A stretch of 49,847 nt of DNA, taken from the NCBI GenBank assembly GCA_017886765.1, contig JAGHJI010000067.1, positions 1-49,847 of the forward strand, in the 5' to 3' direction. A model generated the notes under the pieces. The model did not search any database, was not told where the DNA came from, and saw nothing but the letters and a program-made list of their open reading frames with translations. The translations under genes were made by a program, and so were the position numbers. This stretch comes from Eubacterium sp. Its GTDB lineage: Bacteria; Bacillota; Clostridia; Oscillospirales; Acutalibacteraceae. Of this stretch, positions 1 through 49,847 are shown in pieces. The stretch's first letter is position 1. Each line of letters opens with the position of its first letter.

Positions 1-925
1 ACACATCTTTGAACTGTGCGAAAGCTTCCGGGAACTTCTGCTCCATCTCGGAGATGTGCATCGGTGTACGAACGCCGGCAACAACGGCCTCGCCCTGTGC
101 GTTTGTAAGGAACTCACCGAAAAGTCCGTTTGCTCCTGTAGCCGGGTCACGTGTGAGCGCAACACCTGTACCACAGTCATCGCCCATGTTACCGAACGCC
201 ATCATCTGTACGTTGACAGCTGTTCCCCATGAATACGGGATGTCGTTATCACGACGGTATACGTTTGCTCTCGGGTTGTCCCATGAACGGAATACAGCCT
301 TGACAGCGCCCATGAGCTGCTCCTTAGGATCAGACGGGAAGTCCTCGCCGATCTTCTCTTTATACTCAGCCTTGAACTGAGAAGCAAGCTCCTTAAGGTC
401 GTCTGCATCAAGCTCAACGTCCTGTGTAACGCCCTTCTTTGCCTTCATCTCGTCAATGAGCTCTTCAAAATACTTTTTGCCGACTTCCATAACAACGTCG
501 GAATACATCTGGATAAATCTTCTGTAGCAGTCCCATGCCCATCTCGGATTGCCGGATTTCTCAGCAATTGCGAGAACAACGTCCTCATTCAGACCGAGGT
601 TGAGGATGGTGTCCATCATACCGGGCATGGACGCTCTTGCGCCGGAACGAACGGATACGAGAAGCGGGTTTTCCTTATCTCCGAACTTTTTGCCGGTAAT
701 CTCTTCCATCTTGCCGATGTACTCGTTGATTTCAGCCATGATCTCATCATTGATCTGACGGCCGTCCTCATAATACTGCGTACACGCTTCCGTAGTAATG
801 GTGAAGCCCTGAGGAACGGGAAGACCGATGTTGGTCATTTCCGCAAGGTTGGCGCCCTTACCGCCGAGAAGCTCTCTCATGTTCGCATTGCCTTCTGAAA
901 AAAGATAACAATACTTTTTTGCCAT
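1..925 (-). CDS. ppdK: Pyruvate, phosphate dikinase, N-terminal part (cut by window edge)
   Basis: PPDK interconverts pyruvate, ATP and phosphate with PEP, AMP and pyrophosphate. In anaerobic Clostridia it usually works in glycolysis or gluconeogenesis in the cytosol. About 308 codons are visible and the rest lies beyond the left edge. The translation from the ATG at 923-925 begins MAKKYCYLFSEGNANMRELL and continues with GGKGANLAEM, the start of the ATP-grasp nucleotide-binding domain, then SVRSGARASMPGMMDTILNL, a PPDK signature. An AGGAGG lies 11 bases upstream of the ATG. The phosphohistidine and PEP-binding domains are not in view. The gene is divergent from glmU, with its own promoter and a hairpin leader between them. 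The family call is secure; completeness cannot be judged. Confidence 0.96.
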   Translation of the reverse strand, partial: MAKKYCYLFSEGNANMRELLGGKGANLAEMTNIGLPVPQGFTITTEACTQYYEDGRQINDEIMAEINEYIGKMEEITGKKFGDKENPLLVSVRSGARASMPGMMDTILNLGLNEDVVLAIAEKSGNPRWAWDCYRRFIQMYSDVVMEVGKKYFEELIDEMKAKKGVTQDVELDADDLKELASQFKAEYKEKIGEDFPSDPKEQLMGAVKAVFRSWDNPRANVYRRDNDIPYSWGTAVNVQMMAFGNMGDDCGTGVALTRDPATGANGLFGEFLTNAQGEAVVAGVRTPMHISEMEQKFPEAFAQFKDV

Positions 926-968
926 ACTGGGGTATACCTCCTAAAATAATATACTGAATTTAGATACT

Positions 969-1011
969 ATACCTGCCGTCTGTAGCCGTCCGGAATAATA
1001 AAGGCAGGTAT
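969..1011 (-). promoter_or_regulatory. 5' leader hairpin of ppdK
   Basis: ATACCTGCC and GGCAGGTAT form a perfect 9-bp stem around a loop of about 25 bases. The stem sits within a few bases of the predicted transcript start and about 43 bases before the start codon. No U-tract follows, so it is not a typical terminator. A 5' mRNA-stabilising stem or a protein-binding site are both possible; this is inference. Confidence 0.45.
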
Positions 1012-1022
1012 AATGCGATAGA

Positions 1023-1051
1023 ATTATACCATAATACTTAATAAAATACAA
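1023..1051 (-). promoter_or_regulatory. Sigma-A promoter for ppdK
   Basis: Read on the minus strand, TTGTAT (1046-1051) and TATAAT (1023-1028) are separated by 17 bases. The predicted start point is near 1016, so the transcript would begin just ahead of the leader hairpin at 969-1011. Confidence 0.7.
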
Positions 1052-1090
1052 ACATTTTTTAATAATTTTTTACCATTATTACTAATTAAC

Positions 1091-1119
1091 TTGAAAAATA
1101 GAAAGTTTTGGTGCATAAT
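1091..1119 (+). promoter_or_regulatory. Sigma-A promoter for glmU
   Basis: TTGAAA (1091-1096), a 17-base spacer and CATAAT (1114-1119) lie about 75 bases upstream of the glmU start codon. The elements differ from consensus by one to two bases. It drives glmU and probably the VanW-type gene behind it. Confidence 0.6.
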
Positions 1120-1193
1120 TGTAACGGTATCAGTATGAAACTGACTGACTGAATTATTCAAATGAAACTTGATTTATCCGGAGGATTAAGCCT

Positions 1194-2573
1194 ATGAAAT
1201 GCGCGATCATACTTGCAGGCGGAAAAGGTACCAGAATGAAAGCCGACTGCCCGAAGGTTATGTGCAATGTTATATTCAAACCCATGATAGACTACGTTGT
1301 CGACGCGGTCAGAGAGGCCGGTGCGGAAGATATCTGCGTTATCACCGGTTATAAGCACCAGGAGGTAGAGGCGCATCTTTCACCGGACATAAAAACAGCC
1401 CTCCAGGAGCCTCAGCTGGGAACGGGTCACGCCGTTATGCAGGCAACGGAATTTATAAAGAACCATAAGGATGACGAAATATTGATTCTTAACGGTGACG
1501 GTCCCCTTATGGACGCTGAAACAATCAATAAGGCGTATGATTATCATAAAGCCAATCAGAATTCCATTACGCTGATCAGCGCCATTGTTGACGATACCGA
1601 AGGCATCGGTCATATCAAGCGTGACGAAAACGGCACCCTTCTGAGAATTGTGGAACATAAAGACGCCACGGACGAAGAGAAGAAGATCAATGAGTCCAAC
1701 GCCGGCTGCTACTGGTTTAACGGTTCTGATTTGCTTTACGCTTTGGAAAACATAACAAATAACAATGTGCAAAACGAATATTATCTGACGGACAGCCTTG
1801 AAATCCTCATCAACGCCGGGAAAAACGCGGGCGCATATGTTGTCGAAAACAGCGAGGTCGTACTGGGAGCAAATGACAGAAAGCAGCTTAATGACCTCAA
1901 TAATATAATGAGAAGAAATATAAATACGAAGCTTATGCTTGAGGGTGTGGATATTCCCTGTACGGACGGCGTAATGATCGGCAAGGATGTGAAGATAGGC
2001 AATTCCACGGTGATTCTGCCTAATACAATTATATTGGGCAACACCGTGATAGGCAGCGGCTGTACCATCGGCCCCAATTCCTATCTTGACAACGCCAAGG
2101 TAGGCGATAATGTGATTCTTGACAACTGCAAGATACTGGACAGCACCGTTGAGGATGATGCGGACGCCGGTCCTTTCGTTAAGGTAAGAGCGGATTCAAC
2201 ACTTAAAAAGGGCGTTCATATCGGTAACTTTGTGGAGGTCAAGAACTCCACCGTCGGCGAGGGCTCCAAGAGCGCGCACCTGACTTATATCGGCGACAGC
2301 GATGTGGGCAAGAATGTAAACTTCGGCTGCGGCACGGTTACCTGCAATTATGACGGAAAAAACAAATGGCGCTGTAAGATCGGCGACGGAGCCTTTATAG
2401 GCTGTAATACAAATCTAATCGCTCCGGTAGAGGTGGGAGAACAGGCGTATATCGCCGCCGGCTCAACCATTACGGACAGTATACCCCAAAAGGCGCTGTC
2501 CATCGCCCGTGCGAGACAAGTGATAAAAGAAGGATGGGTCGATATAAAGAAACCCTATAAGGAGAAGAAATAA
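1194..2573 (+). CDS. glmU: Bifunctional UDP-N-acetylglucosamine pyrophosphorylase / glucosamine-1-phosphate N-acetyltransferase
   Basis: GlmU makes UDP-GlcNAc for peptidoglycan: it acetylates glucosamine-1-phosphate with acetyl-CoA and then transfers UMP from UTP. The 459-residue length is standard. The uridyltransferase signature LAGGKGTRMK lies at residues 8-17 and LNGDGPLMDAET near residue 100. The C-terminal half is a left-handed beta-helix of hexapeptide repeats (for example IGNSTVILPNTIILGNTVIG). NYDGKNK, the acetyltransferase active-site region, is near residue 385. GGAGG lies 9 bases before the ATG. The downstream VanW-type gene starts directly after the stop codon, so the two are very likely one transcript. 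The call is firm. Confidence 0.98.
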   Translation: MKCAIILAGGKGTRMKADCPKVMCNVIFKPMIDYVVDAVREAGAEDICVITGYKHQEVEAHLSPDIKTALQEPQLGTGHAVMQATEFIKNHKDDEILILNGDGPLMDAETINKAYDYHKANQNSITLISAIVDDTEGIGHIKRDENGTLLRIVEHKDATDEEKKINESNAGCYWFNGSDLLYALENITNNNVQNEYYLTDSLEILINAGKNAGAYVVENSEVVLGANDRKQLNDLNNIMRRNINTKLMLEGVDIPCTDGVMIGKDVKIGNSTVILPNTIILGNTVIGSGCTIGPNSYLDNAKVGDNVILDNCKILDSTVEDDADAGPFVKVRADSTLKKGVHIGNFVEVKNSTVGEGSKSAHLTYIGDSDVGKNVNFGCGTVTCNYDGKNKWRCKIGDGAFIGCNTNLIAPVEVGEQAYIAAGSTITDSIPQKALSIARARQVIKEGWVDIKKPYKEKK

Positions 2574-3398
2574 TTGAAAAAGCTATTGGCGGTAGTTCTG
2601 GCGGCCGTTATTCTGACAGCTGCGCTGGCGGGGTGCAGTGGGAGCGCTGACGTAAACGCTACTGCGGATACGGAAAAGACAACCACAACTACAACGACGA
2701 CCACCAGAACAACGGAGGATATAAACACCACGTTTAAGGAAGCGTCAACCGGAACGGTTTATCCGGCGCTGAATAAGGACGCGGACGGTGATTACCCGTA
2801 CCGTTTGTCTACATATACCACGTATTACGACGTTAAAAATTCCACCAGGACCAAGAATATTGACAATGCTGTCAGCAAGCTGGACAACCTTCTTATTCCG
2901 GACGGAAGCACCTTTTCTTTCAACCAGACTGTCGGTAAGAGGACGGTGCTGGCGGGGTATGAGGAAGCCAAGGTGGTTGAAGGCGACGAATTTGTGGACG
3001 GACTGGGCGGCGGAATATGCCAGGTCAGTTCAACGGTGTTCCAGGCGGCTCTGAGGGCCAACCTGAATATTACGGTGCGCGCCTGTCATTCCCTTGAAAT
3101 AAGCTATGTTCCTCTGGGTGCCGACGCTACTGTGCAGTGGAATTCCCAGGATTTCCAGTTTAAAAACAATTCCGGTACCGATATCAGAATGAGCATAACC
3201 GCTGAAAACGGAACGATGACCTGCAGTATATACGCCAAAGAGGATATAGATATAGGCGATGTGGAGATAAAGGTTTCAAAAAACGGCTCCGAATATGTGC
3301 TGACAAGAACGGTCAACGGAGAGGTCAATTACACCACCTATAGTAAATACAGCAAGGCAAAAACCACCACTACCACAAAGAAAGCCGCGGCAAGATAA
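2574..3398 (+). CDS. VanW-family lipoprotein
   Basis: A predicted lipoprotein of 274 residues. The signal peptide ends in the lipobox LAGC (cysteine about residue 21), followed by a Thr-rich linker (residues about 35-50) and a VanW domain. The domain carries the hallmark block FSFNQTVGKRT, then GGGICQVSSTVFQAAL and HSLEISYVPLGADATV. VanW domains occur in surface proteins of Firmicutes and are named after a vancomycin-resistance accessory gene, but their biochemical role is not established. The start is a TTG directly abutting the glmU TAA, with GGAGAAG in the glmU end serving as ribosome-binding site. The C-terminus is another Thr/Lys-rich tail. Cell-envelope function is inferred from lipidation and from linkage to glmU. 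Its terminator is interrupted by a repeat element. Confidence 0.93.
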   Translation: MKKLLAVVLAAVILTAALAGCSGSADVNATADTEKTTTTTTTTTRTTEDINTTFKEASTGTVYPALNKDADGDYPYRLSTYTTYYDVKNSTRTKNIDNAVSKLDNLLIPDGSTFSFNQTVGKRTVLAGYEEAKVVEGDEFVDGLGGGICQVSSTVFQAALRANLNITVRACHSLEISYVPLGADATVQWNSQDFQFKNNSGTDIRMSITAENGTMTCSIYAKEDIDIGDVEIKVSKNGSEYVLTRTVNGEVNYTTYSKYSKAKTTTTTKKAAAR

Positions 3399-3438
3399 TG
3401 TTGCAGGAAAACACCTGTCTGTTTCTGAACAGGCAGGT

Positions 3439-3678
3439 CAGACTGTCGATAAAGTGGACTGAAACACACCAAATAAAATACAATAAACCGTTTTGCCTCC
3501 CTTGTCAATGGAGGTGGCAGCACGCAGTGCTGACGGAGAGATTCCAACAAAAAAACAGCGGCAAGGATATTGAATCCTTGCCGCTGTTTGGCGTTTTTCG
3601 TTTTTTGCTCAGGGGCGGTACCGTTGTACAGCACCCGTTCGCAAGAAAACGAAATTCAGTTCCATTTCTCGAAGTCTG
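3439..3678 (+). repeat. 240-bp terminator-associated repeat, copy 1
   Basis: First of three copies (the others at 26937-27179 on the minus strand and 38273-38515). The ends are CAGACTGTCGATAAAGT and CTCGAAGTCTG, which share a short imperfect terminal inverted repeat (CAGACT with AGTCTG, extending into TCGA). Inside are a palindromic module of about 50 bp (3495-3545, CCTCCCTTGTCAATGGAGG) and a hairpin of two ACAGCGGCAAGGAT-type arms (3558-3587). The copy follows the stem of the VanW gene terminator (3411-3438) directly. The last 11 bases of that stem, AACAGGCAGGT, occur again at 3684-3694, where the U-tract follows. It therefore looks inserted between stem and U-tract, with target duplication. 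Open frames read through it are not treated as genes. Confidence 0.85.
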
Positions 3679-3848
3679 ATTAAAACAGGCAGGTGTTTTT
3701 TATACTCACTCAAAAAATTTTTAATTATTTTTGAAAAATGTGTCAACTTTTGTGTGTCCGGTGGTACTACTATACAGGTAGCATAACAGAGACCCTGCAG
3801 GAGTAAGGATATGTTCCCGTTATTTTATAAAAAGAGGAGGTGTGTTGT

Positions 3849-4373
3849 TTGGAAAGTAAGGATAAGAACAAGGCTGTTCAGGACAGATTTACACAAATAT
3901 ATAATGCGTACAAGAGTCCTATTTTTAAAATGTGCCTGGTTAAGCTTAAGGACAAGGACAGCGCGGAGGATTGTATGCAGAACGCGTTTATGGTCTTGTA
4001 CAAAAAAATGCGAAACGGAGAGGAAATCGAGAATCCAAGGGCCTTTCTTTATAAAACTTCCGGCAACTTTATTTTGAAATGTTTTGAGGAAAAGAGAAAA
4101 AACAACAGCCAGACGGTTCCCATTTCAGAATATGAAAATAAGATTGTTGATGATCAGAGCAGGATAGACAGCGATATGGATTACCAGCTGTTAAACAAGC
4201 GGCTCAACGATATCCTTACGCCTGATGAACAGCAGCTTCTGAGATACAAATACATATATGATTTTACGATTGAAGAAACGGCGAAACGGCTGAATATCTC
4301 AAAAACCGCGGCGGCAAAACGGCTCCAGCGGTTAAGAGAAAAAGTAAAAAAATCCGTATCCATAGACGGGTAG
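3849..4373 (+). CDS. RNA polymerase sigma-70 family factor (ECF-like)
   Basis: A small cytosolic sigma factor, 174 residues. Region 2 is at about residues 10-60 ([20 protein letters not shown], then [18 protein letters not shown]). Region 4 is at about 115-165, with [20 protein letters not shown] followed by the helix-turn-helix [21 protein letters not shown] chose the TTG at 3849 because AAGAGGAGG ends 8 bases before it; an in-frame GTG at 3840 overlaps that Shine-Dalgarno sequence. It lies 13 bases before a gene for a one-pass membrane protein with an acidic cytosolic N-terminus, the usual arrangement for a sigma factor and its membrane-bound antagonist. A TGTCAAC / ACTATAC pair at 3742-3776 could be its own promoter, but this is weak. 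Target genes are unknown. Confidence 0.9.
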
Positions 4374-4386
4374 AAAGGAGAACGGT

Positions 4387-7300
4387 ATGAACATTTTAGT
4401 GAACGAAAAAGTGATGAGATCCCTTTTTAACGATAATGATTTTAACACTGAGCTTAAGGCTATGCTCAACGAAATGATCGACGAAGAGCTTATGAAAGAG
4501 CCTGAAGATATGGACTGTGATCTGATTGACGAATGTACGGATATGCTCATTGAGCTGGAGCAGGAAGAAGACGACGGCTTCGCGGTAATGATTCCGCTGC
4601 TCAACAGTGAAAAAATAATGACGGCGTGCGGCAGGAAAGGATTTAAAGCCCTGAGCCGTCCGGTTCGCGCGTCGCTGATTGCCTGTATCGTTCTGTTTTC
4701 GGCGCTGACAGCGAATACCGTCATCGCGGAAGTGTTTGATTACAATATAGCCAAAGAGGTTGTAAGCTCGATCTCACAGAAGCTTCAGGACTGGGGGCTG
4801 ATTGCCAGCGCGGATGACAAGGATGAAATCGTTGTGGACGAAATACCTTCCAAAACTGAAAATGAAGAGTCCACCGGCGAGCCCGTAACCGAAGCGGAGC
4901 AAACGACCGAAAAAGAGACTGCCACGGCACAAAGCAGTCCGAAAACGGCTTCCGTGCAGGAAACCACCACGGCTCCGGCAGCAGAGCCCCCGGCGGAAAC
5001 AACCACTGGAAATCATTCCGCTGCCGCTGAGCCGGTAAGCAAAAAATATACCCTGACCTTTGACGCGGCGGGAGGCAAATGCGCCGCAAGCAGTATGGAG
5101 GTCACATACGGCAAGGCAATCGGAAATCTTCCTATGCCGGTCAGAGAAGGATATAAGTTCTTAGGCTGGTACAATATTGACATCAGCTACTACCGTGAAA
5201 ACGGACGTAAAAACGAAACAGCGCTGACAAGCAAGACTGTTTATAATTTGGAAAAAGACGCGGTAGTTACTGCAAAATGGAGAAAATACTCCATAATTAA
5301 GCTCAACGCCAACGGCGGAGAGTGCAGCGTCAGCAGTCTGACATTGGATATAGGCGACAGCATAGTTAAACTTCCCGTACCGACCAGAGAAGGTTATGTT
5401 TTTGCAGGATGGTATGATGAGGATTATAATTTTTATACCACAACGGAATACTTATACCTCCGTTCCCTTCCGGAATTTTATTATGAACTGACTGCGTACT
5501 GGGTCAAGGAGGGCGAGCGGTATACCATTACTTTTAACGCCAACGGCGGAACATGTGACGTGACGAGCAAGGAAACTGAGATCGGGCAGCCGTACGGGGA
5601 ACTGCCTACGCCTGTGAGAGAGGGATGGAAGTTCCTTGGCTGGTACTCTGACACGAACGCAAGCGCAGACCGCATTACCGAGGATACACGGTTCACGCAG
5701 TATGTGGATTTGTATGCCTTGTGGTACAGAAGTACGGCGACCATCACCTTTGACGCCAACGGCGGACAGTGTGATGTTAAAAGTATGACGGTCTATTCCG
5801 ACAATGTTTACTATGATGTGCCCGTTCCGGCAAAAGAGGGTTATACCTTCGGCGGCTGGTACTGCGGCAGTGAAAAAATATTGGACCAGCTACCTGTATA
5901 CCACCCGGCAACGGACAAAACATATACAGCGTTGTGGATTCCGGTAAGCGTGCCGGTTACCTTTGACGCCAACGGCGGAAAGATCAGCAGTAACGGTGAC
6001 ATGACCGTTACCAAAAATTACAGATATATGCTGGCATATGACTCCTTCCCTGAGGCGGCAAGACAAGGATATAAGTTTACCGGATGGTACACAGAGCCTG
6101 TAGGCGGAACAAAAATCGAAGCAACAGACCTTGTAGATTTCCTTGGCGGAGCAACCTACTATGCTCACTGGGAAGAAGACGCAAGGACGCATACCGTTAC
6201 ATTCTACTCCAATGACGGAAAGGAGAACAACAGCGTCATATCTTATAATGATGATGAAGAAACCATAGCCTCAAAAGCGCCAAATATGAGCAATTCAGGG
6301 GGACTTTACTATGCGTTTGACGGCTGGTACACCGATGCGTATTACGGTGAAAAAGCCGATCTGAATCAGACGGTTACCGAGGATATGGAGCTTTACGCGC
6401 ATTGGGTATTCAACACGCAGTATGCGAAAATAACGCTTGACCTTGACAAAACGGAATACGCTCTGAACGAGGAAATAGACCTATCGTCTATGGATATGAT
6501 ACTGTCCGTGCCGAGTGTAAATTACAGTGATACGTTGACCGGTGAAATGCTTGCTGAAGCAGGCGCGCGGCTGGAATATGACACAAGCTCTTACGGTGCC
6601 CATACCGTAACGGTCACGCTTGCTGTTGATATGGGCTATACCGTAACGCTCAGAGCAAGCGCGGAGATTCTTATTTCCGGCTGCGTTCACGAAGCGGGGA
6701 CCTATGTTGTCAACCAGGTTGAGGCAACCTGCGAATCCGAGGGTTACAGCGGCGACGTGATGTGCAGCGCTTGTAACGAAATGATAGAAAAAGGTACTGT
6801 AGTTCATAAAATTGACCACATTACAGAAGAGATTGTTACGAAAAAAGCCACTGCACAGTCAATGGGAGAGATCTCCTATGTGTGTAAAATGTGCGGCAAT
6901 GAAATCGAAAGTAAGGATATACAGCCGATATGTTTCTATATACCGCAGGATCAAACGGCGTTTGTATATGACGGTATGCAAAAAACACCGGAGGTTGTTG
7001 TTTATTCTTTAGACCCCAACGCCGCTTTGCCTGAATATACGATTACCATGGACGAGGGCAGGACCGAGGCAGGCAGTTATAAGGTTTACCTGACAATACA
7101 GAATGATTATTATAATGTTAAAACATATGAAACCTTCAGAATCTATAACGAACTGGAAAAGCCGGTCATCAGTCTGACCGCCATTTCAGGCGGATTTATC
7201 GTGAACTGGAGTGATAACGAATACGCAAATGAATATGAAATCGAGTACAGCGGTATTCTCGGGGGAGATTCAAAGACCGTTTATTATAACGGCACGGATG

Positions 7301-7422
7301 AATACACCGCGACCGGACTGAGCAAAGGAATTTATTTTGTGAAAGTCCGTGCGTGCCAGCTCATAGACGGGACATATTTCTATTCCGATTATTCGGATAC
7401 GCAAATGGTGATTGTGCGATAA
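4387..7422 (+). CDS. Membrane-anchored InlB B-repeat protein, putative anti-sigma receptor
   Basis: 1011 residues. Residues 1-90 are cytosolic and strongly acidic ([20 protein letters not shown]), followed by one transmembrane helix at about 93-114 ([20 protein letters not shown]). A Thr/Pro/Glu-rich stalk spans about 145-215. Six InlB-type B repeats fill about 220-670; each has the pattern F-x-A-N-G-G...REGYxFxGWY (for example [21 protein letters not shown]). Then come an Ig-like segment, a stretch with paired CxxC motifs ([17 protein letters not shown]) and a C-terminal fibronectin-III-like domain. There is no classical signal peptide; topology is N-in. B repeats bind cell surfaces or glycans in known proteins. 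The pairing with the sigma gene resembles SigI/RsgI-type systems, so an anti-sigma role for residues 1-90 is inferred, not shown. The gene is followed by a hairpin at 7447. Confidence 0.88.
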
Positions 7423-7446
7423 ACATTTTACTTTCTTTACAGTATA

Positions 7447-7474
7447 AGGGGCGTTCCTTGTGGGAACGCCCCTT
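7447..7474. terminator. Hairpin between convergent genes
   Basis: AGGGGCGTTCC and GGAACGCCCCTT form an 11-bp GC-rich stem around TTGTG. No long U-tract follows on either strand. It lies in the 73 bases between two convergent stop codons and probably serves both genes. Confidence 0.65.
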
Positions 7475-7495
7475 GTGCTGTTTGAATATGCGATT

Positions 7496-9142
7496 TTATT
7501 TCATGATTGCCCAGAGGGTACGGTTTTTATTTGATACGGCGGACATAGTCATAACCGTTTCACCGTTTTGTGTGCCGATGCAAAAGGCTCCGTAGAAGAT
7601 TTCGCCGTCAAGTTCAAGGCTAAAAGTATAGGATTTGTTGTCAAGGTTTATTGTACCCTCTTTTCCGTCAAGGGTCAGCTTGCTGCTGCTATCAATCTGA
7701 GCTGTTACCGTAGGCTCGATTATATCAGCAACCTTGCTCCAGTTGTCGGTGGATTTTATATCGTCGGAGAAAAGCACCGCTTCATATTCTCCCGTTATGT
7801 CGGAAAGGGTAACGGCGGATGCAGTCTCTCCGTTGTATGCCAGAGGAAGCAGAGTCAACCAGCCGTTGTTTGTTCTGAGCATCTGATGAACCTGTACATT
7901 GTGGAAGGAACCTTCCCCGTCATTATATCTTTGGTGATACACCTGATAAATCCTGCCGTCATCGTCTATTAGACAGGAGGAATGCCCGGGGGACAAGACA
8001 GCCGTTTCATCGGATGAAAACTGATAATTTCCGATTATTTTTGTGCCTGTATTTGCCATATCCCTTGCGTCGTTCCCTGCCATATCTGTATAGGGCCCGT
8101 CGGGATTCTCGCTGCGGTACGCGCGTATATTATAGCCGTCAAGAGCGGCAAGTCCGCCGTAGGTCAAAAACATATAGTAGTATCCGCTTTCGCTGTCATA
8201 TACAATGAACGGACCCTCGCCCGTACCGTTTGTCTCTTCGTTGGTGCAGGAGACCTGCTTGCCGAAATACATGTCGTATCCGTCTGTATGACGCATGGTA
8301 TCATAATCCGGCATACCCGTTTCCTCCACCAGCGGCATAACATAAATGCCGCCGCTGTAGGATCCGTAGGCAAGCCAGAGGTTGCCGTCCCCGTCATAAA
8401 ATGCGGCAGGGTCGATGGCGTTGGGATACTTGCCGTAGGTGCAGTCATAATTGCCGTTATCGTCAAACCAGTCCATGTTCTCCACTTCATCTTTTGTGAA
8501 CGTACCGTTTTCAATAAGTTCACCGATATTGGTGAAGGAATAGTGGAGCTGATTTTTAGGCTGACCGAACAATGTGGTCCTGTTGCTGAATCCACTGTAA
8601 ATCATTGTGTCAACAAATGCAAAGGTGCCCTCGGGACTGTCTGAAACAGCCAGCCATATGACAGACGCCGTAGTTCCCCATACGGAAGACGAAGCGTAAT
8701 AACAGTATTTGCCCATTGCTTCATTATAGATGATATCGGACGCCCAGACGTTTGTTTCCCATTCGTCTTCCTCACGTTCCCATAATCTCTGGGCGCCGTC
8801 GCACCAGGCGAATGCCTTAGCAAAGCCTTCCCTTAGGGTTGAGCCCTCTTTTACCAGTGTTCTGTTACTGTCATACACGCCGGAGCTTACCGTGCTCCAG
8901 TGGATCAAATCCTCGCTTTTTGCCGAAGCGATATGGGAGCCGGTAACATAATACGTACCGTCCTGCGCCTTGAAAACAGATGGATCATGGACGGATACGC
9001 CGTTGCTGTCATCAAAGCTTAGAGCGTCCCCATCTAGTGCTTTCATAACGGCTTCCGTGTTTCCCGCGCCACAGCCTGTAAAACACAGTGTCACAAAAAT
9101 AACCGCCAGTGCCAAAGATAAAATTCTAACTGCTTTTTTCAT
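7496..9142 (-). CDS. GH43 glycoside hydrolase lipoprotein (arabinanase-like)
   Basis: A secreted, lipid-anchored five-bladed beta-propeller hydrolase of 548 residues. The lipobox CFTGC places the lipid cysteine at residue 24. The family's three acidic residues can be placed: the base in VHDPSVF (D53), the pKa-modulating Asp in AIDPAAFYDGDGNLWLAYGS and the acid Glu in GTGEGPFIVYD. A further family block is SPGHSSCLIDDDGRIYQVYH. The last 110 residues form the beta-rich C-terminal domain common in GH43 arabinan-degrading enzymes. Action on plant arabinan or arabinoxylan is the likely role; the exact linkage cannot be read from sequence. It has its own promoter and stands alone, without sugar transporters beside it. 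Confidence 0.93.
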   Translation of the reverse strand: MKKAVRILSLALAVIFVTLCFTGCGAGNTEAVMKALDGDALSFDDSNGVSVHDPSVFKAQDGTYYVTGSHIASAKSEDLIHWSTVSSGVYDSNRTLVKEGSTLREGFAKAFAWCDGAQRLWEREEDEWETNVWASDIIYNEAMGKYCYYASSSVWGTTASVIWLAVSDSPEGTFAFVDTMIYSGFSNRTTLFGQPKNQLHYSFTNIGELIENGTFTKDEVENMDWFDDNGNYDCTYGKYPNAIDPAAFYDGDGNLWLAYGSYSGGIYVMPLVEETGMPDYDTMRHTDGYDMYFGKQVSCTNEETNGTGEGPFIVYDSESGYYYMFLTYGGLAALDGYNIRAYRSENPDGPYTDMAGNDARDMANTGTKIIGNYQFSSDETAVLSPGHSSCLIDDDGRIYQVYHQRYNDGEGSFHNVQVHQMLRTNNGWLTLLPLAYNGETASAVTLSDITGEYEAVLFSDDIKSTDNWSKVADIIEPTVTAQIDSSSKLTLDGKEGTINLDNKSYTFSLELDGEIFYGAFCIGTQNGETVMTMSAVSNKNRTLWAIMK

Positions 9143-9171
9143 AGCTTTTACCTCATACTATTGATAATAAA

Positions 9172-9200
9172 ATTATACAATAGATTGCCGGTAAAAACAA
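9172..9200 (-). promoter_or_regulatory. Sigma-A promoter for the GH43 gene
   Basis: On the minus strand TTGTTT (9195-9200), 17 bases, then TATAAT (9172-9177), about 30 bases before the start codon. It begins just after the stop codon of the C39 peptidase gene, so the GH43 gene can be transcribed separately. Confidence 0.65.
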
Positions 9201-9207
9201 TAAGGCT

Positions 9208-10032
9208 TTATCTTATCACCCACAGATTATTTATCTGGTCGTAAATATCTTCATAGTCCCAGGTTTTTTGGGAATTTGCGTAGCTGTTAGGATCGTTGAT
9301 CTTTATTTTACCGTTTTCATATCCTGTCATTACTATAAAATGACCGGTTGAAGTGAAAACGCCCGGTCCCATTACACAGATGATGGGATTGCCCACCTCT
9401 AAATTATTGATGATACGCTGTTTATCAAGAGGAATTTCCGTAACGTCCATGCCTAATTTTTCACCGCCCTCGCTGATCAGTGTCCAGAGCGAGCCGCTGC
9501 CGGCAACGCAGTATCCGTTTTCCTTTGCCCATTCCAGCATATAATCAGGGGAATATTTGGTGTCCTGTAATACATAAACGGCAGCCATTGACAGACATAC
9601 GGGACCGCAACCTGTTAAACCTGCCACATCATCGCCGTACAGGATATATCCCCAGCGCTTGTCCCACTGCATAAAAAGAGGTACGCTGTTGCAGTTCTTA
9701 TATTCCTTGAGGTTTACTTTGTGTTTTTTATCTTTTTCCTTCGGATATGACAGGACAAAATCCTTGGTTTCACTGTTCCTGCCGAGAAGTTCAATCAGGC
9801 TTTCGGGATAATCGTCCATGCTCAGTCTGTGTTTATCGGCATATTCGCTGACTGTTTCTTTGGCATCAGCATAATTTTTTATATTGGCGTCCGTGCTGTA
9901 TATGATATTGTTCTGTGCATTTCCGGTGTTTGATTCAATAACGGAATAGGATATGACCGCGCAGATTATGATTATTATGGTTGAGAGGATAAGAAGTTTC
10001 CCCTGATTGCCTGTTTTATTTTTACTGTTCAT
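9208..10032 (-). CDS. C39-like peptidase family protein, membrane-anchored
   Basis: 274 residues, with a short basic N-terminus, one transmembrane helix at about 13-32 (LLILSTIIIIICAVISYSVI) and an extracellular papain-like domain. The likely catalytic set is C142 in LTGCGPVCLSMA, H231 in TGHFIVMTGY and D247 in INDPNS. Proteins of this type are related to the C39 peptidases of bacteriocin exporters but stand alone here, with no ABC transporter and no double-glycine peptide nearby. Cleavage of a peptide or an envelope crosslink is possible; the substrate is unknown. The gene follows a VanRS-like pair by 89 bases. Its Shine-Dalgarno AGGAGG is 9 bases before the ATG and lies inside a strong hairpin, which suggests control of translation. 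Confidence 0.88.
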   Translation of the reverse strand: MNSKNKTGNQGKLLILSTIIIIICAVISYSVIESNTGNAQNNIIYSTDANIKNYADAKETVSEYADKHRLSMDDYPESLIELLGRNSETKDFVLSYPKEKDKKHKVNLKEYKNCNSVPLFMQWDKRWGYILYGDDVAGLTGCGPVCLSMAAVYVLQDTKYSPDYMLEWAKENGYCVAGSGSLWTLISEGGEKLGMDVTEIPLDKQRIINNLEVGNPIICVMGPGVFTSTGHFIVMTGYENGKIKINDPNSYANSQKTWDYEDIYDQINNLWVIR

Positions 10033-10035
10033 AAT

Positions 10036-10082
10036 AAAAGACCTCCTAAATGATACGTTTATGGTATCAGAAAGGAGGTTTT
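10036..10082 (-). promoter_or_regulatory. Hairpin that pairs with the C39 gene's Shine-Dalgarno sequence
   Basis: On the minus strand AAAACCTCCTTTCTGATAC pairs imperfectly with GTATCATTTAGGAGGTCTTT around a 7-base loop. The second arm contains the AGGAGG used by the downstream ATG, so the closed hairpin would hide the ribosome-binding site. It could also act as an attenuator or terminator of read-through from vanS-like, because TCTTTTATT follows. On the plus strand the same hairpin is followed by TTTTCTTTTTTT. Confidence 0.6.
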
Positions 10083-10121
10083 CTTTTTTTAAATATTAAG
10101 GTCGGATTTCTTAAGATTTTC

Positions 10122-11204
10122 TTACAAATTAAGGGTTACTGTAAAAGTGGTGAAATAATCGTCGCTTTTGGCGGTGATTGTTCCGCCGTGCAGCTCGATG
10201 ATCTGCTTGGCGATGGCAAGCCCCAGACCCGCCCCGCCCGTTGTACTTGCTCGTGCGTTATCGGCTCTGAAAAACTTTTCAAATATCATACTGAGTTTTT
10301 GCTCAGGGATTTTGTCGCCTCTGTTTTTAAAGGAAATAACAGCCCTGCCGTTTTCAGTGTGTGCGGATATGGTTATCTGGGAATCAGGATAGCTGTAGCT
10401 GACGGCGTTTCTCATCAGATTGTCAAACACACGGGAAAACTTGTCGGCGTCGCCGACGATTTTGATCCTGTTTTGTACGGATACATTACAGGTCAGTCCC
10501 TTTTCTTTAAGCAGAGGATAAAATTCCTCCGCAATCTGGTTGATCATCATTGTCAGATCAATGTGATTGTTTTCAAGCGCGATCGACTGTAAATTAAATC
10601 TCGTAATATCAAAAAATTCATTGATGAGCGTTTCCAGGCGGTATGCTTTTTCAAGGGCTATGCTTGTATATTTTGCGCGGTGTTCAATAGGCATTTCCGG
10701 CGATTCCTGCAAAAGTGTAAGATAACCGATAACGGATGTCAGCGGCGTTTTCAAATCGTGGGCGAGATAGACGACCAAATCATTTTTACGCTGTTCCGCC
10801 TCCTGAGCCAAATATTCCCTGTATTTCAGAGCGTTTTTAATGCTGTTTTCTGTTTTTGCATGCACGGGCTTTATTACCCGGGGAAGATCAGGTGTTTTAT
10901 AGTCATCCTCCAAAACGCCTGAAAAAGCGTCGTAGCTCTTATCCAGAAAGCCGGCAGTCCTTGACAGGAAGATCGCGGTGCCGATCAGCAGAAAGACCAG
11001 ATACACCGCTGCCGAGAATAAAAAGTATACAAGAAGATATACGTTGTTGCTGTATGCTGTACCGCCGAAAAACTGATATTTTATCTCATTGAGCCAATAT
11101 ATGGCGCTTGAGGCAAACAGCAGTGTCAAAAAAACCCACAAAACTGCGGAAATAAGGATAAACAGAAAATATCTTATAAGAATCTTGGTTTTAATTTTTT
11201 TCAA
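10122..11204 (-). CDS. VanS-like sensor histidine kinase
   Basis: Membrane sensor kinase of 360 residues. Two transmembrane helices at about 11-37 and 55-81 enclose a short extracellular loop of about 18 residues. The H-box YLAHDLKTPLTSVIGYL has phospho-accepting H149. N-box DNLMRNAVSYSYPD, G1/F boxes IFEKFFRADNARAS and G2 box TGGAGLGLAIAKQI follow. Wording throughout the kinase core matches the VanS family closely (AYRLETLINEFFDITRFNLQ). The short loop is VanS-like, but no vanH, vanA or vanX homologue is present, so this does not indicate resistance. It overlaps the response regulator by 14 bases. Envelope or antibiotic stress sensing is inferred. Confidence 0.94.
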   Translation of the reverse strand: MKKIKTKILIRYFLFILISAVLWVFLTLLFASSAIYWLNEIKYQFFGGTAYSNNVYLLVYFLFSAAVYLVFLLIGTAIFLSRTAGFLDKSYDAFSGVLEDDYKTPDLPRVIKPVHAKTENSIKNALKYREYLAQEAEQRKNDLVVYLAHDLKTPLTSVIGYLTLLQESPEMPIEHRAKYTSIALEKAYRLETLINEFFDITRFNLQSIALENNHIDLTMMINQIAEEFYPLLKEKGLTCNVSVQNRIKIVGDADKFSRVFDNLMRNAVSYSYPDSQITISAHTENGRAVISFKNRGDKIPEQKLSMIFEKFFRADNARASTTGGAGLGLAIAKQIIELHGGTITAKSDDYFTTFTVTLNL

Positions 11205-11883
11205 TTTTATAACCTACTCCCCATACGGTTTTAATAAATTTGGGATTACGTGACGGCTCGTGCAGCTTTTCCCTTATCCTGCGTATATGGACCATAACCG
11301 TATTGTTGCTGTCCAGATATTTTTCTCCCCACACCTTTTCAAAGATTTCCTCGGTGGAAACGACCTTATTGGCATTTTCACACAGCAGCCAGACGATTTT
11401 GAATTCAGTGGGCGTGAGCTGTACGGGCTTTTCGTAAAGCGTACACTGATGCGTATCGTTATTCACTATGAGTCCGGCGTAATCAAAGATGTTTTCATCC
11501 GCCGGTTTGCCGCCGTTATATTGTGTGTATCGCCTTAACTGCGCTTTTACGCGTGATACCATTTCAATCGGATTAAAGGGCTTGGTGATATAATCGTCCG
11601 CGCCGAGAGACAAGCCGGTGATTTTATCCGTATCCTCAACCTTGGCCGTCAGCATAATAACCGGGAAAGTAAAGTTTTTCTCACGTATTTTTCTGAGCAC
11701 GGAAAAGCCGTCCGTGTCAGGCAGCATAACGTCTAACAATGCCAGGTCAATATGCGTGTTTGAGATACATTCCAGGGCGCTTTTGCTGTTATGGAATTTA
11801 AAGACCGTGTATCCCTCGTTTTTCAGGAACACCTCGACCAAATCTCCTATTTCCGCCTCATCATCAAGAACAAGAATATTCAT
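11191..11883 (-). CDS. VanR-like response regulator (OmpR/PhoB type)
   Basis: 230 residues from the ATG at 11883, chosen because GGAGGCGG lies directly upstream; an earlier in-frame start lacks a ribosome-binding site. The receiver domain has LDDEAE, the phospho-acceptor in LLDVMLPDTDG and KPF near residue 100. The C-terminal winged helix includes NNTVMVHIRRIREKL and ends FIKTVWGVGYKIEKN, very close to VanR. It is the first gene of the operon with the kinase and has its own promoter. Confidence 0.95.
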   Translation of the reverse strand: MNILVLDDEAEIGDLVEVFLKNEGYTVFKFHNSKSALECISNTHIDLALLDVMLPDTDGFSVLRKIREKNFTFPVIMLTAKVEDTDKITGLSLGADDYITKPFNPIEMVSRVKAQLRRYTQYNGGKPADENIFDYAGLIVNNDTHQCTLYEKPVQLTPTEFKIVWLLCENANKVVSTEEIFEKVWGEKYLDSNNTVMVHIRRIREKLHEPSRNPKFIKTVWGVGYKIEKN

Positions 11884-11908
11884 ACGTCCGCCTCCTGTAA
11901 TATGTAGT

Positions 11909-11937
11909 ATTATAGCATTCATATCGGTTTGCCGCAA
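11909..11937 (-). promoter_or_regulatory. Sigma-A promoter for the VanRS-like operon
   Basis: TTGCGG (11932-11937), 17-base spacer and TATAAT (11909-11914) on the minus strand, about 26 bases before the start codon. The -35 directly abuts the trp operon terminator. Confidence 0.65.
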
Positions 11938-11966
11938 CAAAAAAAGACTCCCGTTATCAGGGAGTC
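11938..11966 (-). terminator. Rho-independent terminator of the trp operon
   Basis: On the minus strand GACTCCC and GGGAGTC pair around a 7-base loop, followed by at least six U residues. It is 19 bases beyond the trpA stop codon. Confidence 0.85.
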
Positions 11967-11985
11967 GTGTGGAGATATGTGATTA

Positions 11986-12756
11986 TTAACTGATTGCGTC
12001 TTTCATGGACTTAACATATTCATACACTTTTTCAGGTGCGTTTTGACCGTATTCGGCAACAATTTTTACAATGGCGGATCCCACGATGATACCGTCTGCG
12101 ATATGGGAATATTTCTTTGCCTGTTCAGGCGTGTTGATACCGAAGCCGATGGCGACAGGTGTGTCCGTTACCTCTCTGATTGCTTTTGTGATGGACTCCA
12201 GGTCGGTTTTGATCTCTTCCCTCGTTCCGGTAACGCCCAGGGAGGAGACTGTATAAACAAAGCCCTGTGCATCCTTTGCAATCATCTTGATTCTGTCCTC
12301 GCTGGTGGGCGCGATAAGGGATATTACGTCTATGCCGTAATGCTCAGCCACACTTTGCACCTCATCCTTTTCCTCATAGGGAAGATCGGGAATGATGACG
12401 CCACTGATTCCGGCGTCCTTTGCTTTTTGCAGGAATCTGTCATACCCGTATTTGAAAAGAACATTCAGGTATGTCATATATACGAGAGGGACATCCGTCT
12501 GTGCGGATACCTTTTTTGTCAGATCAAATACCTTGTCGGTGGTTGTGCCCTGTGAAAGGGAACGGAGGTTTGCCTCCTGTATCACCGGGCCTTCGGCAAT
12601 GGGGTCTGAAAAGGGTATGCCGATTTCAATCAGGTCGCATCCGCCCTTTGCCATATTCAGCATGATCTGCTCGCTGACCTGAAGGTCAGGATCGCCTGCG
12701 GTAACGAAGCCGATAAAAGCCTTTTTGTTTTCAAACGCTTTTTTAATATTACTCAT
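11986..12756 (-). CDS. trpA: Tryptophan synthase alpha subunit
   Basis: Cleaves indole-3-glycerol phosphate to indole and glyceraldehyde-3-phosphate, passing indole to TrpB. 256 residues from the ATG at 12756, which overlaps the trpB stop by 8 bases; AGGGGG 10 bases upstream supports it over an in-frame TTG three codons earlier. Signatures: FVTAGDPD, the catalytic Glu in [27 protein letters not shown] and GFGINTPEQ. Last gene of the operon, directly before the terminator. Confidence 0.97.
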
Positions 12757-13933
12757 TGATCTCAATCCCCCTGTATCTCGCGATTGCCGCCACGTCCTTG
12801 TCGCCCCTGCCGGAAAGGCAGCAGATGATGATATCGTCCTTACTCATTTCAGGCGCGATTTTCATAAGATGCGCTACTGCGTGGGCGGACTCTATGGCGC
12901 ATATGATACCCTCTGTTTTTGCGATATATTCAAAGGCGTTTACCGCCTCGTCGTCGGTGACCGCCACATATTCCGCCCTGCCGGTGTCGTGGAGATAAGC
13001 GTGCTCCGGTCCCACGCCCGGGTAATCGAGCCCTGCACTGATGGAATAGACAGGCGCGATCTGGCCGTATTCGTTCTGGCAGAAGTAGGATTTCATACCG
13101 TGGAAAACGCCCAGCGTACCTGTTGATATGGTTGCCGCCGTTTCTCCGGTATGGATGCCCTTTCCTGCTGCTTCGCAGCCGATGAGGCGGACATCCTTGT
13201 CCTCAATGAAATGGTAGAACATTCCCATGGCGTTGGAGCCGCCGCCCACGCATGCCATGACTGCTGACGGCAGTCTGCCTTCAAGTTCAAGAATCTGCGC
13301 TTTTGCTTCTTTGGATATAACCGACTGAAAGTCCCTGACGATCATCGGATACGGGTGAGGACCCATAACGGAACCCAAAACATAAAGCGTGTCGTCCACA
13401 CGGGAGACCCATTCGCGCATTGCCTCGTTTACAGCATCCTTAAGGGTCATCGTTCCGGTTGTTACAGGGTGTACCTTTGCGCCCAGGAGTTCCATGCGGT
13501 AAACATTCAGCGCTTGGCGGACCGTGTCCTCTTTGCCCATAAAGATTTCACATTCCATACCCATCAGAGCGGCGGCGGTTGCCGTTGCCACACCGTGTTG
13601 CCCCGCGCCGGTTTCGGCGATGACTCGGGTCTTTCCCATTTTCTTTGCCAGCAGGCACTGCCCCAGCACATTGTTGATTTTGTGACTGCCGGTGTGGTTG
13701 AGGTCCTCGCGCTTTAAATAGATTTTTGCGCCGCCCAGATCCTTCGTCATATTTTCCGCATAATAGAGCAATGACGGTCTGCCGGCATACTCCTTAAAAA
13801 GTTTGTCCAGCTCAGCGTTAAATGCAGGGTCGTTTTTGTAATGCTCATATGCTTTTTCAAGATTCTGTATTTCATTCATCAGCGTTTCCGGTATATATTG
13901 GCCGCCGTGAATACCGTATCTTCCTTTACTCAT
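12749..13933 (-). CDS. trpB: Tryptophan synthase beta subunit
   Basis: PLP enzyme that joins indole and serine to tryptophan. 394 residues from the ATG at 13933 (GGAG at 8 bases spacing); the ATGA overlap with trpF indicates translational coupling. The PLP lysine is in [14 protein letters not shown], and the catalytic Glu lies in [11 protein letters not shown]. The phosphate-binding [12 protein letters not shown] loop and the C-terminal CLSGRGDKD are all present. Full length, classical TrpB1 type. Confidence 0.98.
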
Positions 13934-14502
13934 CTTACACACTCCATAATCTGTTTTATTTTATTATAATCTTTCACTCCGTCTGTTTCAACAGCGGAGG
14001 AAACGTCGATACAATAGGGACTTATTTCATCTATTGCTTTGGGAATATTCTGCGGATTCAGACCTCCGGCAAGGAAAAAGGGCTTATCCGTGCGGGGTAT
14101 CCTGTTCCAGTCAAAGACTTTTCCCGTACCTGTTCCCGAATCGAACAAAAAATACGCCGTGTCATAATCGTTTATTTTATCAAACCTATCCGGCTTAAAA
14201 TACTTTATCACCGGAGCGTTTATTTCGGCGCAGTACAACGGACTTTCCTCACCGTGAAGCTGTACCAGGTCAATGACACCCTCGGCGATATATTCGTTTA
14301 TTCTGCCGGCATCATCGTCAACAAAAACGCCAACCGCTTTTATCCCGGTGTTAAGCGCCGCTTTCAGCGTCCTTGCCGTATCCGCCGTAATACTGCGCTT
14401 AAAGCCTGGGGTAAGAATAAAACCGATATAGTCAGGCTTAAGTTCATTTACATAACGGATATCTTCCGTACGCCGTAAGCCGCATATCTTAATCTTTGCC
14501 AT
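13930..14502 (-). CDS. trpF: Phosphoribosylanthranilate isomerase
   Basis: Amadori rearrangement step of tryptophan synthesis. 190 residues, on the short side for the family. The KICGLRR motif with its catalytic Cys is near residue 7; GVFVDDD has the catalytic Asp; LVQLHGEE and the phosphate-binding [10 protein letters not shown] and IDVSSAVET follow. It overlaps trpC by 14 bases and trpB by 4. Confidence 0.97.
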
Positions 14503-15277
14503 ACAAAAGCTCCTTTAACGCCGCTCCTTTGTCCTTTGCCCGCATAAGCGTTTCGCCTATCAGAACGGCGTCCGTACCGTTTTCAAGCAGCACTTTGATA
14601 TCGTCATGCGTTTTGATTCCGCTTTCGGACACAAAGAGAATGTCTTTCGGTATCAAATTGCGGTACCTTGTTGAATGGTTCACGTCCACCGTAAAATCCT
14701 TTAAATTCCGGTTGTTTACGCCGATGATTCTTGCACCGGCGGATAACGCCGTTTCGATTTCCTTTTCATCATGCGCCTCCACAAGAGCGGATATGCCCAA
14801 AGTGTCGCAGATTTCAATATACCTTTTTATCGTGTCCGTGTCAAGCAACGCGCATATCAGCAAAACGGCCTTTGCCCCCAGGAGCTTTGACTCGTAAAGC
14901 TGATATTCACATACCGTGAAATCCTTTCTTAATACGGGAATGGAAACCGCGGCGGAGATTTCCGTCAGGTATCTGTCGCTGCCCATAAACCATTTCGGCT
15001 CGGTGAGACAGCTTATACAGGCCGCGCCGGCACTCTCGTATGCCTTGGCGATCTGAAGATAAGGGAAATCTTCTGCGATAATACCCTTTGACGGCGACGC
15101 TTTTTTGACCTCGCAGATAAAGGAAAGCGTTTTTGTCCTGAGGTTTTTTTCAAATTCAAAATTTCCTTTCGGTATCGACAGCGCCTGCTCCCGTACCCTT
15201 TCCGCCGGTACGTCCTTTATTATGTTATTGTAACGCGCTCTGGTGTAATCTGCGATTTTTTCTAAAATATCCGCCAT
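14489..15277 (-). CDS. trpC: Indole-3-glycerol-phosphate synthase
   Basis: Ring closure of the isomerised anthranilate intermediate to indole-3-glycerol phosphate. 262 residues, full length, TIM barrel. Visible signatures: ICEVKKASPSKG, RKDFTVCEYQLYESKLLGAK, IGVNNRNLKDFTVD and LFVSESGI. The start codon lies 2 bases after the trpD stop. Confidence 0.97.
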   Translation of the reverse strand: MADILEKIADYTRARYNNIIKDVPAERVREQALSIPKGNFEFEKNLRTKTLSFICEVKKASPSKGIIAEDFPYLQIAKAYESAGAACISCLTEPKWFMGSDRYLTEISAAVSIPVLRKDFTVCEYQLYESKLLGAKAVLLICALLDTDTIKRYIEICDTLGISALVEAHDEKEIETALSAGARIIGVNNRNLKDFTVDVNHSTRYRNLIPKDILFVSESGIKTHDDIKVLLENGTDAVLIGETLMRAKDKGAALKELLYGKD

Positions 15278-15279
15278 AA

Positions 15280-16293
15280 TCAGTTACCGTTGGTTGTTTT
15301 GATAAAGTTTTGGAGCAGTTCATATCCCTTGCCTGAGGCAAGAACTTTCTCAGCCCTTTTAACGCCTTCTTTGAGCGTGATTCCGTCCTCAGCCACATAG
15401 ATGCATGCTCCGGCGTTTAAGGCAACTGCGTTTTTCTGAGCCTGCGTTCCTTCGCCTTTCAGTAATGCTGTTGTAATCGCCGCATTTTCCTGCGGCGTAC
15501 CGCCGAGAAGTTCCGCTTTTGAAACACGCGCATAACCGAAATCTTCAGGCTTTATTGTGTAATAAATGATTTTTTCGCCGCGTATTTCCGCCACCTTGGT
15601 TTCGGCGCAGGCGCTTATCTCGTCAAGACCGTCCGTTCCGTAAACTACCATAGCGTCGCTGATTTTCAGCTTTACAAGCGCCTTGGCGATCTTTTCAACA
15701 TAATCTTCTTTGAATACACCCAGAAGCATCCTGTCAGCCCTGCCCGGATTGGTCAGCGGACCGAGGATATTGAAAACGGTCCTGATGCCGATCTCCTTGC
15801 GTACGGGACCCACAAACCGCATGGCGTTGTGGTATTTCTGGGCGAAGAAAAAGACGATGTTGTTTTCATCCAGGGATTTCTTCATGACTTCGGGCTCGCA
15901 GTCGATTTTAACGCCCAGCGCCTCCAGACAGTCCGCCGTTCCGCATTTTGAGGACGCCGCACGGTTGCCGTGCTTTGCGATAGTCACGTCTGCTGCCGCA
16001 GCGACCAGACCTGCTGTTGTGGAGATGTTAAATGAGTTTGACATATCGCCGCCGGTACCGACGATATCCAGGGCATGTCTGCCGATGTCAAACTGCATTG
16101 CCCTTGAGCGCATGCCCTCGGCGGCGCCCGCGATCTCGTCCTCCGTTTCTCCTTTTATTGCAAGGGCAGTCAGAAAAGCGGATATCACTGTGGGCGATAC
16201 CTCGCCGCTCATGATTTCGTCAATTGCCTGTCTTGCTTCTTCAAAAGTGAGGTCATTTTTTGCAACCACTTTATTCAGTAATTCGTTTATCAT
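15280..16293 (-). CDS. trpD: Anthranilate phosphoribosyltransferase
   Basis: Transfers phosphoribose from PRPP to anthranilate. 337 residues. The PRPP loop is DIVGTGGDMSNSFNISTTAG; KHGNRAASSKCG and GPLTNPGRADRMLLGV are also present. A separate enzyme, not fused to TrpG. It starts 3 bases after the trpG stop with AGGC/GGAGG in the trpG end as ribosome-binding site. Confidence 0.97.
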   Translation of the reverse strand: MINELLNKVVAKNDLTFEEARQAIDEIMSGEVSPTVISAFLTALAIKGETEDEIAGAAEGMRSRAMQFDIGRHALDIVGTGGDMSNSFNISTTAGLVAAAADVTIAKHGNRAASSKCGTADCLEALGVKIDCEPEVMKKSLDENNIVFFFAQKYHNAMRFVGPVRKEIGIRTVFNILGPLTNPGRADRMLLGVFKEDYVEKIAKALVKLKISDAMVVYGTDGLDEISACAETKVAEIRGEKIIYYTIKPEDFGYARVSKAELLGGTPQENAAITTALLKGEGTQAQKNAVALNAGACIYVAEDGITLKEGVKRAEKVLASGKGYELLQNFIKTTNGN

Positions 16294-16296
16294 AAA

Positions 16297-16863
16297 TCAA
16301 GCCTCCAAAAAATTCTGAATTATTGTTATGCCGTCCGGGGTCATAATGGATTCGGGATGGAACTGAAGTCCGTATATATCCTTTGTTTTATGCTTTACCG
16401 CCATGATCTCGCCGTCATCCGTTCTGCCGATAATTTGCAGGCAGTCGGGTATGGTACGCTCAACGGCGGACAGCGAGTGGTATCTTGCCACGGGAATCCT
16501 GTTTTCCAGTCCCTTGAAAATCCGCGACGTATTGTCAATACTGCATAGGCTCTGTTTACCGTGCATAAGTTGTCGCGCGTAGCTGATTTTGGCTCCGTAA
16601 GCAGCGCAAATTGACTGATGCCCCAGACATACGCCCAGGATTTTGGATATTCCGCCAAGCTGCCTTGCGGTCTCGATACACACGCCTGCTTTCTCCGGCG
16701 TTTTGGGTCCCGGGGAAAGAACAATATATTCGGGCGCCATCGCTTTGATTTCTTCCACCGTCCTTTCATCGTTTCTGATTACTCTTATATCGGGATTGAT
16801 TGTGCCGATAAGCTGATACAGGTTGTAGGAAAAAGAATCGTAATTGTCAATTAAAAGAATCAT
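16297..16863 (-). CDS. trpG: Anthranilate synthase glutamine amidotransferase subunit
   Basis: Class-I glutaminase that feeds ammonia to TrpE. 188 residues. LLIDNYDSFSYNL at the N-terminus, nucleophile Cys in GVCLGHQSI, and the His-x-Glu pair in LQFHPESIMTP. An ATGA overlap joins it to trpE. In related bacteria the same subunit can also serve p-aminobenzoate synthase; no pabB is in view. Confidence 0.95.
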   Translation of the reverse strand: MILLIDNYDSFSYNLYQLIGTINPDIRVIRNDERTVEEIKAMAPEYIVLSPGPKTPEKAGVCIETARQLGGISKILGVCLGHQSICAAYGAKISYARQLMHGKQSLCSIDNTSRIFKGLENRIPVARYHSLSAVERTIPDCLQIIGRTDDGEIMAVKHKTKDIYGLQFHPESIMTPDGITIIQNFLEA

Positions 16864-18326
16864 TTTTCACCCTCCCCGCTGATTTCAAGCGCTTTTATCA
16901 CTGCTTTAGCTTTGTTTATACATTCCCGATGCTCTTTTTCGGCAACGGAATCGGCAACGATACCGGCGCCCGAGCGCACATAAACTTTTCCGTTTTTCTT
17001 AAAAGCAATGCGTATCGCGATGCAGGTGTCCAGATTCCCGGCAAGGTCAATATATCCGATGGCGCCGCCGTAAATGCCCCGCTTGTTATTTTCAAGTTCG
17101 TTGATGATTTCCATGGCTCTGATTTTGGGAGCGCCGGAAAGCGTTCCTGCAGGGAGAACAGCGTCTACTGCGTCCAAAGCGGATTTATCGTCCCTGATTT
17201 CACCCTTTACGGTGGAGCCGATGTGCATAACGTGACTGAATTTTAGTATCTGATGGTACTTATTCACGCTTACTGTGCCGAATTTACTGATTTTTCCCAG
17301 GTCGTTTCTGCCAAGGTCAACCAGCATATTATGCTCGGCAAGTTCTTTTTCATCCTTTAAAAGCTCGTTTTCAAGCGCTTTGTCTTGTTCAGGCGTTCTG
17401 CCTCTCGGTCTTGTGCCGGCAAGGGGATAGGTGTACAGCGTTTTGCCGTCAAGCTTGACGAGTGTTTCGGGGGAGGCGCCGGCGATTTCAATATCGTTGG
17501 AGGAGAAATAGAACATATACGGAGACGGATTCATCTTGCGTAAAACTTCATATGCGCCGAAAAGGGAGCCTTCCATTTCCGCCTCCAGCCTGTTGGAAAG
17601 GACCACCTGAAAAATGTCTCCCTCCCGGATATACCGCTTAGCTTTTTCCACCATTTCGCCGTACTGACGATTGTCAAACAGCGGCTTAAACGCTGATTTG
17701 AGGACGGGTTTAGGCGGCTCTTCGGCTTCGCCGTTTCTGATAATATCCGTCATGATTTCAAGCTCTCTTACAGCAGTATAATAGTTTCTCTCAACGTTGT
17801 CTGTCTGAAGATTGGCTATCAGAATGATTTTGTTTTCCTTGTTGTCAAAGGCGATGACCTTGTCAAAAAGCATTAGGTCAACGTCCTTGAAACTGCCGTC
17901 ATCAGCGGCGTCAAGGTTCAGCCTGGGCTCGCTGTATCTGATATAGTCATAGCTGAAATAACCCACAAGTCCTCCGGTAAACGTGGGAAGATAGCTGAGC
18001 TTAGGGCTCCTGTTCTCCTCCAAAATCTGTTTTATATACGGCTTGGGATTTGCGTGCGCCTTTTTTACGCCGTATTGGTCGATTACCGTTACGTCATAAT
18101 CCTTGCAGCTGATCTCGGCCTTGGGGTCAAAGCCGAGAAACGTGTATCGTCCGGTTTCCTGTGTGTCCTCCATGGATTCAAGCAAATAGCAGTGGGAGCT
18201 TACTTTTTTCAGCTTTTTAAGCACTTCAACGGCGGTGATCTCTGCCTCAAGCGCCGTGCTAACCGGCACGGTTTTGTAATCAAGATACTGATTTCTGATT
18301 TCATCAAGCGTAGGTTTTGTAATCAT
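16860..18326 (-). CDS. trpE: Anthranilate synthase component I
   Basis: Converts chorismate plus ammonia to anthranilate, the committed step. 488 residues. The N-terminal part holds [18 protein letters not shown], the feedback-binding segment. The chorismate domain shows [39 protein letters not shown] and [18 protein letters not shown]. Ribosome-binding site AAGGAGA before the ATG. First gene of the seven-gene operon, behind the T-box leader. Confidence 0.97.
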
Positions 18327-18370
18327 AAAGTCATCTCCTTATATTTTTAGAGTGACCTTGCAAATTCAGG

Positions 18371-18664
18371 AAATAAAAAAGCCCTTGGCAATACAAACGT
18401 ATTACCAAGGACGAAATTACATTCCGCGGTGCCACCTTGATTTATGGGCAAGCCATACTCTTTGCAAGATACTATCATATCTCCGGCCACTGACGTAGGC
18501 CATCACGTTACGGGATACTCGGCAGATGCCTTTCACCGTACCCTCAGCGGTCCATTTAATAAGCCGTTTAATACTCCATTTTCAGCAACGGGAGCTCTCT
18601 GTGATTGCGTATCTTATTTTTATCTCCGCCTCAACGGTTTGATCATCAGATATTCAATTTACTA
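18371..18664 (-). promoter_or_regulatory. T-box riboswitch (tRNA-Trp sensing) of the trp operon
   Basis: The minus strand carries the T-box core AAGGTGGCACCGCGGAAT (complement of 18421-18438). Downstream is a terminator with CCTTGGTAATACG/CGTATT...CCAAGG-type arms and a run of Us (18371-18410). Upstream stem I includes the AGAGAGCT block near 18596. A TGG triplet at 18552-18554, in the position expected for the specifier loop, matches tryptophan. Uncharged tRNA-Trp would pair with specifier and T-box, form the antiterminator and allow trpEGDCFBA transcription. The T-box call is firm; the exact specifier was placed by eye. Confidence 0.93.
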
Positions 18665-18665
18665 A

Positions 18666-18694
18666 ATCATATCATTAAAATTTCATTTTGTCAA
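18666..18694 (-). promoter_or_regulatory. Consensus sigma-A promoter of the trp operon
   Basis: TTGACA (18689-18694), exactly 17 bases, then TATGAT (18666-18671) on the minus strand. The -35 lies inside the last codons of the upstream asparaginase gene. Transcription would start a few bases before the T-box leader. Confidence 0.85.
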
Positions 18695-19477
18695 CAGGGA
18701 TCTTGCAAAAGCGTTTTCCAGCGTGGAATTGAAGATTATATTTTCAAAACCGGCCGCGCTTTCGTAATCTGCGCTGGATTTCGGCGTGACGAAGTAAAAG
18801 GGTATGTTCCTTTCCCTGCATTTGCTTATAAATGCCGCAACATTTTCCGGCGCGGTCGCCGAATGATACATGGTATGCAGAACCAGATCGACCTTGTCAA
18901 GATTGTAATTATCATAGTTAATGCCGACATAAGGCTTGATTACAAGAATGTTCTTCTTGTTAAGCACGGGATTTTTAATCGGCTCGGATGGCTTTCCCGC
19001 TGTGAAAAACTCGTCGGTTTCTCCCGCGCTTACAGTCCTGACCGCTCTGTAAAGCCGGTCATAGCTGATATAGACGCCGCAAACGCCGTCGCAGATAAAT
19101 TCAACGGCTCTTTCAAAATTCGCTATACCGTTTGAGGTCTTATCCTCGAGCGGTTTATCCGCGGCGACAAGAACGATGCTTTTGTCATAAAAAATATTGC
19201 CCAGCAGCGCGCCGGTATAGGCAAGGGTGTCCGAGCCGTGAAGAATAATGACGCCGGCATAACTGTCAAAATCAACGTCATTCAGACAGTCGATAAGCTT
19301 CTGCCACAAATCTACACTGATATTTTCCGACAAAACGGAAAACGGCGACGCGCAGTCAAAAGTCACGTTTTTATATTCCGTATAGTCAAGAATCTTAAAG
19401 GGGTTTTCAAGGTGAATACTATCCTCTTTTACGCAGGCGATAGTACCACCCGTACCCACCACAAGGATTTTTTTCAT
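18683..19477 (-). CDS. L-asparaginase (type I-like)
   Basis: Hydrolyses asparagine to aspartate and ammonia, probably in the cytosol since no signal peptide is seen. 264 residues, shorter than the usual 320-340; the C-terminal domain is compact. The two catalytic threonine motifs are present: VGTGGTIAC near residue 10 and ILHGSDTLAYTGA near residue 80; the catalytic Lys may be in AADKPLEDKTSNG. Its 3' end overlaps the trp promoter. It follows the M18 gene by 32 bases and is probably co-transcribed with it. Confidence 0.88.
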   Translation of the reverse strand: MKKILVVGTGGTIACVKEDSIHLENPFKILDYTEYKNVTFDCASPFSVLSENISVDLWQKLIDCLNDVDFDSYAGVIILHGSDTLAYTGALLGNIFYDKSIVLVAADKPLEDKTSNGIANFERAVEFICDGVCGVYISYDRLYRAVRTVSAGETDEFFTAGKPSEPIKNPVLNKKNILVIKPYVGINYDNYNLDKVDLVLHTMYHSATAPENVAAFISKCRERNIPFYFVTPKSSADYESAAGFENIIFNSTLENAFARSLLTK

Positions 19478-19509
19478 AGCATCACCATTATCATTTTACA
19501 GAAAATAAA

Positions 19510-20916
19510 TTATTTTGTGAAGAACGTAACGAAAGCCTTATATGCCATATAAGTGTCAATCTTGCTGACGACCTCATAAGGAGAGTGCATAGAGAGAACG
19601 GGGACGCCTACGTCGATAACGTCAACGTCAAGGTTGGCAATATACATAGCCACGGTGCCGCCGCCGCCGGCGTCAACCTTGCCCAGTTCTCCGCTCTGCC
19701 ACAGCACGCCGTTTGATTCCATCATATTTTTCACGAAGCTTACGTATTCGGCGGAAGCGTCGCTGGTGCCGCTTTTTCCTCTGGCGCCGGTGAACTTTGT
19801 TACCACAACGCCCTGATTTATAAACGAGGCGTTATTTTTTTCAAACTGAGTGGGCCAGGTAGGATCAAAGGCGGCGTTTACATCAGCGGAAAGGCATTTG
19901 GAATTGGAAAGCACATCCCTGCCCTCGCAGCCTTCAAGGCGTGCCAGGTCCTCAATGAAATATTTGAGATAGCTGGAGTTAAGCCCCGTGTTTCCGTCGG
20001 AGCCGGTTTCCTCCTTGTCGGTCAAAACGGTGATCGCCGTATATTCCGGCGTTTCTTTCACGTCAAATATCGCCTGCATGGCGGTGTATGCGCAGACGCG
20101 GTCATCGTGGCCGTAGCCGCCGATCAGGCTCCTGTCAAAGCCGATATCGTCCACAGGAAATGCGGGAACAAGCTCCAGCTCCGCAGACAGAAAATCGCGC
20201 TCAACAATGCCGTATTTTTCATAGAGTATATTCAGCAGGTTCAGCTTGATTTTTTCACTTTCCTTGTCATCCTTAAACGGACGTGAGCCGATAACCACAT
20301 TCAGCTCCTCACCCTTGACGATTTCATTTGCTTTTCTTGCCATCTGCTCGGCGCCCAAATGGGGCAGAATGTCGGTGATACAGAATTTCGGGTCTGACGG
20401 GTCCTCCCCCACATTGACGTCAACATAGCTGCCGTCATTCTTGCAGATTCTGCCGTGGAGGGAAAGGGGAATCGCCGTCCATTGATATTTCTTGATTCCG
20501 CCGTAATAATGTGTTTTAAAGAAACCTAAGGAGCCGTCCTCATAAACCGGGCATTGTTTCAGGTCAAGGCGGGGCGAGTCAATATGCGCGGCGCTGATCC
20601 TTACGCCGTCCTTAACAGGCTTTTTGCCCTTTACGCAGAGGACAATGGCTTTGCCTCTGTTGAAATAGTATACCTTTTCTCCTGCTTTCAGCTCGCTGCC
20701 GAATTTGTCAAATTCCGCAAAACCGTTTGCCCGGGCAAGCTCCAGCGCGGATTTCGCAAATTCTCTTTCCGTCTTGTTATTAAAAAGAAATTTTTTGTAG
20801 CCTTCGCAGAAATCGTCGCAGATCTTAAGCTCGTCATCGCTCATAAAGTCAACGCCGTTTTCCTTTTTGTTGAAAAGCAGTTCTTTTAATTCCTGCGCTT
20901 TGGTTTTTTCACTCAT
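19510..20916 (-). CDS. M18 family aminopeptidase
   Basis: Zinc aminopeptidase of the aspartyl aminopeptidase family, 468 residues, cytosolic. Metal and catalytic residues lie in ISAAHIDSPRLD, GGYGHDDRVCAYTAM, TDKEETGSDGNTG and VPVLSMHSPYEVVSKID. Its start overlaps the Sua5-CoaE stop in an ATGA. It probably releases acidic or neutral N-terminal residues during peptide turnover. Confidence 0.95.
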   Translation of the reverse strand: MSEKTKAQELKELLFNKKENGVDFMSDDELKICDDFCEGYKKFLFNNKTEREFAKSALELARANGFAEFDKFGSELKAGEKVYYFNRGKAIVLCVKGKKPVKDGVRISAAHIDSPRLDLKQCPVYEDGSLGFFKTHYYGGIKKYQWTAIPLSLHGRICKNDGSYVDVNVGEDPSDPKFCITDILPHLGAEQMARKANEIVKGEELNVVIGSRPFKDDKESEKIKLNLLNILYEKYGIVERDFLSAELELVPAFPVDDIGFDRSLIGGYGHDDRVCAYTAMQAIFDVKETPEYTAITVLTDKEETGSDGNTGLNSSYLKYFIEDLARLEGCEGRDVLSNSKCLSADVNAAFDPTWPTQFEKNNASFINQGVVVTKFTGARGKSGTSDASAEYVSFVKNMMESNGVLWQSGELGKVDAGGGGTVAMYIANLDVDVIDVGVPVLSMHSPYEVVSKIDTYMAYKAFVTFFTK

Positions 20917-22481
20917 AGTATTTCCTCCATAATTTTTTTGATTTGTATTTCAATATCCTCCCCGTTGTTATAAATAACGAAGTCGGAATTTTTTATATAA
21001 TATTCTTCGTCAAACTGCGCGTTCATCCGGGCGAGCGCCTGTTCTTTTGTTATGCCGTCACGCTTTATAATGCGTTTGAGCCGCGTTTTCCAGTCGGCGA
21101 TTACACTGATGATTTTATAGCACTTTTCCTGCGCTCCCGCCTCAAAAAGCTGCGACGCGTCCAGTACGGACAGGGGCTTTGCCTCTTTTTCGCAAAGGGC
21201 GATTACCTCGGGATGCACGATGCGGTTGAGCTTTTCGGTATTTTCCTTGGATGAAAAAGCAATCTGCGCCAGCCTTTTTCTGTCAAGCATGCCGTTTACC
21301 AATATATCATTCCCGAATTCTTCCGCCAGACGCTTTAAAAGTCCGGGATTGTTTTCATAAGTTTTTCTGACATATTTGTCACTGTCCAGGATATGGAAGC
21401 CTATTTTTGACAAATAGCGGCTGACATAGCCCTTACCCGCGCCGGTGGGTCCCGTAAGGCCGATGAAAAACGGTTTTCTCAAATCAATGATTTTAAATGC
21501 TGCGGCACGGATGAGCCTGTTGTAGACAGCCATACCCACACCGGTCGTGTGCGGTATCCTGGCGTATACTTTTTTCGCGCCCATTTCATCCAGCCGCCTG
21601 AGCGCGTCAAAAAGCTCTCTTGCCTGGGACAGATCATCATTCTCCTTGCCGTAAGTAACTTTGGGCACGGTGATTTCGTCCCCCTCAAAGCAGAGGGCAA
21701 ATGCGTTTTTTCTTGCGTTTACAAAATCCTCGTAAACCTTCTTGTCCGCGTCAACGATTACCACCTGCGCTTTCGGCGCGTAGTGCTTGTATTTCATACC
21801 CGGAGAGGCGGCGACTTCGTCTTTTCCCATGCCCTCCAGCACGGCTTTGGCTACCTCGACCCTGCCGATAACAGCTTCTATCATTTCCTTTGTAATGGCG
21901 CCGGGGCGCAGTATGGTGGGCGTATCTCCCGCAAGCGTGATGACCGTTGATTCCACGCCGAACTTGCAGTCTCCGCCGTCGATGATTGCGTCAATCTTTC
22001 CACTCATATCGTCAATGACGTACTTGGCTTTTGTAGGTGAGGGCAGCCCCGATGTGTTGGCGCTGGGCGCCGCAACAGGACATCCGGCGGCTTTTATCAG
22101 TCTGCGTGCCGTTTCATTTTCCGGCATACGCACGGCAACGGTGTCCAGTCCGCCGCTGACAACATTTCCGACTTTTTTGCTTTTGGGCAGGATGACCGTC
22201 AGCGGTCCGGGAAAAAAAGCCTCTGTTAAAGCCTTTGCTTTCGGCGTAACTTCCTTTACAAGAGGGATAATCTCCTCTCGTTCGCTGATGTGTACAATAA
22301 GCGGATTGTCGCCGGGCCTGCCTTTGGCGGCGTAAATTTTCTTAACGGCTTCTTCGTTAAGGGCATCCGCGCCCAAGCCGTAAACTGTTTCCGTCGGGAA
22401 AGCTACCAGTCCGCCCTTTGCAAGAATTTCACCCGCAAGCGCTATGTCATATTCACTTGTAGATAAAATCTTAGTTTTCAT
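20913..22481 (-). CDS. Fusion protein: threonylcarbamoyl-AMP synthase (Sua5) + dephospho-CoA kinase (CoaE)
   Basis: One uninterrupted 522-residue frame with two enzymes. Residues 1-205 are a YrdC/Sua5 domain (VAFPTETVYGLGADA, the KGRPGDNP loop at 53-60, AAPSANTSGLPSPT, VESTV). Residues about 225-330 are a SUA5 extension (SPGMKYKHYAPKA...GVGMAVYNRLIRAA). It makes threonylcarbamoyl-AMP for the t6A base of tRNA. Residues about 337-522 are CoaE, the last step of coenzyme A synthesis: P-loop GLTGPTGAGKG (341-351), ILDSDKYVRK and DASQLFEAG. The linker is only a few residues. The t6A and CoA pathways are not otherwise linked, so the fusion is unusual. No second sua5 or coaE is in view. Confidence 0.93.
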   Translation of the reverse strand: MKTKILSTSEYDIALAGEILAKGGLVAFPTETVYGLGADALNEEAVKKIYAAKGRPGDNPLIVHISEREEIIPLVKEVTPKAKALTEAFFPGPLTVILPKSKKVGNVVSGGLDTVAVRMPENETARRLIKAAGCPVAAPSANTSGLPSPTKAKYVIDDMSGKIDAIIDGGDCKFGVESTVITLAGDTPTILRPGAITKEMIEAVIGRVEVAKAVLEGMGKDEVAASPGMKYKHYAPKAQVVIVDADKKVYEDFVNARKNAFALCFEGDEITVPKVTYGKENDDLSQARELFDALRRLDEMGAKKVYARIPHTTGVGMAVYNRLIRAAAFKIIDLRKPFFIGLTGPTGAGKGYVSRYLSKIGFHILDSDKYVRKTYENNPGLLKRLAEEFGNDILVNGMLDRKRLAQIAFSSKENTEKLNRIVHPEVIALCEKEAKPLSVLDASQLFEAGAQEKCYKIISVIADWKTRLKRIIKRDGITKEQALARMNAQFDEEYYIKNSDFVIYNNGEDIEIQIKKIMEEIL

Positions 22482-22519
22482 ATTTTATACCTGTTTTTTT
22501 ATATTGAACGCAGAATGAT

Positions 22520-23542
22520 TTACAGTAAAGTGATTTGTTGTTTTTCGGTATCTAAAATGATTTCTTTTCCGATAGGCAATGTGTTGATAGGGACAGTGTG
22601 TCCGCAGTCAAAGTCAGCGAGTATCGGAAAACGAGGGTTTTTAATCATTTCGGATAAAATATCCGTTTCGCTTTTTCCGCTGGTTATATCGTCATATCCC
22701 TTTGCTTTGCCTAAAATTAAGCCGGAAATTTTATCAAATATTCCGAATGTAAACAGATTGGCAAGGATTCTTTCAAAGAAATCCGCTTCCTCGTTTACAT
22801 TTTCCAAAAACAGAATATCGCCGCTTTTTATCTGCGGACAATAAGGATTGCCGTAAAGCAAGGATAAATTGTCGGTATTTCCGCCGATCAGTCTGCCGCG
22901 AGCCTGACCTGCAACGATTGTCTTCATTTTATTTTTAATTCGCTTTTCATTGCTTATTTGTTTATCAAACGCATCTTTTTTCAGATACCAGTCCGTTGCC
23001 TCATCTGTATAAAAATCAAAATTTTTGATTACATAGGGGTCATTATAGTTTACTGCCTTTTCAAAAGCATTCAAAGCAAGCGTGCAGTATTCTTCGCTGT
23101 GAGCAAAAGAGGTTACAAAGTTAGGACCGTAAAAGACTGGAAATCCGCATTTTTCATAAACGGCTAAAAGCACGGAGGTAACATCCGAGTGACCTACTAT
23201 AATTTTCGGATGTTTTTTCAGATATTCATAATCAATATAAGGTAATATCGAAACAGAAACATACCCGCCTGCGGCCGCCATAATGCAGTCAACGGTATCA
23301 TCGTAGATCAGTTCGTTTAATTCGTTGGCGCGTTTCTCGATTTTTCCCGAACGGTAATAACTGTCTATTTTACCGAACAAATTTCCGCGCTTTATTTTAT
23401 AACCGCTTTTTTGCAGGAAGTTTTCTGCTTTTTGCGCGGCGTAAGGCGCGTCAAAAGTAATTGGGCAGGAGGGTGAAAAAATCCCGATTGTACTGCCCTT
23501 ATTTAATTTTGGTAAATTAAATTGAGTTTTTTTATTCTCCAT
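22520..23542 (-). CDS. S66 family serine peptidase (LD-carboxypeptidase / MccF-like)
   Basis: 340 residues from the ATG at 23542; an in-frame GTG three codons earlier has no better ribosome-binding site. Family blocks: GIFSPSCP at the N-terminus, MAAAGGYVS, the nucleophile serine in IVGHSDVTSVLLA, the Glu of the triad in ILFLENVNEEADFF and the His in ADFDCGHTVPINTLPIG. Known relatives trim the terminal D-Ala from muropeptides or cleave microcin-C-like peptidyl adenylates. There is no signal peptide and no microcin cluster, so cytosolic murein recycling or detoxification are both possible. Confidence 0.9.
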   Translation of the reverse strand: MENKKTQFNLPKLNKGSTIGIFSPSCPITFDAPYAAQKAENFLQKSGYKIKRGNLFGKIDSYYRSGKIEKRANELNELIYDDTVDCIMAAAGGYVSVSILPYIDYEYLKKHPKIIVGHSDVTSVLLAVYEKCGFPVFYGPNFVTSFAHSEEYCTLALNAFEKAVNYNDPYVIKNFDFYTDEATDWYLKKDAFDKQISNEKRIKNKMKTIVAGQARGRLIGGNTDNLSLLYGNPYCPQIKSGDILFLENVNEEADFFERILANLFTFGIFDKISGLILGKAKGYDDITSGKSETDILSEMIKNPRFPILADFDCGHTVPINTLPIGKEIILDTEKQQITLL

Positions 23543-23583
23543 ATGTCTCACCGTGTTTCGCCATTTGACAAAGGAAGCAGAAT

Positions 23584-23955
23584 TTACTGCTGTTTATATT
23601 CGGGGAAAAGTTCAAAAAACTTGTTGTTTGATAACGCAAAAAATTCTTTCGGTGTAGAGGTACCGTTTATTCCGACTTTTTCGGCCGTTGCATACCAGAG
23701 CAGATATTTGTCAAGCGCAATCTGACTTTTGACTTTTATATGTTCGCCGTCCCTTAACAGCAATCCGTCAGCGGCCATTTTTTCCGCGTCCAGAATGATT
23801 TGTGTTTCGCTGCCGTTATAAAAATCAATCAAGTCGCATAAATCATAATACCAGTATTTAAAATTTTTACTGATTTTAAGAGTATATACGGAATTTTCAA
23901 TACAGCAGAACTGATTGTATTTTGTTGAATCCGTCAGCTTACAGTTTATCACCAT
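23584..23955 (-). CDS. Unknown protein, 123 residues
   Basis: I do not recognise a family. The sequence is soluble-looking, with an aromatic-rich middle (ISKNFKYWYYDLCDLIDFYN) and a helical C-terminus (SQIALDKYLLWYATAEKVGI). There is no signal peptide or membrane segment. The start is the ATG at 23953-23955, 15 bases from the end of the DUF559 mini-element; only a weak AGGT precedes it. It is 41 bases upstream of the S66 peptidase gene and probably co-transcribed. If the mini-element was inserted here, this gene was separated from its original upstream region. Confidence 0.65.
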   Translation of the reverse strand: MVINCKLTDSTKYNQFCCIENSVYTLKISKNFKYWYYDLCDLIDFYNGSETQIILDAEKMAADGLLLRDGEHIKVKSQIALDKYLLWYATAEKVGINGTSTPKEFFALSNNKFFELFPEYKQQ

Positions 23956-23970
23956 AAAATGTACCTATCA

Positions 23971-24412
23971 GCCTCCCTTGTCAAAGGGAGGTGGCATTGC
24001 GTTAGCAATGACGGAGGGATTCTTTTACATAATTATCTATGTATTCACAAACTCCGTCAAAATTGTCGTTTACTTCATTATTTGGAATCCTTAATACGGA
24101 TATACCGTATCGTTCAATTCTTTCTGTTCTTATGCTATCTGAGCGTATGCCAGCTGTTTCATAATGCTGTGAGCCATCAATTTCAATGACAAGTTTTGCT
24201 TTTGAACAGTAAAAATCCACTATATAATGATCAATAACCTTTTGTCTTAAAAATCGGATTGGATAATTTTTAAGAAAATCGTACCATAAACGGCGTTCCT
24301 CTTTTGTCATGTTCTTTCTAAGTTCACGGGCGTTTGCTGTTAAATTTGGATTATGTTTATACATATGAATCCCTCCACCGCAAGCGGTCCCCCTCCCTTT
24401 GACAAGGGAGGC
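23971..24412 (-). mobile_element. DUF559 mini-element with inverted terminal modules
   Basis: A 442-bp unit holding one gene, bounded by two related modules in inverted orientation. The left module is 23971-24022; the right is 24367-24412. Both read inward from GCCTCCCTTGTCAAAGGGAG to GGAGGGATTC. Each contains a CCTCCCTT/AAGGGAGG hairpin of 8 bp with a 4-base loop and a second small hairpin that differs between ends (ATTGC/GCAAT left, CCGC/GCGG right). The right module provides the GGAGG ribosome-binding site of the gene, the left one encodes its final residues. It begins 4 bases after the prfA stop codon. No clear target duplication is seen. Related modules lie in the 240-bp repeats at 3495 and 38330. 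Confidence 0.7.
24002..24364 (-). CDS. DUF559 protein (Vsr-like endonuclease fold)
   Basis: 120 residues. The DUF559 family has the PD-(D/E)XK/Vsr-type nuclease fold; few members have a known function. The expected acidic residues are present: D50 in HYIVDFYC, E61 and D63 in LVIEIDGSQHYE, with H67 following. The N-terminus (ARELRKNMTKEERRLWYDFL) and the C-terminus (SVLRIPNNEV) are typical of the family, so it looks intact. The ATG is 2 bases inside the right terminal module and its GGAGG lies in that module. The last seven residues, KESLRHC, are read from the left module. A role in moving or copying the surrounding element is an inference. Confidence 0.85.
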   Translation of the reverse strand: MYKHNPNLTANARELRKNMTKEERRLWYDFLKNYPIRFLRQKVIDHYIVDFYCSKAKLVIEIDGSQHYETAGIRSDSIRTERIERYGISVLRIPNNEVNDNFDGVCEYIDNYVKESLRHC

Positions 24413-24416
24413 TATA

Positions 24417-25493
24417 CTATTCCTCTCCCTGCGCCTTGAGCTTTTCTGCCGTATCGGCGGTGATGAGGGCGTCGATCATCTCATCCATATCCCCGTTTAA
24501 AAACTGTTCCAGTTTATAGAGCGTCAGCCCGATTCTGTGGTCGGATACACGTCCCTGCGGATAATTATAGGTTCTTATTCTTTCACTGCGGTCGCCGGTG
24601 CCCACCTGAGATTTGCGTTCGCCGGCAATCTCAGCGTCATGTTTTGCTTTCTCTGCTTCATAAAGACGTGAACGCAGTACCTTCAGGGCTTTTTCCTTGT
24701 TTTTGTGCTGGGAGCGTTCGTCCTGACATTCCACCACCGTGCCTGTGGGCAGGTGCGTAATGCGTATAGCGGAGGAGGTCTTGTTGATATGCTGACCGCC
24801 CGCGCCGGAAGAACGGAAGGTGTCTATCTGCAGATCCTTGGGATTGATCTCAAAGTCCACTTCCTCAGCCTCCGGCAGGACTGCAACGGTTGTTGTAGAT
24901 GTGTGTATTCTGCCCTGGCTCTCCGTTTCGGGCACACGCTGAACACGGTGTACGCCGGATTCAAATTTGAAACGTGAGTAAGCGCCGTCCCCCTCTACGG
25001 AGAAGCTGATTTCCTTATATCCGCCGAGGCCTGTCTCGTTGGCGTTAATCACCTCTGTTTTAAAGCCCTTGGATTCCGCGTACATGGAGTACATACGGAA
25101 AAGAACACCGGCAAAAAGGGCGCTTTCCTCTCCTCCGGCGCCGCCCCTGATTTCAATAATAACATTCTTGTCATCGTTGGGGTCACGGGGCAGGAGCAGT
25201 ACCTTGAGTTCTTCGGCGATTCTCTCCGTGTCCTCCTTGCTCTGCTCCATTTCGTCTTTTACCATCTGCGTGAAATCGGCGTCCATTCCGCCTTCCTCCA
25301 GCAGAAGCTTGGATTCCTCAAGGGTCTGCCGGGCCTTTTTATATTCCCTGTATTTTTCCACAACAGGAGTAAGGTGCTTGAGCTCTTTCATCAGCTTTGT
25401 ATATCTTTCCTGGTCGGAAACGATATCCGGGCTGCACACAAGATCGTTTACCTCTTCAAATCTTTTTTCAACCTCTTCGAGTTTCTCTATCAT
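24417..25493 (-). CDS. prfA: Peptide chain release factor 1
   Basis: Terminates translation at UAA and UAG. 358 residues, full length. The catalytic GGQ is in [17 protein letters not shown]; the codon-recognition PxT motif appears as PET in [16 protein letters not shown], which marks RF1 rather than RF2. It starts 2 bases after the DUF951 stop, so the two are coupled. No prmC follows; the DUF559 mini-element lies directly behind. Confidence 0.98.
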
Positions 25494-25495
25494 AC

Positions 25496-25675
25496 TTAGT
25501 CCTCTTTTTTGCTTTTTATATTTTTCTCAGCCTTGATTCTGGGGATCATTACCTCTCTGCCGCAGCCGCAGCATTTGAGCTTATAGTCCACGCCCAGCCG
25601 TGTAATTTCAAACTCTTTTGAGCCGCAGGGGTGGGGCTTTTTCATGATTACAATGTCGCCGAGCTGAAGTTGCAT
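25496..25675 (-). CDS. DUF951 family small protein
   Basis: 59 residues, a short reading frame found by hand. It begins [20 protein letters not shown] and contains C17 and the cluster CCGCG at 35-39, giving a probable zinc-binding set, then the basic tail typical of DUF951. GGTGATACT precedes the ATG and a good promoter lies upstream. DUF951 genes are common beside translation and replication genes in Firmicutes; the fold suggests nucleic-acid contact, but the function is unknown. Two bases separate it from prfA. Confidence 0.9.
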
Positions 25676-25704
25676 AGTATCACCGCTTTATTATAATTCT
25701 ATTT

Positions 25705-25733
25705 ATTATAGCATTACCTTAAATATTTTACAA
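25705..25733 (-). promoter_or_regulatory. Sigma-A promoter for DUF951-prfA
   Basis: TTGTAA (25728-25733), 17 bases and TATAAT (25705-25710) on the minus strand, 30 bases before the DUF951 start codon. Confidence 0.7.
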
Positions 25734-25802
25734 CTCATATATTAATCATACTTTCTGACGAAATTTCATATACTTAACTACAATAAAAAAGAGAGTGATG
25801 TT

Positions 25803-26717
25803 ATGAAATTTTACCCGGAGGGGAAAAATCAGGATTTGTCAAGGCAGTTTGACTCGGTGGATGAAATAAAGACCGCAATGATACAGGGAGAGATTCTTGA
25901 GTCCAAGGTGCTGCTGTGCGACAGGGAGCATAATCTCCATGTTGACCTGGGCGCAGTAAGGGGAATCATCCCCCGCGTTGAAGGCGCTGTGGGAATAGAT
26001 GACGGCTCCGTGCGGGATATTGCCCTTATATCCAAGGTGAATAAAAGCGTGTGCTTTACAGTCCTCGGCTTTCAGAAAGATATATATAACAACAGCCTGG
26101 CTATTCTGTCACGCCGCGCCGTCCAGTTAAGGTGTATTCATGAATTTCTGGATACATTGGTTGAGGGGGATGTCATTGACGCCCGTGTTACGCATCTTGA
26201 AAAATTCGGCGCTTTCATTGATATCGGAGCGGGTATCAACGCGCTGATCCCCATTGATATGCTGTCGGTATCCCGTATCAGTCATCCTAACGAAAGGCTG
26301 ACTGAGGGGCAGAATATAAAAGTCATATTAAGAAAAAAAGAGCCCAGTAAAATGACTTTTTCGTTAAAAGAGCTTCTCGGCACTTGGGAGGAAAACGCGT
26401 CAAAGTTTTCCCAGGGCGAAACGGTTACGGGCGTGGTAAGGAGTATTGAGGATTACGGTATCTTTGTTGAGCTTGCGCCCAATTTGGCCGGGCTTGCGGA
26501 ACCGCAGGATAATCTGTTCGTCGGTCAGCAGGTGGCGGTATATGTAAAATCCGTTATTCCCGCGAAAATGAAAATCAAGCTGGTAGTGGTTGAAAGCTTT
26601 AATGAAACCGCCAAGCCAACGCCGCTTACATATTATACGGATTGCTGCCATATGGATTTCTGGCAGTATTCGCCGGCAGAGAGCCCCAAACAAATCTATA
26701 CCGATTTTACGGAATAG
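25803..26717 (+). CDS. S1 RNA-binding domain protein
   Basis: 304 residues with three S1-like OB folds at about 25-105, 118-190 and 200-265. The second is the clearest (VEGDVIDARVTHLEKFGAFI, DIGAGINALIP); the third has GETVTGVVRSIEDYGIFVEL. The last 40 residues are a separate tail ending FWQYSPAESPKQIYTDFTE. Proteins of this kind occur in Clostridia as stand-alone relatives of ribosomal protein S1; binding to mRNA or ribosomes is likely. GAGAGTGA precedes the ATG. Monocistronic, divergent from DUF951-prfA. Confidence 0.9.
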   Translation: MKFYPEGKNQDLSRQFDSVDEIKTAMIQGEILESKVLLCDREHNLHVDLGAVRGIIPRVEGAVGIDDGSVRDIALISKVNKSVCFTVLGFQKDIYNNSLAILSRRAVQLRCIHEFLDTLVEGDVIDARVTHLEKFGAFIDIGAGINALIPIDMLSVSRISHPNERLTEGQNIKVILRKKEPSKMTFSLKELLGTWEENASKFSQGETVTGVVRSIEDYGIFVELAPNLAGLAEPQDNLFVGQQVAVYVKSVIPAKMKIKLVVVESFNETAKPTPLTYYTDCCHMDFWQYSPAESPKQIYTDFTE

Positions 26718-26861
26718 TCAAAACAATCCTGTTTCAATATAGTTTTCGTTATTAAAAAAAGGCTACGTCCTCTTCCGAAATCATGCTGGAATTACCGGGC
26801 AGGCACGAAAAACTGACACTATAGAGTTATAATAAGTTTTATAATATATTCTAATAATAAA

Positions 26862-26882
26862 AGAGGCTGTTTTACAGCCTCT
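26862..26882. repeat. 21-bp direct repeat / terminator hairpin, left copy
   Basis: The palindrome AGAGGCTGT-TTT-ACAGCCTCT is repeated exactly at 27180-27200, on the other side of the 240-bp repeat. This copy keeps the U-tract needed on the minus strand (AAAA at 26857-26861), so it is the distal half of the GH29 terminator. The 140 bases before it, back to the S1 gene stop, show nothing recognisable. Confidence 0.75.
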
Positions 26883-26934
26883 CAGCGTGTAGAAAAAGTA
26901 GTAAATTTAGAAAAGTATGTATCCCTACACGCTG
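26883..26934. repeat. 52-bp segment with 10-bp perfect inverted ends
   Basis: CAGCGTGTAG (26883-26892) and CTACACGCTG (26925-26934) are exact complements 32 bases apart. The segment fills the gap between the left 21-bp repeat and the end of the 240-bp repeat, and is absent from the other two copies. It may be a nested insertion or an extra part of this copy's target. Confidence 0.5.
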
Positions 26935-26936
26935 GA

Positions 26937-27179
26937 CAGACTTCGAGAAATCGAGGTGAATTTCGTTTTCTTGCGAGCGGGAGCTGTACGACGGTACTGC
27001 CCCCGAGTAAAAAAACGGAAAACGCCAAACAGCGGCAAGGATTCGATATCCTTACCGCTGTTTTTTTGTTAGATCCCTCCGTCAGAACGGGTCGGCGAGG
27101 ACACCGTCCCCTACAAAAGAAAATGCTATGCTGCACACATTTATTTTGGCGTGGTTCACCCGACTTTATCGACAGTCTG
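26937..27179 (-). repeat. 243-bp terminator-associated repeat, copy 2
   Basis: Same outer frame as the other copies, in minus orientation: CAGACTGTCGATAAAGT at 27179 inward, AGTCTG at 26937. The central palindromic module is replaced by a different one (GTAGGGGACGG, then GACGGAGGGATC, complement of about 27071-27112). The ACAGCGGTAAGGAT/ATCCTTGCCGCTGT hairpin is kept. It abuts the stem of the GH29 terminator, and the entire 21-bp stem-loop is present again beyond its far side. Confidence 0.85.
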
Positions 27180-27200
27180 AGAGGCTGTTTTACAGCCTCT
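27180..27200 (-). terminator. GH29 operon terminator stem, proximal copy
   Basis: An AGAGGCTGT/ACAGCCTCT stem of 9 bp, 4 bases after the fucosidase stop codon on the minus strand. Its downstream U-tract is missing because the 243-bp repeat starts immediately after it; the tract is found with the second copy at 26862-26882. On the plus strand TTTTATTATT follows, so it may still stop transcription from that side. Confidence 0.7.
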
Positions 27201-27204
27201 TTTA

Positions 27205-28668
27205 TTATTCCACTTCCACGCATATGCACATGGGAATGTTGTTATCATATTTTTTACCGGTATGGATTCTTAAATCTTTTTCGGACTGGGAATAGCCTAA
27301 ATCTTTCTCCTCGCCCAAAATATGAATACGCTTGATTTTGTATCTTATACCGCCTTCATTTGAGCGGCGCAGGCTTTTTATCTTCAGCGTTTCAGGCAGA
27401 TTTTCGCCCATAGGGAAAACATAGATTTTACCCGGACGGGCTGTAAAGCAAAAGTCCTTCTTCAAGAATTTCTTGTTTTCCTTAAAGGCTCCGTTCTTTG
27501 TTTTTCTGCCTTCAAAGGGGCAGACCTCAAAGGGCTGTGAGCCATATACCGCCTCGCCGTTTTTTTCAAACCATTTGCCGATTTCAAGCAGGACGTTTTT
27601 TTCTTCCTTGCATATCGTGCCGTCGGCTTTCGGACCTACGTTGAGCATATAGCAGCCGTTTTTGGCAAAGACCTCTATCATGTTTCTGAGTATCTCGGCA
27701 GGGGTTTTAAACTGATTTCCCTCTGTATATCCCCAGGAATTTTTGGCGATTGCCGTGTCATTCTGCCACAGCTCGCGCGCCACGCCGTCAATCTGACCTC
27801 GTTCCACATCAAAGATTCCGCAGCCGTCAAACAATGCGCCCCATTTATAAAATACGCAAACCTCTTTGCCCCATTCCATACCTCTGTTGTAGTAATAGGC
27901 GAGAAATTTTTTCAAATACGGGCGGAATTCATCCTTGTGTATCCACCAGTCAAAATAAACGCCCAGCGGTCTGTTTTTATCAATCATTTCACAGGCAGAA
28001 GCAAGCCATTCCCTGAGGTATTCCTCAGAGGCGAAGATCTCCTTGTCGGTTTTGTCAATATTTCCGCTTTCCGGCATAAAAGCGGGGCCGTACAAATCGG
28101 GATAAAGATTTTTTGCCACCTCGGAATCGGGATAATATTTTCTGGCGCCGTTAAAGAACCAGTAATGTTCAGCCCGGTGATTGCTCATCAGAAAGCCAAG
28201 ACCGGCCCGGTCGCATGCCTGATGAAGCTCCGCCATATAATCCCGTTTGTTCAGGTCCGCCATGTTCCACCTGTTCAGTTGGCTTTTATACATCTTGACG
28301 CCGTCGTGGTGCTCGCCTACGGGCATGATATACGCGGCGCCGCTTTTTTTGAAAATTTCCGCCCATTCGTCCGCGTTGAATTTCTGCGGCTTGAACAGAT
28401 CCACAAGCTGTCTGTACTCAAAATCCATACCATAGGTTTTGCTATGGTGGATATTGCTTTTTTGTCCTTTTATGTACATAAGGCGCGGATACCATTCCGA
28501 CTGCGTGGCGGGAACGGAATAAACGCCCCAGTGAATGAAGATTCCGAATCTTCCGGCTCTGTACCAGGAGGGAACCTTAAACTGTGAAAGGCTTTCCCAG
28601 TTGTCCTTGAATTTTCCCTGCTCGATTACCGTGTCGATTACTTTTAAATATTCGTCAACCTGATTCAT
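27205..28668 (-). CDS. Alpha-L-fucosidase, GH29
   Basis: 487 residues with no signal peptide, so an intracellular enzyme that would act on imported fucosylated oligosaccharides. The GH29 barrel shows FGIFIHWGVYSVPA (His46-Trp47), PVGEHHDGVKMY (119 on) and the nucleophile Asp240 in GVYFDWWIHKD, where many relatives have FDGG. GCYMLNVGPKADGTI closes the barrel. A C-terminal beta domain of about 110 residues follows. It is the last gene of an operon with dnaD, dnaC-like and DUF308, an unexpected set for a glycosidase; no sugar transporter is near. Confidence 0.93.
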   Translation of the reverse strand: MNQVDEYLKVIDTVIEQGKFKDNWESLSQFKVPSWYRAGRFGIFIHWGVYSVPATQSEWYPRLMYIKGQKSNIHHSKTYGMDFEYRQLVDLFKPQKFNADEWAEIFKKSGAAYIMPVGEHHDGVKMYKSQLNRWNMADLNKRDYMAELHQACDRAGLGFLMSNHRAEHYWFFNGARKYYPDSEVAKNLYPDLYGPAFMPESGNIDKTDKEIFASEEYLREWLASACEMIDKNRPLGVYFDWWIHKDEFRPYLKKFLAYYYNRGMEWGKEVCVFYKWGALFDGCGIFDVERGQIDGVARELWQNDTAIAKNSWGYTEGNQFKTPAEILRNMIEVFAKNGCYMLNVGPKADGTICKEEKNVLLEIGKWFEKNGEAVYGSQPFEVCPFEGRKTKNGAFKENKKFLKKDFCFTARPGKIYVFPMGENLPETLKIKSLRRSNEGGIRYKIKRIHILGEEKDLGYSQSEKDLRIHTGKKYDNNIPMCICVEVE

Positions 28669-28682
28669 ATCTGTTACCTCGA

Positions 28683-29267
28683 TTATTCGTCCGTATGCTC
28701 CTGCGCCTGTGCATCTATCTGCGGACTCAGATTATATTTCACGATTTTTCTGATCTGGATAAAGGAGATAAGGTCCATTACAGCATAAACGATAAGTCCT
28801 GCGCCAAGAAGCTGTGTGAGCACCATGACACTGTCAAAGGGGTTGATGATGACGATTAAGCCTAAAATGATCGTAACCGCTGACATGATGACGGAAACGA
28901 TCCAGCTTTTTAAATCGTTTCTTTTCGCGTCAATGGCGGAGATAAGATCCACAATTCCTTCCACCAGCACAAAGACGCCGAACAGAAAGATCACTGCGGA
29001 AACGATGCTCCTGTACCGTACGCACAGAATAATGCCGGCGATGACCGCGAGGGTGCCGAGAATTGCCAGAATGGTGGATTTGAATTTGGTAAAGTAGGAG
29101 ATCCATGCGCCAATGCCCAGCATAATCACGGTAACGCCGCAAAGAATACTGATAAACTGCACCGTCTCATCCGGGCGGACAAGAAGAACGATACCGATAA
29201 TGAATCCCGCGGCGATTGTAATGAGGGATAAATTTTTAATTTTTATAAGAAACTCTCTCATAGTCAA
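28683..29267 (-). CDS. DUF308 / HdeD-family membrane protein
   Basis: 194 residues, about six transmembrane helices in three pairs (for example LITIAAGFIIGIVLLVRPDE, VIMLGIGAWISYF, ILGTLAVIAGIILCV, VIFLFGVFVLVEGIVDLISA). The family includes HdeD of enteric bacteria, linked to acid resistance; its function in Firmicutes is not established. The C-terminal tail is hydrophilic. 9 bases behind the dnaC-like stop, 14 before the fucosidase. Confidence 0.88.
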   Translation of the reverse strand: MTMREFLIKIKNLSLITIAAGFIIGIVLLVRPDETVQFISILCGVTVIMLGIGAWISYFTKFKSTILAILGTLAVIAGIILCVRYRSIVSAVIFLFGVFVLVEGIVDLISAIDAKRNDLKSWIVSVIMSAVTIILGLIVIINPFDSVMVLTQLLGAGLIVYAVMDLISFIQIRKIVKYNLSPQIDAQAQEHTDE

Positions 29268-29276
29268 AACCCTTTT

Positions 29277-30248
29277 TTATTTCATATATCTTATATCATT
29301 CCCGACTAAAATCAGTTTATTATATTCGCCGGTTATTCTGGAGGTGATACGCTGGTCGTATTTTTCCTCCAGCTCTTCAGCAGTAAAGTTTGTTGAAATA
29401 ATGGTGGGCAGCTTTGCGCTGAGTCTGGAATTTATGATGTTGTAAAGACAGGCGACTGTATAAGCGCTTTTAAATTCCGTGCCCAGATCGTCAAGGATAA
29501 GAAGATCGCATCCCAGCACGGCTCTTTCATAATACCTGATGTCATCGTCCCTGCCGAAGTTTTCTTTTTGCAGATCGCTTAAAATGTTCTGCGCCGTGCC
29601 GTAAACCACACTGTAGCCCCTGTTGATTACAACATTGGCGATTGCCAGGGACAAGTGGGTCTTACCCAGTCCGGTACCGCCCATAAACATTACGTTTGGT
29701 GAAGCGGTGGTAAAGTTCGCGGCGTATTTGCGGCAACTATTTTTTATTTTTTCCGCTTTGTCTCTGGGGGAAATTCCGTTTTCCATTACCTGCTGCGGAT
29801 AATACTGTATATCAAAGGTGTCAAAGGTGCAGTCATCAATAGGCGCGATTTTTGCCAGGTCAGAGCGCTCAATATCTTTTAACAGTTCGTTGTGACATTT
29901 GCACCTGCGGCTGCCGATAAATCCCGTATCTTTGCATGCGGGACAGGTATACCGTATATCCAGGGCATCCTCACTGTAACCGTTTTTTTTGAGAATATTC
30001 TTTTTCTGCTCCTGTAATTCCAGGCTTTCCTGCATCAGTTTTTCCATATCAGCCTGCTTATCCGCGCTGTAAAGAAATACCTTTGAGATATTAAGTCCTA
30101 TCTGCGCCAGCTTTCTCTGTATTTCATTTATCTCCGGCAGTTTTTCACCTATTTCGTCAATACGCGCCTGCGCTTCAAGGTTCGCGCGTTCCCGTCTGCG
30201 TTCAAGCGCCTGGGCCGCGCGGCTGTAAACCTCCTGAGAATATGCCAT
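29277..30248 (-). CDS. DnaC/DnaI-like replicative helicase loader
   Basis: AAA+ ATPase, 323 residues. The N-terminal half is a coiled coil with a zinc site (YTCPACKDTGFIGSRRCKCH, near residue 100) that would contact the helicase. The C-terminal half has Walker A MFMGGTGLGKTHLSLAI, Walker B LLILDDLGTEF, sensor I IISTNFTAEEL and arginine finger region YDQRITSRI. It follows the DnaD-like gene by 12 bases, the same partnership as in Gram-positive primosomes. Confidence 0.95.
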   Translation of the reverse strand: MAYSQEVYSRAAQALERRRERANLEAQARIDEIGEKLPEINEIQRKLAQIGLNISKVFLYSADKQADMEKLMQESLELQEQKKNILKKNGYSEDALDIRYTCPACKDTGFIGSRRCKCHNELLKDIERSDLAKIAPIDDCTFDTFDIQYYPQQVMENGISPRDKAEKIKNSCRKYAANFTTASPNVMFMGGTGLGKTHLSLAIANVVINRGYSVVYGTAQNILSDLQKENFGRDDDIRYYERAVLGCDLLILDDLGTEFKSAYTVACLYNIINSRLSAKLPTIISTNFTAEELEEKYDQRITSRITGEYNKLILVGNDIRYMK

Positions 30249-30260
30249 TTGTGTTTCTCC

Positions 30261-31253
30261 TTATATTATATCGGTGTTGTTCATCGCGTCGTTCATAACT
30301 TTTTCCAGGTCATAGGACGGCTTGCTTTTCAGTTTACCCGATTTTTTATCCGCTTTGCTTTTTTCAAACGCTTCCTGCTCCGCCTTGACCTGAGCGGGGG
30401 AGGAGATGTCCTTTTTCTTCCACTGTTTTAAAATCTTGTTTATGTATGCCAGCGACGGTTCGGCGGTGTTTTCTTTCATAATATCGGATGCCATGGTGAT
30501 CATCGTAATGTCGAAATCCCTGAACCAGCCATCGACCATTTCGCGCTGTTTCGCAGTGGGTCTGCGATGGCGAATACCGGTGATCGCCACGATCTCGTTC
30601 CAGAGCCTGTCGCTTCGCGCAATGTCCTGGAGCTTTGCCTCGGCGTCCGTAATAGAATTTATACCCTCGTCCGCCCAGTTTTTCGCCATAGCGTTAACAT
30701 AGGATATGCCGATGGATTTGCCGCGCTCCTTTTCACTGCGGTAAAACGCAAGTATCATTAAAATAACTTCCACTTTCAGTCCGTAATACTGCACCATATT
30801 GACCAGCATTTCCTGCTCGGCATGGCTGATGGTTCTGCCCAGAACACGCTGGGCGTCGGAAAGGAGAAAGCGTATGTTTTCATCTTCTCTGGAAAACGCC
30901 GCGATATCCTTCGGACTGAGTCTTGGGGGCGCGAGCAGTTCACGGACGGGCTTAACTTCTTTTTCGGGCTTTTCCTGTTCCTTTGGCATTTGGGTATGGG
31001 ATTGTGTACCGTCCACGGCGATAACGCCCTCGCTTACCCAGAATTCAAGCAGACTGTCAATATCCGATTTTGTCTGCCCCAGCGCCTTTGCAACGGAAGC
31101 GGAGTCTGCCCTGCCGCCGTTTCGTAAAATATAAAGCAGCGCCTTAAGCTGATATTCGCTTGCCATTTTCAGATATTTGTCCGCCAGATCGTTGGGAACA
31201 TTAAAAATACCGTTTTTCCACACATCGCCGAAAGGCATAATACTGTAGTCCAC
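30261..31253 (-). CDS. DnaD-domain replication initiation protein
   Basis: 330 residues from a GTG start with AAGGAGCG 8 bases upstream. The N-terminal winged helix is at about 20-95. Two DnaD domains follow: one includes DAQRVLGRTISHAEQEMLVN, the other WFRDFDITMITMASDIMKEN with the LAYINKILKQW signature at its end. Duplicated DnaD domains are common in Clostridia. The protein remodels DNA at the origin and recruits the helicase loader encoded next to it. First gene of a four-gene operon. Confidence 0.94.
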   Translation of the reverse strand: MDYSIMPFGDVWKNGIFNVPNDLADKYLKMASEYQLKALLYILRNGGRADSASVAKALGQTKSDIDSLLEFWVSEGVIAVDGTQSHTQMPKEQEKPEKEVKPVRELLAPPRLSPKDIAAFSREDENIRFLLSDAQRVLGRTISHAEQEMLVNMVQYYGLKVEVILMILAFYRSEKERGKSIGISYVNAMAKNWADEGINSITDAEAKLQDIARSDRLWNEIVAITGIRHRRPTAKQREMVDGWFRDFDITMITMASDIMKENTAEPSLAYINKILKQWKKKDISSPAQVKAEQEAFEKSKADKKSGKLKSKPSYDLEKVMNDAMNNTDII

Positions 31254-31288
31254 TTAAAACGCTCCTTTCATCCCTTTTATCAGACTTC

Positions 31289-31317
31289 ATTTTAACAAAA
31301 ATAATCTTACTTGTAAA
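31289..31317 (-). promoter_or_regulatory. Sigma-A promoter for the dnaD operon
   Basis: TTTACA (31312-31317), 17 bases and TAAAAT (31289-31294) on the minus strand, 35 bases before the GTG start. It is back to back with the tRNA promoter, 33 bases away. Confidence 0.6.
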
Positions 31318-31350
31318 CACATAAATAAAAACGAATTTTATATAAATGAC

Positions 31351-31379
31351 TTGACAAAACCGCTTTGCGTATGTATAAT
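31351..31379 (+). promoter_or_regulatory. Consensus promoter of tRNA-Gly
   Basis: TTGACA (31351-31356), 17 bases, TATAAT (31374-31379): a perfect sigma-A promoter, 12 bases before the tRNA. Full consensus fits a stable RNA gene. Confidence 0.92.
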
Positions 31380-31391
31380 TACACTTGATTT

Positions 31392-31467
31392 GCGGATGTA
31401 GCTCACCCGGTAGAGCGCAACCTTGCCAAGGTTGAGGTAGCGAGTTCGAGCCTCGTCATCCGCTCCA
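31392..31467 (+). tRNA. tRNA-Gly (anticodon GCC)
   Basis: 76 bases including an encoded CCA. Acceptor GCGGATG pairs with CATCCGC; D arm GCTC/GAGC; anticodon arm CAACC-TTGCCAA-GGTTG with GCC at the centre; T arm GCGAG-TTCGAGC-CTCGT. Discriminator base is U, as in most bacterial tRNA-Gly. A single gene with its own promoter and terminator. Confidence 0.98.
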
Positions 31468-31475
31468 AAAAGCAG

Positions 31476-31507
31476 CTCACGGATTTTATACCCGTGAGTT
31501 TTTTATT
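31476..31507 (+). terminator. Terminator of tRNA-Gly
   Basis: CTCACGG and CCGTGAG form a 7-bp stem, followed directly by six Us, starting 8 bases after the tRNA. Confidence 0.88.
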
Positions 31508-31636
31508 TATAAGAAACTCTGATTTTGTTAATTATTCTTTATCCGCACTCATATGATTAACTGTAATAACAGTTGATAAGTTGAACCGTTTATGATAATA
31601 TATCACTGACCAGACGCTGTGAAAAGGGGTGAAGCC

Positions 31637-33226
31637 GTGAGGAAGTATAATTACTTTGACGACGAGCCTGAAGTGCTTGAGCCGAAAAAAAGTATAATAC
31701 GCAATATTGATTTTAGTTCGGTCGCGGACGATATCCGATCGTGGTTTTCACGGCTTGCCAGCGGTGAGCTCCTTGACGAGCTTAAAGCGCTTAGGGAAAT
31801 GCCTAATCTGAAAAGGGCGGCAATCAAGCTCTTTGCTTTTGTCATCTTTATCGTGTTCGTAATCCTTTTCATAATCATTTTTACATGGAACATTAACTCC
31901 CAGAATAATAAAAGCGAGCTTTTCTACGCTGACGCGGGAAAGGTCTGCACCGATTATATGGTGGAATACGGCCCCGTAAAAGCGGAAGCTATGGATGAGG
32001 ACACCTACGGAGAGGATATGGTGAGGCTTACCGGTCTGTGCTATGCCAGGCAGATGGATTTTGACAATGACGGCAGCGCGGAGCTTATGCTTGTGTACAG
32101 TAATAAAAATGTTTATACCCTTGAGGTATGGAGCTATGTGAAAAGGGAGTTTACCAAGGTCTACAGCCAAGAGGCAAACGCTACCCGGGACGCTGTTGAC
32201 GGCAGCTGGATAGGGCTTTATCACAAGGGCAATAAGTATTATATCTGTAAATCGGAGAAAACCGAGCCGGAGAAGGTTACCCTGTACGCCCTTAAAGGCA
32301 ATACCTTTAAAAAAGATTCCTCCTGTGATTATGATTACAAAAATAATATCTATTCCGTGGACGGAAAGATCAACGCACAGGATTTTGAAACGATAAAGTT
32401 TTCCGTGATAAAAAGTACCAGAGCGGAAAGCATCATGGATATCGTAACCGCCAACATAGACGGACTGTCCACCGTTTCCGTAGCGAATCTGGAAAGTCAG
32501 AAAACGCCGCAGGAGCTGAAGAACGACGCCTATTATGAAATCGTTGAAAAAAGGAACAAGACCTACGGTCAGGCTAAGGTGGAAACGGAAAACGGCAGTA
32601 CCTATATTGACGGCGTAGCGCTCGTAAGGCTGATTGATTTCAATGCCGACGGCAATGAGGAACTGTTTATCGTTTACAGAAAAATGGTGAAAAAGAGCGC
32701 CACAAACTATTATTCAGGGCAGAATATTATGATTGAGGAGCCCACATACTGTATGGAGGTCTATGATTGGAACGGTACTGTGGCGAAGAAAATATTCAGC
32801 AGGGACTCCGTCTCAAATCTGATGAGAAATAATGATACAAATTATGTTATGCTGCAGACAACGAAAAACGGCTTCGATATCTGTATAAATTCCTATAGCT
32901 ATCAGAGTGACTATACATATACGGCGTCTTCCAGAATTTACAGAATGAACGATGAAAAATTTGATTCTGTTTTCAGCGCTAGAGTGGAGTCGGAATACGG
33001 CTGGCGGCAGTATTATATTGATAATGAGTATACATATCAGTCCACCTTTGAGAATGAAGCGTATAAGGTGCCGATGTTCCTTGACGACAGCGCCTCCTAT
33101 GACGATGAGAAATATACGGTGATCTATCTTTCGTCAAACGGCGACGACAATTCATTCAATACGGCTGTTGACGATACGGTAAAAACGATTGAATCGCTGA
33201 ATAAAAATTACGTTGCTGAGGAATAA
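31637..33226 (+). CDS. Membrane protein with extracellular Ca-binding-like repeats, function unknown
   Basis: 529 residues from the GTG at 31637, which has AGGGGTG 5 bases upstream; the earlier in-frame GTG at 31619 lacks one. The first 65 residues are cytosolic, followed by one transmembrane helix (KLFAFVIFIVFVILFIIIFT). The large extracellular part contains two similar half-repeats, each starting with an EF-hand-like loop: DFDNDGSAELMLVYSNKN near residue 140 and DFNADGNEELFIVYRK near residue 335. Such loops occur in FG-GAP/VCBS-type proteins. I recognise no named family. A TTGATA-17-TAATAT promoter and the inverted repeat AACTG/CAGTT (31558-31574) lie upstream. It precedes a two-component pair but has its own terminator. 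Confidence 0.8.
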   Translation: MRKYNYFDDEPEVLEPKKSIIRNIDFSSVADDIRSWFSRLASGELLDELKALREMPNLKRAAIKLFAFVIFIVFVILFIIIFTWNINSQNNKSELFYADAGKVCTDYMVEYGPVKAEAMDEDTYGEDMVRLTGLCYARQMDFDNDGSAELMLVYSNKNVYTLEVWSYVKREFTKVYSQEANATRDAVDGSWIGLYHKGNKYYICKSEKTEPEKVTLYALKGNTFKKDSSCDYDYKNNIYSVDGKINAQDFETIKFSVIKSTRAESIMDIVTANIDGLSTVSVANLESQKTPQELKNDAYYEIVEKRNKTYGQAKVETENGSTYIDGVALVRLIDFNADGNEELFIVYRKMVKKSATNYYSGQNIMIEEPTYCMEVYDWNGTVAKKIFSRDSVSNLMRNNDTNYVMLQTTKNGFDICINSYSYQSDYTYTASSRIYRMNDEKFDSVFSARVESEYGWRQYYIDNEYTYQSTFENEAYKVPMFLDDSASYDDEKYTVIYLSSNGDDNSFNTAVDDTVKTIESLNKNYVAEE

Positions 33227-33264
33227 TCGCGCAGCAGGACAGATAAATGGATACAGACAGTTCG

Positions 33265-33290
33265 GGGCGGATTTTATTCCGCCCTTTATT
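33265..33290 (+). terminator. Terminator after the membrane protein gene
   Basis: GGGCGG and CCGCCC, 6-bp stem with an 8-base loop, followed by TTTATTTAT, 38 bases after the stop codon. Confidence 0.8.
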
Positions 33291-33308
33291 TATGATATTC
33301 TTTACTAC

Positions 33309-33346
33309 TTCTTAACTTTTTCTTAGACGTGTTTTTGAAATAAAAT
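33309..33346 (+). promoter_or_regulatory. Candidate response-regulator-controlled promoter
   Basis: TTCTTA occurs at 33309-33314 and again at 33320-33325, an 11-base period, i.e. one helical turn. TAAAAT (33341-33346) would be the -10 element; the second repeat covers the place of the -35. OmpR-type regulators commonly bind such direct repeats, so autoregulation is possible. A like motif occurs at 10108-10124. Confidence 0.4.
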
Positions 33347-33379
33347 GCTTTAATGTGTATATCGGAGAAAGGATTATTT

Positions 33380-34087
33380 ATGAATATGGATGAAAAAAAG
33401 AAAACGGTTCTTGTATGCGATGACGACGAAGCAATACTGGAATCCCTGCGTATCTATCTTGACAACGAGGGATACAATGTGCTGACGGCGTCAAACGGCG
33501 TTGAAGCGCTGGAGCAGATAAACGAGCAGGAGATCCACTGCGTGATACTGGATATTATGATGCCGCAGATGGACGGGCTTAAAACGACGCTGCAGATTCG
33601 TAAAAAATATAACTTTCCGATTATTCTGCTGTCCGCCAAAAGCGAGGATACGGATAAGATAACGGGACTGGGCTTCGGCGCCGATGATTATGTCACCAAG
33701 CCTTTTAATCCCCTGGAGCTTGTGGCTCGTGTAAAGTCCCAGATCAGGCGCTATGTCGTTCTCGGCAGTATGGAGATAAAGGAAAGCCAGCTTGTGACCG
33801 GCGGTATCATCCTGGATACGGATACAAAGAAGGTGACCGTGGACGGCGAGGAAGTCAGGCTCACACCCATTGAGTATAAGATACTGGAATACCTTATGCG
33901 CAATATGGGCAGGGTGCTGTCATCATCTCAGATCTATGAGGCGGTGTGGAACGAGCCGTCCTATACAAGTGAAAAAACCGTAACCGTTCATATCCGCAAT
34001 CTGCGTGAAAAGATTGAGATTAATCCTAAGGATCCGAAATACTTGAAGGTGGTGTATGGCCTTGGATACAAATGTGAAAAAGTTTAA
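33380..34087 (+). CDS. OmpR/PhoB-type response regulator
   Basis: 235 residues from the ATG at 33380 (GGAGAAAGG 7 bases before it). The receiver has VCDDDEA, the phospho-acceptor Asp in VILDIMMPQMDG and Lys in VTKPFNPLE. The C-terminal winged helix includes RLTPIEYKILEYLMRN and SEKTVTVHIRNLREKIEINP, ending VVYGLGYKCEKV. It overlaps the kinase gene by 32 bases. The pair is distinct from the VanRS-like pair at 10-12 kb, although the regulators are related. Confidence 0.96.
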   Translation: MNMDEKKKTVLVCDDDEAILESLRIYLDNEGYNVLTASNGVEALEQINEQEIHCVILDIMMPQMDGLKTTLQIRKKYNFPIILLSAKSEDTDKITGLGFGADDYVTKPFNPLELVARVKSQIRRYVVLGSMEIKESQLVTGGIILDTDTKKVTVDGEEVRLTPIEYKILEYLMRNMGRVLSSSQIYEAVWNEPSYTSEKTVTVHIRNLREKIEINPKDPKYLKVVYGLGYKCEKV

Positions 34088-36512
34088 ATATTCCCCGGTA
34101 TTTAAATGTATATGCGTGCTGCTCAGCCTGATTACGTTCTGCGGCTCGGTCACGCTTGTCTCCCTCTGCACAATGGCGTATATTTACAACGAAGGCGAGA
34201 GACCGGAAAGCTACACGCAGTCAAACGCTTTTGAACATTCTTTTTCGTCAGACGTCGGCGGTATAGCCAACGACGCTTATGCCTCAGTAATGTCAGACGA
34301 TTTTACCGAAGAACTTGAACAGGCGAGGGACAGCGCTGTTTCCAGCGCGTGTGAAGATTATCTGGAGATAGGCAGGTCTGTTTCTGCCGACGAAATCTAT
34401 TCGGACGGCGCAGATTATTATTATTCTGACGATGACAGATTCTATGCTTCGATTTTAGTTAACGTGCAAACGTCTTTTGGCACCTATGTTTTTGAAACCA
34501 GTTATGACCGTATCTATAGCGACAGCAATTCCTATGCGTATGCTGAAGACGAGGACGGTGTAAAAACCGCCGTAAATGCGCTGTATGATAACTTTATTTC
34601 CGATAAACTCGATGAAATGATAAATGAAAATTTCACCATGTGGAGTGATTACAGACAAAGAAAAAACAGTCTGCATTATTATACTTTATACGCGGATACG
34701 GATTACATTCCCACAAATATCGAAGATTTCAATGAACAGCAGGTCTATGACAGCGAGGTTTATTTTGTCTGCAAAAACGGACAGCTCAGTTATCAGGGCA
34801 TAAGTGAGGACCTTGCCGATGAAATCTATGAATCTTATATCAGCGGCAACAAATACGCGCAGAACACGGATATTTTTGTTTATCTGGATTTTCCCATGGA
34901 TGAAATAGCAAATCCGAGTCTTTTGGATCATATCAGAACGTATGATACGTATCAGGGGATAAAAAGCTTTTATTCCACCGCGCTGAAGGGCTATGACCAT
35001 TTCGCCTTATATGTTATTGCCGCCGCCGTACTGCTGATTTTGTCTTTTATATTTGCCTTTTTATATTTGCCTGCCGCAGGGCAGAAGGAAGAGGGCGCTG
35101 CCGCAAAATTAGCCTTCATTGACTATGTTCCTTTTGAAATTCACTTGGGTGTTTATATCGCGCTTGGCTTTGGCGCCACGGCGCTGTTGGCAGGGGCTGC
35201 GGAATATCTGTATCTGTCAACATTAACGGTTGCCGCAATCGTTATTTACGCCGCGGTAATATGGCTGATGCTGTTTGAATTCTGCGCCAGTGTGGCAAGG
35301 TGTATTCGATCGGAAAGGAAGCTGTATAAAAATTTCCTTGTCTATTATATAGGCAGGCTTGTATTTATCCTGATTAAGAAACTGATTGAACTGGATATAA
35401 AAATATTTAAAGCAGCAGGCAGACGTGTTAGAAAATCAAATGCCATGATAAAGAACGCTGTCGGAATACTGAGCTACAAGCCCACGAAATTCAAAAGAAA
35501 CGTAATACGCCTTTCCGTTTTATATGTGCTTGCCAACCTGTTGGCGATTGTCATTATCCTTCCGTTGTATTCCTGGTCGACCTACGCGTATAATGCTTTC
35601 CCGGCTTTTCTTGCCGTTTTGCTTACCCTCGGGGATATCGCCGCAAACGTTTATGTGTTTATGAAAGTTCTCAAGTATATTGAGCAGCTGGATATGTTAA
35701 TTGATACGGCAAGCAGGCACGAGGATGTGACGCTGGACAGCAGCACGCTGCCGCAGTCGCTGAGCATTCTTGCGGAAAGTATGAAATATACCAACGCCGA
35801 GCTTCAGAACGCTGTGGCGAAAGCGGTCAAGGACGAAAGGCTGAAAACGGAACTGATCACCAATGTTTCCCATGATTTGAAAACGCCCCTGACCTCCATC
35901 ATTACCTATGTTGACCTGCTTTCAAAATGCGATATCCCGGACGAAAAGGCACGGGAGTATATAAGCGTTCTGGGCGATAAGGGGACCAAGCTGAAAAGAC
36001 TGATTGACGATTTGATGGAAGCGTCGAAGATCAATTCAGGCAATATCACGGTCAATCCCTCAAATCTGAATCTTTACGAGCTTTGCCTGCAGGCGACGGT
36101 GGAGGCGCAGAAGGATTTTGAAAAAGCGGGTCTGGAACTGATCGTCAAGGAAAGCGAGGACGCTCCGGCAATCTTCGCGGACGGTCCAAAATCTTTCAGA
36201 ATCATAGAAAATCTCCTTTCAAATGCCAAAAAATACAGCGCGAAGAATACCCGCGTTTATGTCAGCGTTTACCGGGAAAGCGGTATGGGCGTTTTTGAAA
36301 TCAAGAATATTTCCGCTCAGCCGCTGGATATTTCTCCAGACGAGCTTACACAGCGCTTTGTCCGCGGAGACAAATCCCGTAATCAGGAGGGCAACGGACT
36401 GGGACTTTCCATTGCAAAAGAACTTTGCAGAGTCCAGAACGGCAGTCTTGAAATCTCCATAGACGGTGACCTGTTTAAGGCGAAGGTGAAATTACCGCTT
36501 GCAAATACATGA
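34056..36512 (+). CDS. Large sensor histidine kinase with multi-pass membrane sensor
   Basis: 818 residues. TM1 at about 14-38, then an extracellular domain of about 270 residues very rich in Asp, Glu, Ser and Tyr, then about five more transmembrane helices between 310 and 560 (for example YVIAAAVLLILSFIFAFLYL). The kinase core has ITNVSHDLKTPLTSIITYVD (H near 609), the N-box IENLLSNAKKYSAKN and the G-box GNGLGLSIAKEL. The sensor part has no domain I can name. Start ATG at 34056 with AAGGTGGT just upstream; a TTG two codons later is an alternative. Close pairing with the overlapping regulator is clear; the signal is not known. Confidence 0.94.
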   Translation: MALDTNVKKFKYSPVFKCICVLLSLITFCGSVTLVSLCTMAYIYNEGERPESYTQSNAFEHSFSSDVGGIANDAYASVMSDDFTEELEQARDSAVSSACEDYLEIGRSVSADEIYSDGADYYYSDDDRFYASILVNVQTSFGTYVFETSYDRIYSDSNSYAYAEDEDGVKTAVNALYDNFISDKLDEMINENFTMWSDYRQRKNSLHYYTLYADTDYIPTNIEDFNEQQVYDSEVYFVCKNGQLSYQGISEDLADEIYESYISGNKYAQNTDIFVYLDFPMDEIANPSLLDHIRTYDTYQGIKSFYSTALKGYDHFALYVIAAAVLLILSFIFAFLYLPAAGQKEEGAAAKLAFIDYVPFEIHLGVYIALGFGATALLAGAAEYLYLSTLTVAAIVIYAAVIWLMLFEFCASVARCIRSERKLYKNFLVYYIGRLVFILIKKLIELDIKIFKAAGRRVRKSNAMIKNAVGILSYKPTKFKRNVIRLSVLYVLANLLAIVIILPLYSWSTYAYNAFPAFLAVLLTLGDIAANVYVFMKVLKYIEQLDMLIDTASRHEDVTLDSSTLPQSLSILAESMKYTNAELQNAVAKAVKDERLKTELITNVSHDLKTPLTSIITYVDLLSKCDIPDEKAREYISVLGDKGTKLKRLIDDLMEASKINSGNITVNPSNLNLYELCLQATVEAQKDFEKAGLELIVKESEDAPAIFADGPKSFRIIENLLSNAKKYSAKNTRVYVSVYRESGMGVFEIKNISAQPLDISPDELTQRFVRGDKSRNQEGNGLGLSIAKELCRVQNGSLEISIDGDLFKAKVKLPLANT

Positions 36513-36548
36513 GTTCGCTAAATATAAACTATAGATAAAATTTTTGCC

Positions 36549-36578
36549 AAAATGCAAATTTCTCTTGCATTTTATATA
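36549..36578 (+). terminator. Probable terminator after the kinase gene
   Basis: AAAATGCAA and TTGCATTTT form a 9-bp AT-rich stem with a 7-base loop. Weak GC content makes it a modest terminator. Confidence 0.5.
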
Positions 36579-36687
36579 AGTGAGGTATAATATCATAAAA
36601 AAAGTATAAAAGTGACGAAATTGTAAGATTATTTTCACTTGAACGTAAGATGAACAAAATATAATATGAACTAAAGAAGGTGATATA

Positions 36688-37527
36688 ATGATGAATTTGT
36701 TGGTTACTCTGGACAGAGGTTATATTTATCCCCTTTGTACAATGCTCAATTCTCTTGCTAAAACCAATTCCTCAGAGTGCATAAATCTGTATGTTGCGCA
36801 CTCTTCTCTTACACCGACGGATTTTAAACAGATAAAATACGCCCTGGGGAATTCCGATGCAGAGGTTTATCCCATAAAGCTTGATGAAACGCTTTTTCAA
36901 AAAGCGCCCACAAAGAGCCGTATCACCAAGGAAACCTACTACCGTATCTTTGCTCCTCTTTACTTGCCGAGGTCTGTGGACAGAATACTTTACATAGATC
37001 CTGACACTGTCATTCTGAATTCCTTACATTCCTTCTACTCCGCAGACTTCGGCAATAATTTAATCATCGGAGCCAAGCATTTTGACGGTTTTGTGGACAA
37101 CTGGAATAAGTTCAGGCTTACTCTGCTGAAATCCAATCATTATATAAACGCCGGCGTTATGCTTATGAATATTGAAAAAATGCGTGAAACGATCACCGCT
37201 GAAAAAATATTCAAATGCGTAAAAAGAAATTATTGCAGACTTTATCTTGCCGACCAGGACGTGATCAATATTCTGTTTGACGGTAAGATCGGCACCATTT
37301 CGGAAAATATTATCAATCTGGACGAGAGGTGCTTTGCAAGGCTTCTGAAAATTATGCCGGTCAGCAACGCGTTGGATTTTGTTGAAAAAAATACAATGAT
37401 TGTCCATTTTAACGGTAAGGAAAAACCGTGGAAACCTGTGTATAACGGCAAGCTGAAAGGTTTTTACGATATGTACGCAAGCCCCCAGTTTTTAAACGAA
37501 TTGAGGTGTCTGAGTGCAAACGCTTAA
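36688..37527 (+). CDS. Glycosyltransferase family 8
   Basis: 279 residues, GT-A fold. The metal-binding DxD is in ILYIDPDTVILNSL; ITKETYYRIFAPLYLP, YINAGVMLMNIEKM and LADQDVINILF are typical GT8 blocks, and HFNGKEKPWKP is the C-terminal metal/UDP motif. It adds a sugar, usually Glc or Gal from a UDP donor, to lipid, surface glycan or protein; the acceptor is unknown. Two adjacent ATGs are possible starts; AAGGTGAT precedes them. It overlaps the following membrane protein gene by 14 bases, which suggests a shared envelope role. Confidence 0.92.
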   Translation: MMNLLVTLDRGYIYPLCTMLNSLAKTNSSECINLYVAHSSLTPTDFKQIKYALGNSDAEVYPIKLDETLFQKAPTKSRITKETYYRIFAPLYLPRSVDRILYIDPDTVILNSLHSFYSADFGNNLIIGAKHFDGFVDNWNKFRLTLLKSNHYINAGVMLMNIEKMRETITAEKIFKCVKRNYCRLYLADQDVINILFDGKIGTISENIINLDERCFARLLKIMPVSNALDFVEKNTMIVHFNGKEKPWKPVYNGKLKGFYDMYASPQFLNELRCLSANA

Positions 37528-38242
37528 AAATTACGTAAAAAAATATTTTAAAAAGCCGCCCAAACAGGTCCTTATCGTTTACGGCGTGGGTATCGGCATT
37601 TTGCTTGCCGTGTTCCTTGCGCTTTATCTGGCGTTCGGTAAAACGCTGACGGCGTTTGTAAGTGATACGCAGAGCTTTAAGGAATGGCTTGACACATATA
37701 AAAATCTCAGCGGTGTGATATTTGTATTTATCCGCGCATTTCAGACGGTGATCAAAATCATTCCCGCCGAACCCCTTGAAATCGCCGCGGGGTATGCTTT
37801 CGGCACCTGGGGCGGACTGGCGCTCTGTTCGCTGGGCACGTTTCTGGGCTCGCTGGTAATCGTTGCGCTCTCCAGCTGGCTGGGCAGCAAATTCGTTTCC
37901 GCCTTTATTAATGAAGAGCAGCTTAAAAATCTGAAAATCATTAACAATAAAAAAAACCAGCGGCTTTTTCTGTTCTTATTTTATCTCATTCCCTCCACGC
38001 CCAAGGATATTATGACTTACGTGGCGGGCTCGCTGAAGATGAACATCGTGGAGTTTTTTATCATTACCTCCATTGCCAGAATACCGTCGATACTGACGTC
38101 CACGGTCTGCGGCTCGCAGCTGGAACAGCATAATATAAAAATGGCGGCGGCAATTTTCATCGCCACCGCGCTGGTGTCCGCAATCTGCGCGCTGATATAT
38201 AAGCGGTTTAAAGACCGTGAAAAAAGTCCGAATACTGTATAA
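37514..38242 (+). CDS. TVP38/TMEM64 (DedA-like) membrane protein
   Basis: 242 residues, about six transmembrane helices. The family core GYAFGTWGGLALCSLGTFLG sits near residue 95, with the re-entrant FLFYLIPSTPKDIMTYVAGS near 160; the final helix is MAAAIFIATALVSAICALIY. Family members are linked to lipid or undecaprenyl-phosphate recycling; no activity can be read here. GTG start with GAGGTG 5 bases upstream, inside the GT8 gene. The gene ends just before a terminator stem and repeat copy 3. Confidence 0.92.
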   Translation: MQTLKNYVKKYFKKPPKQVLIVYGVGIGILLAVFLALYLAFGKTLTAFVSDTQSFKEWLDTYKNLSGVIFVFIRAFQTVIKIIPAEPLEIAAGYAFGTWGGLALCSLGTFLGSLVIVALSSWLGSKFVSAFINEEQLKNLKIINNKKNQRLFLFLFYLIPSTPKDIMTYVAGSLKMNIVEFFIITSIARIPSILTSTVCGSQLEQHNIKMAAAIFIATALVSAICALIYKRFKDREKSPNTV

Positions 38243-38272
38243 AAAACAGGACAAGCCTTAAGCTGTCCTGTT

Positions 38273-38515
38273 CAGACTGTCGATAAAGTCAGCTGAACCA
38301 CGCCGAAATAAAATACAACAATCCGTTTTTCCTCCCTTGTCAAAGGAAGGTGGCAGCACGTAGTGCTAACGGAGAGGTTCTAACAAAAGAACAGCGGTAA
38401 GGATATCGAATCCTTGCCGCTGTTTGGCATTTTCCGTTTTTTTGCTCGGGGGCAGTACCCTCGTACAGCTCCCGCTCGCAAGAAAACGAAATTCACCTCG
38501 ATTTCTCGAAGTCTG
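38273..38515 (+). repeat. 243-bp terminator-associated repeat, copy 3
   Basis: Bounded by CAGACTGTCGATAAAGT and CTCGAAGTCTG. Contains the CCTCCCTTGTCAAAGGAAGG module (38330-38380) and the ACAGCGGTAAGGAT/ATCCTTGCCGCTGT hairpin. It follows the TVP38 gene's terminator stem (AACAGGACA/TGTCCTGTT, 38246-38272) without a gap, while the sequence after its far end, TTCTTTATATT, is the expected continuation of that terminator. CTGTTC occurs at both junctions (38268-38273, 38513-38518). Confidence 0.85.
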
Positions 38516-38524
38516 TTCTTTATA

Positions 38525-39088
38525 TTATATCTGAATACCTAATTCGTTTATCTTATCCCTTACTTTCAGCCAGTCGGAAAAAGCAAGCTCCTTGTTGTTC
38601 GGATTACGGAGAATAGCGGCGGGGTGGAACGTGCCCATAAACAGTGTGCCGTTTTTGTCGATGAATTCTCCGTGCTGCTTGGTTACCCTGAAATCCTTGT
38701 CAATCAGTCTCTGGGCGGAGATCCTGCCCACGCAGATCACGATTTTCGGCCTGATGATTTTAAACTGCTCCCTGAGCCATTTGATGCATTGTTCCTGCTC
38801 TTCCGGCTTGGGGTCGCGGTTTTTCGGCGGTCTGCATTTTACCATATTGGCTATATAGACATTTTTATTTCTGGAAAGGTCAATGCTGTCCAGGAATTTG
38901 TCAAGCAACTGACCGGACCTGCCCACAAAGGGCTCGCCCTGCAGATCCTCGTTTTCCCCAGGGCCTTCGCCTATGAGCATAATATCCGCGTCTTTTTTTC
39001 CGATGCCGAAAACAAGATTTGTCCTGCCCTGGCAAAGCTCGCAGTTTGTACAGCCTTTGCATTTCATTTCAAGCTCGTCTAACGTCAT
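38525..39088 (-). CDS. Type-4 uracil-DNA glycosylase
   Basis: Removes uracil from DNA in base-excision repair. 187 residues from the ATG at 39088, which has GGGTG 6 bases upstream; two in-frame starts just before it are too close to that site. Three of the four iron-sulfur cysteines are at the N-terminus (KCKGCTNCELCQGR), with another in MVKCRPP. Active-site motif LIGEGPGENEDLQGEPFVGR, and HPAAILRNPNN is motif 2. Divergent from pduL. Confidence 0.95.
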   Translation of the reverse strand: MTLDELEMKCKGCTNCELCQGRTNLVFGIGKKDADIMLIGEGPGENEDLQGEPFVGRSGQLLDKFLDSIDLSRNKNVYIANMVKCRPPKNRDPKPEEQEQCIKWLREQFKIIRPKIVICVGRISAQRLIDKDFRVTKQHGEFIDKNGTLFMGTFHPAAILRNPNNKELAFSDWLKVRDKINELGIQI

Positions 39089-39136
39089 TTTCATCACCCT
39101 GAATTATTTGTCGGAATAATTATATCAAATTTACTG

Positions 39137-39165
39137 TTGAAAAACAATGTAAATGGGTATAAAAT
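39137..39165 (+). promoter_or_regulatory. Sigma-A promoter for pduL
   Basis: TTGAAA (39137-39142), 17 bases, TAAAAT (39160-39165), 36 bases before the start codon. Confidence 0.6.
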
Positions 39166-39201
39166 ATTTATAATCTATTTTTTGTTTTTAAGGAGATTAT
39201 T

Positions 39202-39780
39202 ATGGAAAATAAAGTATTGGTTGAAATTTCCGCGAGACATGTTCATGTTTCTCAGGAGGATCTGGAAACGCTTTTCGGCAAGGGGTATGAGCTTACCGTT
39301 AAAAAAATGCTCTCCCAGCCCGGTCAGTTCGCCTGTGAGGAGAGGGTAAAGGTTATCGGCACAAAGGGAGAGTTCCCGGCGGTTTCCATCCTCGGCCCCT
39401 GCAGAAAGGAGACCCAGGTCGAGCTTTCGCTGACAGACGCCCGTTCCATCGGCGTGACCGCTCCGGTAAGGGAAAGCGGCGATATTGAGGGCTCCGGTAT
39501 CTGCAAGCTTGTGGGTCCGGCAGGTGAGGTTGAGCTTACCAAGGGCGTTATCGCGGCGAAAAGGCATATCCACGCTACAACCGCAGACGCCGAAAAAATG
39601 GGACTTGAAAACGGTGAGATCGTCAGCGTGGAAATCCCCACCTCAAACGGCAGGAACCTGACCTTCGGTGATGTTGTGGTAAGGGTTTCCGACTCCTACG
39701 CGCTGGCAATGCATATTGATACCGATGAGGCCAACGCCGCCGGTATGGCGCCGAATACCATCGGAACAGTAATTAAATAA
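39202..39780 (+). CDS. pduL: Phosphate propanoyl/acetyltransferase, PduL type
   Basis: Exchanges acyl-CoA and acyl-phosphate, so it links acetyl- or propionyl-CoA to ATP formation by a kinase. 192 residues, full length. Zinc-site histidines lie in ISARHVHVSQED and VIAAKRHIHATTADA; the C-terminal SYALAMHIDTDEANAAG supplies another. There is no microcompartment targeting extension and no pdu or eut genes nearby, so a cytosolic housekeeping role in place of Pta is likely. AAGGAG precedes the ATG and a strong terminator follows. Confidence 0.95.
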   Translation: MENKVLVEISARHVHVSQEDLETLFGKGYELTVKKMLSQPGQFACEERVKVIGTKGEFPAVSILGPCRKETQVELSLTDARSIGVTAPVRESGDIEGSGICKLVGPAGEVELTKGVIAAKRHIHATTADAEKMGLENGEIVSVEIPTSNGRNLTFGDVVVRVSDSYALAMHIDTDEANAAGMAPNTIGTVIK

Positions 39781-39790
39781 TTGTTTTCAA

Positions 39791-39827
39791 AAAACGGTGC
39801 GTCGTGAATGACGCACCGTTTTATTTT
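39791..39827 (+). terminator. Terminator of pduL
   Basis: AAAACGGTGCGT and ACGCACCGTTTT pair around an 8-base loop and are followed by ATTTTTAT. A strong bidirectional terminator that also faces the accessory cassette on the minus strand. Confidence 0.9.
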
Positions 39828-39857
39828 TATGTAGTTTATCCCCGAACATTTCTCAGA

Positions 39858-40322
39858 TTAATTAGCGGATAATAATTTTGCCGCCCGTTTCATAATTAAA
39901 TTTAAATCATATACTTTTGTATTGGATTTGCAGAAACATGCAACAAGAGCAATTTCAAAACCTATTTTGCTGTCGCATAATGAATCCAGCAATACATAAT
40001 CGCTTATTCTTGCCATATCCTTACATCGTTTTATGTAATTGGTACTTTGGTATGTAATTACATGTTGGTATTTTAAATCCTCAAATGTATTTTTATAATT
40101 TTTGTCAGCGAATTTAATAATCTTTATTTTTGAAAATCGTTCTTTAATAGCAAAGAGCATTCCCTCACAAAATAAATCAAAGTCACTTTCCGATGCTGAA
40201 AAAAATACGTCTACATTTTTATGTATTATTAAATATTCAAAAAAATCATATATTTCACACGCCATTTCAGGCGTTATGTCATCAACTTTAATTTCTCCGA
40301 AAAAACTGCAACAGCGATACAT
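39858..40322 (-). CDS. Rossmann-like (SLOG/YpsA-type) protein of an accessory cassette
   Basis: 154 residues from the ATG at 40322, preceded by AGGTGA. The N-terminal CCSFFGEI and the block VDVFFSASESDFDLFCEGML resemble SLOG-fold proteins, whose members bind nucleotides; MARISDYVLLDSLCDSKIGF followed by EIALVACFCKSNTKVYDLN is the type of C-terminal half seen there and in nucleoside deoxyribosyltransferase-like folds. This is recognition by pattern, not certain. AT-rich with Ile/Lys/Phe-rich composition unlike its neighbours, so probably acquired. It is 44 bases downstream of the XRE gene and likely controlled by it. Confidence 0.6.
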   Translation of the reverse strand: MYRCCSFFGEIKVDDITPEMACEIYDFFEYLIIHKNVDVFFSASESDFDLFCEGMLFAIKERFSKIKIIKFADKNYKNTFEDLKYQHVITYQSTNYIKRCKDMARISDYVLLDSLCDSKIGFEIALVACFCKSNTKVYDLNLIMKRAAKLLSAN

Positions 40323-40366
40323 GCTTTCACCTATAATTTTAGCTAACAAATATATCAAAATAATTG

Positions 40367-40606
40367 TTATTTGTCGGACTTGTTTTTATCTGCTGATATT
40401 CCAGTAATGATATATGATAAATCGCAACCAATATGATTGCATATATTGTCTATTGTTGTGAGATTGGCTTTAGTTACACCTCTTTCAATTTGGCTGATAT
40501 ATCCTGAACTTACATCCATTAATTCCGCTAAATTTTCCTGAGTTATATTTGTCCTTTTTCTTGCTTTTTTTATTCTCTTCCCGATAAGTTTATAATCCAC
40601 ACTCAT
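40367..40606 (-). CDS. XRE-family helix-turn-helix regulator
   Basis: 79 residues from the ATG at 40606 (GAGGTGA, 5 bases spacing). A single HTH_3 domain: RIKKARKRTNITQENLAELM, then VSSGYISQIERGVTKANLTT. No second domain, so probably a DNA-binding repressor or antitoxin-like regulator. A 12-bp perfect palindrome sits just upstream of its start codon. Middle gene of the AT-rich three-gene set. Confidence 0.92.
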   Translation of the reverse strand: MSVDYKLIGKRIKKARKRTNITQENLAELMDVSSGYISQIERGVTKANLTTIDNICNHIGCDLSYIITGISADKNKSDK

Positions 40607-40631
40607 TACTGTCACCTCAGGATTATTTTAA

Positions 40632-40643
40632 AAGTAATTACTT
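40632..40643. promoter_or_regulatory. Palindromic operator candidate for the XRE regulator
   Basis: AAGTAATTACTT is a perfect 12-bp palindrome, 26 bases before the XRE start codon. Its position fits autorepression. In such AT-rich sequence a chance palindrome is possible. Confidence 0.4.
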
Positions 40644-40728
40644 AAAATATGAAGATAGTAATAGCTTAATATTTAGTTATTATTGTTAGTTTTCAAAAAT
40701 TATGTTTCAATACTTTATTAACTCAGCA

Positions 40729-40911
40729 TCAGTATTTATAGTTTTCTAAGGCAAAGGCAATACACTTGTTGACTACATCGTTTCTTGAGCGATTTGTCAT
40801 ATGAGATATTTCATCAAGCTGATTTAAGGTTTCAGCTTTTATTCTGACGGAAAAAGTTTTATAATTCTTGCTGTTTTCTTCTTTCTGTTTAATTGACAAA
40901 ATTGTTCGCAT
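40729..40911 (-). CDS. Ribbon-helix-helix (Arc/CopG type) protein
   Basis: 60 residues. Basic N-terminus, then the RHH core: beta strand KTFSVRIKAETLNQLDEISH, helix turn with MTNRSRNDVVNKCI and a short C-terminus. RHH proteins of this size are DNA-binding dimers, often antitoxins or plasmid copy/transfer regulators. No toxin partner directly follows; the next gene is XRE, 122 bases on. GGAG lies 10 bases before the ATG. Confidence 0.9.
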   Translation of the reverse strand: MRTILSIKQKEENSKNYKTFSVRIKAETLNQLDEISHMTNRSRNDVVNKCIAFALENYKY

Positions 40912-40963
40912 AGCTGTATTTCTCCTGTTTTATATTAGATGCTCTTTTGATGATTTTTAATGC

Positions 40964-40969
40964 ATTATA
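40964..40969 (-). promoter_or_regulatory. -10 element for the RHH gene
   Basis: TATAAT on the minus strand, 52 bases before the start codon. A TTTAAT 18 bases further upstream is a weak -35 candidate. Confidence 0.4.
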
Positions 40970-40990
40970 CTACATTTATAAAAATAAATT

Positions 40991-41013
40991 AAAAAAAACT
41001 CAATACCTGAGTT
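40991..41013 (-). terminator. Second terminator after the PAS gene
   Basis: On the minus strand AACTCA and TGAGTT pair around GGTAT, followed by eight Us. It insulates the RHH promoter from read-through. Confidence 0.75.
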
Positions 41014-41033
41014 AAAATATTTTAATGCACAAC

Positions 41034-41063
41034 AAAAGAGGCTGTTTATAACAGCCTCTTTTA
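41034..41063. terminator. Terminator hairpin after the PAS gene
   Basis: AAAAGAGGCTGTT and AACAGCCTCTTTT form a long symmetric stem. The arms match those of the GH29 terminator at 26862 and 27180 (GAGGCTGT/ACAGCCTC), showing that this terminator sequence recurs in the genome. Confidence 0.85.
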
Positions 41064-41097
41064 TAGTTGAAATGTTATTCAATTCTATTGCATTTTG

Positions 41098-41168
41098 TGT
41101 AGGGTCAATATATGCTCTCCCATAAATTACATACGATTTCGGGAGGGCGTATAAATCCTATTCCTACA
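41098..41168. repeat. 71-bp inverted-repeat segment
   Basis: Ends are TGTAGG and CCTACA; inner arms CTCTCCC and GGGAGGG are also complementary. The start TGTAGGGTCAATATATGC resembles the GTAGGG-type palindromic modules seen at 27071-27112 and 47798-47820, so it may be a decayed member. No gene lies in the 305 bases between the RHH and PAS genes. Confidence 0.5.
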
Positions 41169-41216
41169 GATAAATATGTAAATTGTTGAGTGTGAATAAT
41201 ATCGGTTTTTATGTAA

Positions 41217-42383
41217 TCAGTCGATTCCGTTTGCTGTTTTATTCTGGAATTTTTTTGTAATGTTTCTCAGACTGCAGAGCATGGATTTTGAGCCGTCGTC
41301 CTGGTCAATGATCTTCCGTCTGTCCTCCACCACAAGAAAATTGCCTTTTCCGCTGCGGATGGAATAGGTTACAAGGATTTCTTTTTTGCCTTCCTCAAGC
41401 TGTTTCTTTATATTGGCGGTGACGTATTTTATCTCCCGCTCCTGCATAAAATCGGACAGTCTGCCCCCGTGTTCCTCAAAAAGGACCTCCCTTGACCAGC
41501 CCAGGAATTTGATGAAATCCTCGCTTACGATCTGAAGCGTCAGCGGATTTTCCGTATCCGTTGAAAAAACCGCGTTGGGTAAGTTTTTGAACACTTCCGC
41601 CAGATTGTCGTACATTTTATCGGCTTTTTCCTCCGCCTCTTTCACACCGGTTATGTCGGTAAGCATGGCATGGAAAATAGGGTTGTCATCGTCGTCATAG
41701 CTTTCAATGGCGGCGTTTACCTTGCACCATCTGTATTCGTTGGTATGTACGATTGTGCGGAACTCCAAATCAACGGGCTCGTCGGTTGCCATCGCTTTGC
41801 CGATAGCCTGATAAACAAGGCTCCTGTCCTCCGGGTGGATCAGCTCGTCAAGGCGGTAATCCTGCCGGCTGTATCTGCTTTTTGAAGTGCCGAAAAGGCG
41901 GCAGCCCCCTTCGTTCAGGTACTGCACCACAATGTGCATATCGTCCGTCACCTTAAAGAGACATACGCCGCCGGTAACCAGGTCTATTAGGTAATTCATT
42001 TCCTTTGCCTGTTCCCTGAGCGCCTCCTGCTTTTTCTTGGATTTTGAAACATCCGCAAGGGTAAGGCGGCACAGCGTGGAATCCTCATAATTATGACCGG
42101 TGCAGTGCATCAGGACATCTGTGTCATTTTTATCCGCCAGCTCCGCTTCAAAATAGACATAAGGGGAATCTTTCTTGCAGAGCGCCTGCATGATTTTTTC
42201 GCGGTACGCCGGTTTGATGATATCATGAAGATAGAGCTTGCCCTCTTTTATTTTTGATGGGTGAACACCTGTAAATTCCGAAAAATGACTGTCCGAGTCA
42301 ACGACCCTTAAATTGTCCGCCTTATCCACAACAAGATTCATGAGTTCGACATCGTAAAAATCCTCTTCAAGAATTTCAGTCAT
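41217..42383 (-). CDS. PAS-domain protein without an output domain
   Basis: 388 residues, cytosolic, with three PAS domains. The first is at about 10-120 (NLRVVDSDSHFSEFTGVHPS), the second at about 125-245 ending in a PAC motif (FHAMLTDITGVKEAEEKADK), the third at about 260-375 (LPNAVFSTDTENPLTLQIVS, MLCSLRNITKKFQ). No kinase, GGDEF, EAL or HTH follows; the protein stops after the last PAC. It could act as a sensory partner of another protein, or be what remains of a longer regulator. GGGGTGG precedes the ATG. Divergent from purL. Confidence 0.9.
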   Translation of the reverse strand: MTEILEEDFYDVELMNLVVDKADNLRVVDSDSHFSEFTGVHPSKIKEGKLYLHDIIKPAYREKIMQALCKKDSPYVYFEAELADKNDTDVLMHCTGHNYEDSTLCRLTLADVSKSKKKQEALREQAKEMNYLIDLVTGGVCLFKVTDDMHIVVQYLNEGGCRLFGTSKSRYSRQDYRLDELIHPEDRSLVYQAIGKAMATDEPVDLEFRTIVHTNEYRWCKVNAAIESYDDDDNPIFHAMLTDITGVKEAEEKADKMYDNLAEVFKNLPNAVFSTDTENPLTLQIVSEDFIKFLGWSREVLFEEHGGRLSDFMQEREIKYVTANIKKQLEEGKKEILVTYSIRSGKGNFLVVEDRRKIIDQDDGSKSMLCSLRNITKKFQNKTANGID

Positions 42384-42609
42384 TGTGCCACCCCTTCCCT
42401 AAGAATTGTATGATTGTGTTTTCAAGGCTATACACACCTTCATCATTATACCAAAAAAGTTTAATATAGTGAATAGTTTATATGAACAAAAAATTAATTT
42501 TAAGATATTGAAAAAAGTGTATTTTTACTATAGGCAATTTGTGTTTTTTATGATAAAATATAAAATGTCTAATTTTACATCTGTGCTACTAAAAATAAGG
42601 AGAAAACAA

Positions 42610-45600
42610 ATGGCAAAGGTTTATCGAGTTTTTGTTGAAAAAAAGAAGGGCAACGATATTGAGGCGAGCCAGACTCTGGCGGACCTCAGGGACAATGTCG
42701 GCATAACGGCGCTGGAGGATCTGAGGATCATCAACCGCTATGACGCCCAGGGATTAAGCGAGGAGGAGTTCAGGGACGCCGTGGGCACGATTCTTTCCGA
42801 GCCGAATCTTGACAATGTTTACTATGAGCTCTCCATTCCGCAGGGCTGGAGATATTTTGCCACCGAATACCTGCCCGGTCAGTATGACCAGAGGGCTGAC
42901 TCCGCGGCGCAGTGTATTCAGCTTTTGACCGCAGGGGAAAGACCGGATGTTCTGTCAGCAAAGGTCATTGCCGTCAAGGGCGATATTACGGATGATGAAT
43001 TTGAAAAAATAAAGTCCTATATTATCAACCCGGTGGAGTCCCGTGTGGCCTCCCTTGAACTGCCTGAATCCCTGGATATCAAAGCGGATACTCCGGCCGA
43101 TATTGCCCGTGTGAACGGCTTTATCCGGATGAAGGATGATGAGATGGCAGAGTATCACGCCTCCATGGGCTTTGCGATGAGCCTTGCTGACTTGTGCTGG
43201 GTAAGGGACTATTTTAAAAATGACGAAAAACGTGACCCCAGCCTGACGGAGCTGAAAGTTATTGATACATACTGGTCGGATCACTGCCGCCACACGACCT
43301 TTGCCACAGAGCTTGATGAGATCAAGATCAACGAAAGCAAGTACAGCAGGGCAATAAACGATGCCCTTGAAAAATATTTTGAAATACGCAGTGAAGTATA
43401 CGGCGACAGAAAAGACAAGATCGTCTGCCTTATGGATATGGCGTGCATTGGCACCAAGGTGCTGAAAAAACGCGGCTTTGCGGACAATATTGACGAGAGC
43501 GAGGAAATCAATGCCTGCTCCATTCAGGTACCTGTTGTTGTGGACGGAAAAGAAGAGCAGTGGCTTGTGCAGTTTAAAAACGAGACCCACAATCACCCCA
43601 CTGAAATTGAGCCTTTCGGCGGCGCCGCAACCTGTCTCGGCGGAGCGATACGCGACCCGCTGTCCGGCAGAGCGTATGTTTATCAGGCGATGCGTGTTAC
43701 CGGCTCGGGTGATCCCACAACGCCTTTTGAGGAAACGCTGGACGCAAAGCTTCCCCAGAGCAAAATCACCACCGGAGCGGCGGCCGGTTATTCAAGTTAC
43801 GGCAACCAGATCGGACTTGCCACAGGTCAGGTGACCGAGCTTTATGACGAAGGCTATGTTGCCAAGCGAATGGAGATCGGCGCGGTTATCGGCGCGTCTC
43901 CAAAGGATAATGTGATCCGCAAGCGTCCGGAGGACGGCGATATCATCGTGCTTCTGGGCGGCAGAACGGGACGTGACGGCTGCGGCGGAGCTACAGGCTC
44001 GTCAAAAGCCCACAATTCCATGTCTATTGAGACCTGCGGCGCGGAAGTACAGAAAGGTAATCCGCCCACCGAGCGTAAGATTCAGCGGCTTTTCAGAAAG
44101 GCGGAAGTCGCCAGAATGATCAAACGCTGCAACGATTTCGGCGCAGGCGGTGTCTCCGTTGCCATCGGAGAGCTGGCTGACGGATTGAAGATAGACCTTG
44201 ACAAGGTGCCCAAGAAATATGACGGCCTTGACGGTACAGAACTGGCGATCTCCGAATCCCAGGAGAGGATGGCCGTTGTTCTTGACAAGGAGAATGTGGA
44301 TAAATTTATTCGGCTTTCCAATGAGGAAAATCTGGAGGCGACGCCGGTAGCGGTCGTTACCTCCGACAACAGACTTGAAATGACCTGGCGCGGCGACAAA
44401 ATCGTCAGCCTCAGCCGTGACTTTTTGAACACCAACGGGGTTACACAGCACGCAAAGGCTGAGATTTCCGCCGTGGATGATAAACTGAATTATACAAAGC
44501 AGGTGCCGGAGTGTCTTGCCGGCCTTGACAATGCGCAGGCGCTTAAGGCAAATCTTTCACGCCTTGAGGTCTGCTCTCAGAAAGGGCTTGTGGAGCGTTT
44601 CGACTCTTCCATAGGCGCCGCTACGGTGCTTATGCCTTACGCCGGAAAATATCAGCTTACGCCCGAAGAGGCTATGGTGGCGAAGATTCCTCTTCTTGAG
44701 GGTGAAACGGATACCGCTACGGTTATGGCTTACGGTTTTATACCCAAGCTTTCACGCTGGTCGCCCTTCCATTCCGCTGCTTTCGCGGTATCGGAGTCTT
44801 TGGCGAAGCTTGCCGCAGTGGGCTGTGATCCGTCAAAAGCACGACTGACTTTCCAGGAATATTTTGAAAGACTGGGCGATGTGCCCGCGCGCTGGGGAAA
44901 ACCCACCGCGGCGCTTCTCGGCGCCCTTATGGCCCAAATAGGATACAAATGCCCGTCTATCGGCGGCAAGGACTCCATGAGCGGCTCGTTCAATGACCTT
45001 GACGTTCCGCCGACCCTGGTTTCTTTCGCCGTTGGAATGAGCGAGGCATCAAAGACGGTTTCCTCACAGTTCAAGAGAACCGGTTCCACGGTCAAGCTGC
45101 TGCCGCTCCCTGTTGAAGAAAGCACCGGTATGCCGGATTTCGAAAAGGCTATGGAGCTGATGATGAAGGTATATGAGGGTGTGAGAAACGGTTCGATTCT
45201 TTCCGCCTCCGTTGTCAAGGAGGGCGGCGCCGCTGCCTGCGTTTGCAAAATGGCTTTCGGAAATAAATTCGGATTCACCTTTGCCCAGAATCTGGACAAG
45301 GAGACTCTGTTTGCTGCCAAGGAAGCGTCTTTCGTTGTTGAGCTTGCCGACGGAAATACCCTTGACGGTATAACGCTGGGTACAACCAACGATAACGGCG
45401 TGTTCATCATGGACGGCGTTGTTCAGACGGTGGATGAACTGATTGACGCCTGGACCGGAAAGCTTGAAAAGGTCTTTGCCACCGATTCGGGCAAGAAGGC
45501 AAATATGCCGTACGATGTTCCGCTTTACAAAGAGCGTTCCATCTTTGTCGCGAAAAACAAGGTGGCCAAGCCAAAAGTGTTTATTCCGGCATTCCCCGGC

Positions 45601-46365
45601 ACAAACTGCGAGGTCGATACCGCCAGGGCTTTTGAAAAGGCAGGGGCGCAGACTTCTGTCTTGGTAGTAAACAACCTTTCCTCAGCCGCGATCAATGAAA
45701 CCATTGACAAGATGGTAAAAGAAATAGAATCCTCGCAGATTATTATGCTGCCCGGCGGTTTCAGCGGCGGTGACGAGCCGGAGGGCTCAGGAAAGTTTAT
45801 TGCCACGACGTTCAGAAATCCGAGAGTAAAAGAAGCGGTTACCAAACTGCTCAACTGCCGTGACGGTTTGATGCTGGGTATTTGCAACGGTTTCCAGGCG
45901 CTTATCAAGCTGGGGCTTGTTCCTTACGGTGAGATCCGTGAAATCAAGGAAACCGACCCAACCCTTACCTTTAATACAATCGGCAGGCATATATCCTCCA
46001 TGGCGTACACAAGAGTATCCAGCGTTAAATCGCCGTGGTTCTCCGGCGTCCATGCCGGTGATGTGTTCGCTGTACCGATCAGTCACGGCGAGGGAAGATT
46101 TGTAGCCGACGATAAGGTTATGAAAAAGCTGATTGAAAACGGTCAGGTCGCCACGCAGTATGTAAATCCGGACGGTATGCCCGTCAGCGATATGCCGTTT
46201 AACCCCAACGGTTCTGTATGCGCCGTTGAGGGCATCACCTCTCCTGACGGCAGAGTTCTGGGCAAAATGGGACACTGCGAGCGTAAGGGTGAAAATCTCT
46301 ACGCCAACGTACCTTTTGAGAAAGATATGAAAATATTTGAAAGCGGCGTGAATTACTTTAAATAA
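42610..46365 (+). CDS. purL: Phosphoribosylformylglycinamidine synthase (long form with glutaminase)
   Basis: Fourth step of purine synthesis: FGAR plus glutamine and ATP to FGAM. 1251 residues from the ATG at 42610, which has AAGGAG 8 bases upstream; the frame stays open further upstream but that part is AT-rich and non-coding in character. The synthase half has YWSDHCRHTTFATEL, KNETHNHPTEIEPFGGAATC and GGKDSMSGSF. The glutaminase is C-terminal: FIPAFPGTNCEVDTARAFEK, MLPGGFSGGDEPEGSG, nucleophile Cys in LGICNGFQALIKLG and the catalytic His in PISHGEGRF. Large single-chain PurL is usual in Clostridia. It stands apart from other pur genes. Confidence 0.97.
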   Translation: MAKVYRVFVEKKKGNDIEASQTLADLRDNVGITALEDLRIINRYDAQGLSEEEFRDAVGTILSEPNLDNVYYELSIPQGWRYFATEYLPGQYDQRADSAAQCIQLLTAGERPDVLSAKVIAVKGDITDDEFEKIKSYIINPVESRVASLELPESLDIKADTPADIARVNGFIRMKDDEMAEYHASMGFAMSLADLCWVRDYFKNDEKRDPSLTELKVIDTYWSDHCRHTTFATELDEIKINESKYSRAINDALEKYFEIRSEVYGDRKDKIVCLMDMACIGTKVLKKRGFADNIDESEEINACSIQVPVVVDGKEEQWLVQFKNETHNHPTEIEPFGGAATCLGGAIRDPLSGRAYVYQAMRVTGSGDPTTPFEETLDAKLPQSKITTGAAAGYSSYGNQIGLATGQVTELYDEGYVAKRMEIGAVIGASPKDNVIRKRPEDGDIIVLLGGRTGRDGCGGATGSSKAHNSMSIETCGAEVQKGNPPTERKIQRLFRKAEVARMIKRCNDFGAGGVSVAIGELADGLKIDLDKVPKKYDGLDGTELAISESQERMAVVLDKENVDKFIRLSNEENLEATPVAVVTSDNRLEMTWRGDKIVSLSRDFLNTNGVTQHAKAEISAVDDKLNYTKQVPECLAGLDNAQALKANLSRLEVCSQKGLVERFDSSIGAATVLMPYAGKYQLTPEEAMVAKIPLLEGETDTATVMAYGFIPKLSRWSPFHSAAFAVSESLAKLAAVGCDPSKARLTFQEYFERLGDVPARWGKPTAALLGALMAQIGYKCPSIGGKDSMSGSFNDLDVPPTLVSFAVGMSEASKTVSSQFKRTGSTVKLLPLPVEESTGMPDFEKAMELMMKVYEGVRNGSILSASVVKEGGAAACVCKMAFGNKFGFTFAQNLDKETLFAAKEASFVVELADGNTLDGITLGTTNDNGVFIMDGVVQTVDELIDAWTGKLEKVFATDSGKKANMPYDVPLYKERSIFVAKNKVAKPKVFIPAFPGTNCEVDTARAFEKAGAQTSVLVVNNLSSAAINETIDKMVKEIESSQIIMLPGGFSGGDEPEGSGKFIATTFRNPRVKEAVTKLLNCRDGLMLGICNGFQALIKLGLVPYGEIREIKETDPTLTFNTIGRHISSMAYTRVSSVKSPWFSGVHAGDVFAVPISHGEGRFVADDKVMKKLIENGQVATQYVNPDGMPVSDMPFNPNGSVCAVEGITSPDGRVLGKMGHCERKGENLYANVPFEKDMKIFESGVNYFK

Positions 46366-46400
46366 TTTCTGCATATAGAATTTACAGGGAGGAATGTAAA

Positions 46401-47609
46401 TTGAAATACGTTGTTGTTTTATACGACGGGATGGCGGATTATCCCGTTCCGGCACTCGGCGGAAAAACGCCTATGATGTGCGCAAAAAAGCCGAATATGG
46501 ATAGGCTTGCCTCAAAAGCCGAGGTGGGTCTTGTCAAAACCGTGGCAGACGGTCTGAAGCCCGGCAGCGATGTTGCCAACATGAGCGTTATGGGCTTTGA
46601 CCCGATGAAATACTATACGGGCAGAAGTCCGCTGGAAGCGGCGTCAATCGGTATTGACATGAAGCCCACCGATGTTTCGCTCAGGACAAATCTTGTTACG
46701 CTTTCCGAGGACGACCTGCCCTATGAGCAAAAGACCATTGAGGATTACTGCGCCGACGATATATCCACGGAAGAGGCCGAAATTCTCATCAAATATATTG
46801 ATGAAAAGCTTGGTACCGATACCTTTAAATTCTATCCCGGCGTATCCTACCGTCACTGCCTGATTTGGGACAACGGCACCACCGACCTGGGCAAAATGAC
46901 ACCTCCCCACGATATTACCGGAAAAGTGATTACAGAGTATCTTTCAGATGCGGATAACGCAAAGCCCCTTATTGAGCTGATGAAAAAATCATATGACCTG
47001 CTTAAAGATCATCCTGTTAATATAGCAAGAAAAAAAGCAGGAAAAAGACCTGCCAATTCCATATGGCTCTGGGGCGAGGGCAAGCGTCCCGCGCTTTCAC
47101 CCTTTGAAGAAATTTACGGTATCAAGGGCGCGGTAGTATCTGCCGTTGACCTTATCAAAGGGATCGGCGGCTGCGCCAAGATGGAGGTTGCCGAGGTTCC
47201 CGGCGCTACCGGCTATATCGACACCAACTTCGAGGGAAAGGCAAATGCTGCTGTTGAGTTGCTTGACAGGAACGATATGGTGTATATTCATTTTGAGGCG
47301 CCGGACGAATGCGGGCACAGAAACGAGCCGGAAAATAAGGTGCGCGCCATTGAACTGATTGATGAAAGAGTTTTGCCCATTCTCTTCAAGGGACTTGAAA
47401 AATTTGACGATTATAAAATAATGATTTTACCTGACCACCCAACCCCTATTGTTACACGTACGCACGCCAGCGACCCGGTTCCGTACCTGATTTATCATAA
47501 GAAGAAGGAGATAAAGGGTGTGGATACGATCAACGAGGAAACCGCAAAGGCAACGGGTGATTTTATAGAGCATGGGCCCAGTATTATGCCGCACTTTTTG
47601 GAAAAATAA
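46401..47609 (+). CDS. apgM: Archaeal-type cofactor-independent phosphoglycerate mutase homologue
   Basis: 402 residues, alkaline-phosphatase superfamily. Metal and active-site blocks: VVVLYDGMADYP, the Ser in SDVANMSVMGFDP, VHFEAPDECGHRNE-type motif (read as IHFEAPDECGHRNEPENKV) and LPDHPTPIVTRTHASDPVP. Start is TTG with GGGAGGA 7 bases upstream; no ATG is suitable. The usual assignment is interconversion of 3- and 2-phosphoglycerate. However, some bacterial members of this subfamily are homoserine kinases (ThrB2), and the next gene uses acetylhomoserine, so that activity should be considered. Confidence 0.9.
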   Translation: MKYVVVLYDGMADYPVPALGGKTPMMCAKKPNMDRLASKAEVGLVKTVADGLKPGSDVANMSVMGFDPMKYYTGRSPLEAASIGIDMKPTDVSLRTNLVTLSEDDLPYEQKTIEDYCADDISTEEAEILIKYIDEKLGTDTFKFYPGVSYRHCLIWDNGTTDLGKMTPPHDITGKVITEYLSDADNAKPLIELMKKSYDLLKDHPVNIARKKAGKRPANSIWLWGEGKRPALSPFEEIYGIKGAVVSAVDLIKGIGGCAKMEVAEVPGATGYIDTNFEGKANAAVELLDRNDMVYIHFEAPDECGHRNEPENKVRAIELIDERVLPILFKGLEKFDDYKIMILPDHPTPIVTRTHASDPVPYLIYHKKKEIKGVDTINEETAKATGDFIEHGPSIMPHFLEK

Positions 47610-47624
47610 ATGATGTCTTTTGCC

Positions 47625-47975
47625 GTTAGTCGTCGTTACTGGCAAAATTCCGCTCGGTCACATATAGCACATATGCTCCCGTCGACGAAATTTTGCCAAA
47701 GCCTTGCCTAACAAAAAAATCCATTCATTTATTAAATTGCTATTTTCGCACCCTGCGCCGCTGTGCGCGTTGTGCGCGCGGCGCAAATCATATGCACGGG
47801 CGATTGGTAATCGCCCCTACGGTAACATATTGCGTTATGGCGGGAAAAAAGGGGTTTCCAAAGGGGAATAAGCCTGCGTCTCCCCTTTGGTCGTTTTCTC
47901 GGTTACCGTCTTTTGCGACTCAAAAGATGGTAACATCCGCGCGTGAGCGCAAATCACATTTTAACATATTTTAAT
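47625..47975. repeat. Intergenic island of stacked palindromic repeats
   Basis: No gene is seen in the 400 bases between apgM and metY; instead there are at least five inverted repeats. GGCAAAATT/AATTTTGCC enclose a smaller CATATAGCACATATG palindrome (about 47641-47699). A GC-rich GCGCCGC/GCGGCGC pair is at about 47756-47783. GGGCGATTGGTAATCGCCC occupies 47798-47816. CCAAAGGGG/CCCCTTTGG is at 47858-47890. GTTACCGTCTTTT/AAAAGATGGTAAC is at 47902-47934. The blocks do not resemble each other and look like separate small elements accumulated at one site. Confidence 0.7.
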
Positions 47976-48010
47976 ACGCTAAATCATAAATGAAACATGG
48001 AGGCAATGTA

Positions 48011-49279
48011 ATGAAGATAAATTCTATCTGCGTACAGGGCGGATACGAGCCGAAAAACGGCGAGCCGAGAGTGATCCCCATTGTACAGAGCACCACATAT
48101 AAATACGATTCCAGTGAGGAAATGGGAGATCTGTTTGACCTTAAGGAATCGGGCTATTTTTATTCACGCTTACAGAATCCTACCTGCGATTACGCGGCAA
48201 AGAAGATTGCCATGCTGGAAGGCGGTGTGGCAGGCATGCTCACCTCCTCGGGACAGGCTGCTAATTTTTACGCCGTATTCAATATTGCGCAGGCGGGCGA
48301 CCATATCGTTTCCTCTTCTGCGATTTACGGCGGAACATTTAACCTTTTCAATGTGACGATGCGTAAACTGGGGATAGATTTTACTTTTGTCAGCCCGCAT
48401 GCTACGGAGGAGGAAGTCCAGGCAGCGATTCGGCCGAATACCAAAGCGGTATTCGGGGAAACGATTTCAAACCCCAGTCTGGATATTTTGGATATTGAAA
48501 AATTCGCTAAGGTGGCCCACGCCAACGGCGTGCCGCTGATTATTGACAACACCTTTGCCACGCCCATAAACTGCCGTCCCTTTGATTTCGGATGCGATAT
48601 CGTTACCCATTCGACCACAAAATATATGGAGGGACATGCTTCAACCATCGGCGGAGCAATAGTGGATTCAGGTAAATTTGACTGGACGCAGAATGACAAG
48701 TTCCCGGGTCTTACAACTCCTGATGAAAGTTATCACGGTATCACTTATACAGATACTTTCGCTGAGGGGGCGTATATCACCAAGGCAACCGTACAGCTTA
48801 TGCGTGACCTGGGGTCAATCCAGGCTCCGCAGAACGCGTTTTTGCTCAATGTAGGACTGGAAACGCTGCACCTCAGAGTGGAAAGGCACTGTGAAAACGC
48901 AAGGAAGGTGGCGCAGTATCTTAAGGATAATGACAAGATCAGCTGGGTAAAATGCGCAATGCTTCCTGACGACGAGCAGTATGACCTTGCGCAGAAATAT
49001 ATGCCAAAGGGTACCTGCGGCGTGGTATCATTCGGTATCAAGGGCGGCAGAGAAGCTGCCACTGTGTTTATGGATTCATTGAAACTCGCGGCAATCGTGA
49101 CGCATGTAGCGGACGCCCGCACCTGCTGTCTGCATCCCGCTTCGACGACCCACCGTCAGCTTACCGACGAACAGCTTGAGGAATGCGGCGTAAGTCCGGA
49201 CCTTGTGCGTTTCAGCGTGGGAATTGAGGATGTTGACGATATCATCGCCGATATCCAGCAGGCGCTTGACAAAATATGA
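48011..49279 (+). CDS. metY: O-acetylhomoserine sulfhydrylase (PLP enzyme)
   Basis: Makes homocysteine from O-acetylhomoserine and sulfide, the direct route to methionine. 422 residues from the ATG at 48011 (GGAGG, 7 bases); an ATG seven codons earlier has no such site. Signatures: YSRLQNPTCDYAAKKIAMLE, LTSSGQAANFYAVFNIAQAG, the PLP lysine in VTHSTTKYMEGHASTIGGAI and DARTCCLHPASTTHRQLTDE near the end. Length (over 420) fits MetY rather than the shorter cystathionine enzymes. No SAM riboswitch is visible upstream. The stop overlaps the start of the metal-sensor gene. Confidence 0.96.
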   Translation: MKINSICVQGGYEPKNGEPRVIPIVQSTTYKYDSSEEMGDLFDLKESGYFYSRLQNPTCDYAAKKIAMLEGGVAGMLTSSGQAANFYAVFNIAQAGDHIVSSSAIYGGTFNLFNVTMRKLGIDFTFVSPHATEEEVQAAIRPNTKAVFGETISNPSLDILDIEKFAKVAHANGVPLIIDNTFATPINCRPFDFGCDIVTHSTTKYMEGHASTIGGAIVDSGKFDWTQNDKFPGLTTPDESYHGITYTDTFAEGAYITKATVQLMRDLGSIQAPQNAFLLNVGLETLHLRVERHCENARKVAQYLKDNDKISWVKCAMLPDDEQYDLAQKYMPKGTCGVVSFGIKGGREAATVFMDSLKLAAIVTHVADARTCCLHPASTTHRQLTDEQLEECGVSPDLVRFSVGIEDVDDIIADIQQALDKI

Positions 49280-49575
49280 GCGATATAAACACACATCCCC
49301 ATAAACATAACCATGACCATAAGCACACAAAGGAAGTATCCAACAGGCTTGCCAGGGCTATCGGTCATCTGCAAAAGGTGAAGCAGATGGTGGACAACGG
49401 AGAGGACTGCTCAGAGGTCCTCATTCAGCTTGCCGCGGTCAAATCGGCAATCAATAACACCGGTAAGCTGATACTGAAAGACCACCTTGAGCACTGCATC
49501 GTTCACGCGGTTCAGGATGGGGACGAGGAAATGTTACAAGAGCTTAATACAGCTATTGATAAGTTTATGAAGTAA
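49276..49575 (+). CDS. CsoR/RcnR-family metal-sensing repressor
   Basis: 99 residues, all-helical tetrameric repressor family. Copper ligands of the CsoR class are at the same positions as in Bacillus CsoR: C45 (GEDCSEVLIQ), H70 and C74 (LKDHLEHC). The N-terminus is His-rich (HPHKHNHDHKH), which could extend metal binding. Related CstR proteins sense persulfide with two cysteines, but the His in the C-H-C set favours Cu(I). Its ATG overlaps the metY stop (ATGA), so it is translated with metY; no copper pump is in view. Confidence 0.93.
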   Translation: MSDINTHPHKHNHDHKHTKEVSNRLARAIGHLQKVKQMVDNGEDCSEVLIQLAAVKSAINNTGKLILKDHLEHCIVHAVQDGDEEMLQELNTAIDKFMK

Positions 49576-49682
49576 AATAAGACTGCAATAGTTTAGAGTA
49601 AGGTAATTCCGTCATACTGATACACAGAAGCTACCATCTTTATGAAGTGCAGAATACGATAACAAGAAAAGAATAAAAGAAC

Positions 49683-49710
49683 AGGCGGCAAAGATTTTTC
49701 TTTGCCGCCT
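49683..49710. terminator. Hairpin after the metY-csoR unit
   Basis: AGGCGGCAAAGA and TCTTTGCCGCCT form a 12-bp stem around a 4-base TTTT loop. The plus strand is followed by AAAAATTT rather than Us, and the minus strand by TGTTCTTTTATT. A likely terminator, but not a textbook one. Confidence 0.6.
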
Positions 49711-49783
49711 AAAAATTTAAAAAAAAGGTCTTGTTTGTGACGCCGCGTAATGATTTATAATAGGTGTCAGGAGGTAAATAATT

Positions 49784-49847
49784 ATGGCAAAATACAGAGC
49801 AATTCCGCAAGGGTTTATGACAGTTGGAGAAGTGGCAAAGAAAATGG
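49784..49847 (+). CDS. MerR-family regulator, N-terminal fragment (cut by window edge)
   Basis: The 21 visible codons read MAKYRAIPQGFMTVGEVAKKM. MTVGEVAKKM is the first helix of a MerR-type winged helix; the N-terminal extension is typical of a clostridial group of such regulators. AGGAGG lies 9 bases before the ATG and TATAAT about 24 bases further upstream (49757-49762). The effector domain is beyond the window. Confidence 0.75.
   Translation, partial: MAKYRAIPQGFMTVGEVAKKM

Follow-up and report, generated by a model that had tools for sequence, protein, structure and literature searches.

A DUF559 gene set between two folding modules

The window analysed here, the whole 49,847-nucleotide stretch of DNA from Eubacterium sp. 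(contig JAGHJI010000067.1), contains in the intergenic region between prfA and an ORF of 123 residues a compact unit, in which a single DUF559 gene is placed between two inverted copies of a short module (Table 1). Read from outside to inside, each module consists of a pyrimidine arm CCTCCCTT, a 4-nt loop, a purine arm AAGGGAGG, a second hairpin particular to that module and a foot GGAGGGAT that mirrors the purine arm (0 mismatches in both window modules). The edges of the unit form an inverted repeat of 25 nt with 96% complementarity, and an inner inverted pair of 20 nt is complementary at 80%. The GGAGGG in the foot of the right module lies 6 nt ahead of the ATG of the DUF559 gene, while the left module contains the last codons of the gene along with its TAA stop. 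These observations bear out the original prediction that two inverted modules bracket the gene, one supplying its ribosome-binding site and the other its last residues and stop. That the modules are of one kind and about 50 bp in size holds in part: stem, loop and foot are alike, but the sizes are 49 and 43 nt and the second hairpins differ.

Table 1. Features of the DUF559 unit and related repeats in the window
Feature	Position	Strand	Size	Basis
Whole element: module, DUF559 gene, inverted module	23970..24413		about 440-444 bp	inverted repeat
Terminal inverted repeat	23970..23994 / 24389..24413		25 nt	96% complementary
DUF559 gene	24002..24364	-	120 aa	ORF; Pfam PF04480, E=2e-30
Left module, foot inward	23972..24020	+	49 nt	detector score 8, 0 mismatches; genome pattern match
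Right module, foot inward	24369..24411	-	43 nt	detector score 8, 0 mismatches; genome pattern match
GGAGGG in right-module foot, placed as Shine-Dalgarno	24371..24376	-		direct sequence reading
ORF next to the unit	23584..23955		123 aa	ORF
240-bp repeat, three copies	3438..3678; 26937..27180; 38272..38515		240 bp	79-88% identical
Decayed gene-less module in a 240-bp repeat copy	38331..38355	+		24/25 nt
Decayed gene-less module in another 240-bp repeat copy	3495..3544	+		pattern and repeat comparison
Inverted pair of repeats	11528..11679 / 33603..33753		~150 bp	75% identity

With up to 3 mismatches allowed, the stem pattern is found 5 times in the window, as against 0 times in each of 100 dinucleotide shuffles, and these shuffles together with the flank controls described below exclude a chance origin of the module pattern. 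A full-module detector, which seeks the stem and then the mirror foot, passes only the two modules of the unit when moved stepwise over the 49.8-kb window; likewise, the strict module pattern occurs just twice in the whole 1.9-Mb genome, as these same two modules. A known RNA family was rejected as a candidate, as the window gives only a tRNA at Rfam gathering scores.

The 123-residue ORF next to the unit resembles an internally deleted remnant of a protein of about 245 residues: residues 1-60 align with one end, and residues 51-122 with the other, of longer homologues from four congeners (G011, G015, G376 and G013; G and L numbers are our handles for genomes and loci). Elsewhere the window holds an inverted pair of repeats of about 150 bp (Table 1).

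Modules accompany short DUF559 genes

A scan of species genomes yielded at least 553 relatives, of which the best 79 loci, mostly from gut Clostridia and one from a MAG labelled Bacteroidota, were kept. A flank test was then defined on 80 loci, namely L001 and these best 79, the other loci of the genus being left out, with 738 other ORFs on the same contigs as controls and a minimum detector stem of 8 for loci and controls alike. A full module is present in at least one flank at 77/80 DUF559 loci versus 62/738 control ORFs, and in both flanks at 50/80 versus 3/738. An inverted repeat joining the flanks with a score of at least 25 is found at 47 of 78 loci and 37 of the 738 controls (L115 was unscored, and L120, which has a wrong start, stayed in this count and in those on 80 loci). 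A direct, non-mirror foot scores in one flank at 41/80 loci and in both at 10/80, so that G-rich composition accounts for a minor share of the signal from two flanks. In the sample from the genus, too, most of the short DUF559 genes fetched show inverted modules in their flanks, the module sequence varying with the protein subtype. Short DUF559 genes usually lie between inverted module copies, an outcome in favor of the original prediction. In some Clostridial elements (L112, L118 and L119) the modules are oriented feet-out instead of feet-in.

Other DUF559-domain proteins were rejected as part of the system. The 16 divergent or longer ones compared (L025-L028, L036-L043, L046, L048, L050 and L051; minimum stem 7; L044, L045, L047 and L052, which are domains in very long frames, left out) have no C/G-rich module, with one AT-richer, chance-like match above threshold at L046 and one below threshold at L042.

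Patchy distribution and junctions that lack the unit

Of 60 genomes of the genus, 29 have a DUF559-family match; in four of them the only matches are other DUF559-domain proteins, which leaves the short type in a patchy 25/60 (carrier status is our reading of the genome search, and G003 is counted from a fragment at a contig end). The original prediction had envisaged strains with an empty site between prfA and the 123-residue gene. The 123-residue protein was sought in 80 congeners and matched in nine, its own genome included; among the eight others, prfA is present in the fetched stretch of three and absent from the fetched stretches of G013, G019, G022, G026 and G377. In G011 and G376, prfA (its protein 93% identical over the part covered) and the downstream homologue of the 123-residue gene are separated by about 45-75 nt, which contain neither a DUF559 gene nor a module, whereas in G015 the same junction holds about 860 bp of other sequence. 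Two orthologous junctions thus lack the element, and the predicted empty site exists in congeners, although these two junctions have diverged so that the exact ends and any target duplication are unreadable there. At 45 elements no target-site duplication is apparent by eye, and no movement was seen directly.

The empty junctions and the other gene contexts found elsewhere rule out a fixed host synteny. A phage gene was also rejected as an explanation, since scans of 2.9 million viral contigs gave 29 and 27 relatives and 50,697 phage records gave 2.

Dispersed modules without a gene

Exact patterns were used to count modules over the 60 genomes of the genus, with a reversed-pattern control that is zero throughout. 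The median number of modules per genome is 15 in the 25 carriers and 0 in the 35 non-carriers, and after subtraction of the genes' own flanks the medians are 13 and 0 (p=9e-5, kinship ignored). Because the module types of the genes there are our own reading and partly circular, we argue from the totals only. At least one module is held by 12 of the 35 non-carriers (32 in G046 and 17 in G051), and the carriers G005 and G022 have no module by the strict patterns.

A set of 20 regions was chosen for inspection because the pattern count showed a pair in them. In G057, 22 of 28 type-A modules occur in 11 feet-in pairs with spacers of 25-31 nt (~29 nt); the spacer is nearly identical in 6 of the 11 and the flanks are different. 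These spaced pairs are dispersed miniature elements without a gene. In the window itself the module had been said to recur, without a gene, inside the 240-bp repeats. Traces are indeed present there (25-26 nt at 92-96% identity in two copies and 12 nt of the foot in the third), but they are decayed remnants and none of the repeats passes the full-module detector. The proposal that gene-less modules are non-autonomous derivatives of the element draws support from the inverted pairs dispersed in congeners.

The gene and its ends change together

For comparison of the genes with their ends we grouped the module loops into classes, the grouping being our own, over a set of 106 elements from which L022 and L029, both truncated at a contig end, had been left out, as had L025-L028, which are other proteins. 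The loop class is the same at both ends in all 62 elements classed at both; shuffling gives a mean of 21 and a maximum of 32 in 10,000. On the protein tree (104 rows, with L049 and L120 left out as short or wrongly started readings; 7 rows without a class) the module class requires 11 changes versus a shuffled mean of 46, a value as low being reached in 0/200, although these trees are poorly resolved owing to their few columns. A tree from residues 9-100 only gives the same result for module class, which indicates that the module-encoded tail is not the driver. Paralogues of different module class, each with its own ends, occur in single assemblies (L055/L130, L056/L103 and L113/L119, one assembly per pair); the assemblies with two DUF559 genes of different class are RGIG5569, RGIG3041 and RGIG9132. 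Such pairs argue against host ancestry as the reason for the agreement, with the reservation that the assemblies are metagenome-derived and a mixed bin is possible. The DUF559 gene and its ends therefore coevolve, in keeping with what the tight fit in the window had suggested.

The protein and its kinship

In Pfam the protein matches only DUF559, DUF2726 and MTES_1575, with no transposase-family match, and in NCBIfam only the DUF559 model PRK09767; in neither collection does a Y1/HUH (IS200/IS605-like) transposase model match it. A profile was made from an alignment of 45 sequences; it matches PDB 3hrl ('Endonuclease-Like Protein', E=1.9e-17), which we take to be a Neisseria protein, and weakly 3r3p ('Mobile intron protein', E=0.0023), presumably I-Bth0305I. 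The invariant columns of this alignment are D50, E61, D63, H67 and D76. By this kinship the 120-residue protein is a predicted Vsr/PD-(D/E)XK-like nuclease of EDxHD-like type. A single-sequence structure model is of poor quality (mean pLDDT 44.8), and PADLOC gives only weak partial matches, for 2 of 3 proteins.

A possible three-strand architecture

Two points were absent from the original prediction: the three-part mirror motif of the module, and the reach of the association into other phyla, which is taken up further below. As to the first, the mirror foot varies together with the two arms. In 194 distinct C-type modules (a second loop of 7-40 nt being allowed in this set), an outer stem pair C-G goes with a foot G in 88/94 cases and G-C with a foot T in 83/93; in the next pair T-A goes with a foot A in 145/152 and C-G with a foot G in 33/41. 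The A-type modules (30, one of them without a standard pair) have the same covariation, at 15/15 and 14/14. Of the 194 C-type modules, 163 have a complementary second hairpin, versus 16 upon shuffling.

The purine-motif triplex code places T on C-G. It also places G on G-C and A or T on A-T, as given in a study of E. coli repeats (PMC4666352). The three-strand covariation is the one that this code leads one to expect, and it is not predicted by ordinary pairing; its significance is overstated, since the module copies are related and may descend from few subfamilies, and the base covariation could partly reflect descent within two old module subfamilies. With its pyrimidine arm, purine arm, variable hairpin and mirrored purine foot, each module end could form an intrastrand DNA triplex.

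The closest counterparts in form are the BoxC/PIT/triplex repeats, familiar from E. coli since the 1990s. The same study (PMC4666352) equates TM_ECO, PIT and BoxC, counts 3610 occurrences in 262 proteobacterial genomes, and links the motif to genome instability; TM_ECO oligonucleotides gave a stable triplex in vitro by CD and NMR, which in vivo footprinting did not show. Like the class II repeats of this kind, the modules described here have a pyrimidine arm, a purine arm and a mirror purine foot; both are also intergenic and multicopy, sometimes occur as inverted pairs and are found in several phyla. The exact TM_ECO pattern differs in having 9-nt stems and a 3-nt second loop, whereas the window modules have an 8-nt stem and a second loop of 15 and 21 nt that forms the hairpin. 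A further difference is that the authors report no mobility gene around the sites and link no gene to them (PMC4666352), whereas here a DUF559 gene lies between the modules. Our search of open-access papers, with subscription papers and preprints mostly outside its reach, found no literature link of DUF559 to such repeats.

Other phyla, Escherichia coli and viral contigs

Six DUF559 genes from other groups, chosen for spread from 35 matches in a plasmid collection (Deinococcus, Synechocystis, Picosynechococcus, Azospirillum, Photobacterium and Neisseria), all adjoin such repeats by eye. The detector passes five of them, the Picosynechococcus locus L172 being found only with a 5-nt stem, below threshold. 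Within the phylum of the window, loci from other families (L034, L035 and L049) have a different module of this type in one flank or both (minimum stem 7). Two side observations were made by eye: the modules at the Deinococcus plasmid locus L170 are feet-out, with an additional inverted repeat, some 15 nt long, outside them, and the sequence downstream of the DUF559 gene at the Azospirillum locus L173 resembles prfA, as at the window unit.

E. coli K-12 MG1655 carries a DUF559 gene, ycjD, the last codons of which (...RRSPSP) extend into a degenerate repeat, with a full TM_ECO about 170 bp further on; the flanks of ycjD are degenerate and none passes the module detector. Among 5426 complete E. 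coli genomes, 3365 have a match to ycjD and the others have none. In 60 evenly spread records, with the gene's own place subtracted, the median number of BoxC/TM-like places is 17 (11-27) in the 37 with ycjD versus 4 (1-15) in the 23 without it; the ranges overlap, and the comparison is not independent because the absence of ycjD follows E. coli lineages. There is no clean empty ycjD site, as strains without the gene hold efflux genes there (in one case an IS beside sapF), and the copy at fepB-entS, whose edges have diverged, does not amount to a clean insertion.

For relatives on viral contigs we picked 27 of 56 loci, the near-duplicates L210 and L213 both being counted. The motif (minimum stem 7) is in a flank of 17/27 and absent from 10/27, versus 8/156 control windows; these are single 295-nt windows from 24 of the same loci at the same minimum stem, so that the chance rate for two flanks is about double.

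Evolutionary interpretation

A close known counterpart of the unit is the RAYT/REP systems, in which, according to PMC2817692, a gene lies between inverted repeats, gene and repeat coevolve, copy number is tied to the gene and repeats occur as spaced pairs. The parallels are a small nuclease gene with palindromic repeats, inverted to each other, on its two sides (here at 50/80 loci in both flanks, not at all of them), repeats dispersed without the gene, also in regularly spaced alternating pairs as in BIMEs and REPINs, and a coevolution of gene and repeat in which copy number follows the gene (here with kinship ignored). The enzymes, in contrast, differ, the RAYT being a tyrosine transposase related to IS200/IS605, whereas the protein here is matched by DUF559-type nuclease models; unlike REPs, the DUF559-linked modules also carry a mirror foot. 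Judged by the family that its enzyme matches, the DUF559 unit is not a RAYT; most likely it is a selfish system of the RAYT/REP kind that uses an unrelated nuclease. It resembles insertion sequences with MITEs in its inverted ends, its copies with and without the gene and the empty junctions, but it differs from a DDE insertion sequence or MITE in lacking a transposase-family match and a visible target duplication, and its ends are folding modules that also occur singly.

We consider it probable that the unit is a minimal selfish element, comprising a DUF559 nuclease gene and two cognate ends, whose enzyme would recognize the folded end. The flanks, the empty junctions and the joint change of gene and ends support the original prediction of a minimal nuclease-carrying element; movement, nuclease activity, recognition of a folded strand, a nick and a route of copying are inferred. 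In a possible sequence of events, exposure of one strand, on the lagging strand or by extrusion, would allow the module to fold; the DUF559 nuclease would recognize the folded module through its loop and foot and nick at or beside the foot, upon which repair or replication would copy the segment bounded by the two modules to a new place. The enzyme could also carry gene-less modules, paired or single, as has been suggested for RAYTs and REPs.

A variant of the selfish view, not exclusive of it, is double-stranded homing, with EDxHD-like cutting of duplex module sites followed by double-strand-break repair, the fold being of minor importance for recognition. It has in its favor the profile match to the 'Mobile intron protein' noted above, the absence of a target duplication by eye, and the placement of a DUF559 gene in the EDxHD homing endonuclease family by PMC9403480. 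We regard it as unlikely, since the mirror foot, the three-strand covariation and the complementarity of the second hairpin all point to a folded strand, and since the outer flanks differ between copies, so that no long homing site is visible. The likeness to I-Bth0305I and Vsr lies in the profile similarity to 3hrl and, weakly, to 3r3p, whereas the 120-residue window protein leaves little room for the extra DNA-binding region of I-Bth0305I described in PMC3943268. Moreover, unlike the genes of EDxHD homing endonucleases, the window gene is intergenic, resides in no intron, intein or coding target, and is flanked by its own repeats.

The correlation between gene and repeat number would arise likewise if DUF559 were a Vsr-like host nuclease that clears or resolves triplex-prone repeats, such that repeat-rich genomes keep the nuclease, which plays no part in the spread of the repeats. 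Vsr itself is a repair enzyme. In Caulobacter, PMC12907096 connects a DUF559/Vsr-like protein with DNA damage in cells from which a methyltransferase is missing. Such a caretaker role is rather improbable as the explanation of the unit, because it leaves unexplained why the gene lies flush between inverted modules, with its stop and Shine-Dalgarno sequence inside them, and why presence is patchy, orthologous junctions are empty and the loops match at the two ends in 62 of 62 elements. It is very improbable that DUF559 is a mere passenger of ends moved by another transposase in trans, or of terminators or regulatory hairpins that stand near any gene, for although many right-end modules are followed by a terminator-like T run and 62 of the 738 control genes have a module in a flank, the both-flank arrangement is nearly confined to the DUF559 loci (50/80 versus 3/738), the module class follows the DUF559 tree, and the association is seen again, with other module sequences, in phyla that are unrelated.

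Returning to the selfish element with its own nuclease and cognate ends, we lean slightly towards the broader view that triplex-repeat nucleases have their founding family in the short DUF559 proteins, the enzymes of a class of selfish elements that spans phyla and in which a folded three-strand DNA end would be read.

Implications

If this is true, it would account for the BoxC/PIT/TM repeats of Proteobacteria and Cyanobacteria as well as for the abundant palindromes of gut Clostridia, and the RAYT/REP way of life would have been invented a second time, independently. It would also give a role to the unnamed family DUF559. In E. coli, ycjD emerges as the candidate cognate nuclease, which makes the origin of the BoxC/PIT/triplex repeats directly testable in a laboratory strain. 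Finally, the three-strand covariation would suggest that natural selection acts on a DNA triplex.
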